Under the pieces are notes generated by a model. It did not search any database, had not been told where the DNA came from, and was given only the letters and a program-made list of their open reading frames with translations. Positions 1 through 64,000 of a stretch of 64,000 nt of DNA are shown piece by piece; the first letter of the stretch is position 1; each line of letters opens with the position of its first letter. The position numbers and the translations under genes are program-made. Source of the DNA: Nocardioides marinus (GTDB lineage Bacteria; Pseudomonadota; Alphaproteobacteria; Rhodobacterales; Rhodobacteraceae); the NCBI GenBank assembly GCA_019801415.1, contig JAHVJD010000005.1, positions 62,001 through 126,000 on the forward strand, written 5' to 3'.

Positions 1-354
1 GTGAACCCCGCGCGGCTGGTGCTGTTCTGCCTTGGCATGTCCGGGGCGCTGGCCGGGCTGGCCGGCATGTTCGAGGTCTCCGGCCCCTCCGGCCAGATCT
101 CCATCGACTTCAACGTGGGCTACGGCTTTACCGCGATCATCGTGGCCTTCCTTGGCCGCCTGCACCCGGTGGGCATCCTGCTGGCGGGTGGGCTGATGGC
201 GCTGACCTATATCGGCGGCGACATCGCGCAGTCGAACCTGCAGCTGCCCGCGGCCGCCATCCAGGTGTTCCAGGGGATGCTTCTGTTCTTCCTGCTGGCG
301 TTCGACCTGCTCACCAATTTCCGCATCGCAATCGGCAAGCCGGAGGTCGCGTAA
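1..354 (+). CDS. BMP-type nucleoside/purine ABC transporter permease, partial
   Basis: C-terminal 117 residues of an inner-membrane permease of the YufP/BPD_transp_2 type. The chain is hydrophobic, with about three membrane spans, and ends one base before a second permease, as in the two-permease BMP importers. The gene is cut by the left window edge, so the GTG at base 1 is probably an internal valine codon. It would form a channel heterodimer with the next gene product and take up nucleosides or purine-like compounds with the binding protein at 1349-2425. The family call is firm; the substrate is inferred from family membership. Confidence 0.85.
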   Translation: MNPARLVLFCLGMSGALAGLAGMFEVSGPSGQISIDFNVGYGFTAIIVAFLGRLHPVGILLAGGLMALTYIGGDIAQSNLQLPAAAIQVFQGMLLFFLLAFDLLTNFRIAIGKPEVA

Positions 355-355
355 C

Positions 356-1276
356 ATGGATCTGTCTGCAATCAACCCGGTCCTGCTGATCGCCTCCCTG
401 ATGGTCGCGGCGACGCCGCTGCTGCTGGCCGCCATCGGCGAGCTGGTGGTGGAGAAATCCGGCGTTCTGAACCTCGGCGTCGAGGGGATGATGATCGTCG
501 GCGCCATCGCGGGCTTTGCCACCGCGGTGGAGAGCGGCTCGCCCCTGCTGGGCTTCTTTGCCGCCGCCTTTGCCGGTGCCGCTTTGTCGGTGCTGTTTGC
601 CATCCTGACCCAGTTCGCGCAGGCCAATCAGGTCGCCTCGGGCCTGTCGCTGACGCTGTTCGGCCTTGGCCTCTCGGCGCTGATGGGGCAGTCCTACGTC
701 GGGGTGAAGCCGCCGCGGATGGGCGACATCCACATCCCGGTGCTGAGCGACCTGCCCGTCGTCGGCCCGATCCTGTTCGGCCATGACATCATCCTCTACT
801 TCGGCATCGCGCTGACCGCCGCCGTGTGGTGGGTCCTGAAATATTCCCGCATGGGCCTGGTGCTGCGCGCGGTGGGCGAGAACCACGAGGCCGCCCATGC
901 GCTCGGCTACAAGGTGATCCGCATCCGCATTCTGGCGATCCTGTTCGGCGGCGCCTGCGCGGGTCTCGGCGGCGCCTACATCAGCCTCATTCGCGTGCCG
1001 CAGTGGACCGAGGGCATGACCGCCGGCATCGGCTGGATTGCCCTGGCGCTGGTGGTGTTTGCCAGCTGGAAGCCCTGGCGCGCGCTGCTGGGTGCCTATC
1101 TTTTCGGCGGTGTCACCGTGGTGCAGCTCAATCTGCAGGCGGCGGGCGTTGCCATCCCGGTCGAGTATCTGGCAATGTCGCCCTATCTGATTACGATTAT
1201 TGTGCTTGTTATCCTTTCGGCGGACAAGAGCAGCGCACCCGCCTCGCTCGGCCGTAATTTCCATGCCTCCCGCTAA
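356..1276 (+). CDS. BMP-type nucleoside/purine ABC transporter permease
   Basis: A 306-residue integral membrane protein of the YufQ/BPD_transp_2 family with eight or so hydrophobic segments. Motifs typical of the family are visible, including GELVVEKSGVLNLGVEGMM near residue 25 and the loop SRMGLVLRAVGENHEAAH near residue 170 that contacts the ATPase. The ATG lies one base after the upstream permease stop, so the two are translationally coupled. The partner ATPase is not in the window and is presumably upstream. The substrate is likely a nucleoside or purine base, by family. Confidence 0.9.
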   Translation: MDLSAINPVLLIASLMVAATPLLLAAIGELVVEKSGVLNLGVEGMMIVGAIAGFATAVESGSPLLGFFAAAFAGAALSVLFAILTQFAQANQVASGLSLTLFGLGLSALMGQSYVGVKPPRMGDIHIPVLSDLPVVGPILFGHDIILYFGIALTAAVWWVLKYSRMGLVLRAVGENHEAAHALGYKVIRIRILAILFGGACAGLGGAYISLIRVPQWTEGMTAGIGWIALALVVFASWKPWRALLGAYLFGGVTVVQLNLQAAGVAIPVEYLAMSPYLITIIVLVILSADKSSAPASLGRNFHASR

Positions 1277-1348
1277 ACCAGCGGGCGGCACACGATCCCG
1301 CCCAGGGTCCTCTCCTGGGCGACACAACCAAAACGGGGAGTCCCAAAC

Positions 1349-2425
1349 ATGAAACTGACCAAACTTCTGACCAGCGCCGCCGTGGCGCTCGGCCTTGCCG
1401 CCGGTGCGGCCTGGGCGCAGGACAAGACCAAGGTGGGCTTTGTCTACGTCGGCCCCGTCGGCGATGGCGGCTGGACCTATGAGCACGACCAAGGCCGCAA
1501 GGCGGTCGAAGCCGAGTTCGGCGACAAGGTCGAAACCGTTTACGTGGAAAACGTGGCCGAAGGCCCCGACGCCGAGCGGGTGATGACCCAGATGGCGCTG
1601 GAAGGCGCGGACCTGATCTTCACCACCTCCTTTGGCTACATGGACCCGACCATCAACGTCGCCAAGAAATTCCCCAACGTGAAGTTCGAACACGCCACCG
1701 GCTACAAGCGCGCCGAGAACGTCTCGACCTACTCGGCCCGTTTCTACGAGGGCCGCGCCGTGCAGGGCACCATCGCGGGCCACATGACCGAGAGCAACAT
1801 CATCGGCTACATCGGCTCCTACCCGATCCCGGAAGTGATCCGCGGCATCAACTCGGCCTATATCCACGCCAAGAAGGTGAACCCGGACGTCCAGTTCAAG
1901 ATCGTCTGGGCCTTCACCTGGTTCGACCCGGCCAAGGAAGCGGATGCGGCCAAGGTGCTGATCGAACAGGGCGCCGACGTGATCCTGCAGCACACCGACT
2001 CCACCGCGCCGCAGGCGGCGGCCCAGGCGGCCGGCAACGTCTACACCTTCGGCCAGGCCTCCGACATGGCGGAATACGGCCCCAAGCCGCGGATTTCCTC
2101 GATCATCGACAACTGGGCGCCCTACTACATCGCCCGGACCAAAGCCGTGATGGATGGCACCTGGGAGTCGGTTGACACCTGGGACGGCATCGGCGCCGGC
2201 ATGGTCGGCATTGGCGAGATCACCGACGCGGTTCCGGCCGAGGTGAAGGCCGAGGCTGAAGCCCTGATCGAGAAGATTGCCTCTGGCGACTACCACCCCT
2301 TCACCGGCCCGCTGAAGAAGCAGGACGGCAGCGACTGGCTGGCCGAAGGTGAAGTGGCCGACGATGGCACCCTGGCCGGCATGAACTTCTATGTCGAAGG
2401 CCTGGAAGGCGACATCCCGCAATAA
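1349..2425 (+). CDS. BMP family ABC transporter substrate-binding protein
   Basis: A 358-residue periplasmic binding protein of the Med/BMP (PnrA-like) family. Residues 1-23 form a Sec signal peptide ending in AWA-Q. There is no lipobox cysteine, so the protein is soluble rather than lipid-anchored. The mature start KTKVGFVYVGPVGDGGW is the classic BMP N-terminal strand with its ligand-contacting aromatic residue. A 72-bp gap with a GGGGAG ribosome site separates it from the permease genes, and a strong terminator follows. It is the specificity component of this importer. The ligand is probably a nucleoside or purine, but it cannot be fixed from the sequence. Confidence 0.9.
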   Translation: MKLTKLLTSAAVALGLAAGAAWAQDKTKVGFVYVGPVGDGGWTYEHDQGRKAVEAEFGDKVETVYVENVAEGPDAERVMTQMALEGADLIFTTSFGYMDPTINVAKKFPNVKFEHATGYKRAENVSTYSARFYEGRAVQGTIAGHMTESNIIGYIGSYPIPEVIRGINSAYIHAKKVNPDVQFKIVWAFTWFDPAKEADAAKVLIEQGADVILQHTDSTAPQAAAQAAGNVYTFGQASDMAEYGPKPRISSIIDNWAPYYIARTKAVMDGTWESVDTWDGIGAGMVGIGEITDAVPAEVKAEAEALIEKIASGDYHPFTGPLKKQDGSDWLAEGEVADDGTLAGMNFYVEGLEGDIPQ

Positions 2426-2460
2426 GCGGCGCGCGGTCAGCCGCGCCCCTGACACCCGAA

Positions 2461-2487
2461 AGGCCCGCCTGTCGGCGGGCCTTTTTT
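2461..2487 (+). terminator. Rho-independent terminator after the BMP operon
   Basis: Stem GGCCCGCC/GGCGGGCC with a four-base loop, followed by six T residues, 36 bp after the binding-protein stop. The opposite strand shows only TTT after the stem, so it works best for the plus-strand operon. Confidence 0.9.
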
Positions 2488-2553
2488 GTTGCGCGGCTCC
2501 GGCGCAGCAAGGCGTGGCAGGGCGGCGGTCAGGCCCGGCCCGACCCGGGAAGC

Positions 2554-3132
2554 TCAGCCGCAGGAGACCGGCGCTGCCAGCCTGCGGACCTGCCCCTTGT
2601 GCTGCTGCACCAGCGGCGTCCCGATGACACTGCAGCCGGACAGCCCCGCGGCATGGGCGGTCAGCGCCTGCACTGCCGCACTGTCCGGCGCGCGCAGGTC
2701 GGCCTTGGGCATGTTGAGGGCAAAGAGCACCGCGAAGCTGCTGCCATCGACGGTGACGATCCGAAAGCGGGCCCGCGTGTTCCCCAGCTCCGCCTGCGCG
2801 GCATAGGGGTCGCTGCGCTCCCTCTCCATGTAGGTCAAGGCCGCCTGCGCCGCCGCGGCCGGGTGCAGCCGCGGGCCACCGGCCTGGAACCCAGCGGAAT
2901 GGGCCACCAGCCAGGGCGCACCGCTGCGGGTGCGGTGGACGCCCGGGCGCATCGCCACATGCGGCGCAAGCGCGGCTTCCGCCCCGGCGCGATACCCGAG
3001 ATCCGGCGCTGTCACCGGCGCGCTGCCATTCCCGCCGTGGCCGGTGCGGGTGGCGGTCCAGTAATCGGGCCTTTCGGGGGCGGCACAGGCCGTCAACACC
3101 ACTGCGGCCGCGACTGACACAAACGGTTTCAC
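2554..3132 (-). CDS. Putative lipoprotein of unknown function
   Basis: A 192-residue protein. The N-terminus MKPFVSVAAAVVLTAC is a lipoprotein signal, with lipobox LTAC and lipidated Cys16, followed by AAPERPDYW. The mature domain has no family I recognise. It is mixed alpha/beta in appearance, with two further cysteines near the C-terminus (SGCSVIG and APVSCG), which could form a disulfide. It is a single gene, convergent with the BMP operon. It is probably a small envelope lipoprotein; function unknown. Confidence 0.7.
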   Translation of the reverse strand: MKPFVSVAAAVVLTACAAPERPDYWTATRTGHGGNGSAPVTAPDLGYRAGAEAALAPHVAMRPGVHRTRSGAPWLVAHSAGFQAGGPRLHPAAAAQAALTYMERERSDPYAAQAELGNTRARFRIVTVDGSSFAVLFALNMPKADLRAPDSAAVQALTAHAAGLSGCSVIGTPLVQQHKGQVRRLAAPVSCG

Positions 3133-3180
3133 CAGAACTCTCCTTTGCGCAATTGCTCGCGCCGGAGCCTAGCGGCCAAA

Positions 3181-3208
3181 CGGGGCGGCAATATGGCCTG
3201 CCGCCCCG
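3181..3208 (-). terminator. Terminator after the HlyD-family gene
   Basis: Perfect 10-bp stem CGGGGCGGCA/TGCCGCCCCG with an 8-base loop. Read on the minus strand it is followed by TTTGG and lies about 10 bp past the stop of the HlyD gene. Confidence 0.7.
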
Positions 3209-3217
3209 CGGGAACGG

Positions 3218-4453
3218 TCAATGCCCCGACAGCACCAGGGTGGTCACCGGCATCAGCAACAGGCGCAGCCGCAGGCCCGCCGCATGCACGACGCCGATGG
3301 TATCCACCACGTGCAGGAACAGGCGCTCGCCGGTGCCAAGGCTGTCATCCTCCTGCAGCCGCGCGTGGTTGCTGGTGTAGACATTCGCGATGCAGTTGCT
3401 GCCCGGGGGCAGCGGCTCCACCATCCCCGCATACAGCGGTTCCATGATCACCGTGATGGTGCCCGGTTCGCGCATGTTCTTGAGGTCACGCAGCTCATCC
3501 GTCGGGCGCAGCTGGCCGGTTGCAATGACATCCTGCACCGCCACCACCACCATCGGGATCACCGTGAACGGTTTGGTCATGCAGCCGATCTCCCCCACCA
3601 TGCCGGGCTTGATGACCTGTGCCGCCATCTGGTTGAACCCCGCCTGAAAGCGGTTTCGACCCGACTCCAGCGGCACCAGGATGCCCGCCGGGCGCAACAC
3701 CGGGCTGACATAATCACCCACCTGCAGCGCGAATTGTTCGATCCGGGCATCGACACCGGCGGTGACAAGCGTCTTGTCCAGCTCGGCCTCGACCAGGTGC
3801 AACTGCGCCTCGGCGCTGGACATCTGGGCCGGGATCAGCACATCGATCTGCTGCTGCACCGCCGCCATCTGCGCCTCGGCGGCCTCCACCGCGGCCTCCC
3901 GCTGGGCAACCAGGTTTTCCAGCCGTTCGATCTCGGTCAGCCGCACCGCGCTGGAGCCCTGGTCGCGCAGCTGCTGATTGCGCTCCAGATCATCCCGCGC
4001 CTGCGCCAGCGCCGCCTGCGCCTGGGCAATCCCCGCTTTTGAGCGGGCGAGATCGGTTTCCGCCAGTTTGTGCGCGGCCGCCACCTCGGCGATCGCCGCG
4101 CGCGCGGATTCCAGCGCCGCCCGCTGCGAGAGCCCTTCCAGCCGCAGGATCGGATCGCCTGCCTTAACCTCCTGATTGTTCTCGACATAGACCTCGGCGA
4201 CGCGGCCGCCAACCTGCGGCAGGATGGTCACGGTGCGAAAGTAGGACGCCACCGTCTTGGTGGCGGGATGAAAGTAGAACAGGGTGGTGATCACCATCAG
4301 CGTCAGCATCACGCAGGCGGTCAGCCCCCAGCGCAGCTCATACCAGACGGAAAACAGCGTCAGCTCCCGGCCGATGCGCTTTCCCTGCACGAAGCGGCGA
4401 TAGAGAAAATCCGGCAGGATGGTGACCAGCGCGCACAACAGTGTCTCGATCAT
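3218..4453 (-). CDS. HlyD family secretion/efflux periplasmic adaptor (YiaV-like)
   Basis: A 411-residue membrane-fusion (adaptor) protein. It has a hydrophobic N-terminus (residues 1-16) and a clear membrane anchor at about 41-62. A biotinyl/lipoyl half-motif (GRVAEVYVENNQEVKAGDPI) lies at about 83-102. A long alanine/glutamine-rich coiled-coil hairpin runs from about 108 to 225, then a beta-barrel region. The start overlaps the stop of the upstream two-span membrane protein by 4 bp, so the two form one unit. The pair resembles E. coli YiaV-YiaW. No outer-membrane channel or pump gene is adjacent. The transported substrate is unknown. Confidence 0.85.
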   Translation of the reverse strand: MIETLLCALVTILPDFLYRRFVQGKRIGRELTLFSVWYELRWGLTACVMLTLMVITTLFYFHPATKTVASYFRTVTILPQVGGRVAEVYVENNQEVKAGDPILRLEGLSQRAALESARAAIAEVAAAHKLAETDLARSKAGIAQAQAALAQARDDLERNQQLRDQGSSAVRLTEIERLENLVAQREAAVEAAEAQMAAVQQQIDVLIPAQMSSAEAQLHLVEAELDKTLVTAGVDARIEQFALQVGDYVSPVLRPAGILVPLESGRNRFQAGFNQMAAQVIKPGMVGEIGCMTKPFTVIPMVVVAVQDVIATGQLRPTDELRDLKNMREPGTITVIMEPLYAGMVEPLPPGSNCIANVYTSNHARLQEDDSLGTGERLFLHVVDTIGVVHAAGLRLRLLLMPVTTLVLSGH

Positions 4454-4890
4454 CGGTCAGCACCCCCTGACACGGCTTGTCCCTGCGCAGCGGCGCTGCC
4501 CTGGGTCGGCTGGGGCGGCGCGGCCTGCCCTGCTGGCGACGCCGCCGTGCCCCGTTGCCCCCGGATCGCATCGGCGATGGCGCGCAGCGGGCTGACCAGA
4601 TCCGGGATCTGGAAGCCGGCGATCAGGATGGCCGCGATCCAGAAGACATTGTTGTGGGTAAACAGCGCCAGCAGCGCCAGGATGCCGACCAGCTGGAACT
4701 GCGGGTGATTGCTTTTGTGCGCCATCCTCTCGGGCAGCGCGTGCAGAGAGAAATAGGCCACCCCGATCAGCAGGACCATGACGACGGTGAACACCGCCAT
4801 GAAGCTGAACAGGAAATCACTGCCGTCCGCAGCGACCACGTAGGACGGTATGTGGCCCGCTGCCATCGGATGAACTTCTGGCGTCGTCAT
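4450..4890 (-). CDS. Small inner-membrane partner of the HlyD protein (YiaW-like position)
   Basis: A 146-residue membrane protein. I chose the ATG at 4890; longer open frames upstream run into the promoter of the divergent aldo/keto reductase. Hydrophobic spans lie at about 27-47 and 63-93. The C-terminal 40 residues are rich in Ala, Gln, Gly and Pro and probably disordered. It overlaps the HlyD gene by 4 bp. Its position and size match the DUF3302/YiaW partner of YiaV in enterobacteria, but I cannot confirm homology by eye. A role in the same envelope export or stress function is inferred. Confidence 0.75.
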   Translation of the reverse strand: MTTPEVHPMAAGHIPSYVVAADGSDFLFSFMAVFTVVMVLLIGVAYFSLHALPERMAHKSNHPQFQLVGILALLALFTHNNVFWIAAILIAGFQIPDLVSPLRAIADAIRGQRGTAASPAGQAAPPQPTQGSAAAQGQAVSGGADR

Positions 4891-5029
4891 TCGAATGCCC
4901 CTTTTGATACAAAATGACTTGGTGAAAGCACATGTAATAGTTGCACCGCTTGCAGATCCGACAAAGCCTTTTGTGGAAAGCTGCGGGAAACCCCTTTGCC
5001 ATCCGCGCCCGGCGTGGCAGTGTCGCGGC

Positions 5030-5977
5030 ATGACCAGAACCACGCTTTTGACCAGCCCCGACACAACCCCGGCGAGCAGATTTGCCTTTGGCTGCATGCA
5101 GTTCGGTGGCCGCGCCGATGCCGCGCAGTCTGCGGCGATGTACGACGCCTGCCGCGCCGCCGGGATCAATCATTTCGACACCGCCTGGGTTTATACCGAT
5201 GGCCAGTCGGAACGTATCCTCGGCGATCTGATCCGCGCCGAGCGCGACGCGCTGCTGATCGCCACCAAGGCGGGCTATACCGGTGGTGCAGGTGCGGCCA
5301 ATATCCGCGCCCAGCTCGACGACAGCTGCCGCCGCCTGGGACTGGAGATGGTCGATATCCTGTATCTGCACCGGTTTGATCCCCAGACCGACCTGCGCGA
5401 GACGCTGGAGTGCTTTGCCTCCCTGAAGGAGACCGGGCGGATCCGCTATGTCGGCCTGTCGAACTTTGCCGCCTGGCAGGTGATGAAGGCACAGATGCTG
5501 GGGCGGGACCTGGGCGTCGCGGTGGACATCCTGCAGCCGATGTACTCTTTGGTGAAGCGCCAGGCCGAGGTCGAGATCCTGCCGATGTGCGCCGATCAGG
5601 ACATCGCGGTTGCCCCCTACTCCCCCCTCGGCGGCGGACTTTTGACCGGCAAATATGCCAGCGGCGACAGCGCCGGGCGGCTGCGCGAGGACAGCCGCTA
5701 CGGCGCGCGCTACGGGCAGGCGTACATGCACGAGGCGGCCCGTGGGCTGGTGACGCTGGCGGCGGAACACGGCTGCGATCCGGCCACCCTGGCGGTGGCC
5801 TGGGCAGCGGCGCATCCCAGCCGTCCGATGCCGATCATCTCGGCCCGCAACGAGGCGCAGCTGCGCCCCTCGCTGGCGGCGCTGGAGTTTGACATGGACG
5901 CCGATCTCTACAGCGCCATCAGCGCGCTCAGCCCGCGTCCCGCGCCGGCCACCGACCGTCTGGAAGAGCAGGAGTAA
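5030..5977 (+). CDS. Aldo/keto reductase
   Basis: A 315-residue NADPH-dependent oxidoreductase of the aldo/keto reductase superfamily. The catalytic tetrad is visible as Asp50, Tyr55, Lys80 and His114, in HFDTAWVYTDG, ATKAGY and YLHRFD. The C-terminal cofactor segment PIISARNEAQL is also present. The ATG at 5030 places the usual first strand (FAFGCMQFGG) at residues 18-27; an upstream in-frame ATG at 4895 would add 45 atypical residues. The FAD oxidoreductase follows 5 bp downstream, so the genes are likely co-transcribed. The carbonyl substrate is unknown. Confidence 0.9.
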   Translation: MTRTTLLTSPDTTPASRFAFGCMQFGGRADAAQSAAMYDACRAAGINHFDTAWVYTDGQSERILGDLIRAERDALLIATKAGYTGGAGAANIRAQLDDSCRRLGLEMVDILYLHRFDPQTDLRETLECFASLKETGRIRYVGLSNFAAWQVMKAQMLGRDLGVAVDILQPMYSLVKRQAEVEILPMCADQDIAVAPYSPLGGGLLTGKYASGDSAGRLREDSRYGARYGQAYMHEAARGLVTLAAEHGCDPATLAVAWAAAHPSRPMPIISARNEAQLRPSLAALEFDMDADLYSAISALSPRPAPATDRLEEQE

Positions 5978-5982
5978 CGCCC

Positions 5983-7053
5983 GTGCAGGATTTCATCGTC
6001 ATCGGCGGCGGCATGGCGGGTCTCAGCGCCGCCGCACGGCTGTCGGAGCTGGGCCGCGTCACCGTGCTGGAGCAGGAAGAGGCGCTGGGGTACCACGCCT
6101 CGGGGCGGTCGGCGGCGATGTTCGCCGAGACCTATGGCCCGGCCCCGGTGGTCGCGCTCAGCCGCGCCAGCGCCGCCCATCACCGCGCCGCGGGCTGCCT
6201 GTCGCCGCGCGGTTTCCTGCTGCTGGGCGGCGCGGGCGAGGACGCCGTTTTTGCGCAGGAAATGGCGGAGTTGGGGCTGGAGGAAATCGGCGCCGCCGAG
6301 GCCTGCGCCATGGTGCCGGTCCTGCACCCCGACCAGATCACCCGCGCGGCCTGGCATGCCGATCCGCAGGACCTGGACGCCGATCTGCTGCTGCAGGGCT
6401 TTGCCCGCGAAGCCCGCGCCAATGGGGCGGTGATCCGCACCCGTGTGCCGGTCACCGCGATCAGCCGCAGCGCGCAGGGCTGGCAGGTTACCGCGGGCGG
6501 CGAGCTGTTCGAGGCGCGCCAACTGGTCAACGCGGCAGGCGCCTGGGCCGACCAGGTGGCGCGGCTGGCCGGGGTCGCCCCGATCGGCCTGCAGCCCAAG
6601 CGCCGGTCGATGGCGCGGCTGCCCGCCCCCGGCGGCCATGATGTCACCGGCTGGCCGATGTTCATGGGCCCGGGCGAGAGCTGGTACGCCAAGCCGGACG
6701 CGGGCAAGCTGCTGGTCTCTCCGGCTGAGGCCGACCCGGCAGAGCCGCATGACGCCTTTGCCGACGACATGGTGCTGGCCGAGGGGCTGGCGCGTTACGA
6801 GGCATACGTCAGCGAACCGGTGACGCGGGTGGAGCATAACTGGGCCGGTTTGCGCAGCTTCGTGCGCGACGGTGCGCTGGTGCTGGGGCCGGAGCCGGAT
6901 CAACCCGACTTCATCTGGTGTGCGGCGCAGGGCGGCTATGGCATCCAGACCGCCCCCGCGGCCGCACAGCTGGTCGCTGATCTGGTCGCAGGCCGACCGC
7001 CCGAGCTGGACGCGGCCACGGTCTCCGCGCTGACACCGGGGCGGCTGCGCTGA
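5983..7053 (+). CDS. FAD-dependent oxidoreductase (DAO family)
   Basis: A 356-residue flavoprotein of the D-amino-acid oxidase/DadA-like fold, starting with GTG. The dinucleotide-binding motif IGGGMAGLSAA is at residues 5-15. Family features follow: GYHASGRSAAMFAETYG near 36-52 and the C-terminal QGGYGIQTAPAAAQ loop near 320-333 that closes on the flavin. It probably oxidises an amino acid or a related amine in the cytoplasm. Its stop overlaps the next start (TGATG), so the three genes from 5030 to 7709 form an operon. The substrate is not deducible. Confidence 0.88.
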   Translation: MQDFIVIGGGMAGLSAAARLSELGRVTVLEQEEALGYHASGRSAAMFAETYGPAPVVALSRASAAHHRAAGCLSPRGFLLLGGAGEDAVFAQEMAELGLEEIGAAEACAMVPVLHPDQITRAAWHADPQDLDADLLLQGFAREARANGAVIRTRVPVTAISRSAQGWQVTAGGELFEARQLVNAAGAWADQVARLAGVAPIGLQPKRRSMARLPAPGGHDVTGWPMFMGPGESWYAKPDAGKLLVSPAEADPAEPHDAFADDMVLAEGLARYEAYVSEPVTRVEHNWAGLRSFVRDGALVLGPEPDQPDFIWCAAQGGYGIQTAPAAAQLVADLVAGRPPELDAATVSALTPGRLR

Positions 7054-7709
7054 TGCCGGTTCGGTCGGTTCCCGGCGCCGCCTCGGTCGCCCTGCCGCAG
7101 GACGGCAAGCTGTTCGCGCCTGCCTCGGCCCGCAACTGCGAGGCAATCGGTCAACTGCTGGCCATGGTGGCGCCGCCGAGGGGCCACGCGCTGGAGCTGG
7201 CCAGTGGCACCGGCCAGCATGTGGTCGCCCACGCCGCCCGCCTGCCCGGCCTGACCTGGCAGCCGACCGAGGTGGACGCGGTGCGCCGCGACAGCATCCG
7301 CGCCTACATCCAGGAGGCCGGGCTGGACAACATCCTGCCCCCCGTCGCGCTGGACGCCACCGCGCCGGGCTGGGCCGCGCAGCATGGGCAGCAGGATCTG
7401 ATCGTGCTGGTGAACCTCCTGCACCTGGTCAGCGAGGCGGAGGCGAAATGCCTGATCACCGAGGCCGCCGCGGCGCTGGCGCCGGGCGGGCGTTTCGTGA
7501 TCTACGGCCCGTTCACACGCGGCGGCGCGCTGACCAGCGAGGGCGACCGCAGCTTTGACGCCGCCCTGCGCGCCCATGATCCCGAGACCGGCTACAAGGA
7601 TGATTTCGACGTCATCGACTGGCTGCACGACGCCGGGCTGGAGCTGTTGCAGGCGGTGGAGATGCCCGCCAACAACCTGGCGCTGGCGGCGGAAAAACCG
7701 CGCGGCTGA
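7053..7709 (+). CDS. DUF938 family SAM-dependent methyltransferase
   Basis: A 218-residue class I methyltransferase-like protein of the DUF938 family. The SAM-binding motif I is ALELASGTGQH at residues 46-56, and the domain covers the whole chain. The family has a characteristic N-terminus with the Ser/Ala-rich segment FAPASARNCEAI. The start codon overlaps the upstream oxidoreductase stop by one base. The methyl acceptor is unknown. The last of the three-gene unit, it is followed by a hairpin at 7741-7763. Confidence 0.88.
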   Translation: MPVRSVPGAASVALPQDGKLFAPASARNCEAIGQLLAMVAPPRGHALELASGTGQHVVAHAARLPGLTWQPTEVDAVRRDSIRAYIQEAGLDNILPPVALDATAPGWAAQHGQQDLIVLVNLLHLVSEAEAKCLITEAAAALAPGGRFVIYGPFTRGGALTSEGDRSFDAALRAHDPETGYKDDFDVIDWLHDAGLELLQAVEMPANNLALAAEKPRG

Positions 7710-7740
7710 CGGGCTACCCCCCCGCGGCACGGAACACCAA

Positions 7741-7763
7741 AAGAGGGGCCGAGGGCCCCTCTT
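7741..7763. terminator. Shared hairpin terminator between convergent genes
   Basis: Perfect 10-bp stem AAGAGGGGCC/GGCCCCTCTT with loop GAG. On the minus strand it is followed by TTTTGG, so it best serves the PRC-barrel gene. It also lies 31 bp beyond the plus-strand methyltransferase stop. Confidence 0.75.
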
Positions 7764-7789
7764 GCGTAACTCTGCTGACAGCGGCGGAG

Positions 7790-8209
7790 TTAGTCCCACC
7801 AGCCCTCGTCAACCGACGGCAATTGTTCCAGCTGTTCTTCGGTGAAACGGGTGACGATCACGTAGCGCTTGTCATCCACCGGCGCCAGGCGCATGTCCTC
7901 GACCGGGATCATCACATGCTTGTCGCCCACGTCGAGGAAGCCGCCCACCTCGGCAACAACGCCCTTCATCTGGCCGTTGCGATCCAGGATCACATCCTCG
8001 ATTTCACCGATGTCGTTCCAGTCCGGGCCGACGCCGTCCGCTTCCCAGTTGCCCCAGGCATCATCATCCATCGGACCGTTCAGCGTGTAGATGTCGCCAC
8101 CGGTGATGTCGCGGGTGCGGATCAGGTTGTCGGAGTCCACATGGGTCTCGGCCAACGCCGGGGCGGCTGCCAGACCGGTCACAAGAGCGATCGTCGCGAA
8201 GCGTTTCAT
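7790..8209 (-). CDS. PRC-barrel domain protein, exported
   Basis: A 139-residue protein with a Sec signal peptide (residues 1-20, cleavage after ALA) and a single PRC-barrel domain at about 35-115. The domain is seen in ndIGEIEDVILDRNGQMKGVV and VDVGDKHVMIPVEDM-like strands. The C-terminus is acidic and ends in GWWD. Related exported PRC-barrel proteins are common in Rhodobacteraceae and have no settled function; a protein- or metal-binding envelope role is possible. It is a single gene with its own terminator. Confidence 0.85.
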   Translation of the reverse strand: MKRFATIALVTGLAAAPALAETHVDSDNLIRTRDITGGDIYTLNGPMDDDAWGNWEADGVGPDWNDIGEIEDVILDRNGQMKGVVAEVGGFLDVGDKHVMIPVEDMRLAPVDDKRYVIVTRFTEEQLEQLPSVDEGWWD

Positions 8210-8318
8210 GCTGCTGTCTCCTTTGTTCGTTTCCTTCGTCCAACCAACGGGCGGCGGGTCGGAAAGTTCCGGAAAACAAGGAAAATTTGCCGTCGCATCG
8301 ACCTTGCGCGCGCAACGA

Positions 8319-8346
8319 AAAAGCCCCGGCGATCCTGCCGGGGCTT
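8319..8346 (-). terminator. Terminator after the dimethylglycine dehydrogenase-like gene
   Basis: Perfect 11-bp stem AAAGCCCCGGC/GCCGGGGCTTT with a 6-base loop. On the minus strand it runs into TTTTTCG, 22 bp after the stop at 8368. Confidence 0.9.
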
Positions 8347-8367
8347 TCCGTCTGTGTCATACGAACG

Positions 8368-10875
8368 TCAGCCGTTCTGACGGATGGTCTCGTTCTTCGG
8401 GTCGTAGGGGCTGTCGCAGGTCACGACCGCATCCCACAGCTTGTCCTGCATCTTGACCTTCAGCTTGGTGCCTTCGACAGCCATCTCGGGCTTCACGTAG
8501 CCCATGCCGATGGATTTCTCGAAGGCCACCGAGTAGCCGCCGGAGGTGAGACGGCCCACACGGGTGCCATCCTCGGCATAGAGCGCCTCGCGGCCCCAGG
8601 GATCGGCGTCTTCGGGACCGTCGATCAGCAGGGTGCAGCATTTCACCCGCACGCCGGTCTCGATCAGCTTCTCCTTGCCGTGGAAGTCCTTCTCCAGGTC
8701 GACAAAGCGCGGCAGGTCGGCTTCCAGCGGGGTTGCGTCGCGGCCGAGCTCGTTGCCGAAGGCACGGTAGGATTTCTCCTGGCGCAGCCAGTTCTGGGCG
8801 CGGGCTCCGACCAGCTTCATCCCGTGCTTCTCGCCCGCCTTTTCGAGCAGGTCGAACAGGTAGTTCTGCATCTCGATCGGGTGATGCAGTTCCCAGCCGA
8901 GTTCACCGGTGTAAGCCACGCGGATCGCGTTGACCGGGCACATGCCCAGTTCGATCTGGCGGGCCGACAGCCAGGGGAAACGCTTGTTGGACAGCGCGGT
9001 TTCCGGGTCGGCGTCGACGATCACCTCTTTCAGCACGTCGCGGGACTTGGGGCCTGCGATGGCGAAGACGCCCCACTGGGTGGTCACGTCCTGGATCTCG
9101 ATGTAGCCGAACTCCTCCATCTTGTCCTCGGCCGCCTTGCGCAGGAAGTCGGCGTCATACTCCGACCAGGCACCGGCAGAGACCAGGTAGTAGTTGTTCT
9201 CGCCGTTGCGCACGATGGTGTATTCGGTGCGCGTGGTGCCATGCGAAGTCAGCGCGTAGGTCAGGTTGATGCGGCCGACCTTCGGCAGCTTGTTGCAGGT
9301 GAACCAGTCGAGGAACCGGGTGGCACCGGGGCCTTTGACGACATGCTTGGTGAAGGCGGTGGCGTCGATCAGGCCAACGCCGTTGCGGATCGCCTTGGCC
9401 TCTTCCACGGCGTATTGCCACCACTTGCCCCGGCGGAACGAGCGGCTTTCCCTGTCGAAGTTTTCCGGCGCATCGACGGGGCCGAAGTAGTTCGGGCGTT
9501 CCCAGCCGTTGACCCAGCCGAACTGTGCGCCGCGGGCCTTCTGGCGGTCATAGGCAGGGGCGGTGCGCAGCGGACGGCAGGCTTCGCGCTCTTCGTCCGG
9601 GTGGTGCAGGATGTAGACGTGCTCGTAGCACTCCTCGTTCTTGCGGGCCGCGAACTCGGTGGTCATCCAGTTGGAGGAGTAGCGTTTCGGGTCGAGCGAC
9701 GCCATGTCGATCTCGGCCTCGCCGTCCACCATCATCTGCGCCAGGTAGTAGCCGGTGCCGCCTGCGGCGGTGATGCCGAAGGAGAAGCCTTCCGCCAGCC
9801 ACATGTTGCGCAGGCCCGGCGCCGGACCGACCAGCGGGTTGCCGTCGGGGGTGTAGCAGATCGGGCCGTTGAAGTCGTCCTTGAGGCCGCTTTCGGCGCA
9901 GGAGGGCACGCGCTCGGCCATCGCCATGTACTGGTCGGCGATCCGGTCGAGGTCCAGCGGGAACAGGTCGGCGCGGAAGCTGTCCGGCACGCCATGCTCA
10001 AACCGCGCCGGTGCGCCGTGTTCGTAGATGCCGAGGATCCAGCCGCCGCGCTCTTCGCGGGCGTAGGATTCGTTGTCGGCGTCGCGGATCACCGGGTGCT
10101 CGGGGTTGCCCGCTTCGCGCCATTTGACCAGCTCGGGGTCCTGGTCCATCACGATGAAGGTATGCTCGACCGGGATCGCCGGCATCTTGATGCCCAGCAT
10201 CTTGGCGGTGCGCTGCGCGTGGTTGCCGGAGGCGGTCACGACGTGCTCGGCGGTGATCACCACCTTCTCGTCGGACTCGACCAGGTTGCCACCCTTCTCG
10301 ATCATCTTGGTGCAGGTGACTTCCCAGTGGGTGCCGTTCCAGTGGAACGCGTCGGCCTGCATCTTGCGGACGATCTCGACGCCGCGCTGGCGGGCACCCT
10401 TGGCCATCGCCTGGGTCACGTCGGCAGGGTTAATATAGCCGTCCTCGGTGTGGTAGATCGCGCCCTTCAGATCGGAGGTTTCGATCAGCGGCCAGCGTTC
10501 CTTGATCTGCTCCGGGGTCAGCCACTCGTATTTCACGTCGCAGGTTTCCGCGGTGGAGGCATAGAGCATGTATTCATCCATGCGCTCCTGGGTCTGCGCC
10601 ATGCGCAGGTTGCCGACCACGGCGAAACCCGCGTTCAGGCCGGTTTCCTCTTCCAGGGTCTTGTAGAAATCGACCGAGTACTTGTGGATGTGGGTGGTCG
10701 CATAGGACATGTTGAACAGCGGCAGCAGGCCGGCTGCGTGCCAGGTCGAACCGGAAGTCAGCTCGTCCCGTTCGATCAGCATGACATCGTCCCACCCGGC
10801 CTTGGCCAGGTGATAGGCAATCGAGGTGCCGACGGCGCCGCCGCCCACAACAAGTGCTTTGACTTGGGTTTTCAT
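8368..10875 (-). CDS. Dimethylglycine/sarcosine dehydrogenase-like FAD-GcvT protein
   Basis: An 835-residue two-part enzyme. The N-terminal half is a DAO-type FAD domain with VVGGGAVGTSIA at residues 9-20. His46 in STWHAAGLL is the residue to which FAD is covalently bound in dimethylglycine dehydrogenases. The second half is a GcvT/folate-binding aminomethyl-transfer domain, roughly residues 430-820. It would demethylate dimethylglycine or sarcosine and pass one-carbon units to tetrahydrofolate. The ATG at 10875 fits the family start; the frame is open for 48 more codons upstream. It stands alone with its own terminator. The link to the betaine-type importer at 22-27 kb is inferred. The exact substrate is uncertain. 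Confidence 0.9.
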   Translation of the reverse strand: MKTQVKALVVGGGAVGTSIAYHLAKAGWDDVMLIERDELTSGSTWHAAGLLPLFNMSYATTHIHKYSVDFYKTLEEETGLNAGFAVVGNLRMAQTQERMDEYMLYASTAETCDVKYEWLTPEQIKERWPLIETSDLKGAIYHTEDGYINPADVTQAMAKGARQRGVEIVRKMQADAFHWNGTHWEVTCTKMIEKGGNLVESDEKVVITAEHVVTASGNHAQRTAKMLGIKMPAIPVEHTFIVMDQDPELVKWREAGNPEHPVIRDADNESYAREERGGWILGIYEHGAPARFEHGVPDSFRADLFPLDLDRIADQYMAMAERVPSCAESGLKDDFNGPICYTPDGNPLVGPAPGLRNMWLAEGFSFGITAAGGTGYYLAQMMVDGEAEIDMASLDPKRYSSNWMTTEFAARKNEECYEHVYILHHPDEEREACRPLRTAPAYDRQKARGAQFGWVNGWERPNYFGPVDAPENFDRESRSFRRGKWWQYAVEEAKAIRNGVGLIDATAFTKHVVKGPGATRFLDWFTCNKLPKVGRINLTYALTSHGTTRTEYTIVRNGENNYYLVSAGAWSEYDADFLRKAAEDKMEEFGYIEIQDVTTQWGVFAIAGPKSRDVLKEVIVDADPETALSNKRFPWLSARQIELGMCPVNAIRVAYTGELGWELHHPIEMQNYLFDLLEKAGEKHGMKLVGARAQNWLRQEKSYRAFGNELGRDATPLEADLPRFVDLEKDFHGKEKLIETGVRVKCCTLLIDGPEDADPWGREALYAEDGTRVGRLTSGGYSVAFEKSIGMGYVKPEMAVEGTKLKVKMQDKLWDAVVTCDSPYDPKNETIRQNG

Positions 10876-11084
10876 TCTCCGGCTCTCCAGCGTTATGAGA
10901 TTCTTGGCAATGGTTATGCCCAAGCGCGTGCGGCGGCGCGAAATCCAGCCGACGCAAAAACAGCCAAAACCGACCTTGCGCGCCAAGCTCGACAGGTTTC
11001 TGGCGAAAAAACCCGCCAACGGCCTGTTTCACCCGGCATTTCGGCTGAATCGCTGTGCTGGAAAACCGGTGTCGGCGCCTGCGC

Positions 11085-11414
11085 TCAGCAGTCGGCCACG
11101 GTGCCACGGCGCACGCAGACCGGCTGCGGCGCCTCCTCCTGCGGGGTGCCCTGCGCTTCGGCCAGCTGCTCGCCGCCGCCCAGCAGGCTCTTGCCATAGG
11201 TGGCAACGTCGCCCCACAGGGACGTTTCCGCGTCGCCTCTTGCCGCCTTGGCGGCACGGGCGCGGACAAAGCGATCCTGCACGATGGTGCCGTAATCGGT
11301 GGCGCTGAGATCGCCCCAGCCCAGCCCCGCATCGCGGGTCTGGATGTAGTAATCCGCACCGATCACCGCCTGGGTGCTGCACAACAGGATGCCAACGGCT
11401 TTTTTCAGTCCCAT
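11085..11414 (-). CDS. Small exported hypothetical protein
   Basis: A 109-residue protein. Residues 1-20 (MGLKKAVGILLCSTQAVIGA) resemble a signal peptide or a single membrane anchor. The rest is polar, with a C-terminal pair of cysteines (PVCVRRGTVADC) spaced to form a disulfide. I recognise no family. It is a single gene upstream of a 519-bp region without genes. The chosen ATG at 11414 gives the signal-like N-terminus; the frame stays open to 11513. Reality as a gene is likely but not certain. Confidence 0.55.
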   Translation of the reverse strand: MGLKKAVGILLCSTQAVIGADYYIQTRDAGLGWGDLSATDYGTIVQDRFVRARAAKAARGDAETSLWGDVATYGKSLLGGGEQLAEAQGTPQEEAPQPVCVRRGTVADC

Positions 11415-11933
11415 GGGTGGTCTCCGCCTACTTCCTCGCCCGGATGCCAGCGGGCACCGGCATGAGGCGCGAAATTGCGGCGGTTTGCGGGCAATTCTGC
11501 GCAGAACCGGCACAATTGCCGCTATCCGGCCAGGGCCCCTGCCCTGCCGGTGTTGCTTCGGTACTGTCTATGTCGCTCGCGCTGTGCAGCGGTTGAGGAT
11601 GGCGGCGCCGCCACGGGGGCGGAGGCGGGACGGGCGTATCCGCCCGCACGCTAAACGTTGTCTCTGCGTGCCCCCTGCCAAGGGGGCCCTGTTCCTGGGT
11701 GCCGGGGGTGTCAGGCCCGGCAATGACCGCGATCCACGACAACCTGCCATAACCGCCTTTACATGCGGTGACAGCGGCGTGCGGCGGCGGCGCAACACCC
11801 CGGCGGCGCGCGGGCGGCCGACGGCGTGCAGTGAGTATTTTTGGAAAGATGAAGGCGCGGAGGTCACTTTCATCTTTCTTCAAATACTCAAATCCCAAGG
11901 CCTGCCTGCAGCGCCAAGGCTGGTGGGCTTTCG
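11415..11933. other. 519-bp intergenic region without a credible gene
   Basis: Open frames here are short, overlapping and on both strands, as expected of GC-rich DNA. The only structure I see is the long imperfect inverted repeat at 11832-11890. The left part is presumably the promoter region of the small exported protein. Confidence 0.6.
11832..11890. repeat. Long inverted repeat made of two GAGTATTT-type arms
   Basis: Arms of 22 bases at 11832-11853 and 11869-11890 match as reverse complements except for three adjacent mismatches. Each arm has the form TGAGTATTT-nnn-GAAAGATGAA. A similar single arm is found at 41684-41705, so this is a dispersed intergenic element. It lies 43 bp beyond the stop of the oxidase gene and could also act in transcription termination of that gene. 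Confidence 0.75.
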
Positions 11934-13337
11934 TCAGATCTCGAGGATCTTGCCGGGGTTGAGGATGTTTTCCGGATCCAGCGCCGCCTTGATGGCGGCC
12001 ATGTAGCGGGTGGTCTCGCCCAGTTCCTGGGTCAGATAGGGACGCTTGCCCTGGCCGATGCCGTGCTCACCCGTGCAGGTGCCCTCCATCGAGATCGCCA
12101 TCTCGTTGAGCCAGCCGACATATTTGTCCGCCTTGGCGCTCTCTTCTGCGCTGTCCATGTCGATCAGCAGCAGCGCGTGGAAATTGCCGTCGCCGACATG
12201 GCCGACCATCGGTGCCATCAGGCCCATTTCTTCGGCTTTTTCGCGGGCTGCGGAAACGCATTCGGCCAGCCGCGAGATCGGCACGCAGACATCGGTGGAG
12301 ATGCCCTTGGCGCCCGGGCGCAGCTGCAGGCTGGCCCAGTACATGTCATGGCGCGCCTGCCATAGCTTGCTGCGCTCCTCGGCAGTTGATGTCGCGGCGA
12401 TGTCGAAGCCGCCGAATTCCTCGGCGATGGAGGCGAACATGTCGGCCTGCTCCACCACGCCCGCGTCCGAGCCGTGGAATTCCAGCAGCAGGAGCGGCGT
12501 TTCCGGCAGCTCAAGCCCGGAATAGGCGTTGGCGGCGCGCACGCTCAGCGCGTCCAGCAGTTCGATCCGGGCGACCGGGATACCGTATTGGATGGTCATC
12601 ATCACCGCGCGGCAGGCGTCATCGACGCTGCGGAAGGCGCAGCGGGCGGAGCGGATCGCCTCGGGGATGCCCTGCAGTTTCAAGGTCAGCTCGGTGATCA
12701 GGCCAAGGGTGCCCTCGGAGCCGACCAGCAGGCGGGTCATGTCATAGCCGGCCGAGGATTTCTTGGCCCGCTGCGCGGTGCGGATCACACCGCCGTCGGC
12801 CATCACCGCCTCAAGCGCCAGCACATTGTCCTTCATGGTGCCATAGCGCACCGCGTTGGTGCCGGACGCGCGCGTCGCCGCCATACCGCCGAGCGAGGCA
12901 TTGGCGCCCGGATCGATCGGGAAGAACAGCCCCTGGTCGCGCAGGTAGGTGTTCAGCTGCTCGCGGGTGACGCCGGGCTGCACCACCACGTCAAGATCCT
13001 CGGCATTGACCCTGAGGATCTTGTCCATGCGCATCATGTCGACGCAGATGCCGCCGGCTGGTGCGTTCACATGGCCTTCGAGCGAGGTGCCGGTGCCGAA
13101 GGGGATCACCGGCACGCCATGCTCGGCGCAGGTGCGCACGATCTCGGCGACCTCCTCGGTCGAGGTGGGAAAGGCCACCGCGTCGGGAGCCTGGTTGGTG
13201 ATCCAGGTGGTGGTGTGGCCGTGCTGTTCGCGGATCGCCTGGCCGGTCTGCAACCGGTCGCCCAGACGGTCCTGCAGGGTGTCGATCGCGGCGCGGATCC
13301 CGGCCTCGTTGCGGGGCAGTGAGGTGGCTTGGACCAT
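11934..13337 (-). CDS. FAD-linked oxidase, D-lactate dehydrogenase (cytochrome)/GlcD-like
   Basis: A 467-residue flavoprotein of the FAD_binding_4/FAD-oxidase C family. The N-terminal FAD domain has PFGTGTSLEGH near residue 73 and DPGANASLGGMAATRASGTN near residue 115. The C-terminal substrate and metal region has GHVGDGNFHALL near residue 385 and GEHGIGQGKR near residue 425. Such enzymes oxidise D-lactate, glycolate or other 2-hydroxyacids and pass electrons to cytochrome or quinone. The ATG at 13337 follows a GGAG-type ribosome site. It is a single gene. Lactate versus glycolate cannot be told from sequence alone; no GlcE or GlcF neighbour is present, which favours the lactate type. Confidence 0.88.
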   Translation of the reverse strand: MVQATSLPRNEAGIRAAIDTLQDRLGDRLQTGQAIREQHGHTTTWITNQAPDAVAFPTSTEEVAEIVRTCAEHGVPVIPFGTGTSLEGHVNAPAGGICVDMMRMDKILRVNAEDLDVVVQPGVTREQLNTYLRDQGLFFPIDPGANASLGGMAATRASGTNAVRYGTMKDNVLALEAVMADGGVIRTAQRAKKSSAGYDMTRLLVGSEGTLGLITELTLKLQGIPEAIRSARCAFRSVDDACRAVMMTIQYGIPVARIELLDALSVRAANAYSGLELPETPLLLLEFHGSDAGVVEQADMFASIAEEFGGFDIAATSTAEERSKLWQARHDMYWASLQLRPGAKGISTDVCVPISRLAECVSAAREKAEEMGLMAPMVGHVGDGNFHALLLIDMDSAEESAKADKYVGWLNEMAISMEGTCTGEHGIGQGKRPYLTQELGETTRYMAAIKAALDPENILNPGKILEI

Positions 13338-13460
13338 GGGCGGGGCTCCTGGAGGCTGGTGGGTATGCTTATCAATTACCCGGGCACTATAGGCGCCCGC
13401 AGGCCGGGTGCAAGGCACGAAGCCGGGAGCGGCCCGGCCCCCTTGGGCCGGGCGGCGGCG

Positions 13461-15242
13461 TTATCCGCCGAGCGCGATGCCTTCGCGGCGCGGGTCGGCA
13501 GCGCCCTTCAGCCCCTCGCCGATCTCGATCGCATGCAGACCGGAGGTGAGGTCGCGGGCATTCACCTTGAAGCCCATCTCGGTCAGCGCTTCGCCCAGGT
13601 CTTCGGCGCCGGTGCCCACCTCGAGGTCATAGGTGCCGAAGCGGTTGACCAGATGCGGCATTGCCAGCGCTTCCTGGATGTCCATGCCCCAGTCGGCCCA
13701 GGCCACGATGGATTTCGCCACGTAGCCGATGATCCGGCTGCCACCGGGCGAGCCGATGGCCAGCACCGGCTGACCGTCGCGCAGCAGGATCGTCGGCGCC
13801 ATCGAGGAGCGCGGGCGTTTGCCCGGCTCCAGCCGGTTGGCAATCGGCACGCCGTCCTTGTGGCTGCGGAAGGAGAAATCCGTCAGCTCGTTGTTCAGGA
13901 GGAAGCCGTTTGTCATCAGCCGCGAGCCAAAGGCGTTCTCGATGGTCGTGGTCATCGACAGCACGTTGCCGTAGCTGTCCACGATCGAGATATGCGAGGT
14001 CGAGGGCAGCTCGATCGACTCGTCGTCGGCCAGCAGAAGCGCGTGATCGAACTCGGGCGCGCCCGGCGCCACCTCGGGCAGCGCGTCGTCGCCTTGCAGC
14101 AGTTCGGCGCGCGACGCCAGGTAATCCGCCGCCACCAGCCCCTGCACCGGCACCGGCACGTAATCGCTATCGGCCATGTAGCGGCCCCGGTCGGCAAAGG
14201 CGAGGCGCGAGGCATCGCCGATCAGCCGCCAGGCCTCGGCACTGTCGGGGCCCATCGCGGCCAGGTCATAGCTGTCGAGCATGCCGAGGATCTGCCCCAC
14301 GGTCAGCGCGCCGGAGGACGGCGGGCCCATGCCGCAGGCCTCGAAGTCGCGGTACTGAGCGCAGACAGCGGGGCGCTCGCGCACCTGGTAGAGCGCCAGA
14401 TCCACCGTCGACAGCACACCGGGGTTGCCCTCTGCGGTCTGCACCGTGCGGCTGATGTCGGCGGCAATCGGCCCGGTATAGAAGGCCGCCGCGCCGCCCT
14501 CGGCCAGGGCGCGCAGGGTGGCGGCGTAATCGGGGTTCAGCAACGTGTCCCCTGCCCGCAGCGGCGCGCCGCGGGGCAGGAAATACGCCGCCGTGTGGGC
14601 AAACCGCCCAAGCCGGTCGGCGTCGCCCTCGACCAGCGCGGCAAGACGTGGCGAGACGGCAAAGCCTTCCTCGGCCAGCTGGATCGCGGGTTCGAACAGT
14701 GAGGGCCAGTTGGCGCGCCCCCAGCGCCGATGCGCGGCCTCCAGCAGCGCGGGCGTGCCGGGGGTGCCGACAGAGCGGCCGCCGACCACGGCGTCATAGA
14801 ATTTGAGCGGTTCGCCGTTTTCATCCTGAAACAGCGTCGGCGTGGCGGCCAGCGGCGCGGTTTCGCGTGCGTCCAGCGTGGTCAGCTCGCCGCTGGCGGC
14901 GTCGTACCAGACCAGGAAGGCCCCGCCACCGAGGCCCGAGGATTGCGGCTCAACCAGCCCCAGAACGGTCTGCACCGCCACCATTGCATCCGCCGCCGTG
15001 CCGCCCGCGCGCAAGATTCGCGCCCCGGCCTCGACCGCATGCGGGTTGGCGGCAGCCACCATCCAGTTCTCGCCCTTCACCGCGCGGCCGTCGGCCTTGG
15101 CGGCCAGCGCTTCGGCGACCTCGGTGGAGATCGCCTCGAAGGTGCCGGAGGTTGCGGCCTCGGGCGCCACCGCATCGGCCGCCTCCTGCGCAAGGACGGG
15201 GGCCGCGGCGAGACCGGCGCAGGCCAGAACGACATACTTCAT
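13461..15242 (-). CDS. ggt: Gamma-glutamyltransferase
   Basis: A 593-residue periplasmic glutathione hydrolase/transpeptidase of the N-terminal nucleophile family. It has a Sec signal peptide (residues 1-19, ending VLAQ). The large subunit contains GGGAFLVWYD near residue 106. Autoproteolysis and catalysis should occur at Thr415 in STSHISIVD, the position of E. coli Thr391. The following SRLMTNGFLLNNELTDFSF segment is the family small-subunit signature. The gene lies 31 bp downstream of the 2-hydroxyacid dehydrogenase gene on the same strand and may share its transcript. It probably scavenges glutathione-derived amino acids. Confidence 0.92.
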   Translation of the reverse strand: MKYVVLACAGLAAAPVLAQEAADAVAPEAATSGTFEAISTEVAEALAAKADGRAVKGENWMVAAANPHAVEAGARILRAGGTAADAMVAVQTVLGLVEPQSSGLGGGAFLVWYDAASGELTTLDARETAPLAATPTLFQDENGEPLKFYDAVVGGRSVGTPGTPALLEAAHRRWGRANWPSLFEPAIQLAEEGFAVSPRLAALVEGDADRLGRFAHTAAYFLPRGAPLRAGDTLLNPDYAATLRALAEGGAAAFYTGPIAADISRTVQTAEGNPGVLSTVDLALYQVRERPAVCAQYRDFEACGMGPPSSGALTVGQILGMLDSYDLAAMGPDSAEAWRLIGDASRLAFADRGRYMADSDYVPVPVQGLVAADYLASRAELLQGDDALPEVAPGAPEFDHALLLADDESIELPSTSHISIVDSYGNVLSMTTTIENAFGSRLMTNGFLLNNELTDFSFRSHKDGVPIANRLEPGKRPRSSMAPTILLRDGQPVLAIGSPGGSRIIGYVAKSIVAWADWGMDIQEALAMPHLVNRFGTYDLEVGTGAEDLGEALTEMGFKVNARDLTSGLHAIEIGEGLKGAADPRREGIALGG

Positions 15243-15273
15243 CAAAAATCCTCCCTTGAAAAAACGGCGGCCT

Positions 15274-16260
15274 CTACAGCATTGAGGGCACCACCTGATC
15301 CGGCGGACGGTGACCGTCCTCAAATGTCTTGATGTTCAGCAACACTTTCTCGCCCATCTCGATCCGCCCCTCGATGGTGGCCGAGCCCATATGCGGCAGC
15401 AGCACCACGTTGGGCAACTCGCGCAGGCGCGGGTTGATGTCGGTGCCATGCTCATAGACGTCGAGGCCGGCGCCCGCGATCTCACCCGCGCGCAGCATCC
15501 GGGTCAGCGCGTGTTCGTCGATCACCTCGCCGCGCGAAGTGTTGACGATGACACCGGTGGGTTTCATCAGCTTGAGCCGACGCGCGTTCATCAGGTGGAA
15601 GGTCGATGGCGTCGAGGGGCAGTTGACCGAGATCACGTCCATGCGGGCGACCATCTGGTCGAGGCTCTCCCAATAGGTGGCCTCCAGCTTTTCCTCGATC
15701 TCGGGGCGCAGGCGGCGGCGGTTGTGGTAATGCACCTGCATACCAAAGGCGGCGGCGCGCCGGGCGACCGCCTGGCCAATCCGCCCCATGCCGAGAATGC
15801 CGAGGCGGCGTCCCGCGATGCGCCCCCCCAGAAGCGCGGTCGGCGCCCAGCCCTGCCAGTCGCCCTTCTGCATCACCGCCAGCCCCTCGGGGAGGCGGCG
15901 CACCACGGCCATGATCAGCGCCATGGTCATGTCGGCGGTATCATCGGTCAGCACACCGGGGGTGTTGGAGACCAGGATGCCGCGTTGCCGGGCCGTGGCG
16001 ACATCGATGTGGTCGACCCCGGCACCGTAATTGGCGATCAGCTTGAGCCGCTCGCCGGCCTGTCCCAGCAGCCCGGCATCGATGGTATCGGTCACCGTCG
16101 GCACCAGCACATCGGCCTCCTTCATGGCCGCCGCCAGCTCGGCCCGGCTCATCGGGGTGTCATCCTCGCGCAGGCGCACGTTGAACAATTCGCTCAGCCG
16201 CGTTTCCACTGGTTCAGGCAACCGTCGCGTAACGACAACACTCAGTCGGTCTCTTGGCAC
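15274..16260 (-). CDS. D-isomer 2-hydroxyacid (glyoxylate/hydroxypyruvate-type) dehydrogenase
   Basis: A 328-residue NAD(P)-dependent dehydrogenase of the GyaR/GRHPR type. The Rossmann motif LGILGMGRIG is near residues 150-159. The catalytic residues Arg (NTSRGEVID), Glu (LDVYEHG) and His (LLPHMGSAT) are all present. I prefer a GTG start at 16260, because GGGAGA lies six bases upstream and the protein then begins MPRDRLSVVVTRR; upstream ATGs lack such a site. It reduces glyoxylate or hydroxypyruvate, or oxidises D-glycerate. The gamma-glutamyltransferase gene follows on the same strand. Confidence 0.9.
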   Translation of the reverse strand: MPRDRLSVVVTRRLPEPVETRLSELFNVRLREDDTPMSRAELAAAMKEADVLVPTVTDTIDAGLLGQAGERLKLIANYGAGVDHIDVATARQRGILVSNTPGVLTDDTADMTMALIMAVVRRLPEGLAVMQKGDWQGWAPTALLGGRIAGRRLGILGMGRIGQAVARRAAAFGMQVHYHNRRRLRPEIEEKLEATYWESLDQMVARMDVISVNCPSTPSTFHLMNARRLKLMKPTGVIVNTSRGEVIDEHALTRMLRAGEIAGAGLDVYEHGTDINPRLRELPNVVLLPHMGSATIEGRIEMGEKVLLNIKTFEDGHRPPDQVVPSML

Positions 16261-16422
16261 TTGCGCTCTCCCTTGGGCATTTCTATTCCTGCGCCTGCGT
16301 GGCATCGTGGCGCAGGACGCGGACGGGCACAAGAACCCAAGCGCCTCCTGCTGCCGCTGGACGGGAAAAATCCTTCCTTTGGCAAACGGTCAGACCTAAA
16401 GCGGGCATCAACGGCAGTACGA

Positions 16423-16956
16423 ATGACAAAGGCAGACAGAAGCGTGACATTTGTGGCAGGGTTTGCGCGCCGCCTGGCGGCGGCGGTCATCGCGGTGACA
16501 GTGGCAGGCGCCGCCTGCGCCGCCGAGACCCGTGGTCCGGTCACCAACCTGCCGCTGCCCCGTTTCGTGTCGATGAAGGCCGCGAAGGGCAACGTGCGCC
16601 GGGGTCCGTCGCTGAGCCACAAGATCGACTGGGTGTTCAAGCGCCGTGGTATGCCGCTGAAGATCACCGCCGAATATGGCCATTGGCGTCGGGTGCAGGA
16701 TCGCGACGGCTTTGGCGGCTGGGTGCACTATGCCCTGCTGTCCGGGGTGCGCACGGTGCTGGTCGAAGAAGACATGCTGACCGTGCACACCCGCCCCGAC
16801 AGCAAGGCGCCGGTCAGCGCGGCCTTCGAACTGGGCGTGGTGGCACGGCTGGGCGAATGCCAGCCCGACTGGTGCGAAATCTCGGCCGGTGGCTACAGCG
16901 GCTGGGCTCCCAAGAAGAAACTCTGGGGTGTCGCCCCGGATGAGCTGCGCGACTGA
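16423..16956 (+). CDS. Exported protein with two bacterial SH3 domains
   Basis: A 177-residue protein with a Sec signal (residues 1-33, ending CAA). It has two SH3-like domains: the first at about 48-108, with GNVRRGPSLSHKIDWVF and WVHYALLSG, and the second at about 110-165, ending in GWAPKKKLWGV. Proteins of this type in alphaproteobacteria are usually envelope proteins of unknown role; SH3b domains often bind peptidoglycan or peptides. The ATG at 16423 gives the signal peptide. The gene is divergent from the 2-hydroxyacid dehydrogenase gene, and the 162 bp between them should hold both promoters. Confidence 0.88.
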   Translation: MTKADRSVTFVAGFARRLAAAVIAVTVAGAACAAETRGPVTNLPLPRFVSMKAAKGNVRRGPSLSHKIDWVFKRRGMPLKITAEYGHWRRVQDRDGFGGWVHYALLSGVRTVLVEEDMLTVHTRPDSKAPVSAAFELGVVARLGECQPDWCEISAGGYSGWAPKKKLWGVAPDELRD

Positions 16957-17256
16957 CACCGGGGAAGCCCGGCGGGCCAGCGGGCGCGCCGAGCATCCGG
17001 TCAGACCGCCCCCTGCCCTCGCCTTGGTGGTGCCGGGACACGTCCGCCGCGGCAATCCGCGCGCAGGCCGCATGCGCCAAACCATTGCACCCGCAGCAAG
17101 GGTGATTTACATGGGTGGCACATCCATGGCTGCCAAGGCCGGTCCGGGCCCCCTTTCCGGCCCCCGCCGCGGTGGCACGGCATTTCTCTGATCGGCGCGG
17201 TCGCCCGCGCTGGCGTCATCATCAAACCTCCGAACTTCGCTGAAAGGTTGTGGAAC
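16957..17256. other. 300-bp intergenic region upstream of icd
   Basis: I see no gene here. The last 50 bp are less GC-rich and carry the icd ribosome site GAAAGG at 17242-17247. The icd promoter is presumably within this stretch, but no confident -35/-10 pair could be picked. Confidence 0.5.
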
Positions 17257-19470
17257 ATGGCAGAAAACTCAAAGCCCGACGTATTGTATACCATTGTAGA
17301 CGAAGCGCCCGAACTGGCCTCGGCATCCTTCCTGCCGATCATCCGCAAGTTCGCCTCTGCCGCCGGTGTGACCGTCGGCACCAAGGACATTTCGCTGGCC
17401 GGGCGCATCATTGCCGCCTTCCCGGAGAACCTGACCGAAGAGCAGCGCCAGAACGATGACCTGGCCGAGCTGGGCCAGCTGGTGAAGACCCCGGACGCCA
17501 ATGTCATCAAGCTGCCCAACATCTCTGCTTCGGTGCCGCAGCTGACCGCCGCGATCAAGGAACTGCAGGGCCAGGGCTATGACATCCCGGACTACCCCGA
17601 AGAGCCGAAGACCGACGCCGAGAAGGACATCCGTGCGCGCTACGATGCCATCAAGGGCTCGGCGGTGAACCCGGTTCTGCGCGAAGGCAACTCTGACCGT
17701 CGCGCTGCCAAGGCGGTGAAGAACTTTGCCCAGAACAACCCGCATTCGATGGGGGAATGGAGCGCCGACAGCAAGACCAAGGTCTCGTCGATGCCGGGCA
17801 ACGATTTCTACGCCAACGAGAAATCCGCCACCATCACCGCCGCGCAGGCCGGTAACGCGAAGATCGAATTCGTGGCCAAGGACGGCGCCGTCACCGTGCT
17901 GAAGGACAGCTGGCCGCTGGAAGAAGGCACCGTTGCCGATGCCACCTTCATGTCGGCCCGCGCGCTGGACGCCTTCCTCGCCGAGGCGATCGAGGACACC
18001 AAGTCCGATGGCACCATGTTCTCGCTGCACCTGAAAGCGACCATGATGAAGGTCTCCGACCCGATCATCTTCGGCCACGCCGTCAAGGCCTGGCTGGCAC
18101 CGGTGTTCGAGAAATACGGCAGCGAGCTGGAAGCGCTGGGCGTGAACCCCAACTCCGGCCTGGGCGACCTGCTGGAACGCGTCAAGGGCAACGCCGAGAT
18201 CATGGCCGCCATCGACGCCGTGCGCGCCGAGCGTCCCGACATGTACATGGTCGACAGCGACAAGGGCATCACCAACCTGCACGTGCCCTCCGACGTCATC
18301 ATCGACGCCTCGATGCCCGCGGTGATCCGCGCCGGCGGCAAGGGCTGGGATCAGGACGGCAACAAGGGCGACACCAACTGCGTGATCCCCGACCGCTGCT
18401 ATGCATCCGTCTACGACGAGACCATCAACTTCTTCAAAGCCAATGGCGCGCTGGACGTGACCACCGCCGGTGCGGTCGCCAACGTCGGCCTGATGGCCCA
18501 GAAGGCCGAGGAATACGGCTCGCATCCGACCACCTTCGAGGCACCCGCAGACGGCACCATCCGCATCGTGCTGGCCAATGGCGAGACGCTGCACTCGCAC
18601 GACGTGGAAGCCGGTGACATCTGGCGCTCCTGCACCGTGAAGAAAGCCCCGATCGAGAACTGGATCCAGCTGGCGATGGACCGTCAGCGCCTGACCGGCT
18701 CCGAGGCGATCTTCTGGCTGGACGCAAACCGCGCCCATGACGCCGAGCTGATCAAATACGTCAAACCGGCGCTGGAAGCCGCGGGCGTGGCCGACAAGTT
18801 CAAGATCCTGGCACCGCGTGAAGCCACCCGTCAGTCGCTGGAGACCATCACCGCGGGCAAGGACAGCATCGCCATCACCGGCAACGTGCTGCGCGACTAT
18901 CTGACCGACCTGTTCCCGATCCTGGAGCTGGGCACCAGCGCCAAGATGCTGTCGATCGTGAAGCTGATGAACGGCGGCGGCCTGTTCGAGACCGGTGCCG
19001 GCGGCTCGGCCCCGAAACACGTGCAGCAGCTGGTCGAGGAAAACCACCTGCGCTGGGATTCGATGGGCGAATTCTGCGCGCTGGGGGAATCGCTGAAGTT
19101 CCTGGCCGACAGCAAGGGCAACAAGAAGGCCGGCGTGCTGGGCGCGGCTGCAGAGGAAGCGACCCAAGGCATCCTCGACAACAACCGTTCGCCCTCGCGC
19201 AAGGTCGGCCAGCCCGACAACCGCGACAGCCACTACTGGTTCGCCCGTTACTGGGCAGAGGCGCTGGCGAAGCAGGAAGACGATGCCGAGCTGGCGGCGC
19301 ATTTCGCGCCGATCGCCAAGGAACTGGCTGACAAGGAAGCACAGATCCTGGCCGAGCTGGCCGCGGCGCAGGGCGCTCCGGCGGACATCGGTGGCTACTA
19401 CCACCCCAGCGTCGAGCTGAAGGCCAAGGTCATGCGCCCCTCGGCGACCCTGAACGCCATCATCGACTGA
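17257..19470 (+). CDS. icd: NADP-dependent isocitrate dehydrogenase, monomeric type
   Basis: A 737-residue enzyme of the monomeric isocitrate dehydrogenase family (about 740 residues is normal), converting isocitrate to 2-oxoglutarate with NADPH formation in the TCA cycle. Characteristic segments are visible: the substrate-contacting loop [15 protein letters not shown] near residue 133, the metal/substrate region [19 protein letters not shown] near 365, and HRWDSMGEF-like sequence near 600. I start at the ATG 17257, nine bases after GAAAGG, rather than at the TTG three codons upstream. Single gene with its own terminator. Confidence 0.95.
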
Positions 19471-19502
19471 TCGACGCGGCAGCTGCCACAGCCCAAAACA
19501 GG

Positions 19503-19535
19503 AAAACGCCCGGAGCCATGCTCCGGGCGTTTTTA
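19503..19535. terminator. Bidirectional terminator between icd and the chemoreceptor gene
   Basis: Stem ACGCCCGGAGC/GCTCCGGGCGT with loop CAT. It is followed by TTTTTA on the plus strand and by TTTTCC on the minus strand, 35-50 bp past both convergent genes. Confidence 0.92.
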
Positions 19536-19582
19536 TTGGCGCCGTCGTGATCCCCCGGCGATGGTGCCGGGGGCAACCGGGA

Positions 19583-21490
19583 TCAGAAGTCCTGCCACAT
19601 GTCGCGGGCAGCGTTGCCCTGCGCCACCGGGGCGGCGGCGGGCGCCGAGGCCAGCTCCACGTCCCAGTCGTCATCGCCGTGGGCGGTGGGCACGACCGGG
19701 GCGGCAGGTGCCGCCGCGCGGGGTGCCGCCGGGGCCGCGGTCGCCGCGGAGTTGCCGCCCGGGATCTTGAAGTGGGCAACCATCTCGGACAGCTTGGTGG
19801 CGTCTGTCTTCAGCATGTGGCCGGCCGCGGTAGCCTCTTCCACCATGGCGGCGTTCTGCTGGGTCACCTGATCCAGCTGGGTCACACCGGTGTTGATCTC
19901 GTTCAGGCCGGTTGACTGCTCGGCCGCGCCTTCGGCAATGCCGGAGACCAGCTGCGAGATGTGGCTCACCTGCGAGACGATGCTCTGCAGCGCCTCGCCT
20001 GCCTTGCCGACCAGATCCACGCCGCGCTCAACCTGCTGCGAGCTGTTGCCGATCAGGGTCTTGATCTCCATCGCCGCATCCGAGGAGCGCTGCGCCAGGG
20101 CACGCACTTCGGAGGCCACGACCGCAAAGCCACGGCCGGCTTCGCCCGCGCGGGCCGCCTCGACACCGGCGTTCAGCGCCAGGAGGTTGGTCTGGAAGGC
20201 GATGTCGTCGATCACGCTGATGATCTGGCTGATGTGGGCCGAGGACTGTTCGATCTCGGTCATCGCGGCCACGGCGCTCTGCACCACCTCGCCACTGGTG
20301 CGGGCCTCTTCCTTGGCCTCTTCCATGGTGGCTTCGACGCTGCGGGCGCCTTCGGCGGCGGATTTCACGCTCGCGGTCAGCTCGTCAAGCGCAGCGGCGG
20401 TCTGCTCCAGCGTCGCCGCCTGGCTCTCGGTGCGATGCGACAGGTCGTCGGAGGCCTGGCTGATTTCCTCAGCGCCGTTGCGGATGCTGGCGGCGGCGGC
20501 GACAACCTGTTCCACGGTGCCGCTGAGGGTGCGCGCGGTGGTGTTGAAGTCCTTGCGCAGCTGTTCATATTCCTCGGGGAAGCTTTCGGTGATCTGCGCC
20601 GTCAGGTCGCCCTGGGACAGCACCGACAGCTTGCCGCGCAGGGTATCCACCACCCGGCTGCGCACGCGGTCCAGTTCCTTCTGCTCCTCCTCCAGCTCAC
20701 GCTGGCGAATCAGCGCGGTGCGGAACACGTCGAGCGTGCGGGCGATCTCGCCCAGTTCGCTGCGGGCCTCGGTCGACGGGATCTCGCTTTCGGTGTCACC
20801 ATCGGCCATCGCCTGCATGCGATCCTTCAGCGCGCCAAGCGGGCCGGTCACGCCACGGGTCACAAAGAAGGCACCAATCGACAGCAGCAGCAAGCTGACC
20901 GCCATCACGGCAATCGCCTGATTGCGCATGGTGGCTACTTCGGCTTCGATGTCGGAAACATAGGCGCCAGTGCCGATGATCCAGCCCCAGGGCTTGAACG
21001 CCTGCACATAGCCGATCTTGGCTTCCATCACGTCAGAGTTGGGCTTCTTGAAGTAATAGGTCAGGTCACCTGCGCCCTTGCTGGCGGCGATCTTTTCCAG
21101 CTCGACAAAGACGTTCATGCCTTTGACGTCCTTGTAGCCCGCCTGGTTGGTGCCGACCCAATCGGGCACAACAGGGTGAGCCTGTACGGTGATGTCATGG
21201 TCAAACACGAAGACGTAGCCCGCGTCACCGAAGCGCAGCGCAGTCAGGCGCTCGCGGCCGATGTCACGCGCCTCCTCCGGGGTGAAGCGGCCATCCGCCA
21301 CCCCCTGTTCGAGGTCATGCAACAGGCTGATCGCCGCATCGGTGACATTGTGCAGCTCGGCCTTGCGCATGGCGTAGGCGTTTTGGGTGACCTGGGTCAA
21401 GATCAGGACTGTCAGCCCCGCGGTCATCACAAGGGCGAGCAGCGCGAGCGCGTAGATCCGCACAGGTAAGCGGTACATGAAAGCTGGCAT
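19583..21490 (-). CDS. Methyl-accepting chemotaxis protein with periplasmic Cache domain
   Basis: A 635-residue chemoreceptor. Membrane span 1 is at about 11-32. A single Cache-type ligand domain covers about 35-185, with [10 protein letters not shown] and [14 protein letters not shown]. Span 2 is at about 192-212, HAMP at about 215-268, and the signalling domain at about 330-560, with the hairpin tip [28 protein letters not shown] varied as [19 protein letters not shown]. The C-terminus is MWQDF, a W-x-x-F pentapeptide like the CheR/CheB docking tail. The ATG at 21490 has AAGGA ten bases upstream. Single gene; ligand unknown, although Cache domains often bind organic acids or amino acids. 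Confidence 0.93.
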   Translation of the reverse strand: [635 protein letters not shown]

Positions 21491-21703
21491 TATTACAGGG
21501 TCCTTTTATTGGGCCATTTGCCAAAGCTTTAGTGCCAGCTTCCTAAAAAAGTCCTAGCCTCGGTATTCCATTTAAAATTGCTCTGATTTTACGGTGCCTT
21601 TTCGACGGAAAGCGGCCACGGCAACGGCTGCCGCAGGCCCATTTCCGGGCGGTGCGGCTGTCCCTGGATCGTCGTGGATGGTCCGTTGCCGGGAACGGCG
21701 CGG

Positions 21704-22228
21704 TCAGTCGTTGGTCGATTCGTGCACGGCGGCAACCGCCCAGGCCTCGAGCGCGTCGAGGTCCGGTTCGGCAGCCGTTGCCAGCCCGTCGGCGAAGGCC
21801 TGAAAGGGGGCGACGTTCAGCCGGTTCACACCGGACAGCACCGGGATGCCCCTTGCCAGCGCCTCGGCGATCACTGGCCGCATGCCGCGCCCGTCGGCCT
21901 CGTGCTTGCCGAATTTGTTCACGATCATCAATTGCGGCAGCGGATCAGATTGCAGCGCCGCCGAGACCTGCCCCACCGCGCGTTCCAGCGCCTCGGGGTT
22001 GAGGCGGCATCCGCGCGATCCGGCCCCCAGCGACTGCGAGATACGGATCGTTTCGCCATCCGGCAGCACCCGCACATCCATGTCGCACAATTCGCTGTCG
22101 TGGCACTCCACGTTGGTCTGCACGATGCCGCCCAGACGGATGCCGCGGGCCTGCAGGCGGTCGGCCAGGGCGCTCAGCAAACGGTCGGTGGCGCCGCGTT
22201 CCTCGGTCATCACGTAGGCGAGTTGCAT
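21704..22228 (-). CDS. DUF2478 family predicted NTPase
   Basis: A 174-residue cytoplasmic protein of the DUF2478 family. It starts MQLAYVMTEERG, and its middle segment LPQLMIVNKFGKHEADGRGMRPVI resembles a P-loop NTPase Walker-B/NKFGK region. There is no classic Walker A lysine loop, as is usual in this family. DUF2478 genes are often near molybdate transport genes, but here the neighbours are a chemoreceptor and an osmolyte importer. It lies 156 bp downstream of the importer operon, with a terminator between, so it probably has its own promoter. Function unknown. Confidence 0.8.
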   Translation of the reverse strand: MQLAYVMTEERGATDRLLSALADRLQARGIRLGGIVQTNVECHDSELCDMDVRVLPDGETIRISQSLGAGSRGCRLNPEALERAVGQVSAALQSDPLPQLMIVNKFGKHEADGRGMRPVIAEALARGIPVLSGVNRLNVAPFQAFADGLATAAEPDLDALEAWAVAAVHESTND

Positions 22229-22335
22229 GGGTCGTATTCTCCGGTGTCGTGCTGTGCCATAGGTGGGGATATGGCCGTCTGGGTCAAGCCCGGATGACCG
22301 CGAAACATCGGCGGGCGACAATCTGAAAACAGGAA

Positions 22336-22356
22336 AGGGCACCGCGGGGGTGCCCT
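22336..22356 (-). terminator. Terminator after the osmolyte importer operon
   Basis: Stem AGGGCACC/GGTGCCCT with a 5-base loop. On the minus strand it is followed by TTCCTGTTTTC, 29 bp past the permease stop. Confidence 0.75.
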
Positions 22357-22384
22357 CTCTGTTGGTCGACAAGGTCCGAACGCG

Positions 22385-24421
22385 TCAGAGCCCCAGCGCG
22401 CGGCGGCGGTCCTCGGCAAAGCCCTGCACGATGCGGTCGGCAATCAGCGCGAGGATCGCCATCGCTGCCCCGGCAGAAATGCCCAAGCCCACATCCGCCT
22501 TGCCCAGCGCCAGGTAGATCGACTGGCCGAGGCCAGTGGTGCCGATCAGCGCCGCGATCACCAGCATCGCAAAGGCATAGAGGATGGTCTGGTTCAGCCC
22601 TAGCAGGATCGACGGCGCCGCATAGGGCGCGCGCACGTCGCGCAGCATCTGCCAGCGGGTCGCACCGGAGGCGGTCGCGGCCTCGATCATCTCGGCCGGG
22701 GTCTCGGTCAGCCCGTGGCGGGTGTAGCGGATCATCGGCACGATGGCATAGGCGATGATCGCGAGGAAGGCCGAAAACTCGCCGATCTGGAACACCATCA
22801 GGACCGGGATCAGGAAGACGAACAGCGGGATCGTCTGCAGCATGTCGCAGACCGGGCGCACCACGCGCCACACGGTGGGCGACAGCGCTGAGGCCAGCCC
22901 GATGCCGCCGCCCAGCAGCGTGCAGGCAAAGACCGCCGCGCCCGACAGGTAGAGTGACAGCAGCGCGCGCTCCCACAGGCCGGAGACCAGGATGGTGGTG
23001 AGCAGCACAACGGTCAGCAGCGCCAGCCCGCGCCCCGCCGCGACCCAGGCCAGCGCGCCCGCGCCCGCCAGCACGAAGGGCCAGGGCAACTGCGAAATCC
23101 CGGTCTCGAGCATACCCGCCGCGATCAAGAGCATCAGCCCCAGCGCCAGGTGGCCGCGCCAGGCGCAGAGCAGGCCGAGGGCGGCACCGGCGGCGAACAG
23201 AGCCGCGCTCATCGCCGGGGTCCAGGCAAAGCCCCAGGTAAAGGGCAGCACCGCCTGATCCAGCCCGATGCGCAGCGGCAGCAGGACGTAGAACATCACG
23301 TTGTTCTTCAGCGCCGTCAGCGCCGCGGCATTGGCGGTGGTAAAGGCCGACAGCCCGGCATCGACACGATCCGCCACCGGGTTGAACAGGGTGTAATCCT
23401 CGGCCGAGCCAAGGCTGCCCCAGAACAGCACGCTGGCCAGCACGCCCAGCCCCAGAATACCCCAGGCCACGCGCGGGTCATGGCGCTGGCGGCGGTCCTC
23501 GGTCAGGGTGCCGCTCATCCGGTCGATCAGGATGGCGAAGATCACGATCACCAGACCTGCCAGCAGGCTCTGGCCGAACTGCGCCTTGCGCATGGTCAGG
23601 AGCACCTCCCAGCCGATGTCGTCAAAGCCGCCGATCACCGCGGCGATGATCACCATCGAGAGCGCCGCCATCAGGCATTGGTTGACGCCAACCATGATCT
23701 GGCGGCCGGCCGAGGGGATCTCGCATTGAAACAGCTGCTGCAGGCGGGTGCCGCCGGACATGACGGCGGCTTCCTTGATCTCTGGCTCGACGCGCTGCAG
23801 CCCCAACAGCACATTGCGCGCCATTGGCGGCGCCGCATAGATGGCCGAGGCGATCAGCCCCACCACCGGGCCAAAGCCGAACAGCACCAGCAAGGGCGTA
23901 AGATAGGCGAAGGTCGGCACCGTCTGCATCACGTCCAGCGTGGCCTGCACCGGGCCGCGGATGCGGGGGTATTCATTGGCAAGGATACCGATGCCGCCGC
24001 CGATCAGCAGCGCCAGCGGCACGGAGACCGCCACCAGCGCCAGCGTGTTCATGCCCTCGGACCAGTAGCCCGAGGCCAACACGAACCCCAGCCCGACAAG
24101 GGCCATCAGCGCCATGCGCAGCCCGCCCAGCATCCAGCCCAGCGCGGTGGCGGCGGCGATCAGCAGCGGCCAGGGGGTCTGGTTCAGGGCGGCACTGGCG
24201 GCCTCCATCGGGTAGAACAGCAACGCCGAGAACGCCCGCGCGGCGGGTTTGATCAGCAGCAGGAACCATTCCACCCCTGCCCCGACCCAATCGGTCGCGG
24301 GCAACACCCAGGCTTTGGGGAATTGCACCAGCCACGGCGCCACGCCCTCCAGCAGCAGGCACAGCGCGCCGACTATGGCGGCCAGCAGCGCGGCCTGCGC
24401 GCCCTTGGTCAGCTGGGTCAT
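22385..24421 (-). CDS. Betaine/proline/TMAO-type ABC transporter permease (double-length)
   Basis: A 678-residue inner-membrane permease containing two BPD_transp_1 units in one chain. The first is at about 130-300, with GIGILANEYPRIRGPVQATLD and the EAA-like loop EIKEAAVMSGGTR. The second is at about 490-660, with the loop EMIEAATASGATRWQ. Each half therefore has its own ATPase-contacting helix, and one chain can form the whole channel. The start overlaps the ATPase stop by 4 bp. It is the third gene of a binding protein-ATPase-permease operon. The layout matches ProXVW and also the TMAO importer TmoXVW of marine roseobacters; I cannot choose between substrates. Confidence 0.9.
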   Translation of the reverse strand: MTQLTKGAQAALLAAIVGALCLLLEGVAPWLVQFPKAWVLPATDWVGAGVEWFLLLIKPAARAFSALLFYPMEAASAALNQTPWPLLIAAATALGWMLGGLRMALMALVGLGFVLASGYWSEGMNTLALVAVSVPLALLIGGGIGILANEYPRIRGPVQATLDVMQTVPTFAYLTPLLVLFGFGPVVGLIASAIYAAPPMARNVLLGLQRVEPEIKEAAVMSGGTRLQQLFQCEIPSAGRQIMVGVNQCLMAALSMVIIAAVIGGFDDIGWEVLLTMRKAQFGQSLLAGLVIVIFAILIDRMSGTLTEDRRQRHDPRVAWGILGLGVLASVLFWGSLGSAEDYTLFNPVADRVDAGLSAFTTANAAALTALKNNVMFYVLLPLRIGLDQAVLPFTWGFAWTPAMSAALFAAGAALGLLCAWRGHLALGLMLLIAAGMLETGISQLPWPFVLAGAGALAWVAAGRGLALLTVVLLTTILVSGLWERALLSLYLSGAAVFACTLLGGGIGLASALSPTVWRVVRPVCDMLQTIPLFVFLIPVLMVFQIGEFSAFLAIIAYAIVPMIRYTRHGLTETPAEMIEAATASGATRWQMLRDVRAPYAAPSILLGLNQTILYAFAMLVIAALIGTTGLGQSIYLALGKADVGLGISAGAAMAILALIADRIVQGFAEDRRRALGL

Positions 24422-25476
24422 GGCTGCTCCACCTGCAGCGCGGCGGCGAGATCGGCGGGGTTCACCACGCCCACCAGCTGGCCGTCCGGTGCGCGCACCG
24501 GCACCGGCTCATACAGCTCCATGCAGCGGGCGAGCGCCGCGTCCAGCGTCATGTCCTGGCGCAGGCCGGGATCGTCGGGGCCATGCGCCAGCCCGTCACC
24601 GGTCTGCATCACCGAGGCCACGCGGGCGTGCTGCCCCTTGGCCACATCGCGGGAGAATTCACGTACGTAATCATCGGCCGGGCGCAGCACGATATCGGCG
24701 GGGGTGCCGATCTGCACGATCTTGCCATCGCGCATGATGGCAATGCGATCGGCCAGCTTCAGGGCTTCGTTGATGTCATGGGTAATGAAGACGATGGTGG
24801 TCTTCAGCTTGGCCTGAATTTCCAGGAACTCGTCCTGCAGCTGCCGCCGGATCAGCGGGTCCAGCGCCGAGAAGGGTTCGTCCAGGAACCAGACCGAGCA
24901 ATCCGCCACCAGCGAGCGGGCGATGCCGACGCGCTGGCGCTGGCCGCCGGACAGCTCGCGCGGGTAATGGCGTTCGCGGCCACCGAGGCCGACGAGGTCG
25001 ATGACCTCCTGCGCCTTGGCCATGCGCTGGCTTTTCTTCATGCCTTGCACCCGCAGGGGATAGGCGACGTTTTCGGCCACGGTCATATGCGGGAACAGGC
25101 CGAAATGCTGGAACACCATGCCCAGCTTCTTGCGGCGCAGTTCGATCAGCCGTTTGGGGCTGGCCTCGACGATGTTCTCGCCGTCGATACGGATCTCGCC
25201 GCCGGTGGCGTGCAGCAGATGCGAGATGCAGCGGATCAGGGTGGATTTGCCAGAGCCGGACAGGCCCATGATCACGAACAGCTCCCCCTCCTGCACCTCA
25301 AAGGAAGCGTCCTGCACCGCGGGCACCAATCCGCGGGCGCGCAGATCATCCGCAGCGGCCTGCGGGGTGTCATGCTGCGACAGCGCCTGCTTCAGGGCAC
25401 TGTCGGCGTTCTTGCCAAACACCTGCCAGACATTCCGGCAGGTGATGGCGGGCGTATCGGAGCCGCTCACAGGCAT
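24418..25476 (-). CDS. Betaine/proline/TMAO-type ABC transporter ATP-binding protein
   Basis: A 352-residue ProV-like ATPase. Walker A GLSGSGKST is at residues 71-79, the signature LSGGQRQRVGIARSL near 165, and Walker B VWFLDEPFSALD near 183, followed by the H-loop FITHDINEA. The last 70 residues look like a single CBS domain, as in osmotically regulated ProV/OpuAA proteins, though shorter than the usual pair. It begins 4 bp after the binding-protein stop and overlaps the permease gene by 4 bp. It energises uptake of betaine-like solutes or TMAO. Confidence 0.92.
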   Translation of the reverse strand: MPVSGSDTPAITCRNVWQVFGKNADSALKQALSQHDTPQAAADDLRARGLVPAVQDASFEVQEGELFVIMGLSGSGKSTLIRCISHLLHATGGEIRIDGENIVEASPKRLIELRRKKLGMVFQHFGLFPHMTVAENVAYPLRVQGMKKSQRMAKAQEVIDLVGLGGRERHYPRELSGGQRQRVGIARSLVADCSVWFLDEPFSALDPLIRRQLQDEFLEIQAKLKTTIVFITHDINEALKLADRIAIMRDGKIVQIGTPADIVLRPADDYVREFSRDVAKGQHARVASVMQTGDGLAHGPDDPGLRQDMTLDAALARCMELYEPVPVRAPDGQLVGVVNPADLAAALQVEQP

Positions 25477-25480
25477 CGGC

Positions 25481-26446
25481 TCAGTTGGTGGCGGCGTCGA
25501 CTACCGGGCGCCATTTGTCCTCGTTGGCGGCCATCCAATCGGCAACGACCTGTTCGACCTTGCCACCGTCCACGTCGATCGCGCCCATCATCGGCTGCTG
25601 GTCTTCCACCGCCAGGGTGTAGTTCGCCAGGATTTCATAGGCGGCGGGCCAGGTTTCTTCCATGCCGGACCAGGCAGCCTTGAAGATGCGCGAGGGCGCA
25701 AAGTCGCAGTCGTTCACCGCGTTGGGGTTCGGGCCCCAGGCGGGATCGGAGAAACAGGCGTCCTCGCCCGGCGGCAGGTCGACAAACTTGACGTCATAGG
25801 CCGACATCGCCCAATGCGGCTGCCAGAAGGTGATCAGCAGCGGCGTCTTGCGCTCGGTCGCGGCACGCAGCTCGACGATCAGCGCCGCCTCCGACCCTGC
25901 GGGCACGGCCTTGAACGGCAGCTTCAGGGCCGCCATGCGGTCGGCACCGGGCGTGCCCCAGTCGGCGGGGTAGTCCACCAGGCGGCCTTGCGGCAGGGTT
26001 TCGGCGGTGGCAAACTGCATCGCGCAGTCGCGCAGCGCTTCCCAGGCCGGCAGGCCGGGGCACAGCTCGGCCACATGCGCCGGGTAGGCGATGCCTTCGC
26101 GGGCGTTCAGCTCCAGATCGCCCAGTTCGACCACGGTGCCTTCCTCGACCTTCTTGGCGTATTCGTCGGAAACGTTGGAGGACCAGATTTCCAGCGTTGC
26201 GTGGATGTCGCCGTCGGCAATGGCCTGGAACTGGTTCAGCATGCCGGCCGAGACGTATTCCACCTCATAGCCCGCGGCCTTCAGCATCTCGCCCGCGATA
26301 TGGGTGGTCACGTGCTGGCCAGTCCATTCGTTCAGCGCCAGCTTGATCGGCTTGGAGGTGTCGCCCAGCTCCGCGGCCGAGGCCAGACCAGCGGCCACGG
26401 TCATGGAGGCGGCGCCCAGCGCCAACGCATATCCCTTGAAGTTCAT
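25481..26446 (-). CDS. Betaine/TMAO-type ABC transporter substrate-binding protein
   Basis: A 321-residue periplasmic OpuAC-family protein with a Sec signal (residues 1-25). Tryptophans at 41, 88, 163, 208, 212 and 237 could form an aromatic cage for a quaternary ammonium or amine-oxide ligand. Four cysteines in two pairs (129/141 and 231/247) probably form disulfides; the second pair flanks an Asp/Asn-rich loop, SDPAWGPNPNAVND. The ATG at 26446 has GGGAG seven bases upstream. It is the first gene of the importer operon, behind a promoter region with two palindromes. The marine TMAO-binding protein TmoX is a close structural type, so TMAO is as likely as glycine betaine. Confidence 0.88.
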   Translation of the reverse strand: MNFKGYALALGAASMTVAAGLASAAELGDTSKPIKLALNEWTGQHVTTHIAGEMLKAAGYEVEYVSAGMLNQFQAIADGDIHATLEIWSSNVSDEYAKKVEEGTVVELGDLELNAREGIAYPAHVAELCPGLPAWEALRDCAMQFATAETLPQGRLVDYPADWGTPGADRMAALKLPFKAVPAGSEAALIVELRAATERKTPLLITFWQPHWAMSAYDVKFVDLPPGEDACFSDPAWGPNPNAVNDCDFAPSRIFKAAWSGMEETWPAAYEILANYTLAVEDQQPMMGAIDVDGGKVEQVVADWMAANEDKWRPVVDAATN

Positions 26447-26591
26447 CCTGATACTCCCTGTCATGTGTGTGCGCCGCCGAAGGCCCGGCTATGGCGCTGT
26501 TTTTGGAACCCGGTGGTTCGCGGCACGGGTCTGCGCGTGGAACGGATCCACGTAAACCGCCGCGTGCCGATGAGACCGAGTGTGGCGGGTG

Positions 26592-26604
26592 ATACTGCAA
26601 GTAT
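26592..26604. promoter_or_regulatory. Short palindrome upstream of the importer operon
   Basis: ATACT-GCA-AGTAT, perfect 5-bp arms with a 3-base spacer, 146 bp upstream of the binding-protein start. It is a weak candidate operator, worth considering only together with the stronger palindrome at 26681. Confidence 0.3.
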
Positions 26605-26680
26605 TTGAACCTATTACGGCGCTTTGTCGAGCAAATGCGGCACGAAAGGCAAAACTTCCTGAACGAGAGATCAGCTTTTT

Positions 26681-26697
26681 AACTTGTGAAACAAGTT
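26681..26697. promoter_or_regulatory. 17-bp palindrome, candidate operator of the osmolyte importer
   Basis: AACTTGT-GAA-ACAAGTT, perfect 7-bp arms around a 3-base spacer, in an AT-rich stretch 235 bp upstream of the binding-protein start. The TTGT-n3-ACAA core is of the kind bound by dimeric HTH repressors such as GntR-family proteins. The regulator is not in the window, and the operator role is inferred. Confidence 0.5.
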
Positions 26698-26718
26698 TTT
26701 CCCGTCCTCGGAACAAGT

Positions 26719-26743
26719 GTGCCCCCGCCGATGGCAGGGGCAC
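26719..26743 (-). terminator. Probable terminator after the second binding-protein gene
   Basis: Eleven-base-pair stem with one mismatch (GTGCCCC arm, loop GAT). It lies 46 bp past the stop at 26789, with a weak T-rich tail on the minus strand. It separates the second binding-protein gene from the importer operon. Confidence 0.55.
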
Positions 26744-26788
26744 AAACGCGGCACCACGCGGATCAGAACCGCGCTGGCGTGTCGGGTA

Positions 26789-27754
26789 TCAGCTGCGGCC
26801 AGCGCCCAGCGCGGCTTCGACGATCGGCATCCATTTGGCCCGGTTCACCGCCAGCCAGCCGCGCGCCGCGCCCTGCACGGTTTCGCCGCGCACGTCGACA
26901 AGGGCAATCAGCGGCTGCTGGTCCCAGATGCTGAGCTGGAACTGTTTCAGGATCTCATGCGCGGCGGGCCAGCGCTGCTGCAGGCCCGGCCAGGCGGCCT
27001 TGACCACGCCGCCGCGGTAGAAGTCACAGTCGCCGGTGATCTTGGGGTTCGGCCCCCAGGCGGGATCACTGTGACAGGCCGGTTCGGGTTTCGGCAGGCG
27101 CACGAACTGCAGCGCGTAGGAGGACATCGCCCAATGCGGCGCCCAGAAGGTCGAGATCACCGGGCGGCGGTCCTTGTAGGCCTGCTGAAAGGTCTCGATC
27201 ATCGCCGCCTCGCTGTCGGCCGCCACCACGTCGAACGGCAGCTCCAGCGCCCGGATCCGGTCGGCCCCGGGCGAGCCCCAGGAGGCCGGATAGGACAGGT
27301 AGATGCCCCGCTTGCCCTTGCCATCGGCCGAAAAGATGCCCGCACAGTCGCGCAGCGCTTCCCAGTTGGGCAGGCCGGGGCACATCTGCGCCACGTAGGG
27401 CGGCACCACGACGCCGTTGCGCGCGTCGAGCCCCATGTCGCCGAGTTCCTCCAGCTGGCCGCTGTCACGCGCCGCGAGATAGGCTTCCGGGCTGCTCGTG
27501 GTCCAGATCTCGACCATTGCATGAAAGTCGCCGTCGGCGATTTCCTGGTAGATCGCGGATTGGTCTGCCTCGGCATATTCCACGGTATATCCGGCGTGTT
27601 CCAGCATGCCGCCGACGATGTAGGTCGACAGCTGCTGGCCGGTCCAGTTGTTCAGCGACAGGCGGATCGGCGTGCTCCGGTCCCCCATCTCCAGTGCGTT
27701 CCCCACCGTTGGCATGGCCAGCGCCAGCGCGGCCACCATTGCCCTGAGCTTCAT
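26789..27754 (-). CDS. Second betaine/TMAO-type substrate-binding protein
   Basis: A 321-residue OpuAC-family protein, the same length as the one at 25481-26446 and clearly its paralogue. Tryptophans at 37, 84, 159, 204, 208 and 233 and cysteines at 125, 137, 227 and 243 all correspond. The signal peptide is residues 1-20. The ATG at 27754 has GGGAG eight bases upstream; an upstream GTG has no such site. It lies between the biotin operon and the importer operon on the same strand, with its own likely terminator and no ATPase or permease of its own. It may feed the neighbouring permease with a different ligand; this is inference. Confidence 0.85.
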   Translation of the reverse strand: MKLRAMVAALALAMPTVGNALEMGDRSTPIRLSLNNWTGQQLSTYIVGGMLEHAGYTVEYAEADQSAIYQEIADGDFHAMVEIWTTSSPEAYLAARDSGQLEELGDMGLDARNGVVVPPYVAQMCPGLPNWEALRDCAGIFSADGKGKRGIYLSYPASWGSPGADRIRALELPFDVVAADSEAAMIETFQQAYKDRRPVISTFWAPHWAMSSYALQFVRLPKPEPACHSDPAWGPNPKITGDCDFYRGGVVKAAWPGLQQRWPAAHEILKQFQLSIWDQQPLIALVDVRGETVQGAARGWLAVNRAKWMPIVEAALGAGRS

Positions 27755-27935
27755 TGGCGTCACTCCCGTACTGCCAGTCGTCTTGCAGCCACCCGCGAAG
27801 GGCAGCGCAGCACCGGAGATAGCAAGCCCGGATTGAGAAAGATTAACGCGCGGCGGGCCGTTGCCCGCAACCGGCCGGAAAAACGATTAAAACTCGTGCC
27901 AACCGCGCATTTCCCCGCCGAAACGTCGCAAAGCG

Positions 27936-28727
27936 TCAGCCTGTCTTGCGCGCCAGCAGCAGCACAGGGTCATAGGTCAGCGGCAGCCGCCCCGCCTGCC
28001 CGAAGCGGGCGCGGTAGCGGTCCTCGAAGTCGCGCAGGCGGCGGCGGCTCCAGCCCTGCTGGGCGTGGCCGTTGACGCCGGTCTGGCGCAGGTGCTTCAG
28101 CAGCGCCATGGCGCCGTCAAAATGCAGCACCTGCGGAGTCTGCTCCAGCGCGTGGATCTCCAGCCCGGCGGGCAGCATGGCGGGCCAGTCCGCCGCATCC
28201 AGATAGCTCGGCGCCGCAGCGGCAGAGCCGAGCGCCGCCAGCTCGTGGAACTGGTTGCGGCCAAAACCCGACAGAAGCAGCCAGCCGCCCGGCGCAAGAT
28301 GGTCCGCGAGCCGCGCCAACAGCCCCGGCAGGTCGGCGATCCACTGTACCGTCGAGGCCGAGGCGATGAGGTCCAGCTGCGCAGGCAGCGGCAGCGTCTC
28401 GATCGGCCCGGCCGCGAACCGCGCCTGCGCCCGCGTCGCCCGTGGCAGGACAGAGAGCGCGGCGAAGGCCTCGGGGACCAGGTCGTTCAGCAGCAGTCGG
28501 CCAAAGTCGAAGCGCTGCGCCAGCTGCTGCGTCAGGTGGCCGGTGCCGCAACCGAATTCCACGGCGCTGCCGATTTGCGGCGCGGCCCCGGCCTCGGCCA
28601 GCAGCTGCGCCAGCCGGGCCGCGATCTGCGCCTGCACCGAGGCCGCGCGGTGGTAGCTGCCCAGCCCGCGCCGGAAGCTTTGGCGGATGCGGGTTTGATC
28701 GGGAATGCGGGCGCCGATGTCCTTCAT
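27936..28727 (-). CDS. bioC: Malonyl-ACP O-methyltransferase BioC
   Basis: A 263-residue SAM-dependent methyltransferase. Motif I is AVEFGCGTGHLTQQL near residues 54-68, with motifs II/III in SASTVQWIADL near 118. BioC methylates the free carboxyl of malonyl-ACP so that fatty-acid synthesis can elongate it to pimeloyl-ACP methyl ester. It is the last gene of bioBFDAGC and overlaps bioG by 4 bp. BioC homologues are easily confused with other methyltransferases, but pairing with BioG in a biotin operon settles the call. Confidence 0.92.
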   Translation of the reverse strand: MKDIGARIPDQTRIRQSFRRGLGSYHRAASVQAQIAARLAQLLAEAGAAPQIGSAVEFGCGTGHLTQQLAQRFDFGRLLLNDLVPEAFAALSVLPRATRAQARFAAGPIETLPLPAQLDLIASASTVQWIADLPGLLARLADHLAPGGWLLLSGFGRNQFHELAALGSAAAAPSYLDAADWPAMLPAGLEIHALEQTPQVLHFDGAMALLKHLRQTGVNGHAQQGWSRRRLRDFEDRYRARFGQAGRLPLTYDPVLLLARKTG

Positions 28728-29422
28728 TGCAGCAGCGCCTCCCAGCTGGAGAACCAGTCGAAGGGCGCATGCGGGGCGTCGATGCTGCGCACCGGCTGGC
28801 CTTCCCAGGCGCGGGCCAGGTTGGCGGGCGGAAAGATCTTGTCGGCGGAGCTGATCCAGACGCGGTCGAACGCGACGTGGGGCGCGTCGCCGCGCGCCTC
28901 GACGGCCAGCAGTTCAGCCCGGCGGGCAGCCACGTCCAGGGGCAGGTCTGGCTGCGGAGCGCCAAAGACGCGGGTCAGGAACTGCTGGAAGCTGGCCGCG
29001 TCCAGCGTTTCCACCGTGCGGCGAAAGATGGCCGGCGGGATGCCGGTGTTGCGGCTGACCGGAGAGAGGCTGCCATTCACCGCCACCTTGCGGGCGAAGG
29101 GATCCGGGCGGGACTGCTGCCAATGGGCGTAAGCCGCCACGCCAAAGGACCAGGCCACGAGTGCGACGCTGTCATAGGCCGACAGGTCCGGCAGTTCGGC
29201 CTCAAGCGCGGTGTAGTCGCTGGCAAAGAGGATATCCTGCGGACCGCTCAGATGGGCGAAGACCAGTGGCCCGATGGCCCAGCCACCGAAGACCACGATG
29301 GCTTCGGACGCCTGCCCGGCGGCACCGCCGGGCATTGCCCGTCCGCCCCCCCGGGCGGGCGATACTCGCCCCCCCGCGGCCGGGCCATGCCCTTGTGCCT
29401 GTTTCAGCCAGCGGAAATCCAC
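28724..29422 (-). CDS. bioG: Pimeloyl-ACP methyl ester esterase BioG
   Basis: A 232-residue alpha/beta hydrolase of the DUF452/BioG type. It removes the methyl group added by BioC and so ends chain elongation at pimeloyl-ACP. The nucleophile serine is in ALVAWSFGVAA near residue 90, and a C-terminal His is in DAPHAPFDWF near 220. The start is GTG with GGGAG nine bases upstream, 3 bp after bioA. Between the first tryptophan (residue 5) and the first core strand (VVFGGWAIG) there is an unusual Gly/Ala/Arg-rich insertion of about 30 residues. It is encoded by GC-rich DNA with two C7 tracts. Confidence 0.88.
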   Translation of the reverse strand: MDFRWLKQAQGHGPAAGGRVSPARGGGRAMPGGAAGQASEAIVVFGGWAIGPLVFAHLSGPQDILFASDYTALEAELPDLSAYDSVALVAWSFGVAAYAHWQQSRPDPFARKVAVNGSLSPVSRNTGIPPAIFRRTVETLDAASFQQFLTRVFGAPQPDLPLDVAARRAELLAVEARGDAPHVAFDRVWISSADKIFPPANLARAWEGQPVRSIDAPHAPFDWFSSWEALLQ

Positions 29423-29425
29423 GGC

Positions 29426-30724
29426 CTACAGCTCCCGCGCCAGCCGCAGCATGCCTGCGGTGATCTCGCTGAGCTGGTCAGGCGTCGTGATGAAGGGCGG
29501 CATGGTATAGATGTTGTGACCGAAGGGGCGCAGGAAGACCCCCATCTCGTGCGCCCGCGCGTGGGCCTCGTCCGCCGACACGCGGTGCTTCATCTCGATC
29601 ACGCCGATGGCGCCCAGCACCCGCACGTCCGCGACGTTGGGCAGGTCACAGGCCGGGGAGAGCTCGGCCTGCAGCTGCTCGGCAATCGCCGCCACCCGCC
29701 CGCGCCAGTCCTGCCCGGTCAGGAGATCCAGCGAGGCCTTGGCCGCAGCGCAGGCCAGTGGGTTGCCCATATAGGTCGGCCCGTGCATGAACAGGCCGGG
29801 ATTGCCGCCACCGATGCCTGTCGCCACGCGATCGTTGGTCATGGTGCAGGCAAAGGAGATATGGCCGCCGGTCAGCCCCTTGCCCAGACAGATGATGTCG
29901 GGCTCGACGCTGCAGAAGCCGGTGGCAAACAGCTCCCCAGTGCGGCCAAAGCCGGTGGCGATCTCGTCAAAGATCAACAAGATGCCCAGCTCATCGCATA
30001 GCGCGCGGGCCTGATTGAGGTATTCCGGGTGGTAGAAATACATCCCGCCAGTGCCCTGCACGACGGGCTCCAGGATGAAGGCGGCGATCCTGTCGGCATT
30101 GGCCTCCAGCACGGCGCGCAAGTCGCCTAAGCCGTTCTGCGCAGGATCGTCGATCCAGTCCCGGTCCAGCCTGACCGGCGGGCGAGGGACGAAATGCTGC
30201 ACGCTAAGCGCGCCCTTAAACAGGTGGTGCATGCCGGTGTCGGGGTCGCAGACGCTCATCGCCTTCCAGGTGTCGCCATGATAGCCGGAGCGGATGGTGG
30301 CGAACTCCTGCCGCTGCGGCTGGCCGATGGCGTGCTGGTACTGCACCGCCATCTTCATCGCCACCTCGACCGAAACCGAGCCCGAGTCGCAGTAGAAAAT
30401 GCGGGTCAGACTGTCCGGCGTGATCGCCAGAAGTTTGCGGCCGAGGTCGATTGCCGGATCATGGGTCAGCCCGCCGAACATTACATGCGGCAGGGTTTCG
30501 AGCTGGTCGTGAATGGCCGATGTGATCGCCGGGTTCCTGTGACCGTGCATCATGCACCACCAGGACGACATGGCGTCGATCAGCCGGGTGCCGTCCTCCA
30601 GCGTGATATGCACGCCCTCGGCCTCCTTCACCACGAAGGTGGGGCCGGGTTTGGTGACGTTGGTATAGGGGTGCCACAGGTGCTGCTGGTCAAATTGCAG
30701 CTGGGTGAGGTCAGAAGCACTCAT
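29426..30724 (-). CDS. bioA: Adenosylmethionine-8-amino-7-oxononanoate aminotransferase
   Basis: A 432-residue PLP-dependent class III aminotransferase that converts 7-keto-8-aminopelargonic acid to 7,8-diaminopelargonic acid using SAM as amino donor. BioA signatures are the N-terminal LWHPYTN, the SSWWCMMHGHRNP segment near residue 55, DEIATGFGRTG near 250 and the PLP lysine in CLGKGLTGG near 278. The ATG at 30724 overlaps the bioD stop by 4 bp; 29 further upstream codons are open but overlap bioD. Length and motifs are normal. Confidence 0.96.
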   Translation of the reverse strand: MSASDLTQLQFDQQHLWHPYTNVTKPGPTFVVKEAEGVHITLEDGTRLIDAMSSWWCMMHGHRNPAITSAIHDQLETLPHVMFGGLTHDPAIDLGRKLLAITPDSLTRIFYCDSGSVSVEVAMKMAVQYQHAIGQPQRQEFATIRSGYHGDTWKAMSVCDPDTGMHHLFKGALSVQHFVPRPPVRLDRDWIDDPAQNGLGDLRAVLEANADRIAAFILEPVVQGTGGMYFYHPEYLNQARALCDELGILLIFDEIATGFGRTGELFATGFCSVEPDIICLGKGLTGGHISFACTMTNDRVATGIGGGNPGLFMHGPTYMGNPLACAAAKASLDLLTGQDWRGRVAAIAEQLQAELSPACDLPNVADVRVLGAIGVIEMKHRVSADEAHARAHEMGVFLRPFGHNIYTMPPFITTPDQLSEITAGMLRLAREL

Positions 30725-31434
30725 GCCGGGTCCTCCTCCGACGCCAGCGCCTCGCGGATCAGGTCGAGGTGGATGTTCTCGGCAAAGGCCTGCGCCAGCG
30801 CCGCGGAGCATTCATCGGTGCGCGCAGCACCGGGGCCGCCCGCATCACTGCCCAGCCCCGGCGCGCTGCGCAGGGCTTCGACAAAGGGCAGCCGCCCCAG
30901 ATGCGCCGCCTTGCCGAACTGGCAGATGGTTTCCTCGACCTCCGGCTCCGGGTTGCCGATGAAGGCAACCCCCACCACCTCGCAGCCCGCATCGCGCAAC
31001 GCCTTCAGCGACAAAAGCGTGTGGTTGATGGTGCCGAGCTGGGTGCGCGCACACAGGATCACCGGCGCGCCCCAGCGCGCGATCAGATCCAGATAGAGCT
31101 CACGCCGGTTCAGCGGCACCATGAGGCCGCCCGCGCCCTCGGCCACGAGCACGCCATCGGTGTCCGGCAGCTGCAGCGTCCCGGTGTCGATTTCCGCCCC
31201 CTCGGCCTCTGCCGACAGATGCGGCGAGGCCGGGAGCTGCAGAAGATAGCCCTCGGGCAGCGCCGGGCGGCCGGACAGGCGTGAGACGATCTGGCTGTCG
31301 GTCTCGTCCTCCAGCCCCGATTGCACCGGTTTCCAGTAGGTGGCCTCCAGCGCCTGCACCAGCCCGGCCGAGAAGATGGTCTTGCCGATGCCAGTGTCGG
31401 TGCCGGTCACGATCAGCGTGTTTCTGGGCGTCAT
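30721..31434 (-). CDS. bioD: Dethiobiotin synthetase
   Basis: A 237-residue ATP-dependent enzyme that closes the ureido ring of dethiobiotin from diaminopelargonate and CO2. The P-loop GTDTGIGKT is at residues 11-19, and the substrate-binding EGAGGLMVPL segment is near 120. The gene overlaps both bioF and bioA by 4 bp, consistent with translational coupling in the operon. The C-terminal half has an Ala-rich helix, and nothing is missing. Confidence 0.95.
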   Translation of the reverse strand: MTPRNTLIVTGTDTGIGKTIFSAGLVQALEATYWKPVQSGLEDETDSQIVSRLSGRPALPEGYLLQLPASPHLSAEAEGAEIDTGTLQLPDTDGVLVAEGAGGLMVPLNRRELYLDLIARWGAPVILCARTQLGTINHTLLSLKALRDAGCEVVGVAFIGNPEPEVEETICQFGKAAHLGRLPFVEALRSAPGLGSDAGGPGAARTDECSAALAQAFAENIHLDLIREALASEEDPA

Positions 31435-32570
31435 GGGCGTGCCTCCAGTTCGCGGGCAAGGGTTTCGAACATCGAGGTGATGACCCCTGCCCCGGTATTC
31501 AAGGTGATCGACAGCCGCAGCCGCGCGGTGCCGCGGGGCACCGTGGGCGGGCGGATGCCGCGGATGTCGTAGCCGTGACCCTGCATCGCCGCGGCCAGCG
31601 CCATGGTGCGCTTGTCGTCGCCGATCACCACCGGCAGGATCTGGCTGTCAAAACCGTCCAGCCCGCACAGGCGTTTGGCCTCATCTTGGGCGTGGGAGAT
31701 CCCGGCCCAGGCCTGCTCCCGGCGGGCCGGGTTCTGGCGCAGCTCCTGCAGGGCGGCGCGCACAAGGGCGGCGTTCAGCGGTGACGGAGCCGTCGCATAG
31801 ATGAAGCCGCGCGCCTTGTTGATGAGGGTCTCGATCAGCACCCGCTGGCCGCAGATCAGCGCGCCGGAGGCACCCAGCGCCTTGCCGCAGGTGTGTAAGG
31901 AAAGGACGTTGGGGCGGTGCGCGATCTCATGCGCCAAACCGCGGCCCATGTCGCCGAAGACGCCGGTGGAATGGGCCTCGTCGACCACCAGCACCGCACC
32001 GGTCGCATCCGCCAGTTCCATCAGCGCGTCCAGCGGGGCGAGATCGCCGTCCATGGAATAGACGGCCTCGACCGCGATCCAGACCTGCCCCGCGCCGCCC
32101 GACGCACGCCAGTCGCGCAGCACCCGCGCTGCGTCGTCTGTGTCACTGTGGGCAAAGCTGCGGGTCTCGGCGCGGCCCAGCCGCATGCCGTCATGGGTGC
32201 TGGCGTGGATCAGCGCGTCATAGAGCACCAGATCGCCCTGCTGCGGCAGCGCGGAGAAGATCGCCTGGTTGGCGTTGAAACCGCCGCCCATGAACAGCGC
32301 CGCCTCGGTGCCGAAGAACGCGGCCGCCTCCGCCTCCAGCCGCTGATGCTCGGCGTCGTTGCCGCGCAAGAGGCGCGAACCACCCGCCCCAACCGGCACG
32401 CCGCGCGCGAGCGCGTCCGATGCGGCGGCGCGCAGCACCTCGCTGCTCGCCAGACCGAGGTAGTCGTTGGAGGCAAAATCATGCCCCTCCCGCGGCATCA
32501 ACTGCCGGTAGCGCCCGCGGTTGCGCAGCGCTTCCAGCGATTTTTCATGCCGTGGAAAGGTGCCCGCCAT
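31431..32570 (-). CDS. bioF: 8-amino-7-oxononanoate synthase
   Basis: A 379-residue PLP enzyme of the alpha-oxoamine synthase family, condensing pimeloyl-ACP with alanine. Motifs include FASNDYLGLASS near residue 32, GVPVGAGGSRLLRGN near 55, DEAHSTGVFG near 195 and the PLP lysine in CGKALGASGA near 230. The ATG at 32570 overlaps the bioB stop by one base (TGATG); 47 upstream codons in the same frame fall inside bioB and are not used. The gene overlaps bioD by 4 bp. Confidence 0.95.
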   Translation of the reverse strand: MAGTFPRHEKSLEALRNRGRYRQLMPREGHDFASNDYLGLASSEVLRAAASDALARGVPVGAGGSRLLRGNDAEHQRLEAEAAAFFGTEAALFMGGGFNANQAIFSALPQQGDLVLYDALIHASTHDGMRLGRAETRSFAHSDTDDAARVLRDWRASGGAGQVWIAVEAVYSMDGDLAPLDALMELADATGAVLVVDEAHSTGVFGDMGRGLAHEIAHRPNVLSLHTCGKALGASGALICGQRVLIETLINKARGFIYATAPSPLNAALVRAALQELRQNPARREQAWAGISHAQDEAKRLCGLDGFDSQILPVVIGDDKRTMALAAAMQGHGYDIRGIRPPTVPRGTARLRLSITLNTGAGVITSMFETLARELEARP

Positions 32571-33547
32571 CAGCGGCTGCCGTCGCAGCCCACGGCCATC
32601 GCGGTGATGCCCAGACGGTCGAACAGCTGCTGGTCCTTGTCTTCCTCGGGGTTGTCGGCGGTCAGCAGCGTATCCCCCACGAAGATCGAGTTTGCGCCGG
32701 CAAAGAAGCACATCGCCTGCATCTCGTCCGACATGTCGGTGCGGCCTGCCGACAGGCGCACGTGGGACTTGGGCATCAGGATGCGGGCCAGCGCCACCGA
32801 GCGGACGAATTCGATCGGGTCCAGCTTTTCGACATTGGCCAGCGGCGTGTCGGCAATCGGGATCAGCATGTTGACCGGCACCGAATCCGGGTGCTGCTCC
32901 AGCGTGGCCAGCGCCAGCATCATGTCGATGCGGTCCATCTGCTGCTCACCCATGCCGACGATGCCGCCCGAACACACCTTGATGCCCGCTTCGCGCACCT
33001 TGTTCAGGGTGTCGATCCGGTCCGCAAAGGTGCGGGTGGTGATGATTTCCTTGTAGTAGCGCTCGGAGGTGTCGATGTTGTGGTTGTAGTAATCCAGCCC
33101 GGCATCGCGCAGGCGGAACACCTGCTCCTCGTCCAGCATGCCCAGGGTCATGCAGGTTTCCATGCCCAGTTCCTTGACGCCTTTCACCATCGCCTCAAGC
33201 GCGGCCATGTCGCGGTCCTTAGGCGAGCGCCAGGCGGCGCCCATGCAGTAGCGGGTCGCGCCGCCTTCCTTGGCTTTCTTTGCCTCGGCGATCACCCGCT
33301 GCACCTCGATCAGCTTGGAGGCCGAGAGCTGCGCGCCGTTGCGGGCGGACTGCGAGCAATAGGCGCAATCCTCGGCGCAGCCGCCGGTCTTGATGCTCAG
33401 GAGCTTGGATTTCTGGACCTGGTTGGGGTCGAAATACTGCCGGTGGACGCTGTGCGCATGGAACAGCAGGTCCATGAAAGGCTTGTTGTAGATCTCTTCC
33501 GCTTCTTCGCGGGTCCAGTCGGTCCGGATGGGTGCAGCGTCCAGCAT
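32570..33547 (-). CDS. bioB: Biotin synthase
   Basis: A 325-residue radical SAM enzyme inserting sulfur into dethiobiotin. The radical-SAM cluster motif is [13 protein letters not shown] near residue 55 (C-x3-C-x2-C). I start at the ATG 33547, which has AGGAG five bases upstream; the ATG six codons earlier has AGGGA only one base away. It is the first gene of bioBFDAGC. A BioR-type box lies 52 bp upstream. Confidence 0.96.
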
Positions 33548-33598
33548 GCTGTCTCCTGTGCTCATGTCCCTGCCATGCGCGGATGGCGTTGCGAAATT

Positions 33599-33608
33599 TT
33601 ATAGATAA
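33599..33608 (-). promoter_or_regulatory. BioR box upstream of bioB
   Basis: TTATAGATAA fits the alphaproteobacterial BioR consensus TTATMKATAA exactly. It lies 52 bp upstream of the bioB start, where it would overlap the promoter. BioR is a GntR-family repressor of biotin genes in alphaproteobacteria; its gene is not in this window. Confidence 0.85.
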
Positions 33609-33758
33609 CTTTGCCACCCCCGATCAAGCGCCAAAGCGGCGGCGCTGCGATTTGCCACGAGGCGGGCCGAAAATTCCCAATAATGCACTGTTATTGTTGT
33701 GCAAAAATAATCTACAAAAATTCATGTTGACGCCACGACCGCTGCTCCCTAACCCTAA

Positions 33759-33876
33759 AGCCACGCAGGGGAGTCCCGCCAAGGGGACTGAGAGGTGGAC
33801 AGGAACGGCATCAGCCGGGCCGGTGAAGCGACCCTTTGAACCTGACCCAGTTGATACTGGCGTAGGAAGCTAGGCA
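33759..33876 (+). promoter_or_regulatory. TPP riboswitch (THI box)
   Basis: Conserved THI-box elements appear in order: AGGGGAG at 33767-33773, ACTGAGAGG near 33787, then ACCCTTTGAACCTGA at 33831-33845 and GGCGTAGGAAGC at 33859-33870. It ends about 132 bp before thiC. No obvious T-run terminator follows, so control at translation initiation of thiC is more likely than attenuation. It controls the whole thiCOSGEFD operon. Confidence 0.97.
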
Positions 33877-33921
33877 CGCTTGGCCACCGGGGATCGTACA
33901 CCCCCGCATGCCGCGCGATGA

Positions 33922-36800
<2,879 letters not shown>

Positions 36801-36970
36801 AGTCGCGGCAACCGACCTGCAGTCCGTGCTGGACGAGCTGGGCTTTGCCGCCTCGGCCGTCGCGACCGCGGTGAACGGAAGCTTTGTCGCCCGCCCCAAG
36901 CGCGCCGAGGTGACGCTGGCCGACGGCGACCGGCTGGAAGTGCTCGCCCCGATGCAAGGAGGCTGAGGCC

Positions 36971-37753
36971 ATGAGACTTTATGGAACCGACGTCGCCTCG
37001 CGGCTGCTGCTGGGCACCGCGCAATATCCCTCTCCGGCCGTGCTGGCAGAGGCGGTGAAATCCAGCGGCACCGGCATCATCACCGTGTCGCTGCGCCGCG
37101 AAACCGCCGAAGGCTCCGGCGCGGGCTTCTGGGACGGATTGCGCGACACCGGCTGCCGCATCCTGCCCAACACCGCCGGCTGCCACACGGTGCAGGAGGC
37201 GGTGACCACCGCCCACATGGCGCGGGAGCTGTTCGACACGGACTGGATCAAACTGGAGGTGATCGGCCATGCCGACACCCTGCAGCCGGATGTCTTCGGG
37301 CTGGTCGAAGCCGCGCGCATCCTCAGCGCCGATGGCTTCAAGGTCTTTCCCTACACCACCGAGGATCTGGTGGTGGGCGAACGGCTGCTGGAGGCGGGCT
37401 GCGAGCTCTTGATGCCCTGGGGGGCGCCGATCGGCTCGGGTCAGGGCTTGCGCAACCCGGACGGCCTGCGGGCGATGCGGGCACATTTCGCAGGCGTGCC
37501 GCTGATCGTCGACGCCGGCATCGGGCGCCCGTCGGATGCGACGCAGGCGATGGAGCTGGGCATGGATGCGGTGCTGTTGAACACCGCCGTGGCCAAGGCC
37601 GGCGATCCTGCCGCGATGGCCCGGGCCATGGCGCTGGCGGTTGACGCGGGGCGCGCCGGATACCTTGCCGACCCGATGGAGCGGCGCGACATGGCGGTGC
37701 CCTCGACGCCGGTTCTGGGACTGGCCGAACTCAACATGACGGAGACCGCATGA
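36971..37753 (+). CDS. thiG: Thiazole synthase ThiG
   Basis: A 260-residue TIM-barrel enzyme that forms thiazole phosphate from deoxyxylulose 5-phosphate, iminoacetate and ThiS thiocarboxylate. Recognisable segments are [12 protein letters not shown] at residues 10-21 (in the form [13 protein letters not shown]), the lysine strand [16 protein letters not shown] near 88, and [13 protein letters not shown] near 152. Near the end is [12 protein letters not shown]. It overlaps thiE by 4 bp. Confidence 0.96.
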
Positions 37754-38346
37754 TGGAGCGTTTCTACCTGATCGTCGGCCATGTCGGTCGGCTGGAGCTC
37801 TTGGTGCCGCAGGGCGCGAGGCTGGTGCAGCTGCGCATCAAGGACCAGCCCGAAACGGAGGTGCGCCGCCAGATCGCCCGCGCCCGCGACTTCTGCGCGG
37901 TCCATGACGCGCAACTGGTGGTGAACGACTACTGGCAGGCGGCGCTGGATCTGAATTGCAACTTTGTCCACCTCGGCCAAGAGGACATGGAGACCGCGGA
38001 TTTCGCCGCCCTGCGCCGCCGCGGCGTGCGCTTTGGCCTCTCCACCCATGACGAGACGGAGCTGGAGCGCGCGCTCTCCCATGATCCGGCCTATGTGGCG
38101 CTGGGTCCGGTCTATCCGACACTGCTGAAGAAGATGGAATGGGGGCCGCAGGGGCTGGAGCGGGTGACGCGCTGGAAACAGATGGCGGGCAAGACGCCGC
38201 TGGTGGCGATCGGCGGCCTGACGCCCGAGCGCCTGCCCGGCGTCTTCGTGGCCGGTGCCGACAGCGCGGCGGTGGTGACCGACATCCAGCAGGCCGCCGA
38301 CCCGGAGGCACGCACCCGGGAATGGGCCGAGGCCTGCCGCGCATGA
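37750..38346 (+). CDS. thiE: Thiamine-phosphate synthase ThiE-like
   Basis: A 198-residue TIM-barrel protein joining thiazole phosphate and HMP pyrophosphate. VQLRIKDQ near residue 27, [23 protein letters not shown] near 57 and [10 protein letters not shown] near 154 match ThiE strands. The usual PIFPTxTK loop is replaced by [17 protein letters not shown], as in the shorter alphaproteobacterial forms. Two ATGs lie in tandem at 37750 and 37753. It overlaps thiG and thiF by 4 bp each. Confidence 0.9.
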
Positions 38347-39314
38347 GCCGCTATGCCCGCCAGATGATCCTGCCGGAGGTCGGCGCCGACGGCCAGGCGC
38401 GGCTGGCGCGCGCCCATGTGCTGGTGGTGGGGGCTGGCGGACTGGGCTGCCCGGTGCTGCAGTATCTGGGCGGCGCCGGGGTCGGGCGCCTCACCATCGT
38501 GGATGGCGACGTGGTGGAGGAAAGCAACCTGCACCGGCAGGTTCTGTATGCCATGCAGGACATTGGCCGACCAAAGGCGGAAGCCGCGCGGGCGCATCTG
38601 CTGTCCGCCAACCCGGCGCTTGAGGTCACCGCACTGGCGCAGCCGCTGGACGCCGCCAACGCCGCCGCATGGGTGCAGGCTGCGGACCTGATCGTCGATG
38701 CGGCGGACAGTTTCGCGGTCTCCTACATCCTGTCGGACAGCTGCCTCGCAGCGGGCAAGCCGCTGATTTCGGCCTCGGTGCTGGGGCAGTCCGGCTATGC
38801 CGGCGGGTTTTGTGGCGGAGCGCCATCTCTGCGCGCGGTCTTTCCCGACCTGCCCGCCCGCGCCGCCACCTGCGCTACGGCGGGCGTCATGGGGCCTGCC
38901 GTGGGCATGATCGGCGCCCTGCAGGCGCAGCTGGCGCTGAAGGTTCTGCTGGGCCATCAGCCCAGCCCCTGCGGTCAGCTGTTCAGTTTCCGGCTGGAAG
39001 ATCTGCATGTCAGCAGCTTCCGCTTTGACGACGCGGAAGAACCCGAGGCTGCCCTGCCTTTCGTCGCCGCCAGCCAGATCACGCCGCAGGATGTGGTGGT
39101 GGAGCTGCGTTCCGAGGAGGAAGCGCCGCGGATGGCGGTGCCGCAGGCGCAGCGCATCGCGCCCGCGGATCTGGCCGCAGCCGACCTGCCGCGCGGGCGC
39201 CGCATCGTGCTGTGCTGCCGCAGCGGGCTGCGCGCCTGGGGGGCCGCCGCGATCTTGCAGCAGGCGGGCCACCGCAGCCTTGCCCTGCTCGCCGCCGGAG
39301 ACAGCCCCGCATGA
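38343..39314 (+). CDS. thiF: ThiF/MoeB-type adenylyltransferase with rhodanese-like C-terminus
   Basis: A 323-residue E1-like enzyme that adenylates ThiS. The ATP motif GAGGLGCPVLQYL is at residues 30-42, SNLHRQVLY near 61 and DAADSFAVSYILSD near 119. Cys177 (RAATCATAG) lies where E1-like enzymes keep a reactive cysteine. The last 75 residues form a short rhodanese-like domain with the active-site loop CCRSGLRAW at 291-299, so Cys292 could carry the persulfide given to ThiS. Such a tail is usual in MoeB/MOCS3-type proteins and absent from E. coli ThiF. The ATG at 38343 overlaps thiE. Confidence 0.92.
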   Translation: MSRYARQMILPEVGADGQARLARAHVLVVGAGGLGCPVLQYLGGAGVGRLTIVDGDVVEESNLHRQVLYAMQDIGRPKAEAARAHLLSANPALEVTALAQPLDAANAAAWVQAADLIVDAADSFAVSYILSDSCLAAGKPLISASVLGQSGYAGGFCGGAPSLRAVFPDLPARAATCATAGVMGPAVGMIGALQAQLALKVLLGHQPSPCGQLFSFRLEDLHVSSFRFDDAEEPEAALPFVAASQITPQDVVVELRSEEEAPRMAVPQAQRIAPADLAAADLPRGRRIVLCCRSGLRAWGAAAILQQAGHRSLALLAAGDSPA

Positions 39315-40015
39315 GCGCGATCCTGGCCATCGGCGGCACCGACAGCAGCGGCGGCGCGGGACTGAGCCGCGATGCGGCGATGGCGGCCGCCCTTGGCGTC
39401 ACCCTGCGCCCCGCCGTCACCGCCGTCACCGTGCAGACGAATGCGGCGGTGCTGGCTGTCCACCCCTGCACCGCCGAGGCCGTGGCGGATCAGATCGCTG
39501 CCGCGCTGGCCACGCCCGCGCCGCCCGGCGCGGTGAAGATCGGCATGCTCGGCTCCGCTGCGGTGGCAGATGCGGTGACCAACGCCCTGCCCGACGATCT
39601 GCCCATCGTGCTGGACCCGGTGCTGAAGGCCACCTCTGGCGGGACGTTGATGGCGGCGGGCGGTTTTGGCGCGCTGCTGCGCCGGGTTGCGGTGGTGACC
39701 CCCAACCTGGATGAGCTGGCAGCGCTGTCTGGCTGCAGTGGTGACCCGGCCCGGCAGGCGGCAGCCTTGCTGGCGCAGGGTGTGCAGGCGGTGCTGGTCA
39801 AGGGCGGCCACGGCCGCGGCGCTCTCAGCACCGATGTGCTTTACTGCGCCGATGGCAGCACTGTTGCCTTTGAAAAACCCCGGTTGGGCGTCTCGAAACG
39901 TGGCACCGGCTGCAGCCTGGCCACCGCGATTGCCTGCCATCTGGCCCTGGGCGCGCCGCTTACAGAGACCTGCCGTGCCGCCAAGGAGGCGGTGCACCGC
40001 TGGCTGCAGGAGTGA
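39311..40015 (+). CDS. thiD: Hydroxymethylpyrimidine/phosphomethylpyrimidine kinase ThiD
   Basis: A 234-residue ribokinase-family enzyme phosphorylating HMP-phosphate. Motifs are AIGGTDSSGGAGLSRD at residues 5-20, LDPVLKATSGG near 103 and the anion-hole GTGCSLATAIACHLA near 200. It is about 30 residues shorter than E. coli ThiD but keeps all motifs. It is the last gene of the operon. Its TGA directly abuts the stop of the convergent isochorismatase-like gene (TGATCA), with no room for a terminator. Confidence 0.94.
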   Translation: MSAILAIGGTDSSGGAGLSRDAAMAAALGVTLRPAVTAVTVQTNAAVLAVHPCTAEAVADQIAAALATPAPPGAVKIGMLGSAAVADAVTNALPDDLPIVLDPVLKATSGGTLMAAGGFGALLRRVAVVTPNLDELAALSGCSGDPARQAAALLAQGVQAVLVKGGHGRGALSTDVLYCADGSTVAFEKPRLGVSKRGTGCSLATAIACHLALGAPLTETCRAAKEAVHRWLQE

Positions 40016-40582
40016 TCAGGCAGCGGGCAGCCTCTCCAGTACCTCCGCCGCTGGCAGCACGGTGCCGAAGCCGGCCTGCAGCGCCGACAGAGTCACCTCC
40101 AGCACCACTTCGGCATCCAGGTCGCCGCCCTTGCGCGCAGGCAGGGCAAACGCCACCAGCGCGTCCTCGACGACCTCGATCTCGAAGCCGAGGTTGGCGG
40201 CAGACCGCGCCGTGGAGTTGACGCAGAAGGCAGCAACCCCGCCGACAATCACCAGCCGGGTGACGCCACCCGCCTGCAGATGCGCCGCCAGCCCGGTGCC
40301 GACAAAGCCGGAGGAGCCGGTTTTCCAGAACACCGCCTCCCCTTCCGCAGGGATGGCGCAAGGAAGGGGCTGGCCGCTGGGCAGATCGCGGCGGAACTTG
40401 CTCTCGGACCGGGGATCGTCGTGCAGCACATGCACCACCGGCAGCCCCGCGGCGCGAAACCCCGCCGCCAGTTCCGCCACCCGCTGTTCCGCCTGCGGAT
40501 TGGCCTGCGGCCGACCAGCCGCCGCCACATTGGCCATCTCCTGCTGCATGTCGACAATCAGCAGCGCCGTGTTTTCATACAT
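40016..40582 (-). CDS. Isochorismatase/nicotinamidase-like cysteine hydrolase
   Basis: A 188-residue cytoplasmic hydrolase. The catalytic Asp is in LLIVDMQQEM near residue 11, the Lys in FWKTGSSGF near 83, and the nucleophile Cys in GVAAFCVNSTARSA near 120, giving the family Asp-Lys-Cys triad. The substrate is unknown. The ATG at 40582 has an unusual setting: its GAGGG ribosome site, seven bases upstream, is inside the 3' arm of a perfect 11-bp hairpin with a T-run that looks like the argF terminator. A longer frame upstream to 40651 has no better start. Confidence 0.85.
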   Translation of the reverse strand: MYENTALLIVDMQQEMANVAAAGRPQANPQAEQRVAELAAGFRAAGLPVVHVLHDDPRSESKFRRDLPSGQPLPCAIPAEGEAVFWKTGSSGFVGTGLAAHLQAGGVTRLVIVGGVAAFCVNSTARSAANLGFEIEVVEDALVAFALPARKGGDLDAEVVLEVTLSALQAGFGTVLPAAEVLERLPAA

Positions 40583-40587
40583 CAAAA

Positions 40588-40618
40588 AACCCTCGCGGAG
40601 GCATTCGCCGCGAGGGTT
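40588..40618 (-). terminator. Strong terminator after argF overlapping the next ribosome site
   Basis: Perfect 11-bp stem AACCCTCGCGG/CCGCGAGGGTT with a 9-base loop. On the minus strand it is followed by a T-run ending in TTG just before the ATG of the isochorismatase-like gene. It lies 84 bp past argF. On the plus strand no T-run follows, so it would not stop the thiamine transcript. Confidence 0.9.
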
Positions 40619-40701
40619 GCAGATCCGCGCCGCCGAAGCCAGCGCAAACATGTCGTCAATGCGGCCTCAGCGCCGCAGTGCGGAAAAACCGGGCAGCCGG
40701 T

Positions 40702-41628
40702 TCAACCCTCGAGGCACCAGCGCATGATCGCCTTTTGCGCGTGCAGGCGGTTCTCTGCCTCGTCGAAGATCACCGACTGCGGGCCGTCCATCACGGCGGA
40801 GGTCACCTCTTCTTCGCGGTGCGCGGGCAGGCAATGCATGAACAGCGCATCCGGCTTGGCGTGCGCCATCAGTGCATCGTTCACCTGATAGGGACGCAGC
40901 ATGTTGTGGCGGCGTTCCTTGGAGGACTGGCTGTCGTGCATCGACACCCAGGTATCCGCGACCACCAGGTCGGCGCCCTCGACCGCCTTGGCGGCATCGC
41001 GTTCGATCACCACCTTGGAGCCGGCCTTGCGGGCGAGGCCGATGAACTCCTCCTCCGGGTCCAGCTGCGCCGGGCCGGTAAAGGTTAGGTCGAAGCCGAA
41101 CTGGCCCGCGGCGTGCAGGAAGGAGGCGCAGACGTTGTTGCCGTCCCCGCACCAGACCACCTTCTTGCCCTTGATCGGGCCGCGGTGCTCTTCGTAGGTG
41201 AGGATATCGGCCATGATCTGGCAGGGGTGGGTGCGGTCGGTGAGGCCGTTGATCACCGGCACATCGGCGTATTCCGCCATCTCGGTCAGCACGGTCTCGT
41301 CGAAGGTGCGGATCATGATCATGTCGACATAGCGTGACAGTACGCGAGCGGTGTCGGCGATGGTCTCGCCATGCCCCAGCTGCATGTCCTTGCCCGACAA
41401 AACCATTGTCTGGCCGCCCATCTGGCGCACGCCGACGTCAAAGGATACGCGGGTCCGGGTCGAGGGTTTTTCGAAGATCAGCGCCACCATCCGGTCCTTC
41501 AGCGGCAGCTCGTCGTCGAGCGCGGCCCTTGGGCGCCCCTGGCGCGCCTGCTTTGTGGCGCTGGCCTGATCGATGATCTTGCGCAGGTCGGCCGGGTCGG
41601 TTTTGTGGATGTCGAGGAAATGATTCAT
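40702..41628 (-). CDS. argF: Ornithine carbamoyltransferase
   Basis: A 308-residue enzyme forming citrulline from ornithine and carbamoyl phosphate. The carbamoyl-phosphate motif is [12 protein letters not shown] near residues 53-64, the ornithine-side HPCQ is in [10 protein letters not shown] near 132, and HCLP is in FMHCLPAHR near 268. The ATG at 41628 gives the normal length. It is downstream of argD on the same strand, with a 78-bp gap that holds a dispersed hairpin element. Confidence 0.96.
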
Positions 41629-41655
41629 GTCGGTATCGCTTTGTTCTGGCGAAGG

Positions 41656-41706
41656 CCGGGGGCGCCTGCCCCCGGACCCCCGGGAGTATTTATGCAAAGG
41701 TGAAGG
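41656..41706. repeat. Dispersed intergenic element between argD and argF
   Basis: An 8-bp hairpin CCGGGGGC/GCCCCCGG (41656-41675) is followed by ACCCCCGG and the sequence GAGTATTTATGCAAAGGTGAAG (41684-41705). That last part matches the arms of the inverted repeat at 11832-11890 at 18 of 21 positions. It fills the gap between the argD stop and the argF start. Confidence 0.65.
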
Positions 41707-42888
41707 TCAGGGGTTGCCCGCGCTCAGGCTTGTCGCCACCGCGTCCAGACGGCGGTGGGCTTCGGCGATGTCGTCGTCCGTCAGGGTCAGCGGCGGCAGC
41801 AGGCGGATCACGTTGTCCGCAGCCGGGACGGTGATCAGCTCATGCTCGTAGCCTGCCTTCACCACGTCGAGGTTTGCCGCCTTGCACTTCAGCCCCAGCA
41901 TCAGGCCCGCGCCGCGCACCTCCTCGAACACCTCGGGGTGATCGGCGACCAGCCCCTCCAGCTTTTGCCGCAAAAGGCCCGCCTTGCGGTTCACCTCGGC
42001 GAGGAAGGCCGCGTCCGCTATGTGGTCCATTACCGCGCAGCCCACCGCGCAGCCCAAGGGGTTGCCGCCATAGGTGGAGCCATGAGTGCCCGCGGTCATG
42101 CCGCTGGCGGCCTCTTCGGTGGCCAGCACCGCGCCCAGCGGGAAGCCGCCGCCAATGCCCTTGGCCACCATCATGATGTCGGGGGTGATGCCCGCCCACT
42201 CATGGGCAAACAGCTTGCCGGTGCGCCCGACGCCGCATTGCACCTCGTCCAGGATCAAGAGCAGGCCGTGTTCATCGCAGATCGCGCGCAGCGCCTTCAG
42301 CTCGGCATCCGGCACCGCGCGGATGCCACCCTCGCCCTGCACCGGTTCGATCAGGATGGCGGCGGTCTGTTCGGTGATGGCATTGGTCACGCCGTCCAGA
42401 TCGCCGAACATCAGATGCTTGAACCCCGGCAGCAGCGGGCCGAACCCCTTGGTCATCTTCTCCGAGCCTGCCGCGGCAATGCCGGCGGAGGAGCGGCCGT
42501 GGAAGGAGCCGTCGAAGGTGATGATCTCGACCCGCTCCGGCTGGCCTTTGTCATGGAAATACTTGCGCGCCATCTTCACCGCCAGCTCGCAGGATTCGGT
42601 GCCGGAGTTGGTGAAGAACACGGTGTCGGCGAAGCTGTGCTCCACCAGCTTGTCCGCCAGCGCCTGCTGCTGCGGAATGTGGTAGAGGTTGGAGACATGC
42701 CACAGCTTCTGCGCCTGGTTCGTCAGCGCCTCGACCAGCGCCGGATGGGCATGCCCCAGCGCGTTCACCGCAATGCCGGAGCCCAGGTCCAGAAAGCGTC
42801 GCCCGTCGGCCGTGGTCAGCCAGGCGCCTGCGCCTTCGACGAATTCAAGCGGCGCGCGGTTATAGGTTGGCAGAACGGACGGGATCAT
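41707..42888 (-). CDS. argD: Acetylornithine aminotransferase
   Basis: A 393-residue class III PLP aminotransferase of arginine synthesis (acetylornithine to N-acetylglutamate semialdehyde). Motifs are DLGSGIAVNALGHAHP near residue 35, FTNSGTESCELAVKMAR near 92, LDEVQCGVGRTG near 217 and the PLP lysine in MVAKGIGGGFPLG near 248. There is a tandem ATGATCCCG; I choose the second ATG (42888), which has AAGGA eight bases upstream. It is the first gene of argD-argF. Confidence 0.95.
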   Translation of the reverse strand: MIPSVLPTYNRAPLEFVEGAGAWLTTADGRRFLDLGSGIAVNALGHAHPALVEALTNQAQKLWHVSNLYHIPQQQALADKLVEHSFADTVFFTNSGTESCELAVKMARKYFHDKGQPERVEIITFDGSFHGRSSAGIAAAGSEKMTKGFGPLLPGFKHLMFGDLDGVTNAITEQTAAILIEPVQGEGGIRAVPDAELKALRAICDEHGLLLILDEVQCGVGRTGKLFAHEWAGITPDIMMVAKGIGGGFPLGAVLATEEAASGMTAGTHGSTYGGNPLGCAVGCAVMDHIADAAFLAEVNRKAGLLRQKLEGLVADHPEVFEEVRGAGLMLGLKCKAANLDVVKAGYEHELITVPAADNVIRLLPPLTLTDDDIAEAHRRLDAVATSLSAGNP

Positions 42889-43303
42889 CGGGATCATCCT
42901 TTTCAAAGATAGAAGCCAAAGCTGTGACGTAAGCTTGGCCTTGGGTCAACGGTGGAACACTGGTTTCAATTGGGGAATGTGCCACGGGGCGGGCACAACG
43001 GATCAAAGGGCCGGTCACGCCAAGCGGCGTCGGCGTCGCGAGATGGTGATATATGCGCGTTTGATCATAGGCAGATTCCATAACGGAGGATTCGGCAAAA
43101 GAAAACCCTTTTCGGATGCTCATGCGGACAATCCGCCATCCCTGCTCTCGCCCCTGTTGGCTTTGCCTGGATCGGAAACCTGGCAATGGGAGCGGACGCG
43201 CCGCCACGCGTGTCAGCGCGCCGCCAGGTTCCGGCGGCACAATTGGGCCTGCGCCACGTCCTTTCCCCTTGAAACGCGCCTCCGGTTGGCGCACCGCTAC
43301 GCC
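42889..43303. other. 415-bp divergent promoter region, argD / EamA transporter
   Basis: I see no gene in this stretch. The frame of the transporter is open upstream of its ATG, but the sequence is not protein-like and lacks membrane character. It should contain promoters for argD (minus) and the transporter (plus); none could be assigned with confidence. Confidence 0.5.
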
Positions 43304-44209
43304 ATGCACAGTGCCCCCTCACAGAACCCCGCCCTGGCCGCCAGCCTGATCCTGGCAGCGACCACATTCATCGCCGCTACCACGCTCCTTGCCAAGGCAC
43401 TGGGGACGGATGCACTGGGGGCGCCCCTGCACCCGATGCAGATCAGCCAGGGGCGGTTCATGTTTGCCTTTTTCGGCATCTCGGCAGCGGTGCTGACGCT
43501 GCGGCCGCGCTTTCAGCGGCCGCACTGGGGGTTTCACATCGGGCGCACCTCCTGTGGCTGGGCGGGGATCACGCTGCTGTTTGCTTCCGTCGCCCATATC
43601 CCGCTGGCGGAGGCCACTGCGATCAGCTTTCTGAACCCGGTCTTTGCCATGCTGCTGGCGATCCCGCTGCTGGGGGAGCGTGTCGGCCCCTGGCGCTGGG
43701 GCGCGGCGGCGATCGCCATGGCGGGGGCGTTGATCCTGCTGCGTCCCACTCCGGCCGGGTTTCAGCCCGCGGCGCTCTTGGCGCTGGGCGCGGCGGCGGT
43801 GATGGGACTGGAGCTGATCTTCATCAAGAAGCTGTCGGGCCGCGAGGGGCCGCTGCAGGTGCTGTGGGTCAACAACCTGCTGGGGCTGCTGATCGCCAGC
43901 TGCGCGGTGCTGCCCGTCTGGCAGATGCCCAGCGCGGCGCAATGGGCGGCGCTGGCGGCGCTGGGGCTGGTGATGGCCTGCGCGCAGGCCTGTTTCATCA
44001 ACGGCATGGCGCGGGCGGATGCGTCCTTTGTCGCGCCCTTCAGCTATGCCACGTTGGTGTTTGCCGCCGTCTATGACTTTGCCGTCTTTGGCGTGGTGCC
44101 GGACTGGGTCACGGTGCTGGGGGCCGCGATCATCCTTGTCGGCGCCGCCGTGCTGGCCTGGCGCGAGACAAGACCGCGGCCGGCAGGGCCACCGCCCGCC
44201 TCGGTCTGA
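43304..44209 (+). CDS. EamA/DMT family transporter
   Basis: A 301-residue inner-membrane protein with ten predicted spans in two EamA repeats, about residues 10-140 and 155-290. Typical DMT features are the conserved AEATAISFLNPVFAMLLAIPLLGERVG stretch around 102-128 (given here only as its key region) and the matching second repeat ending VLAWRETRPRP. It probably exports amino acids or other metabolites; the direction and substrate are not deducible. The ATG at 43304 is immediately before the first span. Single gene, convergent with an ABC-2 permease 22 bp away. Confidence 0.9.
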   Translation: MHSAPSQNPALAASLILAATTFIAATTLLAKALGTDALGAPLHPMQISQGRFMFAFFGISAAVLTLRPRFQRPHWGFHIGRTSCGWAGITLLFASVAHIPLAEATAISFLNPVFAMLLAIPLLGERVGPWRWGAAAIAMAGALILLRPTPAGFQPAALLALGAAAVMGLELIFIKKLSGREGPLQVLWVNNLLGLLIASCAVLPVWQMPSAAQWAALAALGLVMACAQACFINGMARADASFVAPFSYATLVFAAVYDFAVFGVVPDWVTVLGAAIILVGAAVLAWRETRPRPAGPPPASV

Positions 44210-44231
44210 TCGACGCCCTGCCCGGCTGGGT

Positions 44232-45044
44232 TCAGGGCTTCAGCCGGTAGCCCGTGCGCAGCATCGACCAGGCCAGCAGGCACACTGCAAAGGTGGCGCC
44301 GCTGCAAACCGCCAGCCCCAGCCAAGGGGAGCTGTCAGAGGTGCCGATCACCCCGAAGCGCACACCGTCGATCAGGTAAAACACCGGGTTCAGATGCGAG
44401 ATGGCGCGCAGCACCGGCGGCAGCGCCTCGACCGAATAGAAAGTGCCGGACAGGAAGGCTAAGGGAGTCACGATGAAGTTGGTGATCGCCGCCATCTGGT
44501 CGAACTTGTCAGCAAAGACGCCCGCGACGATGCCAAGCCCGCCGAGAAAGGCCGCGCCGAGCACCACGAAGACCAGCGCCACTAAGGGATGCGCGGGCAC
44601 GATCTGCAGCACGGCCATCAACCCCAGCCCGATGGCCAGTGCCACCATGATGCCGCGCGCCACCGCGCCCGCAAGGTAGCCCAGCAGGATCTCCAGCCCC
44701 GACAGAGGCGGCATCAGCGTGTCGACGATATTGCCCTGCACCTTGGAAATCACGATCGAGGATGAGGTGTTGGCAAAGGCGTTCTGGATCACCGTCATCA
44801 TCATGATGCCTGGCGCAAGGAAGGTCAGGAACGGCACCCCCATCACATCGCCGCGTTTCGGCCCGATGGCGATGTTGAAGATCATCAGAAACAGCGCCGC
44901 CGTCATCAGGGGCGCCAGCAGGGTCTGGGTCCAGACCACCAGGAATCGCTTGACCTCGCGCCAGGCAAGCGCCTGCAATCCCAGCCAGTTGATGCGCCCG
45001 AAGCGGCGCGCGCCCAATTCGACCTGATAGCCCTGATCTGCCAT
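44232..45044 (-). CDS. ABC-2 type transporter permease
   Basis: A 270-residue membrane protein of the ABC-2/YadH type with about six spans. Features include WREVKRFLVVWTQTLLAP near residue 28, the amphipathic APGIMMMTVIQNAF near 77, and the family signature LSGTFYSVEALPPVLRAISHLNP near 195. The ATPase that would power it is not adjacent. The ATG at 45044 fits the family start. The likely role is lipid- or drug-type export; the substrate is unknown. Confidence 0.9.
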   Translation of the reverse strand: MADQGYQVELGARRFGRINWLGLQALAWREVKRFLVVWTQTLLAPLMTAALFLMIFNIAIGPKRGDVMGVPFLTFLAPGIMMMTVIQNAFANTSSSIVISKVQGNIVDTLMPPLSGLEILLGYLAGAVARGIMVALAIGLGLMAVLQIVPAHPLVALVFVVLGAAFLGGLGIVAGVFADKFDQMAAITNFIVTPLAFLSGTFYSVEALPPVLRAISHLNPVFYLIDGVRFGVIGTSDSSPWLGLAVCSGATFAVCLLAWSMLRTGYRLKP

Positions 45045-45200
45045 GCTGCCCCCGATTTTGTTGCATTGCCTGCATAACGGCTGCGTCATGAGGCGCAAGG
45101 TGCCTTGTAACTCCGCCCACAGTGATTAAAATGGGGCGATCACCGGAATAGGATGGCGGCCGCAGAACACTGGGGCCGCTATTAGCTTGAAAGGCAACAT

Positions 45201-45800
45201 ATGTCCTGGACAGACGAGCGCGTCGAACTGCTCAAGAAAATGTGGGGCGAAGGCCAGTCGGCGAGCCAGATCGCCAAGGAACTCGGCGGTGTGACCCGCA
45301 ATGCCGTGATCGGCAAGGTGCACCGACTCGGCCTGTCCAACCGCAACAGCGGTGGCACCAAGGCGGCAGAACCCAAGGAAAAACCAGCAGCGGCACCGGC
45401 TGCAGCGGCACCGAAACCGGCCGCGGCCCCGAAACCCAAGCCGCAGCCGAAGACCGAACCGGCACGTCCCGCCGCGGCCCAACCCGCCGCCTCGGAGGCC
45501 AAGCCGGTGACCCCGGCCCGCCGCCAGATCATCCCGGCCGGCCAGCCGCTGCCGCCGCAGCCCTCGGCCAATGAAATCAGCCCCGAGGCGCTGGCCAAGG
45601 TGAACGAGGTCGAAAAGAAGGCCAAGAAGCTGGGCCTGATGGAACTGACCGAGCGCACCTGCAAATGGCCCGTGGGCGACCCCGCGACCGAAGATTTCTG
45701 GTTTTGCGGCCTGCCCGCCCAACAGGGCAAACCCTATTGCGAGGCGCATGTTGGCGTGGCCTTCCAGCCAATGTCCTCGCGCCGCGATCGCCGCCGCTAA
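45201..45800 (+). CDS. gcrA: GcrA cell-cycle regulator
   Basis: A 199-residue alphaproteobacterial transcription factor. The N-terminal DNA-binding region is SWTDERVELLKKMW at residues 2-15, with SASQIAKELGGVTRNAVIGK at 21-40. The C-terminal sigma70-interacting part is at about 150-199, with LMELTERTCKWPVGDP and FCGLPAQQGKPYCEAH. Between them is a long Ala/Pro/Lys linker (50-130). In Caulobacter GcrA works with sigma70 at CcrM-methylated promoters. The ATG at 45201 follows AAAGG. Single gene with its own terminator. Confidence 0.95.
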   Translation: MSWTDERVELLKKMWGEGQSASQIAKELGGVTRNAVIGKVHRLGLSNRNSGGTKAAEPKEKPAAAPAAAAPKPAAAPKPKPQPKTEPARPAAAQPAASEAKPVTPARRQIIPAGQPLPPQPSANEISPEALAKVNEVEKKAKKLGLMELTERTCKWPVGDPATEDFWFCGLPAQQGKPYCEAHVGVAFQPMSSRRDRRR

Positions 45801-45826
45801 ACCACGGCTGCCCGCCTGAAATGCTT

Positions 45827-45859
45827 ACGCCCCGTGCCAATTCTGGCGCGGGGCGTTTT
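45827..45859 (+). terminator. Terminator after gcrA
   Basis: Stem ACGCCCCG/CGGGGCGT with additional inner pairs (GCCA/TGGC), followed by TTTTC on the plus strand, 27 bp after the gcrA stop. Confidence 0.85.
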
Positions 45860-45918
45860 CATGTTACCTTGCGACACCATTTGCCGTGCTGGCCGCACGG
45901 ACGCGGACCGGCGTGCGC

Positions 45919-46443
45919 TCAGCTGCCTTCGGGCGCCGCGGAGGTGAATTTCGGGATCACCCGATCCGAGGCCGCATCCGGCTCAATCTTGGGCCAGTTG
46001 CCTTCGGCGAGCGTGATGTGGCCCGGGATGTCCTCTTCCCAGAAACCGACGACCACATCGGTGATGTTGAGATACAGCTTGTCGTCAACGATGCGCCACA
46101 AGTTCGGGTTGCCCGGCACCTTGCCGCCCTTGGACACGCCGTAGGCACAGTGACCATCATACTGCGGCGCGTAGTAGGCCGGGTCTTCAAGAAACTTGTC
46201 ACGGTTTTCTTCGCTGGCAAACGCCCAGGTCGCACCGTTGTATTCAGCCGTGATCGAGGCCTTGCCCGGCACCGCCCCGGTTTGCGGCGTGCCCACCGGC
46301 TGCGCTGCTAGACTGCGGTAGGCGACCACGTCATAGCCGGACACCGCATAGCCGGTGCCATCAACATATTGCTCACCGGCAATCCCCGGCGCGGCCATGG
46401 CAACGCTGAGTGCCGTCGCGGCAGCAAAAAGAAAACGCTTCAT
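45919..46443 (-). CDS. Exported YHS-domain protein
   Basis: A 174-residue protein with a Sec signal (residues 1-23, ending IAG-E) and a YHS domain at about 30-85, starting YAVSGYDVVAYRS and containing ATWAFASEENRDKFLEDP. The domain is of the kind often linked to metal binding, with Tyr, His and Cys residues in APQYDGHCAYGVSKG. Its role in the periplasm is unknown; copper or other metal handling is one possibility. Convergent with gcrA. Confidence 0.88.
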   Translation of the reverse strand: MKRFLFAAATALSVAMAAPGIAGEQYVDGTGYAVSGYDVVAYRSLAAQPVGTPQTGAVPGKASITAEYNGATWAFASEENRDKFLEDPAYYAPQYDGHCAYGVSKGGKVPGNPNLWRIVDDKLYLNITDVVVGFWEEDIPGHITLAEGNWPKIEPDAASDRVIPKFTSAAPEGS

Positions 46444-46693
46444 CGGAATATCCCTTTCATCGGTGATGGCGGATGCCTCACAGACGCAGATTACACGGCA
46501 CCCGGCAGATGCGAAGGCCCCCTCACGCCCCTGTGTCCGGGGACGAGACTTCGTGAGCGCGCTGTAAAATTTCCGTGCGACCGACCTTCCAGTCATTGGA
46601 ATATTTGTGTGCTCTGCTTATCTGTGTGCAAGCCACTTGCCGCCATGCGGCGAAGCTCCGCGATCACGAAACAGTCACGCAGGGACACGACAG

Positions 46694-47566
46694 ATGAGCG
46701 ACACAGCCTACACCCCGCCCAAGGTATGGAAATGGGAACAGGAGAACGGCGGCCAGTTTGCCTCCACCAACCGCCCCATCGCCGGTGCCACCCATGACAA
46801 GGAACTGCCAGTTGGCGAACACCCGCTGCAACTCTACTCACTGGCAACCCCGAATGGCGTTAAGGTCACCGTCATGCTGGAGGAACTGCTGGCCAAGGGC
46901 CACGCCGGGGCGGAATATGATGCCTGGCTGATCCGTATCGGAGATGGCGACCAGTTCGGCTCGGGTTTTGTGGAGATCAACCCGAACTCCAAGATCCCGG
47001 CCCTGATGGACCGCAGCGGAGAGACCCCGGTGCGGGTATTCGAAAGCGGGTCGATCCTGGTGCATCTGGCCGAGAAATTCGGCGAGTTCCTGCCCAAGGA
47101 CGGCCCCGCACGCACCGAAACGCTGAACTGGCTGTTTTGGCAAATGGGCAGCGCGCCCTATCTGGGCGGCGGTTTTGGCCATTTCTATGCCTACGCCCCC
47201 GAGAAATTCCAGTATCCGATTGACCGTTTCGCGATGGAGACCAAGCGGCAGCTGGACGTCTTGGACCGGCAACTGGCCGAGCGTCCGTATATTGCCGGGG
47301 ACGACTATACGATCGCCGACATGGCGATCTGGCCCTGGTACGGGCAGCTGGTTCTCGGACGCCTGTACGATGCGGCAGAGTTCCTGGACGTCGAAAGTTA
47401 CAAGAACGTGGTCCGTTGGGCCAAAGAGATTGACGCCCGCCCCGCGGTCCAGCGCGGCCGGATGGTCAACCGCGCCTTTGGCGATCTCGAAATGCAGCTG
47501 CATGAGCGCCACGACGCCAGCGACTTTGAAACGCGCACTCAAGACAAGCTGGAAGCCGCGGAATAA
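46694..47566 (+). CDS. yghU: Glutathione S-transferase family, YghU-type disulfide oxidoreductase
   Basis: A 290-residue cytoplasmic protein of the YghU/YfcG (Nu-class) GST group. The YghU-type N-terminal extension YTPPKVWKWEQENGGQFAS is at residues 5-23. The thioredoxin-fold domain carries LYSLATPNGVKVTVMLEEL with the Thr-Pro-Asn glutathione site near 52, and FESGSILVHLAEKFG lies near 117. The helical domain follows with DDYTIADMAIWPWYGQL. The expected activity is glutathione-dependent disulfide or peroxide reduction. The ATG at 46694 gives the family start. Confidence 0.92.
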   Translation: MSDTAYTPPKVWKWEQENGGQFASTNRPIAGATHDKELPVGEHPLQLYSLATPNGVKVTVMLEELLAKGHAGAEYDAWLIRIGDGDQFGSGFVEINPNSKIPALMDRSGETPVRVFESGSILVHLAEKFGEFLPKDGPARTETLNWLFWQMGSAPYLGGGFGHFYAYAPEKFQYPIDRFAMETKRQLDVLDRQLAERPYIAGDDYTIADMAIWPWYGQLVLGRLYDAAEFLDVESYKNVVRWAKEIDARPAVQRGRMVNRAFGDLEMQLHERHDASDFETRTQDKLEAAE

Positions 47567-47860
47567 GCTGCGCATTCAAAGCACATCCGGCGCGGCAGGT
47601 CGCGCCAGTGGGCGTTCGGGTATCCCGGGACGCCCACCTGCGTTCCGGGGCCGGGCCCACGCACACGGGCGGCTTTTGAACTCCCGCCGCGACACGCTCT
47701 GACGAACGACAGAACACAGAACAATGCCGCCCCTCTAGGTACCTGCACACCTACTTGAGGGCGGGAGCCGCGCTGTGCGCCAGCACAGCGCCACGCCCAA
47801 CTGTGAGGCCCATTCCAAAAATGGGCTGGAGCAGGCGGGAGCGCGCCGCGGTGGGACCGC
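47567..47860. other. 294-bp structured region between convergent genes
   Basis: There is no credible gene. Three stem-loops stand out. The first is a nested structure at 47727-47765 with inner stem TAGGT/ACCTA. The second is GCGCTGTG/CACAGCGC at 47770-47791. The third is GCCCATT/AATGGGC at 47808-47826. None has a clear T-run. They may act as terminators for the two flanking genes or belong to a small RNA; I cannot decide. Confidence 0.45.
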
Positions 47861-48667
47861 TCACACCAGGCGGGGCGGTTTGTCCGGGTTGCTGCCGGGA
47901 ATTTCCGGCTGGTAGATCTTGGGTTCTTCCGGCTGAGGCAGGTCGAACTTCAGCCCCACCCGCGCCAAGCTTGCCGCCACCGGGCTGTCTGCCTCGAAGA
48001 AGGCGACATCCATCGCGCCGGCCTCAATACCCGAGAAAGTCAGCGCCTCCCCTGCCGCCTTGGCCAGCGATGGCTGTGCCGCCGCCCGCGCGCCGACAAA
48101 ACCCAAAAGATGCCCCATGCCGCCATCCGCATATCGCACCCCGACCAGATAGGCCGCGGCAGCCAGGCCACCGGCGGTCGCCAGCTTGGCATCCAGCGCC
48201 GTCAGAAGCGCCTCCGGCAATCCCTTGGGCGGCGTGAATTCGGAGACATCGCCCTCCAGCTCCTCCGGCGCGTGGCCCAGGGTCTGATGCAGCCAGCCCA
48301 CCGCCTCGGCCGGGATCAAGATGGAGGACGGAGCCACTTCCAGGTTCACACCAAGGCCGATCCCCTGCCCGGCCAGCATCTGCGCCACGACCCGCCCGGA
48401 CAACGCGGCATAGGGCACCGGTTGGCCTGCAAACTGCGCCAGCCGCTCCTCGCGGTCGAACACCAGCACAAAGCTGCCTTCGGGCGTTTCGAACAACGCG
48501 GGGGAAATCTGCTCGCCCACGGCCTCCTCTGTCAGCATGAGAAACAGCTCCGCATCGGCCAGCCGCTCGTAGAACCGCAGCCGGGCGGCATCCTCCTCAG
48601 GTCTGGCCTCCATGGCCGCATGGGCCTGATCCAGCGGTGTCAGCTCCTGCGGGGTTTCGTCAGTCAT
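47861..48667 (-). CDS. SseB family protein
   Basis: A 268-residue cytoplasmic protein resembling SseB. The N-terminal SseB-like domain is at about 10-130, with LTPLDQAHAAMEARPEEDAAR, followed by FVLVFDREERLAQFAG and LEVAPSSILIPAEAVGWL. The C-terminal part is at about 150-250. SseB-type proteins in enterobacteria are linked to serine sensitivity or secretion, but their molecular role here is unknown. Its start overlaps the stop of the uracil-DNA-glycosylase-like gene by 4 bp. I chose the ATG at 48667; the frame is open for 25 more codons inside that neighbour. Confidence 0.82.
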   Translation of the reverse strand: MTDETPQELTPLDQAHAAMEARPEEDAARLRFYERLADAELFLMLTEEAVGEQISPALFETPEGSFVLVFDREERLAQFAGQPVPYAALSGRVVAQMLAGQGIGLGVNLEVAPSSILIPAEAVGWLHQTLGHAPEELEGDVSEFTPPKGLPEALLTALDAKLATAGGLAAAAYLVGVRYADGGMGHLLGFVGARAAAQPSLAKAAGEALTFSGIEAGAMDVAFFEADSPVAASLARVGLKFDLPQPEEPKIYQPEIPGSNPDKPPRLV

Positions 48668-49269
48668 CTCATCAGCTCCTTCACTCGGGCGCGCAGAACC
48701 GGCAGCAGCTCCGCCTCGAACCAGGGGTTCTTCTTCAGCCACCCGGTATTACGCCAGGAGGGATGCGGCAAGGGAAAGACGTGTGGCGCGTGATCGCGCC
48801 AGCTGCGCACCACCTCGGTGACCGAGGCCCTGGTGCCCAGGTGATAGCGCTGCGCATGCCCGCCGACGAGCACCCTCAAGCGCACCTTCGGCAGCTGCGC
48901 CATGACCTGGTGGTGCCAGGTCCGGCCACAGATCGCCGGGGGTGGCAAATCGGCCTTGTTGCCGTCGTAGCCCGGAAAGCAGAACGCCATCGGCACCACC
49001 GCGACCCGGTCCCTGTCGTAAAATTCGTCCTCCGTCAGCCCCAGCCAGTCGCGCAGGCGATCACCGGAGGCATCGGTGAATGGCCGCCCGCTCTGATGCA
49101 CCCGCAGCCCCGGCGCCTGCCCCGCCACCAGGATGCGCGCGGGGCCGCGGAACCAGACCACCGGGCGCGGCGCATGGGCGGTGGCGGTGGCGGCAAACCG
49201 CGCCGCGCAAATGCGGCAATCGCGGATCTGCGCCTTCAGCGTCTCGATGTCCTGACTGTTCTCGACCAT
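48664..49269 (-). CDS. Uracil-DNA glycosylase family protein, probable Fe-S type
   Basis: A 201-residue protein of the uracil-DNA glycosylase superfamily. Motif 1 is AGQAPGLRVHQSGRPF at residues 49-64, and the C-terminal HPS motif is at 169-171 (PLPHPSW). Cys18-x2-Cys21 and Cys97-x16-Cys114 match the spacing of the four iron-sulfur ligands in family 4/5 glycosylases. The water-activating Glu/Asp of family 4 motif 1 is replaced by RVHQ, so activity may differ. It forms an overlapping pair with the SseB-like gene. A DNA-repair role is likely. Confidence 0.85.
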   Translation of the reverse strand: MVENSQDIETLKAQIRDCRICAARFAATATAHAPRPVVWFRGPARILVAGQAPGLRVHQSGRPFTDASGDRLRDWLGLTEDEFYDRDRVAVVPMAFCFPGYDGNKADLPPPAICGRTWHHQVMAQLPKVRLRVLVGGHAQRYHLGTRASVTEVVRSWRDHAPHVFPLPHPSWRNTGWLKKNPWFEAELLPVLRARVKELMR

Positions 49270-49386
49270 GCGCTCCCCTGGCGCCCTCCCCATCGCGGCG
49301 CGGCCGCGCCTGTACGCCTGCAACAACGACGCCTTGCCGTCAGCGCCCCATCCGCGCCATAATGGTTAAGGCCTTATTGATAAATC

Positions 49387-49403
49387 ATGTCACAATTCGA
49401 CAT
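49387..49403. promoter_or_regulatory. Short inverted repeat upstream of the capsule genes
   Basis: ATGTC-ACAATTC-GACAT, perfect 5-bp arms in the AT-rich part of the gap between the divergent glycosylase and KpsT-like genes, about 140 bp before the latter. It is a weak operator candidate. Confidence 0.25.
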
Positions 49404-49539
49404 AATAAAGCCCAAGTCACGACGTAGGCCATTAATACTCTTTTGATAAGAAAGAGCCGTCGGGCGGGTCGAAACGCCTGTCACGCGAGAGGCAAACAGA
49501 GCCCGACAGTGGGCCATACGGGCAACACCGGAAGCAACG

Positions 49540-50199
49540 ATGCTAGAGTTTGAAAACGTCAGCAAGTCCTTCTGGACGGGGACCCAGCGCAAGGTAATCC
49601 TTGATCGCGTGTCGTTTCGCGTCGAACCGGGCAACTCGCTGGGGGTTCTCGCACCGAATGGCACCGGCAAGACCACGCTGATCAACATGATGGCCGGGCT
49701 GGAAAAACCCGACGAGGGCGAAATCCGCCGCGGCTGCAAGATCTCCTTTCCGCTGGGGTTCATGGGCGGAGTGATCAGCCGCCTGTCAGCCATGGAAAAC
49801 AGCCGCTACATCGCCAAGCTTTACGGGCTGGACCCCGATTACGTCGAGGCCTACTGCCGCTGGCTGTGCGGGCTGAAAGAATATTTTGACCAACCGATTG
49901 GCACCTATTCCGCGGGCATGCGGGCACGGTTCAGCTTTTCGCTGATGCTGGCGCTTGATTTCGACATCTACCTCATCGACGAGGGCATGCCGAGCACCAC
50001 CGACGTCGAGTTCAACCGCAAGGCCGGTGAAATCCTGCAGGAGCGGTTGCAGACCACCACCATCGTCATCGTCTCGCACCAAGCCAAGACGCTGGAGAAA
50101 TTTGCCCGCTCCGCGGCGGTCCTGTTGCAGGGGCAACTGCATATGTTTGACACTTTGGAAGAAGCGAAGCAGCTCTATGACTACGAAACCCAGAGCTAG
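49540..50199 (+). CDS. Capsule polysaccharide export ABC ATPase (KpsT/CtrD-like)
   Basis: A 219-residue ABC ATPase of the polysaccharide export type. Walker A is APNGTGKTT at residues 38-46, with Ala where most have Gly at the first position. The signature YSAGMRARFSFSLML is near 127, and Walker B is YLIDEGMPS near 148, the glycine-containing variant typical of KpsT. The short N-terminus also fits KpsT. The KpsE-like gene overlaps its 3' end by 23 bp. The partner permease KpsM is not in this window. Confidence 0.9.
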   Translation: MLEFENVSKSFWTGTQRKVILDRVSFRVEPGNSLGVLAPNGTGKTTLINMMAGLEKPDEGEIRRGCKISFPLGFMGGVISRLSAMENSRYIAKLYGLDPDYVEAYCRWLCGLKEYFDQPIGTYSAGMRARFSFSLMLALDFDIYLIDEGMPSTTDVEFNRKAGEILQERLQTTTIVIVSHQAKTLEKFARSAAVLLQGQLHMFDTLEEAKQLYDYETQS

Positions 50200-51862
50200 A
50201 AAATTCCGCATCCGCCGTAGCGGCGCTGGGTCGGACGAGGGCAGTGCCTCCGGTGCCGCGCAGTCTCATGCGGCAAGCCCAGCTCCGGCGACGCCCCAGG
50301 AGGCAGCGCAAATGGCGGCCGCCGCGGCGGCGCAACCCGCGGCCGCCCGGTCTTCTGCAGACCACGCCCCCACCGGCACGGCACGCTCGGGGATGGTCAG
50401 TTCCGCCCGCGAAACCAGAATGGAAACCGATATCGAGGCAATCCGCAACGAAGGGCTGACCGGCCGTCAGCTGCGACTGGCGCGCCGCATGGCGCAAAAG
50501 CACAACCTGTCACCAACCTCGGATTTCGAAGCGGTGCGGATGTTGCGGGAACGCGGCATCGATCCGTTCAAACGCGCCAACATGCTGGAGCTGGTGGTGC
50601 CGCAGAACAAGGCGCGGCCCGAAGGCACCCCGATCGCTCCGGGATCTGTCCAGCTGCCGCAGACGGTTCCGACCGGCAAGAGCACCCTGCCCTCGACCGA
50701 GCTGAGCCCGGCGGAACGGCGCAACCGCGAAATCCAGGAGATCCAGCGCGACATCGCCCGCCGCCGCCGCCGCCGCCTGGCGCTGCTGCTGACCCGGCTG
50801 GCATTCTTCGTCATGCTGCCGACGCTGATCGCCGGCTATTACTTCTACGCGGTGGCGACACCGATGTATTCTTCCAAGTCGGAGTTCCTGGTGCTCAAGG
50901 CCGACAGCGCAGCAGGCGGCATGGGCGGGCTGCTGTCGGGCACCCAGTTTGCCACCAGCCAGGATTCAATCGCGGTGCAGAGCTACCTGATGTCAAAGGA
51001 AGCCATGCTGCGGCTGGACCGCGAGGCCGGTTTCAAGGCCCATTTCACCCAGGAGTGGCTGGACCCGATCCAGCGCCTGGAAAGCAACCCCACCAACGAG
51101 GAAGCCTATGACACCTACACCCGCAACGTTCGGATCGGCTACGATCCGACCGAGGGTGTGGTGCGGATGGAAGTCTCGGCGGCGGACCCGGAGGCGGCCG
51201 CGGAGTTTTCGCGCAAGCTGATTTCCTATGCCCAGGAGAAGGTGAACAACCTGTCGCAGCAAAAGCGCGCCGACCAGATGTCGGAAGCCGAAGCCGCTTT
51301 GAAGGATGCCCAGCGGGAACGCCGCGCCGCGCAGGAGCGTCTCGTGCGGTTGCAGCAGCAGGGCTCTGTCCTCGACCCGGAGGGTGTGGTTGCCTCCCTG
51401 CGCCAGCAGATCAGCACCTTTGAAATCCAGCTTGAGGAAAAGCGGCTGGAACTGGCCGCCCTGCAGGACAACCCCCGTCCCAACCGGGCCAAGGTCTCCG
51501 GTGCCGAGGCCGACATCAGACGACTGGAAGCCGTCATCGAAAGCCTGAACAACCGCATGGTCAATGCCTCGGAGGGAGAAGACTCCCTGGCCAATCTGCG
51601 CATCCAGATCCAGATGGCACAGGCCGATCTGGCCACTCGCGACCTGATGCTGCAATCGGCCTTGCAGCAGGTCGAGACCACGCGCCTCGAGGCCAACCGT
51701 CAGGTTCGCTACCTCACCACCGCGGTGGAGCCGGTTCCCAGTCAGGAACCCGCCTATCCGCGCAAGTTCGAGAATACCGTTTTGGCATTTCTGATCTTTT
51801 CCGGTATCTACCTGATGTGTTCGCTGACCGCTTCCATCTTGCGGGAACAGGTCTCCTCCTAA
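50177..51862 (+). CDS. Capsule polysaccharide export inner-membrane protein (KpsE/PCP-like)
   Basis: A 561-residue polysaccharide co-polymerase-type protein. Residues 1-200 are cytoplasmic, with an Ala/Pro-rich tract (20-70), a helical basic segment and RRRRRR just before the membrane. The first span is at about 201-223. A periplasmic Wzz-like domain follows (230-370), then a coiled coil at about 370-510 rich in Glu, Gln and Arg. The second span is at about 535-553. The long cytoplasmic extension is larger than in E. coli KpsE. It works with the KpsT-like ATPase in capsule export. The ATG at 50177 lies within the upstream gene. Confidence 0.87.
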   Translation: MTTKPRARKFRIRRSGAGSDEGSASGAAQSHAASPAPATPQEAAQMAAAAAAQPAAARSSADHAPTGTARSGMVSSARETRMETDIEAIRNEGLTGRQLRLARRMAQKHNLSPTSDFEAVRMLRERGIDPFKRANMLELVVPQNKARPEGTPIAPGSVQLPQTVPTGKSTLPSTELSPAERRNREIQEIQRDIARRRRRRLALLLTRLAFFVMLPTLIAGYYFYAVATPMYSSKSEFLVLKADSAAGGMGGLLSGTQFATSQDSIAVQSYLMSKEAMLRLDREAGFKAHFTQEWLDPIQRLESNPTNEEAYDTYTRNVRIGYDPTEGVVRMEVSAADPEAAAEFSRKLISYAQEKVNNLSQQKRADQMSEAEAALKDAQRERRAAQERLVRLQQQGSVLDPEGVVASLRQQISTFEIQLEEKRLELAALQDNPRPNRAKVSGAEADIRRLEAVIESLNNRMVNASEGEDSLANLRIQIQMAQADLATRDLMLQSALQQVETTRLEANRQVRYLTTAVEPVPSQEPAYPRKFENTVLAFLIFSGIYLMCSLTASILREQVSS

Positions 51863-51891
51863 CGCCATCGGGCCAATACCATCGGGTACCC

Positions 51892-52725
51892 ATGAAGAAA
51901 ATTGACATCGCCGGACTCACCATTGGCAATGATTGTCCGCTGACCATCATTGCCGGTCCCTGCCAACTGGAAACCGCCGATCACGCCCGGATGATCGCGG
52001 AAAAACTGAAAGAGGCCTGTGACAAGGCCGGCGCGCAGTTCGTCTTCAAGGCCTCCTACGACAAGGCCAATCGCACCTCGCTGTCCGGCGTGCGCGGCCT
52101 CGGCATTGACGAGGGGCTGAAGGTTCTGGACGGGCTGCGCCGCGAGTTTGACGTCCCGGTGCTGACCGATGTTCACACCGAGGCTCAATGCGCCGTCGCG
52201 GCCGAGGCCGTCGACATCCTGCAGATCCCGGCCTTTCTGTGCCGCCAGACCGACATGCTGCTGGCCGCGGGCCGCACCGGCAAGGCCGTGAACATCAAGA
52301 AGGGCCAGTTCCTCGCGCCCTGGGACATGGCCAACGTGGTGGCCAAGGTGGAAAGCACCGGCAACGAAAAAATCCTGCTGACAGAGCGCGGCACCTCGTT
52401 TGGCTACAACACCCTTGTCACCGACATGCGCGGCCTGCCGCAGATGGCCCAGGGCGGCTACCCGGTGGTGATGGATGCCACCCATTCGGTGCAGCAGCCG
52501 GGCGGCCAGGGCGGCTCCTCCGGCGGGCAGCGCGAGTTCGCGCCGCTGATGGCGCGCGCAGCGGTGTCGCTGGGCATCTCGGCCGTCTTCATCGAAACCC
52601 ACCAGGACCCGGACAACGCCCCCTCCGACGGGCCGAACATGATCTATCTCGACCAGATGCCGCAATTGATTGAAAGCCTGATGCGATTTGACGCGCTGGC
52701 CAAGGCCGACCCCATCCGTATTTGA
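51892..52725 (+). CDS. kdsA: 3-deoxy-8-phosphooctulonate (Kdo-8-P) synthase
   Basis: A 277-residue class I DAHP/KdsA-fold TIM barrel condensing phosphoenolpyruvate with arabinose 5-phosphate. Signatures are IIAGPCQLE near residue 19, FKASYDKANRTS near 51, LCRQTDML near 115, KKGQFLAPWDM near 134 and MDATHSVQQPGG near 200. The ATG at 51892 lies 29 bp after the KpsE-like gene. Its position next to capsule export genes suggests that Kdo is needed for the capsule linker as well as for lipid A core. Confidence 0.96.
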   Translation: MKKIDIAGLTIGNDCPLTIIAGPCQLETADHARMIAEKLKEACDKAGAQFVFKASYDKANRTSLSGVRGLGIDEGLKVLDGLRREFDVPVLTDVHTEAQCAVAAEAVDILQIPAFLCRQTDMLLAAGRTGKAVNIKKGQFLAPWDMANVVAKVESTGNEKILLTERGTSFGYNTLVTDMRGLPQMAQGGYPVVMDATHSVQQPGGQGGSSGGQREFAPLMARAAVSLGISAVFIETHQDPDNAPSDGPNMIYLDQMPQLIESLMRFDALAKADPIRI

Positions 52726-52751
52726 ATTTGAGTCTGAAAGAGTATTTTGAG

Positions 52752-54248
52752 ATGAGCAAACCCCTGCCTGAGGTGACCCCGAACACCTGGAGCTTTCTGC
52801 GCGACGCGATGATCAAGCCCACCGGCTTTCGCGAATATGACGCGCGCTGGAAGTACCCCGAGGAGATCAACCTGCCCGGCATGACCGCCCTGGGCCTTGG
52901 CCTCGGCACCCAGATGCGCCGCCGCGGCATCGAGCCGGTGATCGCCGTCGGCAACGACTACCGGGATTATTCCCTGGCCATCAAGAATGCGCTGATCCTT
53001 GGCCTTATGCAGGCGGGCATTCAGGTCAAGGACATCGGCCCTGCCCTGTCGCCGATGGCCTATTTCGCCCAGTTCCATCTGGACGTGCCCGCGGTGGCCA
53101 TGGTCACCGCCAGCCACAACCCGAACGGCTGGACCGGTGTCAAGATGGGCTTTGACCGCCCGCTGACCCACGGCCCGGACGAGATGGCAGAGCTGCGCGA
53201 CCTCGTGCTGAACGGCGAAGGCGAGCCCGCGCCCGGCGGCTCCTACGAGTTCGTCGAAGGCGTCAAGGAAGCCTATATCGACGATCTGGTGGGTGACTTC
53301 ACAATGTCCCGCCCGCTGAAGGTGGTCTGCGCCACCGGCAACGGCACCGCCGCCGCCTTCGCGCCCGAGATCTTCAAGCGCATCGGGGTTGAGGTCGTCG
53401 ACAGCCACAACCGGCTGGACTACACCTTCCCGAACTACAACCCCAACCCCGAAGCGATGGAAATGCTGCACGACATGTCGGCCAGCGTGAAGGCCTCGGG
53501 CGCCGACCTGGCGCTTGGGTTTGACGGCGACGGCGACCGCTGCGGCGTGGTGGACGACGAGGGCGAGGAGATCTTTGCCGACAAGGTGGGCGTCATCATG
53601 GCCCGCGATCTGTCCAAGCTGCACCCCAACGCGACCTTTGTGGCAGACGTGAAATCCACCGGGCTGTTTGCCTCCGACCCGGAGTTGCAGAAGAACGGCG
53701 TGAAGGCCGACTACTGGAAGACCGGCCACAGCCACATGAAGCGCCGGGTGAAGGAAATCGGCGCACTGGCAGGGTTCGAGAAATCCGGCCACTATTTCCT
53801 GGCCGAGCCGGTGGGCCGCGGCTACGACTGCGGCATGCGCGTCGCGGTCGAGGTCTGCAAGATGCTGGACCGCAACCCCGACAAGTCGATGTCCGACCTG
53901 CGCAAGGCGCTGCCCAAGACCTGGTCGACCCCGACCATGTCGCCCTATTGCGCCGACACCGAGAAATACGCCGTGCTGGAACGGCTGGTGCAGAAACTGG
54001 TGGCCAAGCACGAGGCGGGCGAACAGCTGGCCGGCCGCGCCATCAAGGAGGTCGTCACCGTCAACGGGGCACGGGTGATCCTGGACAACGGCTCCTGGGG
54101 GCTGGTGCGGGCGTCGTCCAACACGCCGAACCTGGTGGTGGTCTGCGAAAGCGCCGAGAGCGAAGCCGAGATGCGGGCGATCTTTGCCGACATCGACGCG
54201 GTGATCCGCACCGAACCGCTGGTGGGGGAGTACGACCAGACCATCTGA
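52752..54248 (+). CDS. Phosphomannomutase/phosphoglucomutase
   Basis: A 498-residue alpha-D-phosphohexomutase. The active-site phosphoserine loop is VTASHNPNGWTG near residue 118, the metal loop is GFDGDGDRCGVVDDEG near 256, and the sugar-binding segment is AGFEKSGHYFL near 338. The C-terminal phosphate-binding domain is complete. The ATG at 52752 is preferred over in-frame TTGs overlapping the kdsA stop. It is the last gene of the capsule/Kdo group. It interconverts mannose or glucose 6- and 1-phosphates for sugar nucleotide supply. Confidence 0.92.
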   Translation: MSKPLPEVTPNTWSFLRDAMIKPTGFREYDARWKYPEEINLPGMTALGLGLGTQMRRRGIEPVIAVGNDYRDYSLAIKNALILGLMQAGIQVKDIGPALSPMAYFAQFHLDVPAVAMVTASHNPNGWTGVKMGFDRPLTHGPDEMAELRDLVLNGEGEPAPGGSYEFVEGVKEAYIDDLVGDFTMSRPLKVVCATGNGTAAAFAPEIFKRIGVEVVDSHNRLDYTFPNYNPNPEAMEMLHDMSASVKASGADLALGFDGDGDRCGVVDDEGEEIFADKVGVIMARDLSKLHPNATFVADVKSTGLFASDPELQKNGVKADYWKTGHSHMKRRVKEIGALAGFEKSGHYFLAEPVGRGYDCGMRVAVEVCKMLDRNPDKSMSDLRKALPKTWSTPTMSPYCADTEKYAVLERLVQKLVAKHEAGEQLAGRAIKEVVTVNGARVILDNGSWGLVRASSNTPNLVVVCESAESEAEMRAIFADIDAVIRTEPLVGEYDQTI

Positions 54249-54291
54249 TCTGGTGACAAAGAGTGATTTCGCCTGCTGACGCAGGCGACCC

Positions 54292-54312
54292 GCGCCCGCC
54301 TTCGGCGGGCGC
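54292..54312 (+). terminator. Hairpin after the phosphohexomutase gene
   Basis: Stem GCGCCCGCC/GGCGGGCGC closed by a TTCG loop, followed by ATTCATTT. A smaller hairpin, GCCTGC/GCAGGC, precedes it at 54271-54286. It is a likely terminator, although the T-run is weak. Confidence 0.7.
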
Positions 54313-54327
54313 ATTCATTTGCTGAGA

Positions 54328-54361
54328 AGCGATGTAAGGGCAGATGTGCCCTTACATCGCT
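54328..54361. repeat. Perfect 14-bp inverted repeat
   Basis: Arms AGCGATGTAAGGGC and GCCCTTACATCGCT around loop AGATGT. There is no T-run on either side, so it is not a standard terminator. It lies in the gap between convergent genes, among three other hairpins. Confidence 0.75.
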
Positions 54362-54377
54362 AATTCAAGTGTAAGGC

Positions 54378-54449
54378 GCCGGCGGCCGCGTCAAGGACAC
54401 AACGGGCTGCGCCCGGGGGCCTTTGGCCCTCCTTGACCCGGCCGCCGGC
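54378..54449. repeat. Long inverted repeat with 20-bp arms
   Basis: Arms at 54378-54397 and 54430-54449 (outer part GCCGGCGGCC / GGCCGCCGGC, inner part TCAAGGA / TCCTTGA) pair with a single mismatch. The 32-base loop itself has GC-rich hairpin potential. It ends 8 bp before the AsmA gene stop. Confidence 0.7.
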
Positions 54450-54457
54450 CTGGGGCG

Positions 54458-56392
54458 TCAGTTGCCGCCAAGCAGTTTCAGCAGCTGGTCACGGGCTTCC
54501 TGCTCGATGCGCTGTTTCAGCAGGTCGTTCAAATTCTGCTCGGGGGCGATTTCGGTCTCCAGCTCCTCGCTCAGCTTCTGGCGCACACGATCCTTGGCCT
54601 GTTGCTCGATTTCGTCAATCCGGGGCTGCAACGCCTGGTCGAACTCCGGACGGATCGTCGGGTCATCCCAGCTGCCGCGGATGCGGACCGGGATGGAGAG
54701 GATCTGGTCGCTGCCGGCGCGGGCCAGCTGTGGCGTGAACAGGTAGTCGAGATCCCGTGCCCCCAGTCCGATGCGCCCCTTGCCCTGCGCCCGCAGCCCC
54801 TTGAGCAGCAGCAGAAGGTCCTCATTCTTCAGGCTGCCATCCTTGATCTCGTAGCTGGCCGAGAGCTGGTCGAACACGGTGCTGCCGCCATTGCCGCCCG
54901 AGCGCATCAGTGCCTCCAGGTCGAAGCCGGTGAAGAAGCCCTTGCCAGCCTCCAGCCAGCCCTTGCCGCTGAGCGAGCGCATGATCGCATCGATCGAATT
55001 GCCCGAGCCGAGGAATTCCAGCCCGCCCAGCGCCTCGCCGTTCAGTCGGGTGTAATCGGCAGTCTCGCCCAAGGCGCGTTCCAGAAGGATGCCATCAAAG
55101 GTCAGGTTGCCGCCCACTGACAGCCCGTTTCGGTTGTTCGCCACCAGCTGCCCCTGCACCTGGCCGCCAAACATCGCCACGGGCAGAAATTTCAGCACCG
55201 CGCGGCTGCGTTCGATGGTCAGGTTCAGCTGGCTTGCGCCCATCCGAATACCGCCAGCCGCGAGACTGTCGAAGGACATGTCCACATCCGCATCCGCCAA
55301 ATCCAGTATCGAGGCATCGATATGCTCCGTCGACCAGCCCGAGGCAGAGGTGCTATCCGCCTCGCCCGCGGCCTGACGCGCGTCAGCCTTACCGGCGGCC
55401 AGAAGAGTGGAAAGATCCAGCGCCTGCCCCTTGAGTTGGGCGGTAATCTTCGGACGCTCCCCGATGGCGACATCCGCCGCCCCGGTCAACCGATTGCCAC
55501 CGGTCTCCACGATCAGGTCACGCAGGGACAGACGCCCGTCCGCCGTATAGGTCGCATCGGCGCCGAACATCGCCTTCTGGGCCAAGCCCAGGGTTGGCGG
55601 CAGTGCAGCCCCCAGCGCAGCCGCCATCTGTCTTGCGTTGGTCGCGGCCACCGTCAGTCGACCACTGCCCTCGCCACGCACATCCGCGTGGCCGTCGTAA
55701 CGTGCCTTGCCGCCCGGCGCCGCGATGGACAGACCGACCGGGGCCACCTCGCCAGAGAGGAAGGCCGCGAAGGTTCCGATCTCCGCCTCGACCTCGACCG
55801 GCTCTCCCGCGGGGCGGAGCGTCGCGCGCACCGTGGCGGGCCCGGTCGGATCCGGCCAACGCAGTCCGAAGTCGGCGTTGCTCAACGCCACCGGGTCCTG
55901 GCCATACACGGTGTACCGCAGGGAGGCGCCGGTCAGCTCGACCGCCTCGATCCGCAGGGGCAGAGTGCTGTCACCCCCAGCCGGTGCGACACTGCCATCA
56001 GCTGGCGGCGGGCCGAATTCCCAGTTGCCGGTGCCGTCCTCACGGGTTGCGAGGTTGAGATGCGGCAGAATGGCCGAGACTTCGGTCACGCGCACGTCGC
56101 CACGCAACAGATCCGCAGCATCGACCCCGATGGTCAGCCGTTCCGCCCGCAACAGCGGCTCGGGCCCGGCCCATGGCGCGTTGGACAGGGTGACGGCATC
56201 CGCCTTGACGCCCAGCACCGGCCAGAAGCTGAGCCGCACCGGACCGCCGAAGGTCAGCTTGCGCCCGGTCTGGCTTTCCAGCTGATCCGCCGCCAGCCGG
56301 GCGATTTTCTCTCCCGGCAACAGCACCACCAAGGCCGCCAGCAACGCCACCGTCAGCACCAGCGCCGAAATGACCCGGATTATCAGCTTCAT
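54458..56392 (-). CDS. AsmA family protein
   Basis: A 644-residue envelope protein of the AsmA family. One N-terminal span (residues 6-28) is followed by a long periplasmic beta-rich region, starting with the AsmA segment RLAADQLESQTGRKLTFGGPV near 36. A C-terminal AsmA_2 region covers about 440-600, and the last 40 residues form a charged helix. Such proteins are proposed to bridge the periplasm for phospholipid transport. The ATG at 56392 has GGAG seven bases upstream; an ATG five codons earlier has none. Single gene. Confidence 0.9.
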   Translation of the reverse strand: MKLIIRVISALVLTVALLAALVVLLPGEKIARLAADQLESQTGRKLTFGGPVRLSFWPVLGVKADAVTLSNAPWAGPEPLLRAERLTIGVDAADLLRGDVRVTEVSAILPHLNLATREDGTGNWEFGPPPADGSVAPAGGDSTLPLRIEAVELTGASLRYTVYGQDPVALSNADFGLRWPDPTGPATVRATLRPAGEPVEVEAEIGTFAAFLSGEVAPVGLSIAAPGGKARYDGHADVRGEGSGRLTVAATNARQMAAALGAALPPTLGLAQKAMFGADATYTADGRLSLRDLIVETGGNRLTGAADVAIGERPKITAQLKGQALDLSTLLAAGKADARQAAGEADSTSASGWSTEHIDASILDLADADVDMSFDSLAAGGIRMGASQLNLTIERSRAVLKFLPVAMFGGQVQGQLVANNRNGLSVGGNLTFDGILLERALGETADYTRLNGEALGGLEFLGSGNSIDAIMRSLSGKGWLEAGKGFFTGFDLEALMRSGGNGGSTVFDQLSASYEIKDGSLKNEDLLLLLKGLRAQGKGRIGLGARDLDYLFTPQLARAGSDQILSIPVRIRGSWDDPTIRPEFDQALQPRIDEIEQQAKDRVRQKLSEELETEIAPEQNLNDLLKQRIEQEARDQLLKLLGGN

Positions 56393-56493
56393 CAGCCCAC
56401 TCCTCATGCCCTGCCACCCGTGGTCCGGGGGCTTTTCCCCAGATTACCCGGTGCGGGCGGACGCGCAATGGCAGAAGCTGGCGACAGACGTCA

Positions 56494-56769
56494 TCACCCC
56501 AGACGCCGCAGGATTTCGGCGCTGGCGCAGAAGTCCGGGATCGCCGCCTGGTCAGCATTCTTCTGCGCGGTCAGCCACAGGGCGCAGGTCTTGCTGCACC
56601 CGCCGCCGCGGCAGGCCGTGACCATTTGCGAAAACTCCAGTGGCGACAGGCGCCCTTCTGCCAAGGCTGCGTCAAGATCCAGCCCGGCAGCGGACGCCAG
56701 CGAACGCAGCAGCCAGAGATGGCGGTAGATGTTCCCGAGACGCCGGGTCTCGTCACCCAGATCTCTCAT
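56494..56769 (-). CDS. DUF6455-type four-cysteine protein (first copy)
   Basis: A 91-residue cytoplasmic protein with conserved cysteines at 53, 58, 62 and 81 (PDFC), giving C-x4-C-x3-C-x18-C. A helical N-terminal half has ASAAGLDLDAALAEGRLSPLEF. It is a paralogue of the next gene upstream: length, PDFC, WLT and the nine-residue distance from first to third cysteine all agree. The family is common in Rhodobacterales and has no known function. A metal or Fe-S site is plausible from the cysteines only. Confidence 0.8.
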   Translation of the reverse strand: MRDLGDETRRLGNIYRHLWLLRSLASAAGLDLDAALAEGRLSPLEFSQMVTACRGGGCSKTCALWLTAQKNADQAAIPDFCASAEILRRLG

Positions 56770-56809
56770 GCCAGAAGCCTTCGACGCGAATGGGGGATCT
56801 TGCGCGGCA

Positions 56810-57082
56810 TCAGTCTCGCGGCTCCTGCAGATAGGCCAGAAGGTCCCGATTGCGGCAGAAATCCGGTGCCAGTCCCTGCCCAGCCCCCGCATCCGGCGCT
56901 TCGGTCAGCCACTTTTTACAGGCTTTGACATTGCCGCAACGCCGACAGCGCAGCACCGCCTCGGCGATTTCATCGAACTGGAAGGCCCCCGAGATCGCCT
57001 CCTCCTCGAGGTCGAGGCCAACGGCACAGGCCATCCGGTCAAACAGTTCAGCGTGTTGTTTCAGCGAAAGTTGCGAGGGCAT
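56810..57082 (-). CDS. DUF6455-type four-cysteine protein (second copy)
   Basis: A 90-residue paralogue of the neighbouring gene, 40 bp upstream of it on the same strand. Cysteines are at 46, 49, 55 and 76 (C-x2-C-x5-C-x20-C), plus an extra Cys19. The segment CRRCGNVKACKKWL looks like a zinc-ribbon or Fe-S knuckle. I start at the ATG 57082, which has CAGGA seven bases upstream; an ATG eight codons earlier has no ribosome site. The two products could form a heterodimer or be successive duplicates. Function unknown. Confidence 0.8.
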   Translation of the reverse strand: MPSQLSLKQHAELFDRMACAVGLDLEEEAISGAFQFDEIAEAVLRCRRCGNVKACKKWLTEAPDAGAGQGLAPDFCRNRDLLAYLQEPRD

Positions 57083-57197
57083 GGCACGGATCCTGATATC
57101 ATTCATTTCAGGTGCACCTTAGGGTGCCCGTGCCAGTGCCTCCTTGACCTAGGTCAAGTCAGTCAGCGGACCGACCCGCGCGGTCCGCAGCGATCTT

Positions 57198-57584
57198 TCA
57201 GTGGTGCTGGCCGAGGTATTCGCGGACTGCATCCTGTACGCGGCGAAAGCGGTCGCCGCCCAGCTTCTTGCCACCATACCAGCGCGTCACGATGATCAGG
57301 TGGTCGGACAGCTGCTCGCGTTCCATCATGCGCAGGATGACCATACCGGCACCGCTTTCGCCGTCATCCGCCTTGAGCGCGCCGGTGGGCAGCACGGCCG
57401 CCCAGGTATTGTGGGTCGCCTTGGCGTACGCCCGGTCGGATTTCAGCTCCGCCAGCACCGCGTCGATATCGGCGCGGGTGCGGACACGCGCACCGCTGAC
57501 CGCATAGCGCGAGCCGCGGTCGCTCAGCACCACGCCGAGCCGGTTGAGCGTCTGCACGGCCGCAGCGCCGTCCCCTGCTGACAT
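57198..57584 (-). CDS. IMPACT/YigZ family protein (UPF0029 domain)
   Basis: A 128-residue protein made of one UPF0029 domain. The signature DDGESGAGMVILRMMER is near residue 73, and the conserved IIVTRWYGGKKLGGDRFRR segment is near 96. Full-length YigZ has an extra C-terminal domain that is absent here, so this is the short alphaproteobacterial form. IMPACT relatives act on translation or ribosome-associated control in eukaryotes; the bacterial role is unknown. It lies 2 bp downstream of the M48 protease gene and is probably co-transcribed. Confidence 0.88.
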   Translation of the reverse strand: MSAGDGAAAVQTLNRLGVVLSDRGSRYAVSGARVRTRADIDAVLAELKSDRAYAKATHNTWAAVLPTGALKADDGESGAGMVILRMMEREQLSDHLIIVTRWYGGKKLGGDRFRRVQDAVREYLGQHH

Positions 57585-57586
57585 GG

Positions 57587-58318
57587 TCAGTTCAACCCGT
57601 GGCGCTGGATCGTTGACTGCACCACCTGCACCCGGTTCGGGTTGGGCGGATGGGTGCCCAGGAACTGGTCGCCCGGATCCGGCAACCGGTTGAAGAACTG
57701 CACGCCCACGCTGGGGCGATACCCCGCGGCATGGGTGATGATGGTGCCCAATTCATCCGCCTCCAGCTCATGGCTCTTGGAGTAGGCCCTCGAGCCGACA
57801 AAGCCGCCGAGGTCCCGTGCCAGCGACACGGCCGCCTCGCTGCCGCCGAACACGGACGTGATCGCCCCCGCGCCGACGCTCGCCAACACGGTTGTCTGCT
57901 CCTGTCGTGCCAAATGGCCCCGGATGTGATGGGCCGCTTCATGGGACATCACGAAGGCGAGTTCATCCTCGTTGGCGATTTCGCGCAGCATGCGCTGGGT
58001 AAAGGTGATCAGGGGGCGTCCGTTGCGATCGAGGCTCTGGTAGGCGTTGGGCGCGGCGGAGGGGTTCGGATCTATGCCGATCAGGAAGTCACAGTTCATG
58101 CCCTGCGTGCGCTTGCGGCACTCGCGTTCCGCAACCGGCTCCACCCGCCGTGACACGGACGCAAAGGCCGCCTTCGCCTGCGCGGCGGACATGCCCTTCG
58201 TCGAGGAAGCCGGGGTCGGCGCATTCGGCACGGGCGCCGGTTGTGACGTCGGCACCGGTGTGGTGGTCAGGGTACAGGCGCTGACGGACAAGGCCAGCAA
58301 GCAGGAAAACAGGCGCAT
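57587..58318 (-). CDS. M48 family metalloprotease, lipoprotein
   Basis: A 243-residue zinc protease. The N-terminus MRLFSCLLALSVSAC is a lipoprotein signal with lipidated Cys15, followed by a Thr/Pro-rich linker. The zinc motif HEAAH is at residues 126-130, and the third ligand lies in SHELEADELG near 180, as in M48/BepA-like enzymes. The BepA TPR region is missing. It is probably a periplasmic quality-control protease. The ATG at 58318 is the only start that gives the lipoprotein signal. Confidence 0.9.
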   Translation of the reverse strand: MRLFSCLLALSVSACTLTTTPVPTSQPAPVPNAPTPASSTKGMSAAQAKAAFASVSRRVEPVAERECRKRTQGMNCDFLIGIDPNPSAAPNAYQSLDRNGRPLITFTQRMLREIANEDELAFVMSHEAAHHIRGHLARQEQTTVLASVGAGAITSVFGGSEAAVSLARDLGGFVGSRAYSKSHELEADELGTIITHAAGYRPSVGVQFFNRLPDPGDQFLGTHPPNPNRVQVVQSTIQRHGLN

Positions 58319-58465
58319 GACGGCTCCTTTCACATTTCGCGCACTGTATCGCAGCTCCGCCCCCGTTCGCAATCGCGCGGCGGCGGAACTTTGCCGGAAG
58401 GATCTCGTGAACGGTAGCGTTTTGAAGGTCTTGCCAGATTGCTGGCGGTCATGCAGGCTGGCAGC

Positions 58466-58705
58466 ATGTTTACAATCGAACATGAGTTTGACTCCACAGT
58501 CATCACCCTGGTTGACGAGGACAATGTGCCGCTCGCCGAGGATGTCACCATCAACGCCTTCGCCGAGTGCGTCACCGTGGAACAGTATGATCCACGTACC
58601 GACAGCGTGCAGAAGATCACCCTGTCCCATCTTCAGGTGCGGGATCTGGCCGCGGCCCTGGACCTGCCCGAAGGCGTGTACCGCCTGATCGAGGAAAAGG
58701 ACTAG
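58466..58705 (+). CDS. Small conserved-looking acidic protein of unknown function
   Basis: A 79-residue acidic soluble protein (MFTIEHEFDSTVITLVDEDN...), mixed beta/alpha by appearance, with no family I recognise. I prefer the ATG at 58466. In-frame starts at 58439 and 58451 would add nine or five residues, and no start has a strong ribosome site. It is divergent from the M48 protease gene, and its TAG shares a CTAG palindrome with the stop of the convergent DUF167 gene. Codon use looks normal, so it is likely real. Confidence 0.65.
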   Translation: MFTIEHEFDSTVITLVDEDNVPLAEDVTINAFAECVTVEQYDPRTDSVQKITLSHLQVRDLAAALDLPEGVYRLIEEKD

Positions 58706-59007
58706 CCTCGCTGCGAGCCTGGGCAGGCGGGACCGGTATAAACGAAGAGCTTGTTGCGTGATGTTGCCCCGCGGCACAGCTCCAGTTGGCTTGCAGCCAC
58801 CCCCATGGCGCGGGCCAGCAGGCGGCGGACCGCCTCGGTTGCCTTTCCGCTTTCCGGCGGCTCCTTCACCATGACCCGCAGGGATCCGTCATCGGCCTGC
58901 ACAACGGCATCGCGCGCCGAGCGCGGCAGCGCGTGCACCGGAATCTGCTGGCCCGGCACGCAAAGATGGCCCAGATCGGGCAGGTCCTTCCTTTTCGGTT
59001 TACCCAT
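58702..59007 (-). CDS. DUF167 (YggU) family protein
   Basis: A 101-residue protein of the DUF167/YggU family. Core segments are RSARDAVVQADDGSLRVMVKEPPESGKATEAV near residues 30-61 (key motif PPESGKA) and a final strand with LELCRGATSRNKLF. Function is unknown; the fold is a small alpha/beta domain. The start at 59007 gives a basic N-terminus, MGKPKRKDLPDLG, typical of roseobacter members. It is convergent with and overlaps the 79-residue gene by 4 bp. Confidence 0.88.
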   Translation of the reverse strand: MGKPKRKDLPDLGHLCVPGQQIPVHALPRSARDAVVQADDGSLRVMVKEPPESGKATEAVRRLLARAMGVAASQLELCRGATSRNKLFVYTGPACPGSQRG

Positions 59008-59186
59008 CGGCTGAGATTTTCCCTTCGAAACCGGGAAAACCATAGACGCCCCCGGGGGTGCCCGTCTATCACTCGCGTGATGCCCCAGCTGCGCCCTTCC
59101 CTGCTTGCCTCTGGCAGGCATTCCCGGCACGCAAGGCCTTTGCCCCTTGAAAAATGACCGCAGGTTGCCGAAATAGACGGCAAGCG

Positions 59187-59205
59187 ATGTAAAAAGGATT
59201 TACAT
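59187..59205 (+). promoter_or_regulatory. Inverted repeat with the ribosome site as its loop
   Basis: ATGTAAA-AAGGA-TTTACAT, perfect 7-bp arms, ends at the base before the nitroreductase ATG (59206). The five-base spacer AAGGA is the Shine-Dalgarno. As DNA it could be an operator; as RNA, a weak AU-rich hairpin presenting or hiding the ribosome site. Confidence 0.65.
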
Positions 59206-59802
59206 ATGTCCGAAAGTTCCGCTCCCGCCAGCCGCAACGACGCCGCGCTGGAGTTCCTGCTCACCCGCCGCTCGCGCCCGGCAAAGACCCTGACAGCACC
59301 GGCCCCCACGCGCGACCAGCTGCTGCCGATCCTGACAGCCGCCGCCCGCACCCCCGACCATGGCAAGCTGGAGCCTTGGCGCTTCATTGTCGTCGAACGT
59401 CCGGCCATGGCGCGTCTCGCCACCTTGACCGAGGAAGCCGGAACCCGCCTTGGCAAAAGCGCCGAGGACATCGCCAAGGGACGCAGCCAGTTCGACCTCG
59501 GGCAGCTGGCCGTGGTTGTCGTCGAAGTTCAGACCCCCAGCCCCAAGATCCCGGCAATCGAGCAAAGCTACTCTGCCGGCGCCGTCTGCCTGTCGTTGTT
59601 GAACGCAGCGCTGGCCTCAGGCTGGGGCGCCAACTGGCTCAGCGGCTGGGCCAGCCATGATCCGCAGTTCTGCAAGGAGGCCTTTGGCCTTGAAGCGCAT
59701 GAACGGGTGGCGGGCATCATCCATATCGCGACCGAAACCGCACCGCCGCCAGAGCGCCCGCGCCCCGACATCGATGCCAAGACGACCTGGATCAGCGCAT
59801 GA
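59206..59802 (+). CDS. Nitroreductase family protein (YdjA-like)
   Basis: A 198-residue FMN-dependent oxidoreductase. The N-terminal LTRRSRPAKTLTAPAP at about 19-34 is the FMN phosphate-binding RRS region. The PDHGKLEPWRFIVV segment near 50 and the Ala/Gly-rich GWGANWLSGW near 140 match YdjA-type nitroreductases. The physiological substrate is unknown. The AAGGA ribosome site lies inside an inverted repeat. The next gene overlaps its stop by 4 bp, so the two form an operon. Confidence 0.92.
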   Translation: MSESSAPASRNDAALEFLLTRRSRPAKTLTAPAPTRDQLLPILTAAARTPDHGKLEPWRFIVVERPAMARLATLTEEAGTRLGKSAEDIAKGRSQFDLGQLAVVVVEVQTPSPKIPAIEQSYSAGAVCLSLLNAALASGWGANWLSGWASHDPQFCKEAFGLEAHERVAGIIHIATETAPPPERPRPDIDAKTTWISA

Positions 59803-60488
59803 TTCTTGACGCCTTTTTCAAGACCCTGGGCCAATCCGGGGATCCGCGGTTTCGCCGGGTGCTGTTCAAGGGGCTGGGGCTGACTATTGGTTTGCTGGTG
59901 GCCGCCTATGCCGGTTTCGTGGTGCTGATCCAGTGGCTTGTCGGTCCCGACGCCGCGCTGCCGCTGGTCGGACAGGTGACCTGGCTGGATGACCTGCTGT
60001 CGGTCGGCTCCCTGTTCGTGATGCTGCTCTTGTCGGTGTTCCTGATGGTGCCGGTGGCATCGGCCATTACCTCGCTGTTTCTCGAGGACGTGGCGCAGGC
60101 GGTCGAGGACAAACATTACCCCGCCCTGCCCCCGGCGGCCAAGGTGCCGTTCTGGGACGGGGTCAAGGATACCGTCAATTTTCTGGGCCTGCTGATTGCC
60201 GCCAACCTTCTGGCGATCGTGCTCTATCTTCTGTTTCCGCCCGCGATGCTGTTCATCTTCTGGGGGCTGAATGGCTTCCTCCTGGGGCGCGAATATTTCA
60301 CCCTTGCGGCCGCGCGGCGCATCGGCACCGCCGAGGCCAAGAAACTGCGCCGCAGGCATGCAGGCACCATCTGGGTGGCCGGTACGTTGATGGCGATGCC
60401 GTTGTCGGTGCCGCTGCTGAACCTGATCATCCCGATCCTCGGGGCGGCAACATTCACCCATCTTTACCACGCGCTGTCGCGGCAGTAA
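59799..60488 (+). CDS. EI24/CysZ-like membrane protein
   Basis: A 229-residue integral membrane protein of the EI24/CysZ family. Spans lie at about 28-50, 64-90, 130-160 and 190-225. The conserved NGFLLGREYFTLAAARR segment near 158 is typical of this family. CysZ proteins move sulfate in enterobacteria, but a sulfate role is not shown for this group. It overlaps the nitroreductase gene by 4 bp. GC-rich hairpins follow it at 60499-60540. Confidence 0.88.
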   Translation: MILDAFFKTLGQSGDPRFRRVLFKGLGLTIGLLVAAYAGFVVLIQWLVGPDAALPLVGQVTWLDDLLSVGSLFVMLLLSVFLMVPVASAITSLFLEDVAQAVEDKHYPALPPAAKVPFWDGVKDTVNFLGLLIAANLLAIVLYLLFPPAMLFIFWGLNGFLLGREYFTLAAARRIGTAEAKKLRRRHAGTIWVAGTLMAMPLSVPLLNLIIPILGAATFTHLYHALSRQ

Positions 60489-60498
60489 TGCACTATGC

Positions 60499-60520
60499 GC
60501 GCCGCGCAGCAGCGCGGCGC
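60499..60520. repeat. Perfect 9-bp GC-only hairpin
   Basis: GCGCCGCGC/GCGCGGCGC around loop AGCA, 10 bp after the EI24-like gene. A second hairpin, CCAAGCC/GGCTTGG, follows closely. No T-run is present. It is perhaps a Rho-assisted end of the nitroreductase operon. Confidence 0.5.
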
Positions 60521-60639
60521 CACACCCAAGCCGGGCTTGGGAATGAATATTTACTCGAGAGACTTGGAGGCAGAAACGCGGCTGCCACGGGCCGCCGGGC
60601 CCTGAAGCTCCGGGCCCGCGCGCTGCTGGTCCTGACGGG

Positions 60640-60927
60640 TTACTTCGCGTCGCCGGAGACCGGCGGCATCATACCCATCCAGTCAAAGTCACGCACCGAG
60701 ATCACGCCAGAAATCACGATGGCGCAGGTAATCGCCCAGATCAGCGCGGCAACCCCGGTGGTGATCCAGGCCTTCTGTTTCAGGTAGTGATTTTCAGGTG
60801 CGCCTGCATGGGTGCCCGGCACCACCTCGCCCAGGTCGCCCTGTGTCTGCAGGCGAATCGGGATCACCACCAGAAAGGTCATGAACCAGATGACCGCATA
60901 AAGCACTATTGCTGAAGTCACACCCAT
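60640..60927 (-). CDS. DUF1467 family membrane protein
   Basis: A 95-residue inner-membrane protein with two spans (about 5-25 and 52-75). The family segment IPIRLQTQGDLGEVVPGTHAGAPE lies between them (key part LQTQGD..VPGTHAGAP). DUF1467 genes are regularly found next to methylmalonyl-CoA epimerase in alphaproteobacteria, and that holds here: the epimerase gene is 57 bp upstream on the same strand. Function unknown. Confidence 0.92.
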   Translation of the reverse strand: MGVTSAIVLYAVIWFMTFLVVIPIRLQTQGDLGEVVPGTHAGAPENHYLKQKAWITTGVAALIWAITCAIVISGVISVRDFDWMGMMPPVSGDAK

Positions 60928-60984
60928 GTCGTCGGCCTCCGGTTAATTTGCCTGCCCCCAAAATTGGGCAGGACGCTCATAACG

Positions 60985-61389
60985 TCAAACCTGCTCGAGT
61001 TCCACCAGGCAGCCGTTGAAATCCTTCGGGTGCAGGAACAGCACCGGCTTGCCATGGGCGCCGATCTTGGGCTCCCCCGTGCCCAGCACCCGGGCCCCTT
61101 CGGCCTTCAGGTGATCCCGCGCGGCGAGAATATCCTCGACCTCGTAGCAGATATGGTGAATGCCGCCTGCCGGGTTCTTCTCAAGGAACCCCTTGATCGG
61201 AGAGTTCTCGCCCAGCGGATACAGCAGTTCGATCTTGGTGTTGGGCAGTTCGATGAAGACCACCGTCACCCCGTGATCCGGCTCATCCTGAGGCGCGCCC
61301 ACCTTGGCGCCCAAGGTGTTGCGGTACTGCGCGGATGCCGCCTCAAGGTCGGGGACGGCAATGGCTACGTGGTTCAATCGGCCGATCAT
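60985..61389 (-). CDS. mce: Methylmalonyl-CoA epimerase
   Basis: A 134-residue enzyme of the vicinal oxygen chelate fold, converting (S)- to (R)-methylmalonyl-CoA on the route from propionyl-CoA to succinyl-CoA. Metal ligands are visible in LNHVAIAVPDLEAA (His7), GIHHICYEVED (His near 81) and the C-terminal CLVELEQV (Glu). Length is normal. It is the first gene of the epimerase-DUF1467 pair. The mutase is not in the window. Confidence 0.95.
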   Translation of the reverse strand: MIGRLNHVAIAVPDLEAASAQYRNTLGAKVGAPQDEPDHGVTVVFIELPNTKIELLYPLGENSPIKGFLEKNPAGGIHHICYEVEDILAARDHLKAEGARVLGTGEPKIGAHGKPVLFLHPKDFNGCLVELEQV

Positions 61390-61569
61390 CAGGTCTGCGC
61401 TCCTCTTCGCATTTTGTTCCCGTGCCTAGGTTATGCGGCCATTGCTGCGCCGCGGCAAGTGCGCCATTGCGCGCGGGGTGGCGGTTGCCCGCAGCGGCGC
61501 GCGCCGCGTTAACCCGGTATTAGCCTAGAGTTCCTAGCGTCGTGGCATATCCCGCAAGGAGGATAAGTT

Positions 61570-62289
61570 ATGGACGATTCGGAACTGTTTGCAGCCGCCC
61601 AACGCATGCCCACTTCACGCCGCCCTCTCCTGGGCCTGACCATTCTCGTAGTGGAGGACAGTCGCTTTGCCTGCGAAGCCATGCGTCTTCTGTGCCTGCG
61701 AAGCGGTGCCCGCATTCGCCGCGCTGATTGCCTGAAATCGGCCCGCCGCCATTTGCAGGTCTATCGTCCCTCGGTGCTGATCGTCGATGTCGGCCTGCCG
61801 GATGGCTCCGGTCTGGATCTGATCAGCGAGCTTGCCACGGCCAGCGCGCGCCCGGATGTCATCCTCGCCACGTCCGGCGACCCGGCGCTGCAGCAGCCCG
61901 CCATTGAGGCCGGGGCCGCCGATTTCATGGAAAAGCCCATCACCTCGCTTGCGACCTTTCAGCAGAAGATCCTGGCCGCCCTGCCCGCCAGCCAGCAGGC
62001 CAGCGGGCCGCGCAGCCTGACGGATGAGACCGTAGAACCCGACCAGCTCGCCTTTCGCGACGACATGGCCCATGCCGCGGATGTTCTCAGCATGGGGCAG
62101 GAAGAGAAGACCATCGCCTATCTCGCGCAATTTCTCGGCGGCGTTGCCCGCAGCGCCGGAGACCGGGCGCTGGCCGATGCCGCCGAGCAGCTGGCGGAAT
62201 CGCGTCGAAACGGCAAACCGCTGACGCAGGATACGGCAATCGTTGCCGGTCTCGTGCAGGAGCGGCTGGAACGCAAGGCGGCGATCTGA
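61570..62289 (+). CDS. Response regulator with unclassified C-terminal domain
   Basis: A 239-residue two-component receiver protein. The REC domain is at about residues 23-140, with acidic pair Glu29-Asp30, phosphoacceptor Asp73 (IVDVGLPDGSG), Thr101/Ser102 and Lys122 (MEKPI). The C-terminal 90 residues are helical, with no recognisable HTH, GGDEF or phosphatase motif. No kinase is adjacent. It probably relays by protein contact. A start at 61570 has AAGGAGG-like sequence (AAGGAGGATAAGTT) upstream. A 46-residue membrane peptide gene follows after 1 bp. Confidence 0.85.
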   Translation: MDDSELFAAAQRMPTSRRPLLGLTILVVEDSRFACEAMRLLCLRSGARIRRADCLKSARRHLQVYRPSVLIVDVGLPDGSGLDLISELATASARPDVILATSGDPALQQPAIEAGAADFMEKPITSLATFQQKILAALPASQQASGPRSLTDETVEPDQLAFRDDMAHAADVLSMGQEEKTIAYLAQFLGGVARSAGDRALADAAEQLAESRRNGKPLTQDTAIVAGLVQERLERKAAI

Positions 62290-62290
62290 C

Positions 62291-62431
62291 ATGGGCGAGA
62301 TTTTCCTGATCGCCCTGACGACCCTGGTGATCGTGCTTTATGGTCAGACCCGGCTGGAGGCACGCGCCATCCGCCGCAACCGCAGCACAGCTGCGGATCA
62401 ACCGCTGATTCTGCATCCCCCCAAGGGCTGA
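62291..62431 (+). CDS. Small membrane peptide next to the response regulator
   Basis: A 46-residue peptide. Residues 1-17 (MGEIFLIALTTLVIVLY) form one membrane span, then a basic tail RLEARAIRRNR, then PLILHPPKG. The ATG is 1 bp after the response-regulator stop, so translation is likely coupled. Its stop lies in a tandem AAGGGCTGAC repeat. I recognise no family. It is too small for certainty, but the span and position make it credible. Confidence 0.5.
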   Translation: MGEIFLIALTTLVIVLYGQTRLEARAIRRNRSTAADQPLILHPPKG

Positions 62432-62525
62432 CAAGGGCTGACCGGAGGAGCTGGGCACCGCCCGCGGACGGGCGCGCTTGGCTTGCCGCGCCGACCTGGC
62501 TGCCCCCTGCGTGATCGGTCCGCGG

Positions 62526-63746
62526 CTAAAGCAGCAGCTGCGGATCCGCCCCCATGTCCAACCCGGGAAAGACCACATTTTCAAGGTCGCGTTGCGTCGC
62601 GCCAGTCGCACCGTGCAAAAGCCAGGCCAAGTGGCTGCGCACGTCCCCTGTGGGCATCAGGTCGCGCCGGTCGTAAAGATCCGCCTCCGCAAGGCCCGGC
62701 CACTGCCCCAGCACCCGACCGCCCCGCAGCGCGCCCCCCGCCAACAGCATCGCCCCGCCCGTGCCGTGGTCCGTGCCGCCAGTGCCATTCTCGCGGGCGG
62801 TCCGTCCGAACTCGGTCACGGCGACAACAACCGTTTTCTGCCAGACCGGAGCCCCGACACCGTCGCGCAAGGTCAGGATCGTGTCCGACAACCGCCCCAG
62901 CGCCGAAGTCAGTCCGGCAGCCTGGCGAAAATGCGTGTCCCATCCGTTGATGGAAAAAGCCGCAATCCGGGCGTCGCCGCTGAGCTGCTGCGCCGCGTAG
63001 TCCGCGACCTGCGTATGAGCCTTGCCAGACGGTGGCTGCATCATCGTCTGCATCGACCCGTCTTCCTCGCTGTCCTCGGAACCGCCATCGCCAAGCGACA
63101 GATCCCCGCGGGTCAGTTCCAGCGCCTCGTTCAGGGCGCGGTGAAACAGCGGGTCATCCTCCATCAGCAGCCCCGCCAGACGCTCGGCCTGCGGCGACAT
63201 TGCCAAGCCGGCACCCGGTGCCCATTGCGAGACCGGAGCAGCCCCTTCCAGCATCAGCAGTCTTTCGTGGCCGATGGCGAAAGCGGTGCGCGCTTCGACC
63301 TCCGGCATCTGCTGCAACATGCGGTTCAACCAGCCACCATCTGCGGTGCCGAGCGCCATTGTGCCGGCCTCCAGCAGGTCCTGACCATCAAAGTGGCTGC
63401 GCCGGTCGCGATAGGGCGTGGAAACCGCCTGCACGAACCCAAGCTCACCGCGCTGCCACAGCGGCATCAGGTTGGCGAGGCCGGGATGCAGCGCATAAAA
63501 CCCGTCCAGATCCGCCGCCCCGGCCTGTGGCCCGGCTGACAGGGACTTGCGCAACTTGGCGAGATCGGGGTCGCCATAGGGCTGCACCACGTCGAGCGCA
63601 TCCATCCCGCCGCGCAGGATAATGACCACCAGCCGGGTCTCCCAAGGCGCGGCGGCAAAGCTGACCGGCGTCAGCAGCGGGCTGGCCGCCAGTGAGCAGC
63701 CCATGGCGGCTGTGCGGGTCAGAAAGGAACGGCGGGACAACGTCAT
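62526..63746 (-). CDS. DUF1501 family protein, Tat-exported
   Basis: A 406-residue protein of the DUF1501 family (alkaline-phosphatase-like fold). It has a Tat signal, SRRSFLTR at residues 4-11, followed by a hydrophobic stretch and AAP. Conserved segments are VVIILRGGMDALDVVQPYGD near 40 and, near 295, TEFGRTARENGTGGTDHGTGG (key residues EFGRT and TDHG). DUF1501 proteins are paired with DUF1800 proteins, and the DUF1800 gene lies 15 bp upstream here. The substrate and role are unknown. Confidence 0.93.
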   Translation of the reverse strand: MTLSRRSFLTRTAAMGCSLAASPLLTPVSFAAAPWETRLVVIILRGGMDALDVVQPYGDPDLAKLRKSLSAGPQAGAADLDGFYALHPGLANLMPLWQRGELGFVQAVSTPYRDRRSHFDGQDLLEAGTMALGTADGGWLNRMLQQMPEVEARTAFAIGHERLLMLEGAAPVSQWAPGAGLAMSPQAERLAGLLMEDDPLFHRALNEALELTRGDLSLGDGGSEDSEEDGSMQTMMQPPSGKAHTQVADYAAQQLSGDARIAAFSINGWDTHFRQAAGLTSALGRLSDTILTLRDGVGAPVWQKTVVVAVTEFGRTARENGTGGTDHGTGGAMLLAGGALRGGRVLGQWPGLAEADLYDRRDLMPTGDVRSHLAWLLHGATGATQRDLENVVFPGLDMGADPQLLL

Positions 63747-63761
63747 GGCGATCTCCTGGTC

Positions 63762-64000
63762 TCAGCGGCGCTGGAAGGCCGGGGCGGACAGCACCAGCCC
63801 GATAGCCTCCGCCCGTGTTTCGGCCGCCCCGGCCGCGAATTGCACCCGTGCATCCGCGAAGTGCCCCAAGGCAGTGGCTGCAAACTGTCGCGGATCCGGC
63901 AAAGGCTCGGTCAGTTGCCGCGGCGCGGCCAGCGCCCAGCGCAACCGCGCCGCCAGTGCGGCGGGCGTGATCCAGGCGCTGTCTTCTTCGGGCCAACCAT
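63762..64000 (-). CDS. DUF1800 family protein, C-terminal part
   Basis: The last 78 residues of a DUF1800 protein, cut by the right window edge. The visible part has the family end: DSAWITPAALAARLRWA, then LPDPRQFAATALG, and finishes GLVLSAPAFQRR, the usual DUF1800 C-terminus. The DUF1501 gene follows after 15 bp, and the two form the standard pair. The start lies outside the window. Confidence 0.88.
   Translation of the reverse strand, partial: GWPEEDSAWITPAALAARLRWALAAPRQLTEPLPDPRQFAATALGHFADARVQFAAGAAETRAEAIGLVLSAPAFQRR

Follow-up and report, generated by a model that had tools for sequence, protein, structure and literature searches.

An intrinsic terminator that shares its bases with a ribosome site is already known. 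In the repC attenuator of the Staphylococcus aureus plasmid pT181, the ribosome site is located in the 3' half of the intrinsic terminator, and the reporter results are in favour of control at both the transcriptional and the translational level (PMC5435934). The part of that report that deals with E. coli reporters states that use of the ribosome binding site (RBS) that natively occupies the 3' half of this terminator raised the repression from 85% to 98%, and it also mentions earlier work in which pT181 control was judged to be mainly transcriptional (PMC5435934). Barrick and Breaker reported riboswitch terminators that carry the RBS in their 3' side and suggested the attenuation of both processes (PMC2258182). 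The leader of vmlR in Bacillus subtilis is reported to combine an intrinsic terminator with sequestration of the Shine-Dalgarno (SD) sequence, using the separate hairpins SL-3 and SL-4 and an upstream ORF (PMC9226507). Naville and Gautheret, in 2010, described 18 E. coli candidate attenuators located 15 nt or less from the start codon and regarded RBS-sequestering terminators as not yet experimentally demonstrated (PMC2965389). Since 2010, the dual control of pT181 has been reported in reporters (PMC5435934).

The hairpin described in this work is located between argF and an isochorismatase-family hydrolase gene in the window, which is the whole stretch of 64,000 nucleotides that was analysed. 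It is similar to the pT181 attenuator in having the ribosome site in the 3' half of a terminator-like hairpin. However, the pT181 element is a leader attenuator that is switched by antisense RNA and has its ribosome site 12 nt from the start, whereas the argF-hydrolase hairpin is located between two genes of the chromosome, and nothing was found that would switch it. The dual riboswitch platforms also have a terminator, which is so near the gene that the RBS falls within its 3' side, but this locus has neither an aptamer nor an Rfam match. The vmlR leader has two hairpins and an upstream ORF, whereas one hairpin would perform both functions at the argF-hydrolase locus, without a conserved upstream ORF being observed. 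The leader hairpins of the IS10 and IS50 transposase genes silence the transcripts that come from outside promoters, where the read-through RNA folds over the SD and the RNA from the own promoter does not include the 5' arm. The same logic is proposed here for the hydrolase. Unlike IS10 and IS50, the hydrolase gene is an ordinary chromosomal gene, the hairpin is also terminator-like, and the own start site is putative. What differs here is the setting, between two genes, with no sensor seen and with the hairpin retained in part of one roseobacter lineage; its function is putative. A literature search with the words of this locus retrieved no paper on the argF-hydrolase hairpin.

The genes at this locus are arranged on the minus strand in the order of argD (41707-42906, upstream of argF), argF (41628-40702), a gap of 119 nt, and the hydrolase gene (40582-40016). 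The argF gene encodes ornithine carbamoyltransferase (TIGR00658 with 374 bits against a cut-off of 281; PF02729 and PF00185). The hydrolase is a member of the isochorismatase family based on its PF00857 profile score (99 bits), which exceeds the curated cut-off of 27. None of the NCBIfam models was matched by the hydrolase at the model's own cut-off. A convergent phosphomethylpyrimidine-kinase-like gene abuts the hydrolase gene without a gap at 40015/40016.

The hairpin consists of the 5' arm AACCCTCGCGG (40608-40618), a loop of 9 nt (40607-40599), and the 3' arm CCGCGAGGGTT (40588-40598), all on the minus strand and with all 11 pairs being Watson-Crick. The SD of the hydrolase gene, GAGGG (40594-40590), is located wholly within the 3' arm, and 7 nt separate it from the ATG (40582-40580). 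A run of six T (40584-40589) forms both the U-tract of the putative terminator and the spacer between the SD and the ATG, and its first two T are paired in the stem. A single G (40583) separates the T-run from the ATG. Direct reading of the sequence bears out the sequence-only reading, which had described a perfect 11-bp stem with a T-run on the minus strand and a GAGGG in the 3' arm at seven bases from the ATG. That reading had also ended the structure two bases before the ATG, which is corrected here to 5 nt for the stem and 1 nt for the T-run.

The 51-nt stretch that includes the hairpin folds at -22.9 kcal/mol compared to -11.9 +/- 2.8 kcal/mol for 200 dinucleotide shuffles (z of -3.9), and none of the 200 shuffles matches its fold energy. 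The fold of the hairpin is not a product of chance. The stem scores -21.0 kcal/mol in the scan for terminator-like hairpins. It was not listed by the terminator scan of the window, as is expected for a 9-nt loop with the loop limit of 8 of that scan. The features of an intrinsic terminator are present in the sequence, with a stable GC-rich hairpin (11-bp stem) that is directly followed by a U-tract (T6). The features of SD sequestration are also present, with GAGGG within the 3' arm and a predicted unpaired probability of 0.00 in the read-through RNA. The pairing of the ribosome site in a transcript that reads through, which had been claimed earlier, is therefore what the folding model predicts.

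The label "argF terminator" that was given earlier to this hairpin is too simple. A small hairpin (AACCGG-CTGC-CCGGTT followed by T5; 40684-40702, minus strand) abuts the argF stop, and the strong hairpin starts 83 nt past that stop. The small hairpin scores -6.7 kcal/mol in the hairpin scan, appears in the predicted minimum-energy fold (40702-40684), and may already terminate transcription at this locus. The last codons of argF (CGAGGGTT, 40711-40704) could pair without a mismatch with the first 8 nt of this arm on the 5' side (40618-40611), which would be a possible anti-terminator in this genome. This alternative pairing is absent from the minimum-energy fold, and the complementarity was not seen in the argF ends of the relatives that were inspected by eye.

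The palindrome core of the hairpin, CCCTCGCG-N3..18-CGCGAGGG, occurs in one place in the 3.89-Mb genome. A dispersed terminator repeat was therefore rejected, as the core is single-copy. The hairpin was also compared to a genome sample of 864 kb, which consists of 40 stretches of 20 kb and the window, with 711 genes predicted by a simple self-trained gene caller. The sample contains 114 terminator-like hairpins, and the argF-hydrolase hairpin is the only one that overlaps a same-strand SD position. The remaining hairpins are located 150 nt or less after a same-strand stop (67), inside same-strand genes (13), or elsewhere (33). The predicted accessibility of the hydrolase SD in the full-length leader is the lowest among 709 scored genes, and the hydrolase ranks 3rd by the fixed -13..-6 interval and 12th by the energy of the 45-nt leader.

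The hydrolase gene adjoins argF in 15 of the 21 same-genus genomes that were searched, own genome included. The genus is taken to be Leisingera, as several of the same-genus loci are identical to records named as Leisingera. Another 15 argF-linked loci belong to other genera or unclassified bins (Pseudophaeobacter, Phaeobacter, Roseobacter, Zongyanglinia, and others). The leader alignment was constructed from 30 rows (29 distinct, as L040 is identical to L042), which are 15 Leisingera rows including the own one and 15 rows from the others. A set of 31 loci includes 10 duplicates of the genus loci and 6 that are too distant for this alignment (53-57% identical), and these were left out. The alignment excludes L019-L029 and L105-L122, where L105-L107 repeat L046, L052, and L053. 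For some rows, including L001, the script placed the start at a TTG that directly precedes the true start or overlaps with it, and the ends of the extracted stretches shift by a few bases; the gap of L001 reads 116 nt in the hairpin scan and its true length is 119 nt.

Of the 30 argF-linked orthologs, 16 have a strong hairpin that covers the SD (-16.7 to -27.7 kcal/mol), and the other 14 score -11.6 kcal/mol or weaker. The strong hairpin is found in four of the 15 Leisingera rows (own, L005, L006, and L014) and in 12 of the 15 other rows. The arrangement is thus present in close relatives, and its absence from all of them, which the sequence-only reading had named as an outcome that would count against it, is not what was found. 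The terminator features including the T-run at the RBS are observed in 14 of the 30 orthologs. All 14 are among the 16 strong rows, and the two others, L038 and L046, have the stem and a paired SD without a proper T-run, which also makes the earlier label too simple. The predicted probability that the SD is unpaired in the read-through RNA ranges from 0.00 to 0.18 for the strong hairpins (16 rows) and from 0.02 to 0.62 for the weak ones (14 rows), a contrast that is not clean because the SDs of the weak rows are also partly hidden.

Two rows exhibit peculiar leaders or genes. The gap behind argF is 45 nt in L046 (1438-1506; the same leader as L105), where the hairpin begins almost at the argF stop, and argF translation could open it. 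The hydrolase match of L055 (Pseudophaeobacter leonis) is 566 nt, which is not a multiple of three, and its frame was not recovered by pattern; this hydrolase is possibly frameshifted.

The ATG at 40582 is likely the start of the hydrolase because the N-termini of the orthologs align there and the longer frame from 40651 is not kept. Translation from this upstream in-frame ATG (40651) was rejected. No SD was seen for it, and its frame is not maintained in the relatives because the distance from a conserved TGG (described below) to the ATG is not constant in the 15 Leisingera rows (59 to 62 nt). By reading, nine of the 15 non-Leisingera rows have a start codon immediately behind the T-run, from which the protein would be longer by about 8 codons. 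We also rejected a conserved upstream frame that would run over the hairpin. In this genome a short frame ends at TGATG, and in the relatives that were inspected by eye this frame is broken or shifted.

The covariation of the arms was assessed in 13 rows that were chosen by kinship, which are 12 non-Leisingera rows and the own row. The apical arms in these rows score 6.23 for own pairs compared to 5.04 for exchanged pairs (8 of 20,000 permutations). The rows chosen by energy give 1 of 20,000, which is a biased selection, and the kinship-chosen set was relied upon. No signal of arm covariation was observed within the 15 Leisingera rows (7,536 of 20,000 permutations). With the 11-pair structure held fixed, 78.6% of the cells are formed in the 29 distinct rows compared to 74.5 +/- 1.0% after shuffling (0 of 500), and 35-65% are formed when the structure is slid. 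The covariation score of the fixed structure is equalled by 4 of 500 shuffles, and the pairs that are changed on both sides are not in excess over the shuffles (246 of 500). These shuffle controls are taken as supports and not as probabilities because they ignore relatedness. RNAalifold with all 30 rows gives a weak consensus of 6 pairs at -2.13 kcal/mol. The joint control of read-through and translation, which had been proposed earlier, is therefore a fair inference from the predicted SD pairing and the compensating arm changes in the other genera.

An element upstream of the hairpin is conserved in the alignment of 30 rows. This element, TGG-N15-TCTGC (40619-40641, minus strand; TGG at 40641-40639 and TCTGC at 40623-40619), is a candidate promoter or operator. 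The TGG is exactly 15 nt ahead of a TCTGC-like box in all 30 rows, and the intervening 15 nt vary. The second box reads exactly TCTGC in 20 of the rows, and the variants are TCGGC (six rows), CCTGT (two rows), TTCGC (one row), and TCTGA (one row). The scripted search for the element required the TGG, and a free alignment placed the TGG in the same columns without gaps. The element is maintained where the TGG falls in the argF end (L046) and in the rows without the strong hairpin. No conserved block was seen upstream of the TGG. The two boxes at fixed spacing are candidates for the trace left by a promoter or an operator, and the second box, if read as a -10 element, suggests a transcription start near 40609, which is inside the 5' arm. 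The RNA modelled from 40609 in this genome has an SD-unpaired probability of 0.57 compared to 0.00 for the read-through RNA, and the medians over the 30 rows are 0.485 and 0.05, respectively. The promoter in the hairpin region, which the sequence-only reading had raised as an alternative, is supported indirectly by the fixed spacing of the two boxes.

The promoters of the genome sample were also considered. The top spaced dyads in 469 upstream regions are TTG-N20-TAG and TTG-N19-CTA, which probably represent the housekeeping promoter of this organism. The upstream element does not match this enriched TTG-N19/20-CTA/TAG dyad. TGG-N15-TC[T/G]GC was rejected as a common promoter type, with six cases at N15 in the 469 regions compared to two to seven at other spacings. 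A two-block EM promoter model drifted, with median best scores of 5.06 for the forward and 4.72 for the reverse direction.

We propose, with about an even chance of being right, that this hairpin between two genes has a dual function, by which it terminates argDF, hides the SD of the hydrolase, and leaves the hydrolase to be expressed mainly from its own start. RNA polymerase that leaves argDF would meet the hairpin and the U-tract as an intrinsic terminator, and the argDF transcripts would end in the T-run. A transcript that reads through would keep the closed stem that holds the hydrolase SD and would be poorly translated. The hydrolase would thereby be uncoupled from the argDF operon by termination and by the hidden SD in the read-through RNA. 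It would be expressed mainly from RNA without a complete 5' arm, most likely from a promoter of its own that is a short distance upstream. The transcript would begin near 40609 in the 5' arm, which would free the SD; this is the least secure step of the mechanism. We infer termination, the translational block, and the own promoter and start site, the first two because comparable hairpins such as that of pT181 behave so. Read-through would be silenced twice by a terminator that also locks the translation of the gene behind it. It is tentative, and on balance somewhat doubtful, that the hairpin acts as a chromosomal 'one-way insulator' that evolved in this roseobacter lineage, where the hydrolase promoter would fire within the 5' arm of the hairpin that terminates the upstream operon, read-through would be stopped or untranslatable, and the own RNA would be freely translated. 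If true, an ordinary metabolic gene would use the logic of transposase protection, here combined with the termination of transcription. Because the bases of a terminator may also belong to a ribosome site, the annotation of one should not exclude the other.

The same sequence may also result from economy without regulation, in which an ordinary terminator and an ordinary SD happen to share bases in a short gap, sufficient RNA escapes or the ribosomes open the stem, and the overlap brings no gain. The pairing of CCCTC with GAGGG readily arises from an SD, and the absence of the strong stem from 11 of the 15 Leisingera rows, whose arms do not covary, is consistent with such economy. However, coverage of an SD by only one of the 114 sampled hairpins, the arm covariation outside Leisingera, and the retention of the stem in 12 of the 15 non-Leisingera rows argue against it, and we regard this explanation as rather unlikely. 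The stem may instead act within one operon, where the hydrolase is read from argDF, termination is minor, and translation is lowered relative to argF. The T-run, which 14 of the 16 strong rows possess, and the distance of 83 nt between the argF stop and the stem in this genome make such a damping role improbable, even though three distant homologs are located 3-29 nt behind argF, the stems of L046 (with its 45-nt gap) and L038 are without a proper T-run, and a terminator located a few base pairs behind a gene is reported to be suppressible by ribosomes (PMC4824070).

A regulated switch, by which a protein, a small RNA, or an alternative pairing opens the stem and turns on read-through and translation together, is the least probable of these explanations and is considered very unlikely. 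The architecture resembles that reported for the known switches, which are pT181 and the dual riboswitches (PMC5435934, PMC2258182), and CGAGGGTT at the argF end could supply an alternative pairing with the 5' arm. Against this, that pairing is found neither in the minimum-energy fold nor by eye in the relatives, no conserved block was seen ahead of the TGG, and the gap is as short as 45 nt in L046. The Rfam search gave no RNA family on this strand in the region and one chance-level match elsewhere (E of 4.9). A riboswitch was rejected, as there is no Rfam family for an aptamer and the gap of L046 measures only 45 nt.

The dual function proposed above can be compared to the history of the gap between argF and the hydrolase gene. 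Three distant homologs are located directly behind argF, at 3 nt (L119), 15 nt (L019), and 29 nt (L109). The hydrolase gene of L108 follows a DUF1993 gene. These loci are without the hairpin. L111 does not fit, with a palindrome in the gap behind argF that is away from the SD. The tree consists of 32 rows, 29 of which are leader rows, with L055 missing. The strong-hairpin label requires three changes on this tree, for example one gain and two losses, and many forks of the tree are weak.

Six Leisingera rows have a terminator-like hairpin (-14.0 to -29.5 kcal/mol) at 23-29 nt behind the argF stop, and the SD hairpin is weak in all six. In six further weak rows (L009, L012, L015, L041, L053, and L054), the gap measures 582-959 nt and includes a further reading frame. 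Two of these frames were tested. The one in L009 encodes an ACT domain and the one in L053 has a GNAT domain in addition to ACT, which are possibly linked to amino-acid sensing. The weak rows L013 and L017 have neither a separate terminator nor an inserted frame, and the gap of L014 has a second terminator-like hairpin in addition to the strong one over the SD. The pattern fits a hairpin that is needed where argF and the hydrolase gene adjoin, but it is not significant, as the loss of the hairpin against separate terminators or inserted genes gives one to three independent contrasts. The relatives with the hairpin, with a weakened hairpin, or with a separate terminator represent a natural experiment on the splitting of one operon in two.

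A GC-rich palindromic repeat of roughly 100 nt was observed by eye in the argF-hydrolase gaps of L014 (1270-1400), L005, L006, L009, L012, L013, L015, and L017. The copy in L014 matches 10 places in its own genome, nine places in G019, and three places in the genome of the window.
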